This document shows, in pieces, positions 1-35,394 of a stretch of 35,394 nucleotides of DNA. How positions within the stretch are numbered: position 1 is the first letter of the stretch; each line of letters starts with the position of its first letter. The notes under the pieces are model-generated. The model saw only the letters and a program-made list of their open reading frames with translations, was not told the DNA's origin and did no database searches. The DNA lies in NCBI GenBank assembly GCA_025357635.1, contig JANXOV010000108.1:1-35394 (forward strand), given 5' to 3'. This stretch comes from Pseudomonadota bacterium (lineage in GTDB: Bacteria; Pseudomonadota; Gammaproteobacteria; Steroidobacterales; Steroidobacteraceae). A program made the position numbers and the translations under genes.

Positions 1-1
1 G

Positions 2-1117
2 GCGAATATCCCGGCCTACAAGATGATCCGCTTCTCGGTGGCGATCCAGCGCGGTTGTTTCGGCGGTTGCACCTTCTGTTCGATTACCGAACACGAAGGC
101 CGCATCATCCAGAGCCGTTCCGAAGAGTCGGTGGTGCGCGAGATCGAAAAAATTCGCGATACCGTTCCGGGTTTTACCGGTGTCATTTCGGATCTGGGCG
201 GACCCACGGCCAACATGTACCGGCTGCATTGCAAGAGCCCGCAGATCGAGTCCGCCTGCCGCCGGCCTTCCTGTGTCTATCCGGGCATATGCCCGAATCT
301 GAACACCGATCATGCGCCCTTGATCAGTCTGTACCGTCGCGCGCGGGCACTGAAGGGCATCAAGAAAGTTCTTATTGCCTCAGGCGTGCGCTACGACCTG
401 GCGATCGAATCGCCCGAGTACGTCAAGGAGCTTGCCACGCACCATACCGGGGGTTATCTGAAGATCGCGCCCGAGGCGATCGGTGAAGGCCCGCTGTCCA
501 AGATGATGAAGCCGGGCGTGAGCACGTACTACAAGTTCAAGGAATTGTTCGACCGGTTTTCAAAACAGGCGGGCAAGGAACAGTACCTGATTCCCTATTT
601 CATTGCCGCGCACCCCGGCACGCGGGATGAAGACATGCTGGAGCTGGCGATCTGGCTGAAGAAGAATGATTTTCGCGCCGATCAAGTGCAGGCTTTCCTG
701 CCTTCGCCCATGGCCACCGCGACGGCGATGTATCACTCCGGCAAGAACCCACTGAAGCGCATCACGCGCAGCAGCGAAGAAGTGGTGATTCCCAAAGGTG
801 TCAAGGTCCGGCGGCTGCACAAAGCTTTCCTGCGTTATCACGATCCGGAAAACTGGCCGCTGTTGCGTGAGGCGCTCAAGCGCATGGGCCGGGCAAATCT
901 CATCGGCAACGGCAAACATCATTTGATTCCCGCCTATCAACCCATCGGCACGGGCACCCGGTCGCCAACCCCGGCGCACTCCCGCGCACGCCCGGCTGCT
1001 CGAGCGGTCAACCGCGCAGCGCCCCGAGCGCAGAACTTCCGCACTCAACACACGGGGTTGCCGCCGGCCGGCGCGCCCGCAAACCGCAGCGGCCGTACTA
1101 AGCAGTCACGGCCCTGA
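2..1117 (+). CDS. ygiQ: YgiQ family radical SAM protein (5' truncated)
   Basis: Partial gene: the reading frame is open from base 2, so the N-terminal half lies outside the window and 371 residues are visible. The cluster CFGGCTFC (bases 56-79) is the CxxxCxxC motif that ligates the 4Fe-4S cluster of radical SAM enzymes. It is followed by blocks typical of the UPF0313/YgiQ family, such as [40 protein letters not shown] and [17 protein letters not shown]. The substrate of YgiQ proteins is not known. The last ~55 residues form an Ala/Arg/Pro-rich tail, as in many family members. The 3' end overlaps the convergent xdhC-like gene by 20 bases. Family assignment is confident; function is not established. 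Confidence 0.95.
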
Positions 1118-2177
1118 GGCCGCGGTGGGCGCGATCGAAGTGTCCGCCGCTGCGGGAGCTGAGCGCGGCGTGCATCTGCGCGACGATGGATAATGCAATG
1201 GCCTCAGGCGTCGAGGCGCCGATGTCCAGACCCACCGGGCCGTAAACGCTCGCTTCCGCCGCGCCCAGCGGCCGGCCCAGATCGCTGAGGATGCGTGCCC
1301 GCCGCGCAGCGGGCCCGAGCAGGCCGATATAGCGCAGGCTGGCACGGCTCAGCACATCCAGATAGGCGACATCTGAGGCCAGATGATGGCTCATGATCAC
1401 GGCGGCACTGAACTTTTGCAGATCGATACGCTGCGCAAGCTCCTCCGGGCGGCCCAGCAGCACCGCGTGGGCATCAGGGAAAAGTGCGGAGTCTGCGTAC
1501 GCCGGCCGATGATCGTATAGCGTCACGCTCCAGCCTAGCGCTGCGATGAAGGTGTGCACCGGCAGCACGTCGCGGCCCGCGCCACATAACAGTACGCGGG
1601 GGGGCAATTCGATCGGCGCGGCGAATGCCTCCAGCAGTCGGCCATCGACCCTCAATGAGTGGATCCCCGGCGCCGGTGGCAGGCAATCCTGCAGTGCCGC
1701 CGTCAGCGCATCCGGTGGCGGCTCGGGGTAGAACCCGTGCCGGCCAAGTTGCCGCGGCGCCGCTTCGCCCCCGACCACGGTGACCAGCGTGCCGTCGACC
1801 CCATCCCGCAGGCATCGAGCCAGAAATAGCATCGGACCCGCGGCATCGTCCGCGGTTACCGGCTCGATCCAGACGTCCATCGCGCCCTCGCAACCAAGCC
1901 CCAAACCCCAAATGGGGTCATCGTTGCGCGTATCGAACCAGACGCGTTGCGGCCGCCCGCTTGCAATGACCCGGGTCGCGTGTTCGCGCAGATCCCCCTC
2001 CAGGCAGCCGCCGCTCAGCAAGCCGCTGCTGCCGCCGTCTGCTGCGATCAGGATTCTTGCACCGGCCTTGCGGTAGGTGGAGCCTTCGGTGCGAATGAGG
2101 GTGGCCAGCGCCATGGCGTTGCCGCGGCGTCTGTTCAATTCGAAAAACCGGCAAAGTTGCGTGAGACTTCCGTCCAT
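1098..2177 (-). CDS. XdhC/CoxI family protein
   Basis: 359-residue protein of the XdhC/CoxI family, whose members help mature or insert the molybdenum cofactor of xanthine dehydrogenase-like enzymes. The N-terminal XdhC domain shows [16 protein letters not shown] (about residues 29-44), SGGCLEGDL (55-63) and [14 protein letters not shown]. The C-terminal Rossmann domain starts near residue 192 ([15 protein letters not shown]) and ends with [15 protein letters not shown]. The ATG at 2177-2175 gives the expected N-terminus. No xanthine dehydrogenase subunits or molybdopterin genes are in the window, so this is a stand-alone copy and its partner enzyme cannot be named. It is divergent from the thr operon and convergent with ygiQ. 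Confidence 0.9.
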
Positions 2178-2242
2178 GGTCGGTAAGTGTAGCGTAGGTT
2201 TATCCCTTGCTAGAGGGCTGCTGCTACCATTAAAGTGCCGGA

Positions 2243-2272
2243 TTGCTCAAGGCCTTCCGCCTTGAGGATAAT
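2243..2272 (+). promoter_or_regulatory. Candidate thr operon promoter with inverted repeat in the spacer
   Basis: A -10-like GATAAT (2267-2272) lies 18 bases after TTGCTC (2243-2248, a weak -35). Between and across them sits a perfect 7-base inverted repeat, CTCAAGG (2246-2252) and CCTTGAG (2260-2266), separated by 7 bases. No T-tract follows and no Thr/Ile-rich leader peptide is visible. This therefore looks more like an operator within a promoter than an E. coli-style thr attenuator. It is an inference from sequence alone. Confidence 0.35.
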
Positions 2273-2330
2273 CTACAACGTCAAGTGAGAATTGCCCTCA
2301 GCGATTCTAAAAGCTGGTGGCCGCTGCAGT

Positions 2331-4805
2331 ATGGAAAAATGGATCGTTCATAAGTTCGGCGGTTCCAGCGTGGCCGACACGCAATGTTTCGCCCGTGTCG
2401 CCGACATCGTCGAATCCTCCGGCAAACCCCGCGAAGCCGTCGTTTTGTCGGCCTGCCGCGGCATTACCGATGCCCTGCTGGGTTTGCTGGTTGCGGCCGA
2501 ATCGCCCGCCGGGGATTTTCTCACGCCGCTCCAGGCCATCCAGACGCGTCACCGCGACATCGCCACCGAGTTGCTGTCAAAGCCGGCTTGCGCAGCCTAC
2601 ATGCAAGGCCTGCAGAGCGATTGCCATGACATCGCCGGCATGCTGCAAACGGTCAGGCTTATCCGCTCAGCCCCGGATGCGGTGCGCGACGTCATTGCCG
2701 GGTATGGCGAGATCTGGTCAACCCGGCTGTTCACCCCGTATCTAAAAGAACGCGGCCGCATACGCGGTGAGGTGACCTGGGTCGATGCGCGGCAGGTGGT
2801 GGTGGTGGAGTGGGGCTCGCTCGGTCCGGCGGTGCAATGGCCCGCCAGCGAGCGCAACATCGCCAAAGCGTTGCCCGCGGATTTCCGCGGTCGCGCCGTC
2901 GTCACGGGGTTTCTGGCCACGACGCCCAAAGGCGTACAAACCACCCTGGGCCGAAACGGCAGCGACTTCTCCGGCTCAATTTTCGGTGCTCTGCTGAACG
3001 CCGAACAGATCCATATCTGGACCGATGTCGACGGCGTTCTGTCCGCTGACCCGCGCCTCGTTCCCAATGCGCAGGTCATCGATCAACTGTCCTATAACGA
3101 AGCCATGGAGCTGGCCTACTTCGGGGCCAAAGTCATCCATCCGCAGACCATGGCGCCGGCCGTGGCCCGTGACATTCCCATCTACATTCGCAACACGTTC
3201 GCGCCCGAGAAGCCCGGAACGCTGATCTGCGCAAAGCCGACCTCCGATCTTAAAGTCAAGGGCATTACCAGCATCGACCCCGTCGCGCTGGTGAACCTCG
3301 AAGGCGCCGGCATGATCGGCGTGCCCGGCACTGCGCAGCGCCTGTTCGGCGCGCTGCGCGATGCAGGCATATCAGTCATCCTGATTTCACAGGGCAGCTC
3401 GGAACATTCGATCTGCTTCGCGATTCCCCAAGCGCAGGCCGATGGCGCGGAAGCGGCGGTGCGCCGCGCCTTCGATGCCGAGTTGCGCGACGGGCAGATC
3501 CAAAGCGTTGATGTAGATCGAGGTCTTGCCATTCTGGCCGTGGTGGGTGATGGCATGGCAGGCGCCCACGGCGTGGCGGCCAAGGTGTTTCATGCGCTGG
3601 GCGATGCGGGCGTCAACGTGCGTGCGATTGCCCAGGGCGCCTCGGAGCGCAACATCTCGGTGGTCGTTGACGGCAAGGGCGCCGCCAAAGCCTTGCGCGC
3701 CGTTCACGCAGGGTTTTATCTGTCCCCCAATACCCTGTCGATCGGCCTGATTGGTCCGGGTACGGTTGGGCGGGTGCTGCTGGAGCAATTGGAATCACAG
3801 GTCGAGCGCCTGCGCCGCGATTTCAAGCTGGACCTTCGCGTGCGCGCCGTGGCCAGTTCCAAGCGCATGGTGCTGGAGGAAAATGGCGTCGCGCTGCAGG
3901 ATCTGGCGCAGCGGATGAGCGGCGGATCCGAGCCGCTGGACCTGCTCAAGTTCGCCAATTTCGTTCAGGCGGACCACATCCCGCATGCAGTCATCGTGGA
4001 TTGCACCGCCAGCAACGAAGTGGCGCTGAATTACGCCGACTGGCTCAAGCGCGGCATCCACATCGTCACGCCGAACAAAAAAGCGAACAGCGGCGCCTTT
4101 GCCTACTACGAGTCGCTCAAGAGCGCGCGGCGGAGTTCCGGAACCCACTATCTGTATGAGGCAACAGTGGGCGCGGGTCTGCCCGTCATCCACACTCTGC
4201 GCGACCTGCGCGAGACCGGCGATGACATCACCAGCATCGAAGGCATCTTCTCCGGAACGCTCGCCTATTTGTTCAACGTCTTCGACGGCAGCGCCTCATT
4301 TTCATCCATTGTGCTCGCGGCAAAGGCCAAGGGCTATACCGAGCCGGATCCGAGGGACGACCTGTCAGGACTGGACGTTGCGCGCAAACTGATCATCCTG
4401 GGCCGGGAAATGGGCTTGAAGCTGGAGATGTCTGACGTGCAGGTGGAAGGCCTGGTTCCGCCGTTGCTGGAGAAATGCAGCATCGAGGAGTTCCTGCGGC
4501 GCTTGCCTGAGTTCGACACAGACATGTCGCGCTTGCTGCAGGAAGCGCGCAAGGAAAAACAGGTATTGCGCTATGTCGGCCGCCTGAGCGCCGATGGCAG
4601 GGCCACGGTCGGTCTGACGCGCCTGGATGCCAGCCACGCGTTTGCACATATCGCCTTGACGGACAATGTCGTACGGTATGCCACCCGGCGCTACTGCGAC
4701 AATCCACTCATTGTGCAGGGACCCGGAGCAGGGCCTGAAGTGACGGCGGGCGGCGTATTCTCGGACTTGCTGCGATTGTCGGCCTATCTCGGCGCCAATA
4801 TCTAG
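2331..4805 (+). CDS. thrA: Bifunctional aspartate kinase / homoserine dehydrogenase I
   Basis: 824-residue fused enzyme catalysing the first and third steps of the aspartate-to-threonine pathway. The aspartate kinase domain opens with WIVHKFGGSSVAD and includes TTLGRNGSDFSGS and WTDVDGVLSADPR (about residues 1-300). An ACT regulatory region follows, with a second repeat around GDGMAGAHGVAAKVFHALG. The homoserine dehydrogenase domain begins at about residue 472 with the NAD-binding GLIGPGTVG. It carries the catalytic-domain stretch ATVGAGLPVIHTLRDL and ends in GPGAGPEVTAGGVFSDLLRL. Length matches E. coli ThrA (820). I chose the ATG at 2331 because homology begins there; an in-frame TTG at 2292 would add 13 unrelated residues. 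First gene of thrA-thrB-thrC; feedback inhibition through the ACT domains is expected from the family. Confidence 0.97.
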   Translation: MEKWIVHKFGGSSVADTQCFARVADIVESSGKPREAVVLSACRGITDALLGLLVAAESPAGDFLTPLQAIQTRHRDIATELLSKPACAAYMQGLQSDCHDIAGMLQTVRLIRSAPDAVRDVIAGYGEIWSTRLFTPYLKERGRIRGEVTWVDARQVVVVEWGSLGPAVQWPASERNIAKALPADFRGRAVVTGFLATTPKGVQTTLGRNGSDFSGSIFGALLNAEQIHIWTDVDGVLSADPRLVPNAQVIDQLSYNEAMELAYFGAKVIHPQTMAPAVARDIPIYIRNTFAPEKPGTLICAKPTSDLKVKGITSIDPVALVNLEGAGMIGVPGTAQRLFGALRDAGISVILISQGSSEHSICFAIPQAQADGAEAAVRRAFDAELRDGQIQSVDVDRGLAILAVVGDGMAGAHGVAAKVFHALGDAGVNVRAIAQGASERNISVVVDGKGAAKALRAVHAGFYLSPNTLSIGLIGPGTVGRVLLEQLESQVERLRRDFKLDLRVRAVASSKRMVLEENGVALQDLAQRMSGGSEPLDLLKFANFVQADHIPHAVIVDCTASNEVALNYADWLKRGIHIVTPNKKANSGAFAYYESLKSARRSSGTHYLYEATVGAGLPVIHTLRDLRETGDDITSIEGIFSGTLAYLFNVFDGSASFSSIVLAAKAKGYTEPDPRDDLSGLDVARKLIILGREMGLKLEMSDVQVEGLVPPLLEKCSIEEFLRRLPEFDTDMSRLLQEARKEKQVLRYVGRLSADGRATVGLTRLDASHAFAHIALTDNVVRYATRRYCDNPLIVQGPGAGPEVTAGGVFSDLLRLSAYLGANI

Positions 4806-4827
4806 ACCACTCATTCAGGAGAGCACA

Positions 4828-5760
4828 TTGCTCAGCGACGTCACGGCTTTTGCACCGGCCACGGTTGCCAACGTGGGCATCGGTTTCGATATCCTCGGCC
4901 ATACCGTCGAGGCATTGGGCGATCGCGTGCGCATTCGCCGCATCGACGAACCTACCGTGCGCATCAATTCCATCACCGGGGTGGCCGGTGATCTGCCGGT
5001 GGTGCCTGCACTGAATACCGCCGGACGTGCCGTGCAGGCGATGCATGAGGCTTTGAACCTGAAATTCGGTTTCGAAATCGATATCGACAAGGGAATCCCC
5101 CTGGGTTCGGGTATGGGCGGGTCGGCCGCATCGGCCGTTGCGGCGGTGGTCGCAGCCAACGCATTGCTCGAAGATCCGGTGGCGCGGATCAACTTGCTGC
5201 GATTTGCCATGGAAGGGGAGATCGTTGCCAGCGGCTCCGTGCATGTCGACAACATCGCGCCCTGCCTGTTCGGCGGCCTGACGCTGACCGTCGGCATCGA
5301 CCATCCGCGCGTCAAGTCCATCCCGGTGCCGCCGTCCTTGCGCTGCGTCATCGTTCACCCGCACATGTACCTGGGCACGCGCGAAGCGCGCGCGGTATTG
5401 AAGTCCGACATCACGCGCTCAGATTTTGTCTGGCAGACGGCGAACCTCGCCGGCTTCATCAGCGGCTGCTATTCCAACGATCTGGACATGATTCGCGAAT
5501 CCTTCAACGACGTGATCATCGAACCGCAGCGCCAGTCCTTGATCCCTGGTTTCAAGGACGTGAAACGCGGCGCCATGTCGGCCGGGGCGCTGGGTTGTTC
5601 CATTTCCGGTGCGGGACCCACAGTTTTCGCCTGGGTGGAGTTCCAGTATGCGGAAGCCGTGAGAGGCGCGATGGTCGCGGCCTTCGAGCGTCACAACCTC
5701 AAGTCCGATTACTGGATCTCCTCCATCGAGAATTACGGCGCCCGTGTGGTGAAGGCCTAA
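4828..5760 (+). CDS. thrB: Homoserine kinase (GHMP family)
   Basis: 310-residue cytosolic GHMP-superfamily kinase that phosphorylates homoserine to O-phosphohomoserine, the substrate of threonine synthase. The N-terminus FAPATVANVGIGFDILG and the ATP-binding GHMP motif PLGSGMGGSAAS (about residues 91-102) are clear, and SISGAGPTVFAW near the C-terminus is the third conserved motif. The start is a TTG at 4828 preceded by AGGAGAG at 4817-4823, a good ribosome site; no ATG start fits as well. It lies 22 bases after thrA, and its TAA stop directly abuts the thrC ATG. Confidence 0.96.
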   Translation: MLSDVTAFAPATVANVGIGFDILGHTVEALGDRVRIRRIDEPTVRINSITGVAGDLPVVPALNTAGRAVQAMHEALNLKFGFEIDIDKGIPLGSGMGGSAASAVAAVVAANALLEDPVARINLLRFAMEGEIVASGSVHVDNIAPCLFGGLTLTVGIDHPRVKSIPVPPSLRCVIVHPHMYLGTREARAVLKSDITRSDFVWQTANLAGFISGCYSNDLDMIRESFNDVIIEPQRQSLIPGFKDVKRGAMSAGALGCSISGAGPTVFAWVEFQYAEAVRGAMVAAFERHNLKSDYWISSIENYGARVVKA

Positions 5761-7065
5761 ATGCCCGCTGTTGCATTCGTCAGCACCCGCAATTCCTCGA
5801 CCATCGTCAGTTTGAGCGAGGCCATCGAACGAGGCCTGGCGCCGGATGGTGGTTTGTTCATGCCGCAGCAAATGCCGGCGGTGGATCATTCAGCCGCCTG
5901 CGATCCGCAGCGCCTGCCGAGCGTGGCGCGCAAGGCGCTGGCGGGATTTTTCGAAGACGATCGGCTCCAGTCGCAGCTGCCGCAGATCGCGGATGCCGCC
6001 CTGAACATCGAGGCGCCCACGACACGGGTCGAGAAATCCGCTGCGCCGGTGCACGTGCTGGAGTTGTTTCACGGACCCACGGCGGCCTTCAAGGATTTCG
6101 GCGCCCGTTTTCTGGCTGAGTGCCTGCAGCGCTTGCAGTCCCCGGGGGCATCACCGACAACCATTCTGGTGGCAACATCGGGCGATACCGGCGGGGCCGT
6201 GGCCGCCGCCTTCCATCGCCGACCCTGGGCGCGTGTGGTCATTTTGTTCCCCAAGGGACTGGTCAGCGCTCGCCAGGAGCAGCAACTGACCTGCTGGGGC
6301 GACAACGTCTGCGCGTTGCGGGTCGGCGGCACGTTCGATGACTGTCAGCGCATGGTGAAAGAAGCCTTCATGGACCTCCAGCTGCAGCGTCAGCACCGCT
6401 TCAGCTCCGCCAACAGCATCAATATCGGCCGGTTGTTGCCGCAGCTCGTTTACTATGCCGCCTCCAGCCTGCAGTTGTATCAAGACAGCGGCGTCAAACC
6501 CTCCTACATCATCCCCTCGGGCAACCTCGGCAATGTCTGCGCTGCGCTGTGGGCGCGACTGCTGGGTTTTCCGATCGGACGTATCGTGCTGGCGCACAAC
6601 TTGAACCGTGCGGTTCCGGATTATCTGCAAAGCGGCGTTTGGCAACCGCGCAAGAGCATCTTGACGCTGGCATCCGCCATGGACGTGGGGAATCCCAGCA
6701 ACATGGAGCGGTTGCACGGCGCGTATACCAGCGTGGACGCGCTGCGCGAGCAGCTCAGTGCGGACAGCGTGGACGATGCAACCATCCAGGCCCGCATCCG
6801 CCAGGACTTTCTGGAATGGGGCCGTGAATGGTGCCCACACACTGCCACCGCAGCGGAAGTTTATCGCCGCCTGCCCGCCGAGGAGCGCAAGCGCCCTTGG
6901 GTCATTGTCGCCACAGCCCATCCGGCCAAGTTCCATGACGTAGTGGAGCCATTGATCGGCCGCACGGTGACGGTGCCGGAAAGTCTCGCACGGCTGCTGG
7001 ATTTGCCGGCGCAGTGCACCGATATCCCGCCAACGCTTGCGGCACTGGCCGCCTCGATCCGATGA
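5761..7065 (+). CDS. thrC: Threonine synthase
   Basis: 434-residue PLP-dependent enzyme converting O-phosphohomoserine to threonine, the last step of the operon's pathway. The N-terminal domain (STRNSSTIVSLSEAI, GLAPDGGLFMP) is typical of the ThrC type found with ThrA fusions. The PLP lysine is K111 in FHGPTAAFKDFGARF, and the phosphate-binding loop is ATSGDTGGAV. IPSGNLGNVCAALWA follows further on. The ATG lies immediately after the thrB stop, and GAAGG at 5751-5755 inside thrB gives a ribosome site. The stop TGA overlaps the start of the next gene by four bases (ATGA). Confidence 0.97.
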   Translation: MPAVAFVSTRNSSTIVSLSEAIERGLAPDGGLFMPQQMPAVDHSAACDPQRLPSVARKALAGFFEDDRLQSQLPQIADAALNIEAPTTRVEKSAAPVHVLELFHGPTAAFKDFGARFLAECLQRLQSPGASPTTILVATSGDTGGAVAAAFHRRPWARVVILFPKGLVSARQEQQLTCWGDNVCALRVGGTFDDCQRMVKEAFMDLQLQRQHRFSSANSINIGRLLPQLVYYAASSLQLYQDSGVKPSYIIPSGNLGNVCAALWARLLGFPIGRIVLAHNLNRAVPDYLQSGVWQPRKSILTLASAMDVGNPSNMERLHGAYTSVDALREQLSADSVDDATIQARIRQDFLEWGREWCPHTATAAEVYRRLPAEERKRPWVIVATAHPAKFHDVVEPLIGRTVTVPESLARLLDLPAQCTDIPPTLAALAASIR

Positions 7066-7661
7066 ACGACTATGGCCTTGACCTGCGCTTGATCGGCATC
7101 GGCGCCTCAGTACTCGCGTTCGGCGGCGCGCTCTGGTTCGGTTGGCGGGTCTGGCAGCGGTATTCGCGCCGCAAAGCGCTGCTGCTGCGGCTGGAGCGCA
7201 TCGCGTACGACACGGTGCACCAAGTCCTGGTGCCCGACGGCATGGGCGGCTTCATCCACATCGACCATTTATTGCTGACGCCGCGAGGCATCATCCTGCT
7301 CGACACGAGGCGCGTGGTCGGCGTCATTTTTGGCGGCGATCAAATGAGCGACTGGACGGTGATGTCGCGCAAGCATCGTTACACTTTCGATAATCCACAG
7401 CCAGCGTTGTACGACCGCGTCGCCGCCGTCAAACAGCTGGCGGGTGATGCGCCGGTGGAAGGGCGGCTGTTGTTTTCGAACCTGGGCAAATTTACCAAGG
7501 GCATCCCCAAGTGGGTGTTCATGCTGGATGATCTGGAGGTCGAGTTCCCCAACGTCAATCGCAGCGGCCGTTCTTCGCCGCAGTTCGAGAAGATCAACGA
7601 GGCCTGGACGCGCATCAAGTCGCAACTGCGGCCCAGCCCGCACGCGTTCACCAACCTGTAG
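7062..7661 (+). CDS. Membrane-anchored NERD-domain protein
   Basis: 199-residue protein starting at the ATG (7062) that overlaps the thrC stop as ATGA. An upstream in-frame GTG at 7014 lies inside thrC and is less likely. One N-terminal transmembrane helix (about residues 10-28) is followed by a basic stretch (RYSRRKALLLRLER). A NERD (nuclease-related) domain then carries HIDHLLLTPRGIILLDTRR (about 66-84) and GVIFGGDQMSDWTV. NERD domains resemble restriction-like nucleases with a D...E-x-K core. Here the E-x-K position reads D81-T-R83, a conservative but non-canonical form, so catalytic activity is uncertain. Its substrate and its link to threonine synthesis are unknown; the coupling implies co-translation with thrC. 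Confidence 0.8.
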   Translation: MNDYGLDLRLIGIGASVLAFGGALWFGWRVWQRYSRRKALLLRLERIAYDTVHQVLVPDGMGGFIHIDHLLLTPRGIILLDTRRVVGVIFGGDQMSDWTVMSRKHRYTFDNPQPALYDRVAAVKQLAGDAPVEGRLLFSNLGKFTKGIPKWVFMLDDLEVEFPNVNRSGRSSPQFEKINEAWTRIKSQLRPSPHAFTNL

Positions 7662-8475
7662 ATTCCGCCGCGACCCCGCGGCGCAGATCAAAAAATTCAA
7701 GCGCATTGGCCGTGGTGAATGCCGCGACCTGCTCGAAGGTTTCACGGCGTGCGGCGGCGATGGTACGCGCGATATGGGGGAGGAATTTAGGCTCGTTGCG
7801 CCGTGATCGCGGCCTCGGATCCAGGTCGCGCGGCAGCAGGTAAGGCGAATCGGTCTCGATCATCAGCCGCCCGGCGGGTATGCCGGCAATCGCTTCGCGC
7901 ACTCGCTGGCCGCGGCGTTCATCGCAGATCCAGCCGGTGATGCCGATGCTGAAGCCCAGTTGCAGATAGTCCTCCAGCTCACGCGGACCTTCGGTGAAGC
8001 AATGCGCCACGCCGCGGCGCAGGCGCGGCGCGTAATCGCGCAACAGGTCGACGAAATCCGCATGCGCCTCACGCTGATGGAGAAAAATAGGCTTTTGCAC
8101 CTCGATGGCCCATTCCAGCTGTTTGACAAACGCGTTCAACTGGGCCTCACGGGGCGAGAAGCTGCGGAAATAGTCCAGACCGCATTCCCCCACAGCCACC
8201 ACCTGCGGCTGCGCCAACAGTTCCTTGAAGGCTGCCTCCTGCGCATCGTGCAGATGGCTCGCGTAGTGCGGGTGCACCCCGGCTGTGCTCCACAGAACGC
8301 CGGGTCGCGTAAGCGCCAATTGCGCTCCTTGTTGAGATCCGGCCAGGTCCGCGCCGGAGATGATCTGCGCGACCACGCCCGCCGCGGTGGCGCGATCGAT
8401 GACCTCGTCGCGATCGGCGTCGAAGGTTGGATGCGTCAGATTCGAACCGATGTCGATGAGGTCTGGATTTGCCAC
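7648..8475 (-). CDS. tatD: TatD family metal-dependent deoxyribonuclease
   Basis: 275-residue TIM-barrel hydrolase very close in pattern to E. coli TatD, a 3'-5' exonuclease linked to DNA repair and apoptosis-like DNA degradation. Metal and catalytic residues are visible as E97 (GECGLDYFRSF), H133 (FLHQREAH), H158 (VAHCFTEG) and D209 (IETDSPYLLPRDL). GITGWICDERRG and RRNEPKFLPHIA are TatD signatures rather than those of YcfH or YjjV. The start is GTG at 8475; no ribosome site is obvious. It is convergent with the NERD gene (14-base overlap) and divergent from the secreted protein at 8524. Confidence 0.93.
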   Translation of the reverse strand: MANPDLIDIGSNLTHPTFDADRDEVIDRATAAGVVAQIISGADLAGSQQGAQLALTRPGVLWSTAGVHPHYASHLHDAQEAAFKELLAQPQVVAVGECGLDYFRSFSPREAQLNAFVKQLEWAIEVQKPIFLHQREAHADFVDLLRDYAPRLRRGVAHCFTEGPRELEDYLQLGFSIGITGWICDERRGQRVREAIAGIPAGRLMIETDSPYLLPRDLDPRPRSRRNEPKFLPHIARTIAAARRETFEQVAAFTTANALEFFDLRRGVAAESTGW

Positions 8476-8523
8476 GTTGCTATGCTATCGTTCAAGCGCG
8501 GATTGTAGTTTTCTACTGACCCT

Positions 8524-9276
8524 ATGGCCGTTGAGTCTATCAAGATCAAGCAGCGCTTCATCCTTTTGTGTCTGTCCGTCCGGCTCCTCGCCTGTCCCGC
8601 TTACGCCCAGGAGGGAGGCGACTTGCAGGCCCGCATACTGTACGCATTTCAGTCGCAAGACCTTTCCCTCTTGCGCGGAATTCAACAGACGCTCAGCGAC
8701 AGCATCCAGGCCGCACCCCCCACTGCGGCCGCGCGCTATCATCTGGCGCATGCCGACTACCGACTCGCGCTGTTGACCCTTAAGCAGGATCGCGGCAACG
8801 CTGCGGACAGTCTCGAAGGCTGCGTGACGCAGTTGGATGAGCTGCTCAGGATCGATCGTTCATCGGCCGAGTCGCTGACCCTGCAGTCGCTCTGTTTTGT
8901 CGAATTGGCGAAGATTAAGAAAATGCAGGCGGTACTGCTGCGTGCCCGCGCCGCCGATCGCCTCACGCGCGCTGAAAAGACAGCGCCGCGCAATCCACGG
9001 GTGCTGCTGGCCAGGGCGCTGGAGAAACTCCAAACCACGAGCCCCACACAGGCCATGCCGCGAGAGTTGGAAGACTGCGTGACTGCGTTTGAGCGCAGTT
9101 CCGCAACCAGTGATGAAGTGCCGGGCTGGGGTCATTCGGAGGCCTATCTGCTCATGGGACACGAACTGCGTGTGCGCGGAGACATCGACGGCGCCCGCAA
9201 CTGGATCGAAAAGGCGCTGATCGCTGCCCCGGACTTCAAGGCTGCTCAGCTGGAACTGATGCAGCTCAACCGGTAG
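8524..9276 (+). CDS. Exported alpha-helical (TPR-like) protein of unknown function
   Basis: 250-residue protein with a signal peptide (basic start, hydrophobic FILLCLSVRLLACPAYA, likely cleavage after AYA near residue 28), so it is probably periplasmic. The mature part is Ala/Leu/Arg-rich and helical. The C-terminal stretch, HSEAYLLMGHELRVRGDIDGARNWIEKALIAAPDFKAA read in segments, has the spacing of a tetratricopeptide repeat. The earlier helices resemble degenerate repeats. I do not recognise a named family. It stands between the divergent tatD gene and the metalloprotease gene, and may act as a protein-interaction scaffold; that role is only inferred from the fold type. Confidence 0.7.
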   Translation: MAVESIKIKQRFILLCLSVRLLACPAYAQEGGDLQARILYAFQSQDLSLLRGIQQTLSDSIQAAPPTAAARYHLAHADYRLALLTLKQDRGNAADSLEGCVTQLDELLRIDRSSAESLTLQSLCFVELAKIKKMQAVLLRARAADRLTRAEKTAPRNPRVLLARALEKLQTTSPTQAMPRELEDCVTAFERSSATSDEVPGWGHSEAYLLMGHELRVRGDIDGARNWIEKALIAAPDFKAAQLELMQLNR

Positions 9277-9307
9277 GGCTCGCGGCGTCAATCCCCGTTT
9301 CACAAAC

Positions 9308-9316
9308 TGCTATCAT
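9308..9316 (+). promoter_or_regulatory. Candidate extended -10 promoter upstream of the metalloprotease gene
   Basis: TGC-TATCAT (9308-9316) fits an extended -10 element. No good -35 is visible 17 bases upstream. It ends 11 bases before the ATG at 9328, so transcripts would have a very short leader. Weak support, from position and motif only. Confidence 0.3.
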
Positions 9317-9327
9317 CCTCATCCGAA

Positions 9328-10053
9328 ATGACCAGCGCTTCACAGCTCTCATTGTTCGACTCCAGCAGCCCGGTTGACTCGTTCGCCGTGCGGGTGAGTC
9401 CGCGCGCGCGGCGACTGACGGTTCGGGTCCACATTGGCGGCCGGGTGGAAGTCGTCGTACCGCAGGGCGTGACGCCAAACACCGTGCGTGCGTTCGTAAC
9501 GCGCAACACGTCCTGGATCGATCGCAAAGTCGCGCAAATGGGCTGCCACGCGACGCCGGTCGCGGCCATTCCCGCGGCAATCGCTTTGGCTTCCACCGGC
9601 GAACACCTGCAGGTCCAGTGGCGGCATTCGGAGAGGCGCTCGCTGCGCTGCGGGCCGTCGGAAATTTGCATCGAGGCGCGCGATCTTCACGGCGCGATCG
9701 GATTGATGCGCGAATGGCTGCTGATTGCAGCGCGCGAACGGCTGTCGCCGCGGTTGGCCGAATTGGCGCAAGAACTGGGCATGAGCTTGAAGGGCGTGAC
9801 GATTCGCCGACAGCGGACGCGATGGGGGAGCTGTTCGTCCCGCGGCAAGATCAGTCTGAACTGTTCGCTGCTGTTCATGCCGCCGGAGGTCGTGCGCTAT
9901 CTGATGGTGCACGAACTGTCGCATTTGCAGCATATGAATCATTCCGAGGCGTTCTGGCGGGCAGTGGAACGGCATGAACCCAACTTCCGGCATCTGGACC
10001 GCCAACTGACGGCAGGCTGGCGCTCCGTGCCTGACTGGGTTTTCAAGAGTTAG
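9328..10053 (+). CDS. YgjP-type zinc metallopeptidase (M48-like, DUF45)
   Basis: 241-residue soluble protein of the YgjP/DUF45 group, relatives of SprT and WLM metalloproteases. The zinc site is H195-E-L-S-H199 (HExxH) with a third ligand H205 in NHSEAFW. The preceding RQRTRWGSCSSRGKISLN (about 161-178) is the family hallmark. The N-terminal half holds the conserved region around VRVSPRARRLTVRVHIGGRVEV, read in parts. No signal peptide is seen, so it is probably cytoplasmic. Physiological substrates of this family are not established. Only two bases separate its stop from the tryptophan dioxygenase start. Confidence 0.9.
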   Translation: MTSASQLSLFDSSSPVDSFAVRVSPRARRLTVRVHIGGRVEVVVPQGVTPNTVRAFVTRNTSWIDRKVAQMGCHATPVAAIPAAIALASTGEHLQVQWRHSERRSLRCGPSEICIEARDLHGAIGLMREWLLIAARERLSPRLAELAQELGMSLKGVTIRRQRTRWGSCSSRGKISLNCSLLFMPPEVVRYLMVHELSHLQHMNHSEAFWRAVERHEPNFRHLDRQLTAGWRSVPDWVFKS

Positions 10054-10055
10054 AC

Positions 10056-10913
10056 ATGGTCGAGCCCACCGCGCCGAGCCGCCCGTTCGTCGATCTCAGC
10101 GATGAGCAGGTTCACTGGGACCTGAGCAAATCCTTGAGCTACAGCCAGTATCTTCAGCTGGATCTGCTGCTCGGGGCACAGAACCCGCTCTCCCACCATC
10201 ACGATGAGATGCTGTTCATCACCATCCACCAGGTCTCGGAGCTGTGGATGAAACTTTGTTTGCACGAACTGACCGGCGTGCTCGACTGTGTGCGCCGCGA
10301 CGACCTGGATCCTTCGTTCAAGATGTTCGGGCGTGTCTCCCTGATACAGCAGCAGTTGCTGCAATCCTGGGAAGTGCTGGCGACCATCACGCCGTCGGAC
10401 TACTCCGCATTCCGCAATACGCTCGGAACCTCGTCGGGATTTCAATCCTTTCAATACCGGCAGCTTGAATTCTTGATTGGCAACAAGAACGCGCGTCTGA
10501 TCGATGTCTTCCGCTCAGAACCGGCAGTCCACGCCGCGCTTGAGCGCACGCTGCATGCTCCCAGCCTGTACGACGAAACACTGCGCCTGCTCAGCAGCCG
10601 CGGCATCGACATTCCGGTCGAGGTCATCGACCGGGACTTCAGCCAGCCTTATCAGCCGGGCAAGCAGGTCGCCGCGGCGTGGCTCAGCGTGTATCACAAC
10701 GCGGACAAGGACTGGGACTTGTATGAGCTGGCCGAAAAGCTGGTTGACCTGGATTACAAGTTTCAACTCTGGCGCTTCAGCCACATGAAGACCGTCGAGC
10801 GCATCATCGGCCACAAGGCCGGCACGGGCGGCACCGGCGGCGTGTCCTATTTACACAAGGCGCTCGAATTCAAATTCTTTCCGGAACTCTGGACCATCCG
10901 CACTTCGATGTAA
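10056..10913 (+). CDS. kynA: Tryptophan 2,3-dioxygenase
   Basis: 285-residue heme enzyme that opens the indole ring of L-tryptophan to N-formylkynurenine, the first step of the kynurenine pathway. The N-terminal LSYSQYLQLDLLLGAQNPLS is diagnostic. H58 in FITIHQVSELW corresponds to the active-site histidine, R120 in AFRNTLG to the substrate-binding arginine, and H243 in FSHMKTVERIIGHKAGTGG to the proximal heme ligand. Length and residues match the bacterial type known from Xanthomonas. No other kynurenine pathway gene (kynU, kynB) is in the window. It sits between the metalloprotease (2-base gap) and DAHP synthase (7-base gap), which suggests one transcript. Confidence 0.97.
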   Translation: MVEPTAPSRPFVDLSDEQVHWDLSKSLSYSQYLQLDLLLGAQNPLSHHHDEMLFITIHQVSELWMKLCLHELTGVLDCVRRDDLDPSFKMFGRVSLIQQQLLQSWEVLATITPSDYSAFRNTLGTSSGFQSFQYRQLEFLIGNKNARLIDVFRSEPAVHAALERTLHAPSLYDETLRLLSSRGIDIPVEVIDRDFSQPYQPGKQVAAAWLSVYHNADKDWDLYELAEKLVDLDYKFQLWRFSHMKTVERIIGHKAGTGGTGGVSYLHKALEFKFFPELWTIRTSM

Positions 10914-10920
10914 GGCTATC

Positions 10921-12021
10921 GTGAACGAAACCAAAGACTCGCTATACAACGTCAACGTCATCTCCAGCGATTTGCTGGCCACGCCGGAGCAGGTCAAGCA
11001 GCAGCTGCCGCTGACGCCGACCGTGGCGCGGACCGTGTTTCAGTCGCGAGAGGCGGTCCGGGCCATTCTCGATCGCAACGATCCGCGCCTGTTCGTCGTG
11101 GTGGGGCCCTGTTCGATTCACGACATCGTCGCTGCGCGAGAATATGCGTCCCGGCTCAAGGATCTGGCCGGGCGAGTGGCAGGCAGCTTGATGCTCATCA
11201 TGCGCGTGTATTTCGAAAAGCCGCGCACCACGGTTGGCTGGAAGGGATTGATCAACGATCCTGACATGGACGACTCGTTCCATATCGAAAAGGGCATTCA
11301 CCTGGCGCGCGAGTTGCTGTTGCACATCGGCGAACTTGGATTGCCGGCCGGTACCGAGGCACTGGATCCGATCATGCCGCAATATCTGTCGGAACTGATC
11401 ACCTGGACAGCCATCGGCGCGCGCACCACGGAGTCGCAGACACACCGTGAAATGGCGAGCGGGCTTTCCTCGCCGGTTGGATTCAAGAATGGCACCGACG
11501 GCTCGTTGGGCGCATCCATCAACGCGCTGCAGTCGGTTCGCCGGCCGCATCACTTCCTGGGCATAACGCAGCAAGGCCAATCGGCGGTGTTTCGAACGCG
11601 CGGCAACGCCTACGCGCATCTGGTGTTGCGCGGCGGCGGCGGGCGGTCGAATTTCGATGCGGTCAGTATTGCAGTGGCCGAACGGGAGCTGCGTTCGGCC
11701 GATCTGCCCACCAACATCGTGGTGGATTGCAGTCACGGCAATTCCAATAAAGATCCGAACCTGCAGCCGGTGGTGGCGGAAAATTGCGTGCACCAAGTGC
11801 TCGAGGGCAATCAGTCCATTGTCGGACTGATGCTTGAAAGCCATCTGAAAGCAGGCAATCAGTCAATCCCGAAAGACCTGTCCCAACTGGAGTATGGCGT
11901 GTCGGTCACTGACCCGTGCATCGATTGGGATACCACCGAAAGGCTGATTCTGAAGCTGCACGAGACATTGCTGACCGCACCGCGATTGCGGCGGGCACCG
12001 TCCCGGGCGGTCGGGGCTTGA
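10921..12021 (+). CDS. 3-deoxy-7-phosphoheptulonate (DAHP) synthase, class I
   Basis: 366-residue class I DAHP synthase of the AroF/AroG/AroH group. It condenses phosphoenolpyruvate and erythrose 4-phosphate in the first committed step of the shikimate pathway. Motifs include VVVGPCSIHD, MRVYFEKPRTTVGWKGLINDP in part, GARTTESQTHREMASG, VGFKNGTDG and the metal-site DCSHGNSNKDP. The start is GTG at 10921 with AAGG at 10912-10915. Which aromatic amino acid inhibits it cannot be decided by reading; hence no aroF/G/H symbol is given. It follows the tryptophan dioxygenase gene by 7 bases. Confidence 0.95.
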   Translation: MNETKDSLYNVNVISSDLLATPEQVKQQLPLTPTVARTVFQSREAVRAILDRNDPRLFVVVGPCSIHDIVAAREYASRLKDLAGRVAGSLMLIMRVYFEKPRTTVGWKGLINDPDMDDSFHIEKGIHLARELLLHIGELGLPAGTEALDPIMPQYLSELITWTAIGARTTESQTHREMASGLSSPVGFKNGTDGSLGASINALQSVRRPHHFLGITQQGQSAVFRTRGNAYAHLVLRGGGGRSNFDAVSIAVAERELRSADLPTNIVVDCSHGNSNKDPNLQPVVAENCVHQVLEGNQSIVGLMLESHLKAGNQSIPKDLSQLEYGVSVTDPCIDWDTTERLILKLHETLLTAPRLRRAPSRAVGA

Positions 12022-12033
12022 TCGCAAAGAAAC

Positions 12034-12696
12034 TCAGGTCCAATTTGCGGTGGCGATGTTCAGTCGTCTGGCCTGACGGCGGGCGCCTGCGTTTGCATTG
12101 ACCAGCAGCGGATGGTCCGCATCGCGCAAATGCATCAGATCCGAACCACTGTTGCCGTAGGCGCTGAACGTCGCAGCGGGGAATTCGCTCCTCAGGCGCT
12201 GCAGGCAGCGTAGTTTCTCCTCGCCGCGCCTGTTTGCCGTGGTCAAAGTGCCCGTCAGACGATCTTCGTGGTATTCGACCTCTGTACAAATGATGCGGTC
12301 AACGCCCAGCAGCATGCCGATCTTCGGCACGTAAAGATCAGGACTGGCCGAAAGCAGCACGACAAAATCCCCCGCTTGCTGGTGCTTGCGCAGCGCGTCG
12401 AGTGCCGCCGGGCGGCAGCCGCGGCGCAGAGTTTGCTCGGCGAACATCCGCCCCCAGGCATCGATCCGTCCGCGATCATCACCGCGCATGAAAATCTGAA
12501 TAACCTGCTGCTTGAGCAGACCGCGGTCAAAGCCGCTCAGCACGTAGCCGCCAAGCGCGCAGGGCACGCGCCACAGGCGCACGACACGCGCAGGGTGGCG
12601 GCGCACATAGCCGAGCAGGAAGCCGACGAGGGTGTCTCGCCAGGTCAATGTCCCATCGAGATCGAAAACCGCGACGCGCGTGATCGGATCGGACAT
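12034..12696 (-). CDS. HAD-IB family phosphatase
   Basis: 220-residue HAD-superfamily hydrolase, subfamily IB (phosphoserine phosphatase-like/CicA-like). The nucleophile motif is F-D12-L-D14-GTLT, motif II is LLSASPDLYV, and the late acidic motif is YGNSGSDLMHL. A helical cap with VGFLLGYVRRHPARV lies between. The ATG at 12696 fits the family start; a GTG at 12732 would lie inside the phaB gene. It is the last gene of the minus-strand PHA cluster, beginning 16 bases after phaB, so it is probably co-transcribed. The substrate is unknown and no PHA role is established for it. Confidence 0.85.
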   Translation of the reverse strand: MSDPITRVAVFDLDGTLTWRDTLVGFLLGYVRRHPARVVRLWRVPCALGGYVLSGFDRGLLKQQVIQIFMRGDDRGRIDAWGRMFAEQTLRRGCRPAALDALRKHQQAGDFVVLLSASPDLYVPKIGMLLGVDRIICTEVEYHEDRLTGTLTTANRRGEEKLRCLQRLRSEFPAATFSAYGNSGSDLMHLRDADHPLLVNANAGARRQARRLNIATANWT

Positions 12697-12712
12697 GGCA
12701 CTGCGGGGCCTT

Positions 12713-13462
12713 TCAGCCCATGTGCAGACCACCGTTCAAGGAAAAGTCCGCGCCGGTCGCAAAAGCCGATTGCTCGGAGGCCAGCCAGGCCACAATGGAG
12801 GCGATCTCATCGGGTTCACCGAGTCGCTTGACCGGGATCATTCCGACGATCTGCTCCAGCACTTCCGGGCGTACCGCCCGCACCATGTCAGTGCCGATGT
12901 ACCCTGGTGACACGGTGTTGACCGTGACGCCGCGCGCGGCCACTTCCTGCGCCAGCGCCATGGAGAAGCCATGAATGCCCGCCTTGGCGGTCGAATAATT
13001 GGTTTGCCCGAACTGGCCTCTTTGTCCATTGACCGAGGAGATATTGATGATCCGTCCCCAGCGCCGGTCGAGCATGCCCTCGATCACCTGCTTGGTGACG
13101 TTGAAAAGAGAGTTCAGATTCGTGTTGATGACAGCATCCCAGTCCTCCTTGCTCATCTTTCGAAACGTCCCGTCCCGGGTGATGCCGGCGTTGTTCACGA
13201 GGATGTCGATCTCGCCGATCTCCTGCCGAACCTTGGCGAAGGCTGCCTGAGTCGAATCCCAGTCGGCCACATTGCCGCTGGAGGCATGAACTTCGCAGCC
13301 CGCCGCGCTCATTTCCGCAAGCCACGTGGCCTTGCGAGTGGAGCCCGGCCCGCAGCCCGCCACGACGATATGCCCCTCCCGGCACAGTCGCTTGCTGATG
13401 GCAGTGCCAATCCCACCCATGCCGCCTGTCACGTAGGCGATTCGTCTTTTCTTCGTTTCCAT
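12713..13462 (-). CDS. phaB: Acetoacetyl-CoA reductase
   Basis: 249-residue NADPH-dependent short-chain dehydrogenase that reduces acetoacetyl-CoA to (R)-3-hydroxybutyryl-CoA, the monomer for PHB. It starts METKKRRIAYVTGGMGGIG (cofactor-binding Gly motif), followed by NNAG and the catalytic serine in SSVNGQRGQFGQTNYSTAKAG, where Tyr and Lys complete the site. The GQFGQTNYS stretch and VSPGYIGTDMV are typical of PhaB rather than FabG. The ATG at 13462 follows a GGGGG ribosome site; upstream in-frame codons overlap phaC. It lies 19 bases after phaC, which supports co-transcription. Confidence 0.94.
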   Translation of the reverse strand: METKKRRIAYVTGGMGGIGTAISKRLCREGHIVVAGCGPGSTRKATWLAEMSAAGCEVHASSGNVADWDSTQAAFAKVRQEIGEIDILVNNAGITRDGTFRKMSKEDWDAVINTNLNSLFNVTKQVIEGMLDRRWGRIINISSVNGQRGQFGQTNYSTAKAGIHGFSMALAQEVAARGVTVNTVSPGYIGTDMVRAVRPEVLEQIVGMIPVKRLGEPDEIASIVAWLASEQSAFATGADFSLNGGLHMG

Positions 13463-13481
13463 GCAACCCCCGGCAAGTGAA

Positions 13482-15209
13482 CTATCGATGCAAAACGTAT
13501 TCCCCGGGTGCATCGCCCAGGATGCCGTAGCCGGCCGGCGCATTGCCCACACTGGGCAGCGCGGCATCGGAGCGGCTCGAATGCGTGGCCAGCCATTGCT
13601 GCCACCAAGGCCACCAGGAGCCCTGATGCGCTGTCGATCGCTCCAGCCACTGCTCGGGGCTCAACTGCGTCTGCGCGTCGGTCCAGGTCAGCTCCCGGAA
13701 GCGCCGCTTGGGGTGGACCGGACCACTGACGATGCCGGCATTGTGACCGCCGCTGGTCAACAAAAAAGTAAAATCGCTGGATCGCGTCAGCGCGCGAGTC
13801 TTGAACACCGAACGCCACGGGGCGACATGGTCGGTTTCCGTGCCGACCACGACGATGGGCGCCTCGATCCTCGACAGGTCGATCTTGCCGCCGCAGACCA
13901 TGAACTCACCGCGCGCAAGGTCGTTTTGCAGATACAGATGCTTCAGGTAGTCCGTGTGCATGCGCCAGGGCATGCGCGTGCCGTCCGCATTCCAGGCCAT
14001 TAGGTCGTTGACGCTATCGCGCTTGCCCTTGACGTAGTTATTGATGGCCGGGGCCCAGAGCAAGTCGTTCGAACGCAACAGCGCAAACGCCGCCGTCATC
14101 TTGTCGCTGCTCAGCACACCGGCCTTTTGCATCACGGCTTCCAGCATCGCCAGCTGACTGGGGCTGATGAACAATGACAGCTCGCCCGGTTCACTGAAAT
14201 CCGTCTGCGCAGCCAACAGCGTGACGGAGGCAAGTCGATCGTCGGAATCTTTCGCCAGATGCGCCGCTGCGATGCTCAGCAAGGTGCCGCCGATGCAATA
14301 GCCGACGCTGTGAACGCGGCTGTTCGGCACGATGCAGGTGACCGCGTCCAATGCCTTTAAAAAACCGCGCTGCACATAATCATCCATGCCCAGATTGCGG
14401 TCGGCGGCGTTCGGGTTTTTCCAGGAAATCATGAATACCGTGTGGCCTTTTTCCACCAGGTAGCGCACCAGCGAATTGGCCGGGGAGAGATCCAGGATGT
14501 AGTACTTCATGATCCATGCGGGCGCGATCAGAATCGGCTCTGCATGAACCTGCGGGGTTTGCGCCTGGTATTGAAGCAATTCCATCAGCTCATTGCGGAA
14601 CACGACCTTGCCCGGCGTAATAGCCAGCTGATCGCCCACTTTGAAGTTTTCCACGCCTGCCGGCGGCTTGTGGTTGAGCGTGCGGTCAAGATCCTCCAGC
14701 CAGTGTTTAAATCCGCGCACCAGATTCTGCCCGGACTGCGCGCGCGTGGACTCCAGCAATTCGGGATTGGAGGCAAGATGATTCGCGGGATTCAGTGCAT
14801 CCATGGTCTGCTTGCCCATGAACTGCATGAGCTGTGCAGATCGAGGCGCAATGCCCGGCACGCCGGAGAGCGCATCGTTCATCACCGTCGAGAAGTTCAA
14901 AAAGCTGCGCGCGTAAACATTGAACGGCCACTGATTCCAGCCTGAACCGGCGAAGCGTTTGTCGTCCGTGGCGGCCGGCAGCGCCTGACCCGAGGCCGCC
15001 TGCATGGCGAACGAAAAGTTATCGATCATCGCCTTGGCGGAGGCCTGCGCGATGGAGTTCTGCTTTTCCGGACCGCTGGACACGTTCAGATACCAGTCCC
15101 ACCAGGCCTGGATGTAGTCATCCGGCGCGATGCCGCCCGTTACAGCGGCAAGCTGGGTCCGCAACGCCTGCATGATGTTGTCATTGGAAGGGGGAAGGCT
15201 GGTCGCCAT
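13482..15209 (-). CDS. phaC: Class I poly(3-hydroxyalkanoate) synthase
   Basis: 575-residue PHA polymerase acting at the granule surface on (R)-3-hydroxyacyl-CoA. The PhaC N-terminal domain (WNQWPFNVYARSFLN) precedes an alpha/beta-hydrolase core. The lipase-like box is GYCIGG with nucleophile C305, and the other triad residues are D460 (GTETDHVAPW) and H489 (TSGGHNAGIVSGP). Size and the single-subunit layout fit class I. The start at ATG 15209 is favoured by GAGG eight bases upstream; ATG 15233 would add eight residues without a visible ribosome site. Downstream come phaB and a HAD phosphatase; upstream lies a strong terminator after the phasin gene. A separate class III synthase is encoded at 17399-19152. 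Confidence 0.95.
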   Translation of the reverse strand: MATSLPPSNDNIMQALRTQLAAVTGGIAPDDYIQAWWDWYLNVSSGPEKQNSIAQASAKAMIDNFSFAMQAASGQALPAATDDKRFAGSGWNQWPFNVYARSFLNFSTVMNDALSGVPGIAPRSAQLMQFMGKQTMDALNPANHLASNPELLESTRAQSGQNLVRGFKHWLEDLDRTLNHKPPAGVENFKVGDQLAITPGKVVFRNELMELLQYQAQTPQVHAEPILIAPAWIMKYYILDLSPANSLVRYLVEKGHTVFMISWKNPNAADRNLGMDDYVQRGFLKALDAVTCIVPNSRVHSVGYCIGGTLLSIAAAHLAKDSDDRLASVTLLAAQTDFSEPGELSLFISPSQLAMLEAVMQKAGVLSSDKMTAAFALLRSNDLLWAPAINNYVKGKRDSVNDLMAWNADGTRMPWRMHTDYLKHLYLQNDLARGEFMVCGGKIDLSRIEAPIVVVGTETDHVAPWRSVFKTRALTRSSDFTFLLTSGGHNAGIVSGPVHPKRRFRELTWTDAQTQLSPEQWLERSTAHQGSWWPWWQQWLATHSSRSDAALPSVGNAPAGYGILGDAPGEYVLHR

Positions 15210-15267
15210 CTGCAAAACCTCGGGGATTTCCATGAATGCATGATCGCACGAGCGGCCCGGAGCACCC

Positions 15268-15321
15268 AAAAAAAAGGGAGCGAGAAAACTCGCTCCCTGG
15301 ATGGTTCACGAAAAGTGAACC
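15268..15321 (-). terminator. Tandem-hairpin intrinsic terminator between phasin and phaC
   Basis: Read on the minus strand, a 7-bp hairpin (arms 15315-15321 and 15303-15309, GGTTCAC/GTGAACC) is followed by a perfect 9-bp hairpin. The second has arms 15289-15297 and 15276-15284 (GGGAGCGAG/CTCGCTCCC) and a four-base loop. It runs into eight T residues (15275-15268). The second hairpin plus T-tract is a textbook Rho-independent terminator. It sits between the phasin stop (15337) and the phaC start (15209), so it should set the phasin/phaC transcript ratio. Confidence 0.9.
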
Positions 15322-15336
15322 GGGGGTTTGAATTGA

Positions 15337-15696
15337 TTAGGCAGCCTTCTTCACGCTTTCGGCGACCTTGGTGGTCGTGGCGTCGATCCACTGGGTAACC
15401 ACACCCTGGGTCTGTGTCGCGATCTGGCTGAATTCCTCAGCGCGGGTGCGCAACTTGTCGCCCAAGCGCGTGTTCAGCTCGGTCTGCTGACCCACGAGGT
15501 CGGCTGCCGATTTCGTGTGAACTGCGGCGCCGGCCTGAGCCAGTGACCAATCCAGATAGTCGCCGGCGACCGCGAACTGATAGCGGGCGAGGCGCTCGAA
15601 GGTCTTGAAACCTTCCTGCTGGGCACGCAGCACGGGTGCAAACGCGTCGCGATAGGTATTGAACAAGTTGCTGAAATCAAACGTTCGGTCAGTCAT
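15337..15696 (-). CDS. phaP: Phasin family protein
   Basis: 119-residue amphipathic helical protein that coats PHA granules. The N-terminal FDFSNLFNTYRDAFAPVLRAQQEGFK (in parts) and LARYQFAVAGDYLDWSLAQ match the phasin domain, and the C-terminus is Ala/Lys-rich (VAESVKKAA). The ATG at 15696 is chosen for the CAGGAG ribosome site five bases upstream; earlier in-frame codons lie in the promoter. It has its own promoter with a putative PhaR site and its own terminator, which fits the high, PHA-dependent expression known for phasins. Confidence 0.9.
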   Translation of the reverse strand: MTDRTFDFSNLFNTYRDAFAPVLRAQQEGFKTFERLARYQFAVAGDYLDWSLAQAGAAVHTKSAADLVGQQTELNTRLGDKLRTRAEEFSQIATQTQGVVTQWIDATTTKVAESVKKAA

Positions 15697-15730
15697 GCTG
15701 GCTCCTGGGTAGTCGTTGTTACTGAGGAGC

Positions 15731-15759
15731 AGTATACCCAAGAAAAGTATGCAGTGCAA
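15731..15759 (-). promoter_or_regulatory. Phasin gene promoter
   Basis: On the minus strand, TTGCAC (15759-15754) and TATACT (15736-15731) are spaced by exactly 17 bases, a good sigma-70 arrangement. The predicted start of transcription is near 15724, leaving a ~28-base leader that contains the CAGGAG site. The -35 hexamer lies inside the operator-like dyad at 15750-15758, so a bound repressor would block polymerase. DNA upstream (to ~15890) is unusually AT-rich for this window. Confidence 0.7.
15750..15758. promoter_or_regulatory. Putative PhaR operator, site 1 (phasin -35)
   Basis: TGC-AGT-GCA, a TGC-R-N-Y-GCA dyad. On the minus strand it reads TGCACTGCA followed by TACTTTT, the same flank as site 3. 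It covers the phasin -35 element. Assigned to PhaR because the repressor gene is adjacent and PhaR proteins are known to bind TGC/GCA dyads at phaP promoters. Confidence 0.6.
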
Positions 15760-15869
15760 AACAATTTTTATGGTGTAAGTAGAACATCCAAAAAATTTAT
15801 AACTTACTGTTTTTATTGTCTAAAAAAGATATCTGGTCAGAAAATAGCTGCGAACTACGTGTTTTTTAT

Positions 15870-15878
15870 TGCGCCGCA
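15870..15878. promoter_or_regulatory. Putative PhaR operator, site 2
   Basis: TGC-GCC-GCA within TTTTATTGCGCCGCATA (15863 onward). This matches site 4 in 16 of 17 positions. It lies 120 bases upstream of site 1, just past the end of the reductase gene at 15899, so it may support looping or cooperative binding at the phasin promoter. Confidence 0.5.
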
Positions 15879-15898
15879 TACGGTTTTTACCGTCTGCT

Positions 15899-16660
15899 TC
15901 AGAGTCTTAGCCCGCCATCCAGATCGATGCACCGGCCCGTGAAAAAGTCGTTTTCAATGATGAACTGGGCAGCCTGAGCGATTTCCTCCGGCTCCCCCAG
16001 TCGCCCCAGCGGCACCGGCGCGACGACCTTTTCCAGCACCTCGGGTCTCATCGTGGCCAGAATGTCCGTGCGCGTAAACCCGGGCGCAATGGCGCCGACG
16101 CGGATGCCATGTCGGGCCAATTCTTTGGCCCAGGTAACGGTCATGGCCGCCACGCCGGCCTTGGCTGCTGTGTAATTCGTCTGTCCGAGATTGCCATGCC
16201 GGGAAATGCTGGAAATATTGACGATGACGCCGCCATTGGCGAGTTTGACCATGCGCTCAGCCGATTCACGCGTACACAGGAACACGCCGGTGAGATTCAC
16301 GTTGATCACGGCTTGCCACTGGTCCAGGGTCATCTTGCCAACCACTGCGCCGTCCTTGACCTTCAGGAGCATGGCGTCTTTCACAATGCCGGCATTGTTG
16401 ACCAGAATGTCGAGCCGGCCGAAATCCGCGGCCACCTGGTCGAACGTGGCGCTGACCTGATTTTCTGCGGAAACATCCACGATGTAGCTCTTGACGGAAA
16501 CTCCGTGAGACTCGCACAGGGCGCGACTGGTCTCCAGATCGGTCGCGTTCAGGTCCAGCAACGCGATGTTGGCTCCATGCCGCGCAAAGCGCTGCGCCAG
16601 CGCTCGTCCGATTCCACGTCCCGCGCCGGTGATTACGGCTGTCTTGGATTGCAATTGCAT
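15899..16660 (-). CDS. Short-chain dehydrogenase, FabG/PhaB-like 3-oxoacyl reductase
   Basis: 253-residue NAD(P)-dependent reductase. It shows the cofactor motif TGAGRGIG (about residues 11-18), NNAG, the catalytic Ser in NISSISRHGNLGQ, and Tyr/Lys in NYTAAKAG. It differs from the PhaB at 12713 by an insert near LKVKDGAVVGKMTLD and ends TGRCIDLDGGLRL, a form common among FabG-like reductases. It could supply (R)-3-hydroxyacyl-CoA from other precursors, or work as a second acetoacetyl-CoA reductase; specificity cannot be read from sequence. It lies between phaR and the phasin gene on the same strand. Confidence 0.88.
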   Translation of the reverse strand: MQLQSKTAVITGAGRGIGRALAQRFARHGANIALLDLNATDLETSRALCESHGVSVKSYIVDVSAENQVSATFDQVAADFGRLDILVNNAGIVKDAMLLKVKDGAVVGKMTLDQWQAVINVNLTGVFLCTRESAERMVKLANGGVIVNISSISRHGNLGQTNYTAAKAGVAAMTVTWAKELARHGIRVGAIAPGFTRTDILATMRPEVLEKVVAPVPLGRLGEPEEIAQAAQFIIENDFFTGRCIDLDGGLRL

Positions 16661-16678
16661 TGATTTAAAACTCGATGG

Positions 16679-16697
16679 AAAAAAAAGGACTGCGTCC
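16679..16697 (-). terminator. Weak terminator-like element between phaR and the reductase gene
   Basis: On the minus strand a short GGAC-GCA-GTCC stem (16697-16687) is followed directly by eight T residues (16686-16679). The stem is only four base pairs, so this is at best a partial terminator or attenuator downstream of phaR. Confidence 0.3.
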
Positions 16698-16708
16698 GCG
16701 CAACAGGC

Positions 16709-17239
16709 CTATTGGAGCTTGTCGTCGGCGGGCGGATCGGCAAGTGGCGGTTCACTGGATTTGCCCGGTCCGGCGGCTTGGGAACCGGTGGGATTCTTGG
16801 GCGCGAAAGCTGACAGCATCGATGATTGCAGCTTGGTCCATTGCTCCATGTTCTGCCGGGCGAACTCGGCGATCGGCGCCATGGGTCCTTCGAGCGCCTT
16901 GGCCATTTCAGCGCGCATCGTCTGCTGCTGGCGTACCAGCGTGCCCACGCTTTGCTCCATGTAGCGCGTCAGCATTTCCTGAACCGGATTGCCGTAAAAA
17001 CGGATGATGGCCTCGAGCAAATCAGTGCTCAGCACCGGTGTGCCAAACTGCTCCTGTTCGGAAATGACCTGCAGCAAGACGGCGCGGGTCAGGTCGGCGC
17101 CGGACTTGTCGTCCACGATGCGCACCTTCTCGCCGCTGACAATCAGCTTGCGGATGTCTTCCAGCGTCACATGCCGGCTTCCGGTGGAATCGTACAGGCG
17201 CCGATTGGCATATTTCTTGATGACTCGTTCTGTCGGCAT
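16709..17239 (-). CDS. phaR: Polyhydroxyalkanoate synthesis repressor PhaR
   Basis: 176-residue regulator that in other proteobacteria binds both DNA and PHA granules, derepressing phasin genes when polymer appears. The N-terminal DNA-binding domain is clear: VIKKYANRRLYDSTGSRHV, then VDDKSGADLTRAVLLQVISEQE in parts. The PHB-accumulation domain follows (LEAIIRFYGNPVQEML). The C-terminus is Pro/Ala-rich and low complexity. I use the ATG at 17239, which gives the family N-terminus; an ATG at 17272 would add 11 residues. Four operator-like dyads in the two flanking intergenic regions suggest control of phaP, phaR itself and possibly phaEC. Confidence 0.93.
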   Translation of the reverse strand: MPTERVIKKYANRRLYDSTGSRHVTLEDIRKLIVSGEKVRIVDDKSGADLTRAVLLQVISEQEQFGTPVLSTDLLEAIIRFYGNPVQEMLTRYMEQSVGTLVRQQQTMRAEMAKALEGPMAPIAEFARQNMEQWTKLQSSMLSAFAPKNPTGSQAAGPGKSSEPPLADPPADDKLQ

Positions 17240-17289
17240 AGCAGTAGACTTGACCCTGAGGTTGAATGGCATTAGGGCACCAGCGCGGC

Positions 17290-17319
17290 AGCATAGCCGC
17301 AAAAGTATGCGCCGCACAA
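17290..17319 (-). promoter_or_regulatory. Candidate phaR promoter
   Basis: On the minus strand, TTGTGC (17319-17314) and TATGCT (17295-17290) are 18 bases apart. The layout copies the phasin promoter: operator dyad over the -35, then TACTTTT, then the -10. The predicted transcription start is near 17283, upstream of both possible phaR start codons. Confidence 0.45.
17308..17316. promoter_or_regulatory. Putative PhaR operator, site 3 (phaR promoter)
   Basis: TGC-GCC-GCA, identical to site 2, preceded on the plus strand by AAAAGTA exactly as at site 1 (AAAAGTATGC shared). It overlaps the candidate phaR -35, consistent with autoregulation. Confidence 0.55.
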
Positions 17320-17362
17320 TAGGACAATCCGCGTTCCTTAAGATCAAATGCGAGCATTTTAT

Positions 17363-17371
17363 TGCGACGCA
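17363..17371. promoter_or_regulatory. Putative PhaR operator, site 4 (upstream of phaE)
   Basis: TGC-GAC-GCA within TTTTATTGCGACGCATA, the near-copy of site 2. It directly follows a weak -10-like TTTTAT (17357-17362, with TTCCTT 17 bases upstream) and lies 27 bases before the phaE ATG, so PhaR bound here could repress phaEC. Confidence 0.5.
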
Positions 17372-17398
17372 TAACACGTTTTGGAGGCATTGAGCGTT

Positions 17399-18097
17399 AT
17401 GACCAATTCAAACGACAAACCGCGCGAGGACCTCGAAGGGGAACTGCATCGCCGCTATTCGCAGGCGTTTGAGCAGTACGCCAATCTGACGCGCGCGTTC
17501 ATGAGCGGCGGGCCCGGCGCCGCCACGCCGGCCGCGCCGCCTGCGGATTTCACCAAGACCTTGAGTGACTGGTTTCAGAATTCTCTGGCCGGCCCGGGCA
17601 CGGATGTGTCGCAGTTCTGGAACCGCTTCACGGGGGCCCAAAGTACGGCGCCCGCTGCGGCCGTTGCATCGCCGCTGGATGCGCTGCTGACCAAGCAGGA
17701 GGCCATTGCGAGGCGCCTGTTCGAACTGGCCGGTCAGTGCCAGCGCCTACAGAGCCAGTTGTCAGCGCATTGGGCCGGCGTCGGACAGTCTGCAGCGTCC
17801 CACTTTTCCGCTGCCATGCCCGGCGCAGCGGCGCAATCACCGCAGCAGATCTACGCGGCGTGGATCGAGAATGCGGAGCAGGCCTACAAACAAGCGGCGC
17901 AGAGCGCCGAGTACGTACAGTTGCTGGCGGCACTCACCAACGCTGCGCACGCGTTCAAGGCGGAGCAGGGCGCGCTGGTGGAGTTGTGGGCAAAGTTTTT
18001 CGATCAGCCGACGCGCACCGAACTGGATGCGTTGAACACGCAGGTGCGGGAGTTGCGCGAGCAGGTGCGTCAGCTGCGCGCGGGCTTGCGCAGTTGA
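17399..18097 (+). CDS. phaE: Class III PHA synthase subunit PhaE
   Basis: 232-residue non-catalytic partner of class III PhaC. The diagnostic region is IYAAWIENAEQAYKQ followed by EYVQLLAALTNA (about 151-185). The C-terminus is a coiled coil, FFDQPTRTELDALNTQV then RELREQVRQLRAG. The N-terminal part is Ala/Pro-rich. It is shorter than the ~350-residue PhaE of purple sulfur bacteria. The ATG at 17399 has GGAGG at 17383-17387, a somewhat long 11-base spacing; a TTG at 17381 is the only alternative. The stop TGA overlaps the TTG start of phaC. Confidence 0.88.
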   Translation: MTNSNDKPREDLEGELHRRYSQAFEQYANLTRAFMSGGPGAATPAAPPADFTKTLSDWFQNSLAGPGTDVSQFWNRFTGAQSTAPAAAVASPLDALLTKQEAIARRLFELAGQCQRLQSQLSAHWAGVGQSAASHFSAAMPGAAAQSPQQIYAAWIENAEQAYKQAAQSAEYVQLLAALTNAAHAFKAEQGALVELWAKFFDQPTRTELDALNTQVRELREQVRQLRAGLRS

Positions 18098-19152
18098 GCG
18101 ACCGGCTGCCGACCGTTGTTGCCGGCATGCCTGACGCGGCGGAGTTGCTGCCAAGCCTGCGTGCGAGTGCGGAAAGGATTTTCGCCACGCACCAGGATGG
18201 CTGCAGCGCTCGCACAGCCGTGTGGCGCGAGGGCAAACGCGTGCTGTATCGCTACGAGGCCTCGCACGCGCGGCACCTGCGCACGCCGCTGTTGATTTGC
18301 TACGCACTCGTCAATCGCCCGTACATGATGGACCTGCAGCCGAATCGATCCTTGATACGCGATCTGCTGGCCGCGGGGATCGACGTCTATCTGATCGACT
18401 GGGGGTATCCGGACGCCGCTGATCGCCTGACGGATATTGATGACTATGTGAACGCCACGCTGGATGACTGCGTCGAGTTCCTCAAAGGCGAGTGCGCGGT
18501 TCCAGCTGTCGATCTGCTGGGCGTTTGCCAGGGCGGTACGCTTGCCCTGTGCTACGCGGCCCTGCACCCGGAAAACGTGAAGAATCTGATCACGATGGTT
18601 ACACCGGTGGATTTCAAGACGCCGGACAACGTGTTGTCGATGTGGGCGCAGGGGGTCGACGTCGAACTCCTGACGCGCTCAGGCAATGTGTCGGGGGAGT
18701 TTCTCAACGCGTTGTTCCTGTCGCTGATGCCGTTCCGGCTCACGCAGCAAAAATATCTGTCTCTTGCCGATTTTGCAAATGACGACTCAGCGCTGGAGCA
18801 TTTCATGCGCATGGAGCACTGGATCTCCGACAGTCCCGATCAGGCCGCTCGCGCCTGCGGCGAGTTCATCACCTGGTTTTTTAAGGAAAACAGACTGATC
18901 GAGGGTGGATTGAGGCTGGGCGGGCGTGAGGTGCGCTTAAGCGACATACACTGCCCGATACTCAATGCCTACGCTCTGAAAGACCATCTCGTTCCGCCCG
19001 GCGCAAGCCGGGCATTGCGCTCGCTCACGGCCAGCACGGATTACAGTGAACTGTGCGTGGACGTAGGGCACATCGGCATGTACGTGAGCAGCAAGGCGAA
19101 ACGCGAAGTTGCCCCGGCGATCGCGCAATGGCTTGCGGCGCGAGATGCGTGA
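18094..19152 (+). CDS. phaC: Class III PHA synthase catalytic subunit PhaC
   Basis: 352-residue alpha/beta-hydrolase that polymerises (R)-3-hydroxyacyl-CoA together with PhaE. The family block RTPLLICYALVNRPYMMDLQ (in parts) precedes YLIDWGYPDAADR. The lipase-like box is GVCQGG with nucleophile C145, then D297 (LKDHLVPP) and H326 (VGHIGMYVS). TMVTPVDFKTPDN and the ~350-residue length are diagnostic of class III. I start at TTG 18094, which overlaps the phaE stop as TTGA. ATG 18127 would remove 11 residues, and an upstream open extension lies inside phaE in another frame. It is convergent with acnA. Confidence 0.93.
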   Translation: MSDRLPTVVAGMPDAAELLPSLRASAERIFATHQDGCSARTAVWREGKRVLYRYEASHARHLRTPLLICYALVNRPYMMDLQPNRSLIRDLLAAGIDVYLIDWGYPDAADRLTDIDDYVNATLDDCVEFLKGECAVPAVDLLGVCQGGTLALCYAALHPENVKNLITMVTPVDFKTPDNVLSMWAQGVDVELLTRSGNVSGEFLNALFLSLMPFRLTQQKYLSLADFANDDSALEHFMRMEHWISDSPDQAARACGEFITWFFKENRLIEGGLRLGGREVRLSDIHCPILNAYALKDHLVPPGASRALRSLTASTDYSELCVDVGHIGMYVSSKAKREVAPAIAQWLAARDA

Positions 19153-19168
19153 TCGCCGGTGCAGCCGG

Positions 19169-21865
19169 TCATGCGGCAGCGCCCGCATGCGCCAATTGAC
19201 GCAACACGTATTGCAGGATGCCGCCGTGCTGGTAGTACTCCAGTTCCTTCGGCGTGTCGATGCGCAGGCGCACATCGAATTCGATGACCTTGCCTGAGTC
19301 CGCCTTGGCCACGACGCGCACCTGCTTGGCCGCGCCGCGGTCCAATCCAACCAATTCGAAGGTTTCCTTGCCGGACAGACCGAGCGACTGCGCATTCTGC
19401 CCATTGACGAACTGAAAGGGCAGAACGCCCATGCCGATCAGATTGGAACGGTGGATACGCTCGAAGCTCTCGGCAATGACCGCCTTGACGCCCAACAGCA
19501 TCGTGCCTTTCGCGGCCCAGTCCCGCGAACTGCCAGTGCCGTACTCCTTGCCGGCGAGAATGATCAGCGGTGTGCCGCTGGCCTTGTACTTGACCGACGC
19601 GTCGTAGATCGATATCGGGTCGCCGCTTGGAATGTGCACTGTCACGCCGCCCTCGGTGCCGGGCGCGAGCAGGTTGCGCAGGCGGATATTGGCAAAGGTG
19701 CCGCGCATCATGACTTCATGGTTGCCGCGGCGCGCGCCGTAGGAATTGAAGTCGACCGGTTGTACGCCTTGCTCCATCAGGTAGCGGGCCGCAGGACTGG
19801 ATTTTGAAATATTCCCGGCAGGGGAGATGTGATCGGTGGTCACCGAGTCCCCCAGCACTGCCAGCACGCGCGCGCCTTTGATATCACCCACTGCGATCGG
19901 CTTCATGGTCATGCCATCGAAGTACGGTGGGTTCTTCACGTAGGTGGAGCGCGCATCCCAGGTGTAGATCTTACCCGCAGGGATCTTGATGCTGCTCCAG
20001 TTGGCATCGCCGGCGAAAACATTCGCGTAGCCCTTCTCGAACATGGCCTTGTCCACGGCGCCGCTCATCACAGTCGCGATCTCGTGTGCGCTCGGCCATA
20101 TGTCGCGAAGGTAGACGGACTTGCCGGACTTGTCTGTTCCAATCGGATCGGTGGTGATGTCGGTGTCCAGTGTGCCCGCCAGCGCATACGCAACCACCAG
20201 CGGCGGCGATGCGAGGAAATTCATCTTGATCTCCGGATGCACGCGGCCTTCGAAATTGCGGTTGCCAGAAAGCACCGAACAGGCGATGACATCGCCCGTT
20301 TTGACGGCATCGGATATCTCGGATTTCAATGGTCCCGAATTGCCGATGCAGGTGGTGCAGCCATAACCCACCGTATAAAAACCCAGCGCCTCGAGATCTT
20401 TCATCAAGCCGGCCTTTTGCAGATAGGCGGTGACCACGCGCGAACCCGGCGCTAGGGATGTCTTCACCCAGGGCTTTGACGACAGTCCGCGTTCATTGGC
20501 TTTGCGCGCCAGCAGTCCCGCGGCGATCAACACGGCCGGATTGGAAGTATTGGTGCAGCTGGTGATGGCGGCGATGAGCACCGCTCCGTCCTTCACCGCG
20601 ACCTGCTTGCCGCCGATGGTGGCTTGAGCCGTGCCCGTGGCTCCTGGATTCTTCTGCGCCCTCTCTTCCGCCATTTTCTTTTGCGCCGCCTGATAGGTAT
20701 TGCGGGCGGTGCGCAGCGGCACGCGGTCTTGAGGACGTTTCGGGCCGGCCAGCGATGGCTCCACGGTGCCGAGGTCGAGTTCGATGACATCGGTGTAGTC
20801 GGCCGCCGGCGCGCCATCGATGCGCCACAGTCCTTGGGCGCGTGCATAGGCTTCCACCAGGGCGATCTGATCGGCCGGACGCCCCGTCAGTTGCAGATAG
20901 CGGATGGTTTCTTCGTCGATGGGAAAGATGCCGCAGGTGGAGCCGAATTCGGGCGCCATGTTGGCGATGGTCGCGCGATCGGCGAGCGGCAGACCCTTCA
21001 AACCATCGCCGAAAAATTCGACGAACTTGTCGACCACGCCCTTCTTGCGCAGGATTTCGGTGACCGTCAGCACGAGATCCGTCGCGGTGGTGCCCGCGGG
21101 CAGGGCGCCCACCAGCTTGAATCCGATCACTTGCGGTATCAGCATGGTGACGGGCTGGCCGAGCATGGCCGCTTCGGCTTCGATGCCGCCGACACCCCAA
21201 CCCAGCACTCCCAGGCCGTTGACCATCGTGGTGTGCGAGTCAGTACCGACGAGAGTGTCGGGATACGCGGTGACCACGCCGTTGACGTTGCTTTCAAATA
21301 CCACACGGGCCAGGTGTTCGATGTTGACCTGATGAACGATGCCCGTGTTCGGCGGAACCACTTTGAAATTGCTGAACGCGGTCTGACCCCAGCGCAGGAA
21401 GCTGTAGCGCTCGCCGTTGCGCTCGAACTCGATGGCATTGTTGCGCTGAAGTGAATCGGCGCCGCCGTATTCATCGACTTGCACGGAGTGATCGATGACC
21501 AGCTCCGCAGGGGCCAGCGGGTTCACCCGCTGCGGATCTCCACCCAGACGAACAATGGCCTCGCGCATCGCAGCAAGATCCACCACACAGGGAACGCCGG
21601 TAAAGTCCTGCATGATCACGCGCGCCGGCGTGAATGCAATTTCATGGCTCGGGACCGCTTTGGGGTCCCATTTGAGCAGGGCCAGAATATCGTCCTTCGT
21701 GACGTTGACGCCGTCTTCGAAACGCAGCAGGTTTTCCAGCAGTATCTTCAGGGAGAAGGGCAGACGGCCGACGTTCAGCTCCTTCAGTGAAGGTAAGCTG
21801 TGATACTGAAACCGGCGACCACCTACTTCGAGTGTCGCGCGCGCCTTGAAGCTGTCCATCGTCAT
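19169..21865 (-). CDS. acnA: Aconitate hydratase A
   Basis: 898-residue 4Fe-4S enzyme isomerising citrate to isocitrate in the TCA and glyoxylate cycles, AcnA/IRP1 type. Cluster ligands are C437 ([10 protein letters not shown]), C503 and C506 ([14 protein letters not shown]). [21 protein letters not shown] (in parts) and the C-terminal swivel domain with [10 protein letters not shown] are present. Length is like E. coli AcnA (891). The start ATG 21865 follows AGGAGG by four bases; ATG 21859 two codons later is also possible. It overlaps the mnmA stop by four bases, so translation is probably coupled. Confidence 0.97.
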
Positions 21866-22983
21866 GAAACCTCCTGCAAAAGTCCTTGATTGTAAGTGAT
21901 CGGCCGCTGCAGCGCGCGATCGCCAATGACGCCGCCTCCCAGGCATCGATCGCCTGTGTAAAATACCGCGTACTGTCCCGGGGTGACCGCGCGCGCCGGA
22001 CTGTTGAGACTGACCTGCACCGTACCATCAGCGTGGATCCGAATCCGGCACGGCAGATCCTGCTGCCTGTAGCGCGTTTTCACCGAGCACTCCAATTCGC
22101 GGGCCGCAGGCTGCGTCATCCAGTGCAGATCCAGAACCGTGAAAAGGTCGGACAGCAGCAGCGGGTGATCGTGCGCTTGCACGACGATGAGTGCGTTGCG
22201 GGCCACCTCTTTTGCCGCAACGTACCACGGCGCTTCGCTGCCGCCGCGGCGGCCGCCCAGCCCAATCCCGGAACGCTGACCCAGCGTATAGAAAGCAAGA
22301 CCGCGATGCTCGCCGACAACATTGCCGTCGGCGGACTCGATGGGTCCCGGCGTGGTGTCTAGGTAACGCGCCAGAAAATCTCGAAAGGGACGTTCGCCGA
22401 TGAAACAGATGCCGGTGCTGTCGGGCTTGTCGTGAACGGCAAGGCCATATTCATGCGCAAGCCGGCGCACATCGGCTTTCTGCAGATCGCCGAGCGGAAA
22501 CAGCGTCTGTCGCAACGCCTCGGGTGCGACCGCATGCAGGAAATAGGTCTGGTCCTTGGCAACATCGGCCGCCTTCAGAAGCGCAGGAGCGCCGGCGGAC
22601 TGCTCGAGCCTCGCATAATGCCCCGTTGCGATGCGCTCGGCCCCGAGACGTTGCATGTAGTTCAGACAGACGCCGAACTTGATCTCGCGGTTGCATAGGA
22701 CATCCGGGTTGGGCGTGCGTCCGGCCCGGTACTCCCGAAGGAAAAGCGCGAACACTTGCTCTTTATAGTCGGCAGCAAAGCTGACGCGATGCAACGGAAT
22801 CTTCAATGTATCGCAGATACGGCGCGCATCCTGAAAATCTTGGGCGATGGTGCAATAGGCGTCGTCCTCATCCCAGTTGGACATGAACAAGCCTTGCACG
22901 GCATACCCCTGCCGCTGCAGCAGCAACGCAGCCACGGCGGAGTCGACACCGCCGGAGACACCTACGATCACAGTTTCGGACAT
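21862..22983 (-). CDS. mnmA: tRNA-specific 2-thiouridylase MnmA
   Basis: 373-residue ATP-dependent enzyme that thiolates U34 of tRNA-Lys, -Glu and -Gln using sulfur relayed from IscS/Tus proteins. The PP-loop is [10 protein letters not shown] (8-17). The catalytic cysteines are C97 ([13 protein letters not shown]) and C193 ([13 protein letters not shown]), and [13 protein letters not shown] and KDQTYFLH are also conserved. The ATG at 22983 is preceded by a perfect TATAAT only six bases upstream. It is upstream of and overlapping acnA, and downstream of the gene at 23043 and purB. Confidence 0.97.
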
Positions 22984-22989
22984 CGGCGC

Positions 22990-23010
22990 ATTATAGCGGG
23001 CTTGGCCCGC
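22990..23010 (-). promoter_or_regulatory. Candidate mnmA promoter (-10 TATAAT) with adjacent inverted repeat
   Basis: On the minus strand a perfect TATAAT (22995-22990) ends six bases before the mnmA ATG. Directly upstream is a 6-base inverted repeat GCGGGC-CAA-GCCCGC (23010-22996), which could be an operator or the terminator stem of the gene at 23043. No good -35 is visible. If the -10 is real, transcription would start about at the ATG and the mRNA would be leaderless. Confidence 0.45.
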
Positions 23011-23042
23011 CCATTCGCGTCGACGCTGCGGGAACGGGCCGG

Positions 23043-23588
23043 TTACACCTGCATCTGGCGAAGCTGCGCGTCGGGAGCGCTGGCTTGCCAGACTTCATCG
23101 AAGAAATTCAGATACCGGCGCGCAACGGCCGGATCATTCATGTCGGAAATGCCGTCCCAGCGCGAGGCCTGCAGGCGGTATACGGTGGCTTTATCGTCTG
23201 CGATGATGAATGCACCGGCACTGCCCGGGTTCTGCGAGTTGATGGATCGCATATCGATGCAGCTCGTCAGCCGCCGCGCCAGAATTAAAAAGCGGTTGTT
23301 ATCGACGACGGCGCGAGACGGATCGGCCAGCAGCACACGCACTTTGGCATAGGAGCGCGCTAGAACCAGCCGTTTGATCGCTTCAAGAAACGGCTCTTCC
23401 CCGTACACCAAGGGTTCCAGGTCCTGGGTGTAGATGGACAGCTGGCGTTGCGCCGATTTCGCCACGGCCAGACTCGCCTCACGAACCTCAGCCAGGGTGG
23501 TGAGAATCGAGCGCGTACTGGGCACCGGCTCACCGTGGGTGGCGGGCCTGGGCTCCGTCGAGTTGGGTTGACGGTCCGTGATCGCCAT
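23043..23588 (-). CDS. Uncharacterised protein between purB and mnmA (probably DUF7931-like)
   Basis: 181-residue cytoplasmic protein with no signal peptide or membrane segment. After a Pro-rich N-terminus (PNSTEPRPATHGEPVPS) there is a stretch SAQRQLSIYTQDLEPLVY and LARSYAKVRVLLADPSRAV, an arrangement that recalls phospholipase D-like folds without an HKD motif. FIIADDKATVYRL follows. I believe it belongs to the gammaproteobacterial DUF7931 group, but only by memory of its pattern. It occupies the position where E. coli has hflD, yet shows no HflD resemblance. Confidence 0.75.
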   Translation of the reverse strand: MAITDRQPNSTEPRPATHGEPVPSTRSILTTLAEVREASLAVAKSAQRQLSIYTQDLEPLVYGEEPFLEAIKRLVLARSYAKVRVLLADPSRAVVDNNRFLILARRLTSCIDMRSINSQNPGSAGAFIIADDKATVYRLQASRWDGISDMNDPAVARRYLNFFDEVWQASAPDAQLRQMQV

Positions 23589-23660
23589 GCTGCCTCAAAT
23601 GGGTTGACATTTTGCGAACTCGATCATATCCGCTGCACCCAAAAGGCCTTGCCAACTGCG

Positions 23661-25031
23661 TCACGTTTCACCGCGTGCAAGACGCGGAGCGAGCCCTACA
23701 TAGCTGGCGGGCGTCATTTCGAGCAATCGGCGCTTGTCCGCTTCGGGCAGGTCAAGCGACCGGATGAAGGCATGGAGGGCCTCCTGATCGATGGTTTGCC
23801 CACGGCTGAATGCCTTTAGCCGGTCGTAACCATCCGCGATGCCGTTCGCCCGCATGACGGTTTGAACCGCTTCGCCCAGCACCTCCCAGGCGCGGCTCAA
23901 ATCGCCGGCCAGCCTGGCCTGATCCAGCTCGATCTTTCCCAGACCCTTGCTCAGGGACTCAAGACCGAGCAGCGCGTGCCCCAGCGCAACGCCCAGATTT
24001 CTCAATACCGTGGAATCGGAGAGGTCGCGCTGCCAGCGCGAAATCGGCAGCTTCTGCGCAAAATGATTCAGCAACGCATTGGCGATACCGAAGTTGCCTT
24101 CCGCATTCTCGAAATCGATGGGGTTGATCTTGTGCGGCATGGTCGAGGAGCCGACCTCGTCCGCCACGGCCCGCTGCTTGAAGTAGCCGATCGAAATGTA
24201 GCTCCAAACATCGCGTGAAAGGTCCAGCAGCACGGTGTCGATGCGCACGAGTGCGTGACAATATTCGGCGATCCAATCGTGCGGCTCGATCTGCGTCGTG
24301 TGGGCGTTGTGGACCAGACCCAGCGATGCGACGAAATCGGCGCTGATCTTCTCCCACGGCAGCGCCGGCAGCGCCGCCACGTGCGCGTTGAAATTGCCGA
24401 CCGCGCCGTTCATCTTGCCCAGTATTGCAACCTCTTGCAGGCGATGAGTCTGCGAACGCAGGCGCGCCGCGACATTGGCGAATTCCTTGCCGACAGTCGT
24501 TGGACTGGCCGTCTGACCATGCGTGCGCGACAGCATGGAGATGTCGGCGTATTGTCTGGCGCAGGCATCGAGAGTCCCGTTCAGGCGCAGCAGCTGCGGC
24601 ATCAGCACCGCTGCGCGCGCCTCGGTCATCATCAGCGCATAGGCCAGGTTGTTGATGTCCTCTGAGGTGCAGCCGAAATGGATCCACTCCAATTGCGCGT
24701 CGGACATCCGCCTGGATTTGAGCTCGGCGCGCAGCCAGTATTCCACCGCCTTGACGTCGTGGTTGGTCCTGGCCTCAATCTCCTTGATGGCCGCAACGTC
24801 AGTCGCCGCCGGATCGCGCGCCATTTGCGCAAGCCATTCGCCGGCGGCGGGTGGCAAGCTGCTGTAGGCCTCACGCGCCGCCGTTTTCGCCAGCGCGTTG
24901 AGCCAGGCGCATTCCACCCGTACGCGTGCGCGCATCAGGCCCGCTTCGCTGAATATCGTCCGCAGGGCATCCACTTTTCGGCTGTAGCGTCCGTCCAGGG
25001 GAGACAGTGCATCGATTGGATTCATCGGCAT
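23661..25031 (-). CDS. purB: Adenylosuccinate lyase
   Basis: 456-residue enzyme of the fumarase/aspartase superfamily that cleaves SAICAR and adenylosuccinate in purine synthesis, releasing fumarate. The N-terminus IDALSPLDGRYS is the E. coli PurB type. TNHDVKAVEYWL, HFGCTSEDINNLAYA and the signature SSTMPHKINPIDFENAEGN are present. The ATG at 25031 gives exactly the E. coli length (456); ATG 25025 is possible, and an upstream TTG adds unrelated residues. It is divergent from fumC, whose product uses fumarate. Confidence 0.97.
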   Translation of the reverse strand: MPMNPIDALSPLDGRYSRKVDALRTIFSEAGLMRARVRVECAWLNALAKTAAREAYSSLPPAAGEWLAQMARDPAATDVAAIKEIEARTNHDVKAVEYWLRAELKSRRMSDAQLEWIHFGCTSEDINNLAYALMMTEARAAVLMPQLLRLNGTLDACARQYADISMLSRTHGQTASPTTVGKEFANVAARLRSQTHRLQEVAILGKMNGAVGNFNAHVAALPALPWEKISADFVASLGLVHNAHTTQIEPHDWIAEYCHALVRIDTVLLDLSRDVWSYISIGYFKQRAVADEVGSSTMPHKINPIDFENAEGNFGIANALLNHFAQKLPISRWQRDLSDSTVLRNLGVALGHALLGLESLSKGLGKIELDQARLAGDLSRAWEVLGEAVQTVMRANGIADGYDRLKAFSRGQTIDQEALHAFIRSLDLPEADKRRLLEMTPASYVGLAPRLARGET

Positions 25032-25094
25032 CTTAGGTGATCTGCCACGAAGTGTTAGAATCAACCATATTACCGAATATTGCGACTAAAACTA
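25032..25094. promoter_or_regulatory. Divergent purB/fumC promoter region
   Basis: Sixty-three AT-richer bases separate two divergent starts. TAGAAT (25056-25061) is a possible -10 toward fumC. TAATAT on the minus strand (25072-25067) is a possible -10 toward purB. The -35 matches are poor on both sides, so exact start points are uncertain. Confidence 0.4.
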
Positions 25095-26525
25095 ATGGAC
25101 AGCGGTGAGAGCAGGTCTGAACCGGTGCGCCACGCCATGCGCCTCGAGCGAGACAGCATGGGCGAGCTCGAGGTGCCGCGCGAGGCCTCGTGGGGTGCGC
25201 AGACCCAGCGCGCCTTGCAGAACTTCCCACCCAGCGGGCTGCGAATGCCTGCCCCGCTCGTGCACGCACTGGGCTTGATCAAGGCGGCGGCAGCGCTGAC
25301 CAATCGTGAACTGGGCGATTTGCCGGCCGATACCGCCGTGGCCATTCACGACGCCGGGATGCGCGTCGCGCGCGGCGAACTCGATGCGCAGTTTCCGCTG
25401 GACTTGTTTCAGACAGGCTCCGGCACCAGCACCAACATGAACCTCAATGAGGTGATCGCGTTCGAAGCCTCCCGCGCCCTTGGCAAGCCCGTGGGCGCGA
25501 ATGACGATGTGAACATGAGCCAGAGCAGTAACGACGTCATTCCCACGGCAATACATTTGTCGGCAGCCTTGATGCTGCGTACTGACCTGGCGCCAGCACT
25601 AGAGCATCTGTCGGCTTCTCTCGGCGCACGCGCCGTCGAGTTCGCGAACCTCGCCAAGACCGGACGCACGCATCTCATGGATGCAATGCCCATCACCCTG
25701 GGCCAGGAGATCAGCGGCTGGAAGGCACAGATCGACGCGGCGCGCGAGCGCCTGCTGGCGGTGGAGCCGCGGCTGCACGCGCTGGCGCAGGGCGGTACCG
25801 CCGTCGGCACGGGCATCAATGCCCGCCCGGGTTTTGCGCCGGCATTTGCACGCATCTTGAGTTCCATGTGCGCTTTGATGCTATCGCCGAGCGCCAATTA
25901 TTTCGCGGCTCTGAGCAGTCAGGATACGGCGGTGGAGCTGTCGGGCCAGCTCAAAGTACTGGCGGTAGCCCTGATGAAGATCTGCAATGATTTGCGTTGG
26001 ATGAACAGCGGCCCGCAGTCCGGATTGGGAGAAATCGCATTGCCCGCGCTGCAGCCGGGCAGCAGCATCATGCCGGGCAAGGTCAACCCCGTCATCCCGG
26101 AGGCTGTCTGCATGATGGCAGCGCAAGTCATCGGCAACGATGCCGCCATCACCATAGCGGGACAGTCAGGCAACTTTCAGCTCAACGTGATGCTGCCCCT
26201 GGTGGCTCACAATCTGCTGCAAAGCCTGCATTTGATGGGCGTTGGCGCACGCACTCTGGCTGACCGGGCCATCGCCGGCTTTACCGTGAACGCCGGCCGG
26301 ATCGAGGCGGACCTGGCGCGCAATCCCATTCTGGTCACCGCACTGAATCCTCTCATCGGCTATGAACGGGGCGCAGCCATTGCAAAACGCGCCAACGCCG
26401 AACACAGGGGCATTGTGGACATGGCGGCGGAAATGACCGGACTGAGTCACTCGGAACTTGCCGAAGCCCTGAACCCCTTGAGCCTCACCGTGGGTGGAGT
26501 CAAAGGAAAGGCGATCCCGAGTTGA
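25095..26525 (+). CDS. fumC: Fumarate hydratase, class II
   Basis: 476-residue iron-independent fumarase interconverting fumarate and malate. Residue blocks include RDSMGELEVP, WGAQTQRALQNF, GSGTSTNMNLNEV, SQSSNDVIPTAIHL, GRTHLMDAMPITLGQEISGW (His of the B site) and the mobile loop GSSIMPGKVNPVIPE. The His in GRTH favours fumarase over aspartase, although NPVIPE also occurs in aspartases. The start at ATG 25095 is preferred over TTG 25080; ATG 25137 (MRLERDSMG) would match the usual family N-terminus more closely. The next gene begins within its stop codon. Confidence 0.9.
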   Translation: MDSGESRSEPVRHAMRLERDSMGELEVPREASWGAQTQRALQNFPPSGLRMPAPLVHALGLIKAAAALTNRELGDLPADTAVAIHDAGMRVARGELDAQFPLDLFQTGSGTSTNMNLNEVIAFEASRALGKPVGANDDVNMSQSSNDVIPTAIHLSAALMLRTDLAPALEHLSASLGARAVEFANLAKTGRTHLMDAMPITLGQEISGWKAQIDAARERLLAVEPRLHALAQGGTAVGTGINARPGFAPAFARILSSMCALMLSPSANYFAALSSQDTAVELSGQLKVLAVALMKICNDLRWMNSGPQSGLGEIALPALQPGSSIMPGKVNPVIPEAVCMMAAQVIGNDAAITIAGQSGNFQLNVMLPLVAHNLLQSLHLMGVGARTLADRAIAGFTVNAGRIEADLARNPILVTALNPLIGYERGAAIAKRANAEHRGIVDMAAEMTGLSHSELAEALNPLSLTVGGVKGKAIPS

Positions 26526-27181
26526 CGGAATCTGCTCGACAATCGCGATATACGAGTTCGCTGATTCGCTCGGTATTGCAGCCAGACCCTTCGCCGCCGG
26601 AATTCGAACCCTTGTGGCCGGCGAAGATGCCGGCGAAAATCACGCCGAGTCTGCAAGCCTGGATGCCCAAGCGACGGATGCCGGCGGCCGTGCTGATCCC
26701 GTTGATCGAGCGGCAATCAGGATTGCATGTGCTGCTGACTCAGCGCTCGGCGAATTTGCGCGACCACGCGGGGCAGGTCAGTTTCCCGGGCGGCCGCATT
26801 GAACAAAGCGATCGAAGTCCGTGGCATGCTGCGCTGCGCGAGACTCAAGAAGAGATCGGCCTGCATCCGGACACCATCGAATTTGCCGGCTACCTCCCCG
26901 ATCATATCGTCGGTACGGGATTCCGGGTCACGCCAGCGGTGGGCTTCGTTGCGGCGCCCGTCAAATTGTTCCTGGCGGCGGCTGAAGTGGAAGAAGTATT
27001 CGAAGTGCCGCTCGAACATCTTTTCGATACCGCCAATCAGAGACTCAAAATGCGCCGGTTCGGGGAGACGGAGGTGCATTTCCACGACATTCACTATCAG
27101 CATCGCAGCATCTGGGGCGCGACCGCGGGAATGCTCATGACCTGGCAGCGCCTCATCGATGCTCGGCGCTTGGAGACCTGA
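26522..27181 (+). CDS. Nudix CoA pyrophosphatase-like hydrolase
   Basis: 219-residue Nudix hydrolase with the CoA-specific signature LLTQRSANLRDHAGQVSFPGG (in parts, about 71-91) running into the Nudix box with ALRETQEEIGL (104-114). This points to NudL-type enzymes that cut CoA and its derivatives to 3',5'-ADP and phosphopantetheine. The TTG at 26522 overlaps the fumC stop (TTGA). The next in-frame ATG (26627) would remove 35 residues but leave the domain intact, so the start is uncertain. The last base of its stop is the first base of mazG. Confidence 0.9.
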   Translation: MTESARQSRYTSSLIRSVLQPDPSPPEFEPLWPAKMPAKITPSLQAWMPKRRMPAAVLIPLIERQSGLHVLLTQRSANLRDHAGQVSFPGGRIEQSDRSPWHAALRETQEEIGLHPDTIEFAGYLPDHIVGTGFRVTPAVGFVAAPVKLFLAAAEVEEVFEVPLEHLFDTANQRLKMRRFGETEVHFHDIHYQHRSIWGATAGMLMTWQRLIDARRLET

Positions 27182-28011
27182 TGTCCAAACCGCTGGATGA
27201 ACTGCTGCAGATCATGCGCACGCTGCGCGATCAGCAAAGCGGCTGCCCCTGGGACCTGCGCCAGACCTTTGCAAGCATCGCGCCCAGCACGCTGGAGGAG
27301 GCGTATGAAGTGGTCGATGCCATAGAACGCGACGACCTCGCCAATTTGAAAGATGAATTGGGCGACCTCTTGTTCCAGGTCGTGTTTCACTCGCAAATGG
27401 CCCAGGAACTTGGCCAGTTCCGATTCGACGACGTTGCCGCGGCTATTTGCGCCAAATTGGTCCGCCGCCACCCGCATGTCTTTGCGGGCGCACCCAGGCC
27501 CACGGCACAGGGGCAGAGCGAGGATTGGGAAACCATCAAGGCGGCGGAACGCGCCGCCGCGGGCGGCCAGGGGCCTGCCAGTCAGCTGGACGGTGTTCCA
27601 CGCGCGCTGCCGGCAATGACTCGCGCCGTCAAACTGAGCAAGCGCGCGGCACGCGTCGGATTCGACTGGGACCGTCCTGAGCAGACCGCTGCGAAGGTCG
27701 AGGAGGAGCTGCGGGAATTGCTGCAGGCGATCCGCGAAAACCAGAATGCCCGCCCATCGGCACATGTGTTCGAGGAAATGGGCGACTTGTTGTTTGCCGC
27801 GGCTAATTTGGCACGCAAGCTGGATGTGGATGCAGAAGCTGCGCTGCGCGGCGCCAATTCTAAATTTGAGCACCGGTTCCGCCACATGGAACAGGCGGCA
27901 CGCAACAACGGCGCTGATCTTAGCCAATTGCCCCTTTCAACGCTCGAGGAACTGTGGAATGCAGCGAAACTCGAGGAACGCTCCGTGCCGAATTCGCTGA
28001 ACGGCGGCTGA
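27181..28011 (+). CDS. mazG: Nucleoside triphosphate pyrophosphohydrolase MazG
   Basis: 276-residue tandem-domain MazG that hydrolyses NTPs to NMPs and PPi, cleaning aberrant nucleotides and in E. coli affecting ppGpp signalling. The first domain shows CPWDLRQTFASIAPSTLEEAYE in parts, then DELGDLLFQVVFHS and RRHPHVF. The second shows GFDWDRPEQTAAKVEEELREL and HVFEEMGDLLFAAANLAR in parts, with the ExxE and ExxD metal-binding motifs in both. ATG 27181 overlaps the Nudix stop by one base. Two neighbouring pyrophosphohydrolases suggest a small nucleotide-housecleaning unit. Confidence 0.96.
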   Translation: MSKPLDELLQIMRTLRDQQSGCPWDLRQTFASIAPSTLEEAYEVVDAIERDDLANLKDELGDLLFQVVFHSQMAQELGQFRFDDVAAAICAKLVRRHPHVFAGAPRPTAQGQSEDWETIKAAERAAAGGQGPASQLDGVPRALPAMTRAVKLSKRAARVGFDWDRPEQTAAKVEEELRELLQAIRENQNARPSAHVFEEMGDLLFAAANLARKLDVDAEAALRGANSKFEHRFRHMEQAARNNGADLSQLPLSTLEELWNAAKLEERSVPNSLNGG

Positions 28012-28107
28012 ATCGGGCCCAAACGGTCGTTCAGCGTGCATTCACGCCCGGCCCTCTAGGCTATCCCCACGCTCATACCCATTCCTGAGCGCCGAAGGAG
28101 CATGTAG

Positions 28108-28689
28108 ATGTCCAGGAAAATTATTTTCAGCAGCCTCGTCAGCGGCGCCGTGTTGCTCGCGGCCGGCGCGCGCGCTGATTCACCGTTTCGTGACGATGGG
28201 TATGACTCCGACGCGTACGACTATGCGCGCGTAGTGGACGTGGACCCCCTGACGCGTCAGGTGCGAGTCGATACGCCGCGCCGCGAATGCTATGAGGAGA
28301 CCCAGTATCGAGAGGAGTACCCGGCTCCGCGCCGCGGCACCGCCGGCTCGACCCTTTTGGGCGCCTTGATCGGGGCCGGCATCGGCAACACCATCGGCAG
28401 CGGCGACGGACGACGGGCAGCCACGGTCGCCGGCGCCATCATCGGCTCCGCGGTCGGTCACGATGCCGGTGAACGCCGTCGGGATCGTGAAGACTCTGCG
28501 TATCGCGATCAGCCGGCCGCGTATACCCAGCAGCGCTGCGATGTCCGTTATGAGACTCACTATCAGGAGCGCATCGATGGCTATCGGGTGACCTACGAGT
28601 ACAACGGGCAGCGCCATGTGACGCAACTGCCCTACGACCCGGGCAAGCGGCTGCGGGTTCGCGTCAACGTGGAACCGGCGCCCGAGTAG
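28108..28689 (+). CDS. Glycine-zipper 2TM envelope protein
   Basis: 193-residue exported protein: signal peptide (residues 1-23, hydrophobic SLVSGAVLLAAGARA), then an acidic/Tyr-rich region. A glycine-zipper hairpin follows (about 79-119: GSTLLGALIGAGIGNTIG, then VAGAIIGSAVGHDAG), as in the 17-kDa surface antigen family. C61 and C144 flank the zipper and may pair. The C-terminal domain has YRVTYEYNGQRHVTQLPYDPG. The role of such proteins is unclear, probably outer-membrane association. AAGGAG at 28095-28100 supports the start. It stands alone between mazG (96-base gap) and a hairpin. Confidence 0.88.
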   Translation: MSRKIIFSSLVSGAVLLAAGARADSPFRDDGYDSDAYDYARVVDVDPLTRQVRVDTPRRECYEETQYREEYPAPRRGTAGSTLLGALIGAGIGNTIGSGDGRRAATVAGAIIGSAVGHDAGERRRDREDSAYRDQPAAYTQQRCDVRYETHYQERIDGYRVTYEYNGQRHVTQLPYDPGKRLRVRVNVEPAPE

Positions 28690-28704
28690 GACGCCGTGGT
28701 TCGC

Positions 28705-28728
28705 AAGCGGGCCCGCAAGGGCCCGCTT
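28705..28728 (+). terminator. Perfect 10-bp hairpin between the glycine-zipper and PepSY genes
   Basis: AAGCGGGCCC (28705-28714) and GGGCCCGCTT (28719-28728) form a perfect, very GC-rich stem closed by a GCAA tetraloop. The sequence that follows is CATTGAGT, with no T-tract. It is therefore terminator-like but may instead protect a 3' end or stop polymerase with help. The symmetric stem reads the same on both strands. Confidence 0.6.
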
Positions 28729-28749
28729 CATTGAGTAGAATGGATTCCT

Positions 28750-29049
28750 ATGATCCGCTTTGACCATCGTTTGTTCGCCTGCCTGCTGCTGGGTGTCTGG
28801 GGTTTGTCCGGTACCGTGCACGCTGTCGCGCCTGCATCCGCCACGGCACCGCATGCGCTGCGGTTGGCCGGCGGCGGCATCAGCCTGGATCAGGCAGTGC
28901 AAATGGCGCAGGCGAGATACGGTGCGCGTGTCGTCAGGGCAGAGACCACGCGCGAAGGCGATCGCGTGTACTACCGCTTGCGGCTGCTGTCGCCGGATGG
29001 AAGGGTTTTTTCGGTCCGGGTGGACGCGCAGACGGGCAGCTTCCAATAA
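28750..29049 (+). CDS. Exported PepSY-domain protein
   Basis: 99-residue small protein with a signal peptide (LFACLLLGVWGLSGTVHA) followed by one PepSY domain. The domain runs from ISLDQAVQMAQARYGARVVRAE (in parts) to YYRLRLLSPDGRVFSVRVDAQTG (in parts). PepSY domains are thought to inhibit peptidases or sense envelope conditions. It lies 18 bases upstream of the response regulator and in the same direction, a common arrangement with PhoPQ-like pairs. It could be a periplasmic modulator of the kinase, which is inference. Confidence 0.85.
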   Translation: MIRFDHRLFACLLLGVWGLSGTVHAVAPASATAPHALRLAGGGISLDQAVQMAQARYGARVVRAETTREGDRVYYRLRLLSPDGRVFSVRVDAQTGSFQ

Positions 29050-29067
29050 GGCGCGCCGGACCCCCTC

Positions 29068-29745
29068 ATGCGCATATTGATCGTAGAAGATGAAGAGGCG
29101 CTGCGCGAGAGCCTCAGCGCCGCGTTCCAGCAGCAAGGATTCACCGTCAGCGCTGCCGCCGATGGCGAGGAGGGCGGTTTCGCAGGTACTGAGTATCCGG
29201 TGGATGTCGCCATCATCGACCTGGGTCTGCCGAAAGTTCCCGGACTGGAGCTCATCCGAGGGCTGCGAAGCCAGGGCAAAAAGTTTCCGATTTTGATTCT
29301 CACCGCACGCGACCGCTGGCAGGACAAGGTGGAAGCGCTGAGCACCGGCGCCGATGACTATGTGGTCAAGCCGTTTCAAATCGAGGAAGTGATTGCGCGC
29401 GTGGCGGCGCTGCTGCGCCGGGCCGGCGGATGGGCGCAGGCGGCGCTGCGCTGCGGTGACATCGAACTGGATACGCGTACGCAGGCGGTGAGCGTTTCCG
29501 GCGCACCGGTTGAACTCACCAGCTTCGAGTATCGGATACTGGAATTGCTGATGCTGCGGGCCGGTGAAGTCATATCGAAAACCGAATTGACGGAAAAGAT
29601 CTATGAGCAGGATTTCGAGCGCGACAGCAATGTGATCGAGGTGTTCGTGGGCCGCTTGCGCAAAAAGCTCGACCCGGACAACACGCGCCAACCGATCGAA
29701 ACCCTGCGGGGACGCGGCTACCGCATCGCTCTGCCGCGCAAATGA
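29068..29745 (+). CDS. OmpR/PhoP-family response regulator
   Basis: 225-residue two-component regulator. The receiver domain has acidic residues in IVEDEEALRES, phospho-acceptor D51 (AIIDLGLP), the switch Thr in ILTAR and K101 (VVKPFQ). A winged-helix DNA-binding domain follows (ELTSFEYRILELLML, then VIEVFVGRLRKKLD and IETLRGRGYRI). Overall pattern is closest to PhoP. The signal and regulon are not evident, so no symbol is given. Its stop overlaps the kinase start as ATGA. Confidence 0.95.
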   Translation: MRILIVEDEEALRESLSAAFQQQGFTVSAAADGEEGGFAGTEYPVDVAIIDLGLPKVPGLELIRGLRSQGKKFPILILTARDRWQDKVEALSTGADDYVVKPFQIEEVIARVAALLRRAGGWAQAALRCGDIELDTRTQAVSVSGAPVELTSFEYRILELLMLRAGEVISKTELTEKIYEQDFERDSNVIEVFVGRLRKKLDPDNTRQPIETLRGRGYRIALPRK

Positions 29746-31103
29746 AGGGCTCGCTTTCAGGCCGGCTACTGGGCGGCCTGTTCATTCTGCTGATTCTGTT
29801 CTTCGGCGTCACCGTCTTTGCGCTGGATTCGCTCTTCCACCGCCTGTCCGATCAGGCGATGCACGATCGGTTGGAAGGACAATTGGTGGCATTGATCGCT
29901 GCCTCTGATCCTGACCCACAGGGCAATGTGCATCCGGATGCGCCGCTGGCCGAGCCCCGTTTCGAAACGCCCGGATCCGGCCTGTACGGGCTGATCCAGG
30001 ACGATGAAGGAAAAGTCATCTGGCGCTCACGCTCCGCGGTGGCCTTGCCGGTCATCTCGCAGCCGGCTGCGCCGGTCGGCACGGCGCTCAAAGGCCAGCG
30101 GCGCTTCGAACGCACTTTGTCCGGCGGCGCCGAATGGGAAAAGGTTCACCTGACCGTGGCGTGGGAGCTGGCGGCGGGCTCGCATCGTCAACTGACCTTC
30201 ACCGTCGGCGAAGATCTGCAGCCCTACCATGCGCAGTTGCGGCTTTTTCGCGTCCAGCTGCTGGGATGGTTCGGGGCGTTGACGCTGCTGCTGCTGATTG
30301 CCGTGTCGGTGCTGCTGCGCACGGCATTGCAACCGCTGCGGCGTCTGGAAAGCGAGATTGGCGCCATCGAGCAGGGCGAACGCAGCAGTCTGAGCGAAGG
30401 GTATCCGCGCGAGCTCGCGGGTGTTTCCAAGAATTTGAATGCGCTGCTTGGCATTGAACGCAATCGCGCCGAGCGCTATCGGCAGACGCTTGGAAACCTG
30501 GCGCATGAACTCAAGACACCGCTTGCCATCATGCGCACGCAGCCTGGACATGATGCTCAGCTGGTCGAACGTATGGACCAGATCGTTGCGCACCAACTGC
30601 GCCGCGCGCGCATTTCAGCCGGATCGACGCTGGGGCAGGCGCCCGTGGAACTCGGATCGATCGCGGTGGAACTCATCGCCACGCTCGACAAGGTTTACGC
30701 ATCCAAGCACCTGCAGGCGCACGTGCGCGGCGCCGCGCTGGTTGGCGCGGACCGCGGCGATGTCCTGGAACTGCTCGGCAACCTGCTCGACAACGCGTAC
30801 AAGTGGGCTCGCGCACGGGTCAGCATCGAGATGTCCGTGCAGCCGGACCCCACCCCAGGCAAATCGCGGGTGCGCGTGATCATCGAGGATGACGGTCCCG
30901 GCTGGGGACAGCAGAATCCGTCGGCGCTGTTCGGGCGCGGTGTGCGCGCCGACGAGTCGCGGCCTGGCCACGGGTTGGGTTTGGCCATCGTGCGGGACCT
31001 GGTCGAGGCCTTTGACGGTGAAATTCATGCCGGCTCGACCAAAAGCGGCGGCGCGCGGATCGAATTGCGCCTGCCCGCCGTGAAGGACGCGGCGCAGCGG
31101 TGA
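29742..31103 (+). CDS. Sensor histidine kinase (PhoQ-like)
   Basis: 453-residue inner-membrane kinase. TM1 is about residues 9-28 and TM2 about 172-192, bracketing a ~140-residue periplasmic sensor. A HAMP-like linker (RRLESEIGAIEQGERS) precedes the H-box LAHELKTPLAIM with phospho-acceptor H255. The ATPase has its N-box in LLGNLLDNAYKWA and G-boxes in EDDGPGWG and RPGHGLGLAIVRDLV. The layout resembles PhoQ, but the acidic Mg-binding patch of E. coli PhoQ is not obvious. Its stop overlaps the hrpA start (GTGA). Confidence 0.94.
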   Translation: MKGSLSGRLLGGLFILLILFFGVTVFALDSLFHRLSDQAMHDRLEGQLVALIAASDPDPQGNVHPDAPLAEPRFETPGSGLYGLIQDDEGKVIWRSRSAVALPVISQPAAPVGTALKGQRRFERTLSGGAEWEKVHLTVAWELAAGSHRQLTFTVGEDLQPYHAQLRLFRVQLLGWFGALTLLLLIAVSVLLRTALQPLRRLESEIGAIEQGERSSLSEGYPRELAGVSKNLNALLGIERNRAERYRQTLGNLAHELKTPLAIMRTQPGHDAQLVERMDQIVAHQLRRARISAGSTLGQAPVELGSIAVELIATLDKVYASKHLQAHVRGAALVGADRGDVLELLGNLLDNAYKWARARVSIEMSVQPDPTPGKSRVRVIIEDDGPGWGQQNPSALFGRGVRADESRPGHGLGLAIVRDLVEAFDGEIHAGSTKSGGARIELRLPAVKDAAQR

Positions 31104-34100
31104 CCAGCGAATCGACCGCGCCGGCAGCCATCGCCGGCGCAACGCCGGCGCTGCCGATCGCCGCGCATCGAACAGAAATTCTGCAGGCCATTGAGCGTCA
31201 TGCGGTGATCATCGTGGCCGGTGAGACCGGCTCGGGCAAGAGCACGCAGTTGCCGCAGTACTGCCTGACAGAAGGTCGTGGAATTGCAGGCCGGATCGCG
31301 CACACGCAACCCCGGCGTCTGGCAGCACGCGCATTGGCGGCACGCATCTCCGCGGAGATCCATCAGCCCCTGGGACGCACGGTCGGCTATCGCGTGCGTT
31401 TCGCGGATCAGGTAACCGATGAGTCGCGGCTGATACTCATGACCGATGGCATGCTGCTGACAGAGATTGCACGCGATCCCGATCTGCGCCACTACGACAC
31501 GCTCATCATCGATGAAGCGCACGAGCGAACCCTGAACATCGATCTGTTGTTCGGCGTCGCAAAGCAGTTGAGCGCGCGCCGCGCGGATTTGCGCGTCATC
31601 GTGACCTCCGCGACGCTGGATGTTGAGCGGGTCGCCACTTTCTTTGACGGCGCTCCGATCATCAATGTCGGCGGCCGCGGCTATCCGGTCGAAGTGCGCT
31701 ACCGCCCGCTGGAGAAAGCCGGAACGGAGGAGGAAGCGGATTTGCCTGCAGCGGTGATTCAGGCATATCAGGAGATCCTCGCCGATCCGGGTTCGGCTGC
31801 GCCTGGCGACACGCTGGTGTTTCTACCGGGCGAACGCGAAATACGCGATGTAAGCGATGCGCTCAGCCGGGCACTGCCGGATGATGCAGAGGTGCTGCCG
31901 CTGTATTCCCGTCTGGCCTGGGAGCAGCAACGAAGGATATTCGAACCGGGCCGGCGTCGTCGTATCGTACTGTCCACCAATGTCGCCGAGACGTCCGTCA
32001 CTGTCCCGGGAGTCCGGTTCGTCATCGATTCGGGTCTGGCACGCATCAGTCGTTACAGTCCATCGAACCGGCTGCAGCGCCTGCCGATCGAGCCGATCCC
32101 GCAGGCGAGCGCCGATCAGCGCAAAGGCCGCTGCGGACGCGTCGGTCCGGGCTTGTGCATCCGCTTGTATTCGCAGGAGGACTTCGAAGCACGCCCGCCG
32201 TATTCCGAGCCGGAGGTGCTGCGCACGAATCTGTCCGCGTTGCTGCTGCGGCTTGCTGCCGACGAACTTGGCAGCGCCGAGGATTTTCCGTTTCTGGATC
32301 CGCCGGACCGGCGCGCGTTGAACGACGGCTACCGGAGTTTGCAGGAACTGGAGGCACTCGATGCCGATCGCCGAATATCCGATCGCGGACGCGCGATGGC
32401 ACGCCTTCCCCTGGATCCTCGGTTGGGCCGCGCATTGCTCGAAGCCCGTCGCTTCGGCGCCGTCGGTGAATTGCTCGCCATTGTTTCTGGCCTGAGCGTG
32501 CCGGATCCGGCGATTCGTGCAGCACCGGTCATTGGGGCGGCCGCCGCACCGTTGGCGTTGGATGATCAGCGCTCCGAATTCATTACGATGGTGCGGACCT
32601 GGAAGGCATATCGCACAGCCCGTAAACGCTCGCGCCGCGAATTGCGGCAATGGTGCAAGGAAAAGCGGCTCTCATTGATGCGATTGTCAGAATGGGAAAA
32701 CGTTCATACCCAGGTTAGCGACCGGGCGAAAGAACTCGGCATCGTCGATACCGGCCGTGCGGCCAGCTATACGGCGGTCCATCGCTCGCTTCTGGCCGGC
32801 TTTTGCACGCTCATTGGAATGCATGATGATCGCGGCGTGTATGCCGGCGTGCGCGGCATGCGCTTTTCCATTTTTCCCGGGTCCGTGCTCAAGCGCAGAC
32901 AACCGCGCTGGATCATGGCGGCAAACATCGTCGAGACCTCACGCGTGTACGCGCGCACCGTGGCGCAGATCGAACCCTCCTGGATTGAACCGTCCGCCCG
33001 TCATCTGATCAGGCGCGAGTATTTTGCCGCCGATTGGAGCGAATCGCGCGAGGAGGTCGTCGCGCAGGAACGGGTCAGCCTGCTCGGATTGACCCTGAGC
33101 ACCGGGCGCGTAGTCAACTACGGTCCCATTGCGCCGGAGGAGTCGCGACATCTGTTTGCGCGCGAAGCCCTGGTGTTCCGTCGCATGGCGCGCCGGCCTG
33201 ACTGGCTGATTCGTAACGATGACATGATCGATCTGGCAGGCCGCACCGAGGATCGATTGCGGGTTCGTGGACTGATCGCCTCGAGCGAGCAATTGACGGC
33301 GCACTATGAAAGGGCGCTGCCGCGGCAAGTCTCCGGGGCCGATGCGCTGCAGGCCTGGACCCGCCGGTCAAGCGCCCAGGAAATCCAATTGCTTGCGCTC
33401 AGTGAGCAGGAGATTTACGCGCGTCAGCCCGACCCGCAGGCTTTGAGAGAACTGCCCGAATCCATCGACATTCAAGGGTTGCGCCTTCCGGTTCACTATC
33501 GGTTTGACCCCGATCAAGCCGACGACGGCGCGACGCTTCGCATTCCCCTGCTGCTGCTGCCGCGACTGACCTGTGGCGAGGTGGAATGCGCGATACCCGG
33601 GTACGAACTGCCGCGCGTCGAAGCGCAGATGCGTTCCCTGCCGAAGAACGCACGCAAGAATCTGATTCCGATCGCCGAGACAGCGCAGGCGTTTCTGAAC
33701 GCGCAACGTGCCGCGCCGGGACTGCAGTTGGCCGCCTGGCTGACAGCGGAAAAAGGCATCAGTGCGAGTGAACTCATTTTTGCGAAGAATACCGTTCCCG
33801 ATTATCTGACGCCAACGCTGGTGGTGATGCTCGGTGAAGAGGAGATTGCGCGCGGCCGGGACATTGTCGCGATGCGACAGCAGTTTTGCGCCCCAGCGCG
33901 CAAAGCGCTCAACGTGTGCGCCGGGGCGTTGTTTGCGCAAGCATGGACGGAATTCACGGCCGCAGATCTCCAACGTTCGATCGCCCTGCCTCTGGCGCAG
34001 GGCGAATTGACGCTGTACCCGGGATTGACTGCGCAAGGTAACCTGCTTGAGGTTCAGTTGTATTGGACGGCGGAGGAAGCCGGCAGAGCGCATCGTCGCG

Positions 34101-34810
34101 GCTTGATCCGTCTGGCTCGCATTCAGCTGCATTCCAGCGAGCGCGATCAATCCAAGCGCATCGCACAGGACTCCCAATTGCTGCTCGCCGCAAGCCCCTA
34201 TGCCCGCGCCGCCGATCTGACGGACGCGCTGCTACAGCAGGGGATGAGTCAGGCGCTGGAACTGAGTGAGGACCTGCCGTATTGCCGCGAAGCGTTCAAC
34301 CATGCGCTGCAGAACGCCCGGCCGCGGTTGGAGGAGTGTTTTGTTAAATGCTGCGAGCAACTGCGCGCGTTGTACACGGACGCCAATTCGCTTCGCCGGC
34401 TGTTTCAAGATTCTGCCGTACGCAGCCGCAGCGACCTGCGTACGGAAGCCGAGTCTCATCTGGCTCAATTGCTCGCGCCGGCACGTTGGCGCGATACGCA
34501 GTCCGTTCAATTTCGTCAGGTGCCGCGTTATCTAAAGGCGGCGCTGGCGCGCTGGCGCCGGTTGACGACGAGGCCGAATGAAAGTGCGCAGGTGCTCAGT
34601 GAAATGCTCCGCTGGCGCGCGCAAAGCAGCTCATTGCACGAGAGTTTCGAATCGCAGCAGCGGTGGGTGGCAGAACTGGAAAAACTCGATTGGCTGGTCG
34701 AGGAGTTTCGGGTCTCGCTAAGCGCACAGGAATTGAAGACCGCCGAGCCTGTGTCGCCGGCGCGCCTGCAGCAACGCGTCGCGTCGCTGCAGGCATGGTT
34801 GAACCGATAG
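31100..34810 (+). CDS. hrpA: ATP-dependent RNA helicase HrpA (DEAH box)
   Basis: 1236-residue DEAH-box RNA helicase; in E. coli HrpA acts in mRNA processing and ribosome rescue. Walker A GETGSGKST (K47), DEAH at 138-141 (LIIDEAHERTL), TSATLD, and motifs STNVAETSVTVPGVRFVIDSG (in parts) and QRKGRCGRVGPG are present. HA2/OB-fold regions and the long HrpA-specific C-terminal domain follow. It lacks most of the ~60-80-residue N-terminal extension of E. coli HrpA (about 1300 residues), starting close to the helicase core at a GTG that overlaps the kinase stop. The next gene is convergent. Confidence 0.96.
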   Translation: MTSESTAPAAIAGATPALPIAAHRTEILQAIERHAVIIVAGETGSGKSTQLPQYCLTEGRGIAGRIAHTQPRRLAARALAARISAEIHQPLGRTVGYRVRFADQVTDESRLILMTDGMLLTEIARDPDLRHYDTLIIDEAHERTLNIDLLFGVAKQLSARRADLRVIVTSATLDVERVATFFDGAPIINVGGRGYPVEVRYRPLEKAGTEEEADLPAAVIQAYQEILADPGSAAPGDTLVFLPGEREIRDVSDALSRALPDDAEVLPLYSRLAWEQQRRIFEPGRRRRIVLSTNVAETSVTVPGVRFVIDSGLARISRYSPSNRLQRLPIEPIPQASADQRKGRCGRVGPGLCIRLYSQEDFEARPPYSEPEVLRTNLSALLLRLAADELGSAEDFPFLDPPDRRALNDGYRSLQELEALDADRRISDRGRAMARLPLDPRLGRALLEARRFGAVGELLAIVSGLSVPDPAIRAAPVIGAAAAPLALDDQRSEFITMVRTWKAYRTARKRSRRELRQWCKEKRLSLMRLSEWENVHTQVSDRAKELGIVDTGRAASYTAVHRSLLAGFCTLIGMHDDRGVYAGVRGMRFSIFPGSVLKRRQPRWIMAANIVETSRVYARTVAQIEPSWIEPSARHLIRREYFAADWSESREEVVAQERVSLLGLTLSTGRVVNYGPIAPEESRHLFAREALVFRRMARRPDWLIRNDDMIDLAGRTEDRLRVRGLIASSEQLTAHYERALPRQVSGADALQAWTRRSSAQEIQLLALSEQEIYARQPDPQALRELPESIDIQGLRLPVHYRFDPDQADDGATLRIPLLLLPRLTCGEVECAIPGYELPRVEAQMRSLPKNARKNLIPIAETAQAFLNAQRAAPGLQLAAWLTAEKGISASELIFAKNTVPDYLTPTLVVMLGEEEIARGRDIVAMRQQFCAPARKALNVCAGALFAQAWTEFTAADLQRSIALPLAQGELTLYPGLTAQGNLLEVQLYWTAEEAGRAHRRGLIRLARIQLHSSERDQSKRIAQDSQLLLAASPYARAADLTDALLQQGMSQALELSEDLPYCREAFNHALQNARPRLEECFVKCCEQLRALYTDANSLRRLFQDSAVRSRSDLRTEAESHLAQLLAPARWRDTQSVQFRQVPRYLKAALARWRRLTTRPNESAQVLSEMLRWRAQSSSLHESFESQQRWVAELEKLDWLVEEFRVSLSAQELKTAEPVSPARLQQRVASLQAWLNR

Positions 34811-34821
34811 GCGAGGACTGA

Positions 34822-35394
34822 TCAGTTCAGTTCGAACCTTATTCCCTGCGCCAACGGCATTTCCGAACTCCAGTTGATGGTCGTGGTTTGCCGGCGCATG
34901 TAGGCGCGCCAGGAATCCGAGCCCGCCTCGCGGCCGCCGCCGGTTTCCTTTTCCCCGCCGAAGGCGCCGCCAATCTCCGCGCCGGAGGTGCCTAGATTCA
35001 CGTTGGCGATGCCGCAATCGCTGCCGTCCGCGCTCAAGAAGCGCTCGGCAACCTGCAGCCGGTCCGTGAACACCGCAGATGACAATCCCTGCGGGACTGC
35101 GTTCTGGATCCGGATCGCCTCGCCAATGTCATCGAAGGGAATCAGGTACAAGATCGGCGCGAAAGTTTCGTGCTGAACGATGGGCAGGTCGGCCCTCGCG
35201 CGTACGATGGCCGGCTCCACGAAGTTGCCGGCGCGTGCGATACGCTTGCCGCCGCACAACAGCTCCGCGCCTTGAGCCTTGGCATCCTCGATGGCGGACA
35301 AGAACCGAGCCAGGGAAGCTGCGTCGATCAGCGGTCCCATCAGAGTCTGCGGGTCCAGGGGATCGCCGATACGCACCTGTTTGTAAGCGGCCAG
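34822..35394 (-). CDS. ALDH7-type aldehyde dehydrogenase (5' part outside the window)
   Basis: Only the C-terminal ~190 residues are present; the frame is open to the window end ([14 protein letters not shown]...). [20 protein letters not shown] (in part), [18 protein letters not shown] and [20 protein letters not shown] match the ALDH7 group. That group includes bacterial piperidine-6-carboxylate / alpha-aminoadipate semialdehyde dehydrogenases of lysine catabolism (AmaB, Pcd) and human antiquitin. The catalytic cysteine lies outside the window. It is convergent with hrpA, separated by 11 bases. The lysine-catabolism role is inferred from the family alone. Confidence 0.92.

Follow-up and report, generated by a model that had tools for sequence, protein, structure and literature searches.

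Published PhaR boxes and their relation to the locus

In the parts of the published reports considered here, free PhaR represses the phasin gene and goes to the granules once PHA has been made (PMC6201568, PMC12849132, PMC12542648, PMC3206438). The box of Ralstonia eutropha H16 is YTKNTGCRNYGCANMAR; the phaP1 sites lie by the -35 element and the transcription start, and PhaR represses phaP1 and activates phaP3 (PMC12849132). The box of Bradyrhizobium diazoefficiens USDA110, TGCRNYGCASMA, was derived from DNase I footprints at phaP1 and phaP4, and PhaR also shifts the phaR promoter (PMC6201568); a looser box has been defined for the same species (PMC10888616). The AniA/PhaR box of Sinorhizobium meliloti is a YGCRNYGCR palindrome with AT-rich arms, present at phaP1 and phaP2 in two copies each, which flank the -35 element. 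Gel shifts were abolished when these palindromes were removed or mutated, and autoregulation of phaR was weak (PMC12542648). For PhbF of Herbaspirillum seropedicae, the box TGNTGCN3GCAA and a footprint on the regulator's own promoter are described, and phaP1 and phbF fusions were lowered in E. coli (PMC3206438).

We analysed a 35,394-nt stretch of DNA from a member of the Steroidobacteraceae, hereafter called the window. A first-pass annotation had stated that PhaR proteins are known to bind TGC/GCA dyads and had proposed four such dyads in the window as a probable PhaR operator set. The first statement agrees with the literature covered: boxes with a TGC-N3-GCA centre have been established in other bacteria by footprinting, gel shifts or reporter assays. 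As far as the covered parts of these reports go, the core, the AT-rich arms, the doubling at phasin promoters and the sites at phaR are all already published. Outside the core, the four sites fit the published consensuses in part, and those consensuses, as given in the parts covered, differ among species.

Judged against the covered parts of the R. eutropha work on phaP1 and phaP3, the locus is alike in the TGCRNYGCA centre, in having several sites per phasin gene, in their placement by the -35 element and the transcription start and, as predicted here, in repression of the phasin gene. It differs in that the inner TKNTGCRNYGCANMA is matched at none of the four sites, the near operator here overlaps the -35 region, and phaP3 is activated there. 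Only the site at 17308 fully fits the B. diazoefficiens box as published in the part covered (read by eye), and the bacterial class differs. The likeness to the S. meliloti boxes, as described in the covered part, extends to the palindrome centre, the AT-rich arms and the two copies per phasin promoter; the copies there flank the -35 element, whereas of the two in the window one overlaps this element and the second is placed 120 bp upstream. The PhbF box, likewise taken from part of its report, has the same TGC-N3-GCA centre but different flanking bases. Herbaspirillum belongs to another class of bacteria than the organism of the window. The operator studies compared are those on Ralstonia, Bradyrhizobium, Sinorhizobium and Herbaspirillum, and a phaR paper on Xanthomonas reportedly exists. 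In this partial coverage of the literature we noticed no publication that deals with PhaR boxes of Steroidobacteraceae or of class III synthase promoters, and we do not claim that there is none.

Organization of the PHA locus

The genes and sites of the locus are listed in Table 1. Judged from its sequence, the gene beside the four dyads is phaR, as both domains are present and the TIGR01848 score exceeds the cut-off. The phasin gene holds the only Phasin_2 match in the genome to which the window belongs (hereafter, the own genome), and a profile search of that genome for the PHB depolymerase family PF06850 gave no match. The terminator-like stem-loop behind the phasin gene was found once, compared with 0.2 in shuffles. 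Class I-like and class III PHA synthases are both encoded in the one locus (12713-19152). Related loci were present in eight named records, all metagenome-assembled, which are labelled Steroidobacteraceae (two), Gammaproteobacteria (two), Pseudomonadota (three) and Proteobacteria (one).

Table 1. Features of the PHA locus in the window and, in the last five lines, genes divergent from phaR in relatives
Feature	Position	Strand	Remarks
phaB-type reductase gene	12713-13474	-	leftmost gene of the PHA locus
class I-like PHA synthase gene	13482-15233	-	549.9 bits, under the TIGR01838 cut-off of 622.65
terminator-like stem-loop	15275-15298	-	3' of the phasin gene, ahead of the class I-like synthase gene; 10-pair stem and T tail
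phasin gene	15337-15696	-	TIGR01841, 31.3 bits (cut-off 30.2); PF09361
phasin promoter (predicted)	15731-15759	-	TTGCAC (15759-15754), 17 nt, TATACT (15736-15731); -35 region overlaps operator 1
operator 1, phasin-proximal predicted PhaR box	15750-15758	-	exact TGCRNYGCA; TGCACTGCA on the phasin strand
operator 2, far phasin-side predicted PhaR box	15870-15878	.	exact TGCRNYGCA; starts 182 nt ahead of the phasin ATG
FabG-type short-chain reductase gene	15899-16660	-	between phaR and the phasin gene; NF006072, 382.7 bits (cut-off 298)
phaR, PHA synthesis repressor (PHB_acc_N and PHB_acc)	16709-17239	-	TIGR01848, 135.8 bits (cut-off 109.45); PF07879 and PF05233
phaR promoter (possible)	17290-17319	-	TTGTGC (17319-17314), 18 nt, TATGCT (17295-17290); overlaps operator 3
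operator 3, phaR-proximal predicted PhaR box	17308-17316	-	exact TGCRNYGCA; TGCGGCGCA on the phaR strand
operator 4, predicted PhaR box on the phaE side	17363-17371	.	exact TGCRNYGCA; 27 nt ahead of the phaE ATG
phaE, class III synthase subunit	17399-18097	+	ATG 17399; divergent from phaR; PF09712 over cut-off, TIGR01834 under cut-off
class III phaC	18097-19152	+	TIGR01836, 420.9 bits (cut-off 365.3); frame as searched, start approximate
DDAH-type gene divergent from phaR	L036:313-1266		PF19420
DDAH-type gene divergent from phaR	L037:346-1335		PF19420
DDAH-type gene divergent from phaR	L039:309-1253		PF19420
DDAH-type gene divergent from phaR	L045:2221-3174		PF19420
DDAH-type gene divergent from phaR	L048:252-1223		PF19420

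Four dyads in two intergenic regions

The dyads at 15750, 15870, 17308 and 17363 are exact TGCRNYGCA matches and lie where the first-pass annotation had placed them. Its two further descriptions of the set are equally accurate. The flanks agree in pairs, 15750 and 17308 having AAAAGTATGC in common and 15870 and 17363 TTTTATTGCGnCGCATA, and each of two AT-rich gaps holds two sites (202 and 161 bp, with GC contents of 37.6% and 49.7% compared with 61.8% for the window). All four match the longer TATGCRNYGCA, those at 15750 and 17308 on the plus strand and those at 15870 and 17363 on the minus strand, so that the two orientations are opposed within each gap.

The bare TGCRNYGCA is not enriched across the window, with seven copies found against a shuffle mean of 9.13, and GTATGCRNYGCANAA with up to three mismatches, which includes all four sites, is not above chance there either (27 found, 33 expected). 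The case for the four dyads stands on their clustering, AT-rich arms and conservation, and not on the frequency of the core in the window. Four of the seven copies fall within the 363 bp of intergenic DNA that make up the two gaps. When both gaps were shuffled with dinucleotides preserved, none of 30,000 shuffles reached four copies and two reached three (mean 0.076). Among the 63 other half-sites in the same dyad form, only one yields a dyad in the two gaps, and only once. The 16 flanking bases contain 11-13 A or T at the four sites, compared with 3-7 at the other three copies in the window.

Conservation in related genomes

A PhaR search gave matches in 95 of 120 genomes of the family. Upstream regions of at most 300 nt were taken from PhaR loci of the pha-locus type (60 fetched matches and L064), of which 58 were usable for phaR and 39 for phasin. 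Excluded from these counts were the own locus (L033), L034 and L065-L070 (taken as duplicates because their contigs are equally long), ten paralog loci, matches starting past residue 5 (PhaR) or residue 7 (phasin), and loci with less than 150 nt upstream. The phaR count also leaves aside G046, a match of the pha-locus type, and the fragment G041:C1.

The dyads, whose absence from related genomes had been named as grounds for giving up the proposal, are conserved. At least one strict TGCRNYGCA is present upstream of the phasin gene in 39 of 39 relatives and upstream of phaR in 38 of 58, the other 20 having none; at least two are present in 27 of 39 and 21 of 58, respectively. The best of the 63 other half-sites reached 4/39 upstream of phasin and 15/58 upstream of phaR, the latter being CGC, which is one base off TGC.

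At the level of single sites, the near phasin site is present in all 20 loci with the gene order of the window (own locus included). The far phasin site is found in strict form in 10 of the 19 relatives and with at most one mismatch in 17 (reversed-sequence control, 2/19), at distances of 161 to 199 nt from the ATG. L063, the closest relative with a full locus (84% for PhaR), has no far phasin site even at one mismatch. The phaR-side site occurs in 18 of the 20 relatives that have the own layout of phaR and divergent gene, namely the 19 with the gene order of the window and L100. Helical phasing of the two phasin operators gave no clear multiple of 10.5, as they are spaced 120 bp apart here and 89-126 bp apart in those ten relatives of the own layout that have two strict sites.

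Phasin genes were also collected by a PF09361 search, which matched 59 of 120 genomes and gave 69 genes, own included, five of them under the curated cut-off; many loci in this set are identical to those of the PhaR-locus set. The core lies within 330 nt upstream of the match for 50 of 53 phasin genes in genomes with a pha-locus PhaR, for 9 of 13 in genomes with only another or a partial PhaR, and for two of the remaining three. Because three phasin genes of the first group lack the box and nine of the second have it, the box is not exclusive to the pha-locus type of PhaR.

Promoter geometry

The sites at 15750 and 17308 had been placed on the -35 elements of the phasin and phaR promoters. Both do overlap -35 hexamers; the promoters are weak by consensus, and a consensus scan finds only that of phasin. 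Counted by eye, the phasin promoter TTGCAC-17-TATACT has 8/12 consensus matches and the possible phaR promoter TTGTGC-18-TATGCT 7/12. At the phasin site the scan returned an overlapping register, TTTGCA-18-TATACT (9/12), as one of two matches where shuffles give 0.7, and at the phaR site it returned no match, the promoter there being under the scan threshold. What supports these promoters is the conserved spacing between dyad and -10.

In every one of the 20 loci of the phaR-fabG-phasin order, own included, the near phasin site lies over the -35 region and is followed at +20 to +23 by a -10-like hexamer; with shuffled tails (2000 shuffles), such a hexamer occurs in a mean of 1.4 and a maximum of 8 of the 20. 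Behind the far phasin sites of these loci, a hexamer of this kind occurs at +20 to +23 in 1 of 11 cases and at +16 to +26 in 3 of 11. The position of the -10 tracks the -35 register: where G precedes the dyad, the best hexamer is at +20 (4/5), and where T precedes it, at +21 or +22 (14/14). TAC directly follows the near phasin dyad in all 20 loci. Of the 18 near phaR sites (own included), 11 are followed at +20 or +21 by a -10-like hexamer, and the other seven lack one. For operators 2 and 4 of the window, read on the phasin and phaE strands, no such hexamer is present at this distance.

Six loci with other gene orders (L050, L051, L055, L056, L074 and L075) carry two boxes 26-27 bp apart upstream of phasin, one ahead of a TATACT -10 and the other starting at the end of this TATACT.

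Probable identity as PhaR operators and proposed mechanism

The sites, their conservation, the geometry of the phasin promoter and the adjoining PhaR gene are established. We consider it very probable that the PhaR encoded beside the four dyads has them as its operators. The PhaR-operator reading is supported by the conserved dyads, by the -10 geometry at all 20 near phasin sites, and by a core that equals that of the published PhaR boxes. The four sites are a fresh instance of an established kind of PhaR box, whose motif, targets and logic are already in print.

From other PhaR proteins we infer the binding itself, the sign of its effect and the release by PHA. By this analogy, PhaR would bind the four operators when PHA is absent. 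Because operators 1 and 3 overlap -35 regions, bound PhaR should exclude RNA polymerase from the phasin and phaR promoters, which would result in repression and autoregulation. The far partner of each near operator (operator 2 for phasin, and operator 4 across the phaR promoter) probably offers PhaR a second contact that makes repression stronger. In addition to this role, or in place of it, operator 4 may block the divergent class III synthase genes, since it adjoins their start. Once PHA granules form, PhaR would shift to their surface, releasing the genes.

The first-pass annotation had linked phasin, phaR and possibly the class III synthase to one repressor. The phasin and phaR sites are conserved, in agreement with the first two links, and the tie to the class III synthase is weaker and only a possible one. 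For specialists this is a useful confirmation with few surprises. It provides comparative evidence at the level of single bases for a PhaR regulon in a gammaproteobacterial family, and it makes testable the question of whether a granule-sensing repressor controls the class III synthase too, or only phasin and itself.

Alternative readings

The target of operator 4 is the part of the reading with the closest competitor. Of 20 relatives, 18 have a far-side site of the operator 4 type in the gap that separates phaR from its divergent neighbour; in L041 its distance is odd. In 15 of the 20 this neighbour is phaE or has class III phaC next to it, and 14 of these have the far-side site, L041 being unclear. 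In the other five relatives, all of one genus, a hydrolase gene of the dimethylarginine dimethylhydrolase (DDAH) type (PF19420; Table 1) takes this position, and four of the five keep the site. Because the site is kept where a DDAH-type gene replaces phaE, the link to phaE is weaker and the site may serve phaR. We give a little less than an even chance to the reading that operator 4 is solely the far operator of phaR, parallel to operator 2 for phasin, and not a phaE operator. The site spacing agrees with it, being 131 bp in all four DDAH-type loci that keep the second site and often 131-133 bp in phaE loci too, and so does the divergent strand, which has no -10-like hexamer behind the far-side dyad apart from a weak one in L045. 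However, only 55 bp separate the two sites in the window and in the near relatives L063 and L100, where the second one is nevertheless close to the phaE start. Across the loci the far-side dyad starts 17-57 nt ahead of the first start codon of a divergent frame of more than 120 aa, as though it belonged to the divergent gene. Operator 4 may thus have this gene as its target, of whatever kind the gene is, or may be a second operator of phaR.

The remaining alternatives concern the regulator that reads the boxes. The own genome contains a second PhaR-family gene on contig C177 (L101:6017-6340), which encodes 107 aa with a shortened C-terminus; its DNA-binding domain is complete (PF07879, 98 bits), and PF05233 is matched at positions 1-37 of 40. 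Its neighbours, which we take to be dksA-, gluQ- and pnp-like genes, are not PHA genes as far as the ORFs can be read, and it has no upstream box. With the two PhaR types split by identity (about 48% and above against 47% and below) and not by tree, an upstream box occurs in 2 of 27 paralog regions with at least 150 nt, including the first ten (0/10), compared with 38 of 58 for the pha-locus type; three of the 30 regions collected were too short (67, 46 and 0 nt). The 29 paralogs of measurable length comprise seven of 106-135 aa and 22 of 144-173 aa. The retained DNA-binding domain, together with the frequent boxes upstream of phasins in genomes with only a paralog-type or partial PhaR (9/13, as above), means that the C177 paralog may read the same sites. 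That it reads them wholly or mainly is nevertheless unlikely, given the rarity of its own upstream box and its position away from the PHA genes. An improbable variant has the two PhaRs competing for the same operators, the full-length one leaving for the granules and the shortened one perhaps being granule-blind; if so, the shortened paralog would set the floor of repression, and the switch would depend on the ratio of both. The PHA locus could instead be bound by a regulator unrelated to PhaR that recognizes TGC/GCA dyads, such as a member of the Lrp/AsnC family; in the own genome a dyad of this form does precede a bkdA1-like gene that adjoins an Lrp/AsnC gene. We regard this reading as very unlikely, since throughout the family the box tracks the phasin and phaR genes, it equals the PhaR boxes in print, and no regulator besides PhaR is present among the genes scanned from phaB to class III phaC. 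Least credible of all is a common G+C-rich palindrome that happened to fall in two gaps, for which the chance-level frequency of TGCRNYGCA in the whole window would speak; it is contradicted by the gap shuffles, the conservation and the phasin promoter geometry. The locus-encoded PhaR is the regulator that we favour for the four dyads.

Search for further sites

A genome-wide motif search with the four-site pattern, which had been proposed as a check, recovered the four sites of the PHA locus and added no accepted member to the regulon. TATGCRNYGCA gave 33 matches in the own genome against 19 for the reversed control, and four of the 33 are those of the PHA locus. Loci were available for 26 of the other 29 and were inspected; only one site, on contig C69 (L018), combined a local GC content below 0.5 with a position outside the filtered ORFs. 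Also outside the filtered ORFs, and less AT-rich, were L005 (0.50), L020 (0.51), L009 (0.53), L008 (0.56), L031 (0.60) and L023 (0.62), the site in L009 lying in another reading frame.

The C69 site (L018:1501-1511) is a box-like dyad between an Lrp/AsnC regulator gene and the next gene, which is presumably bkdA1, and it may be an Lrp site. It sits at the 5' end of the open frame of the neighbouring Lrp gene. The Lrp/bkdA1 dyad was kept out of the regulon: it occurs in 12 of 30 upstream regions (own included; 30 regions out of 82 genomes with a match), and many of these are larger TTGC...GCAA palindromes. B. diazoefficiens bkdA1 (blr6331) is tabulated, in the part of the report covered, among genes changed in a phaR mutant (PMC10888616).

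Other patterns were searched as well. TKNTGCRNYGCANMA occurred at five places, equal to the control number, and none of them is in the PHA locus. WNTGCRNYGCATAC gave six matches in the own genome, three of them in the PHA locus (reversed control, two), and 55 matches in 16 of 19 relatives (reversed control, 18); it was absent from G108, G009 and G087 although PhaR is present there. Many of the 30 loci examined for WNTGCRNYGCATAC in relatives lie in open frames. In three genomes of one genus, TGCAGCGCATACTTTT is present at about position 1501 of L165, L177 and L178, within a less G+C-rich stretch, and the gene that follows it in L165 and L178 is one that we take to be ubiE.
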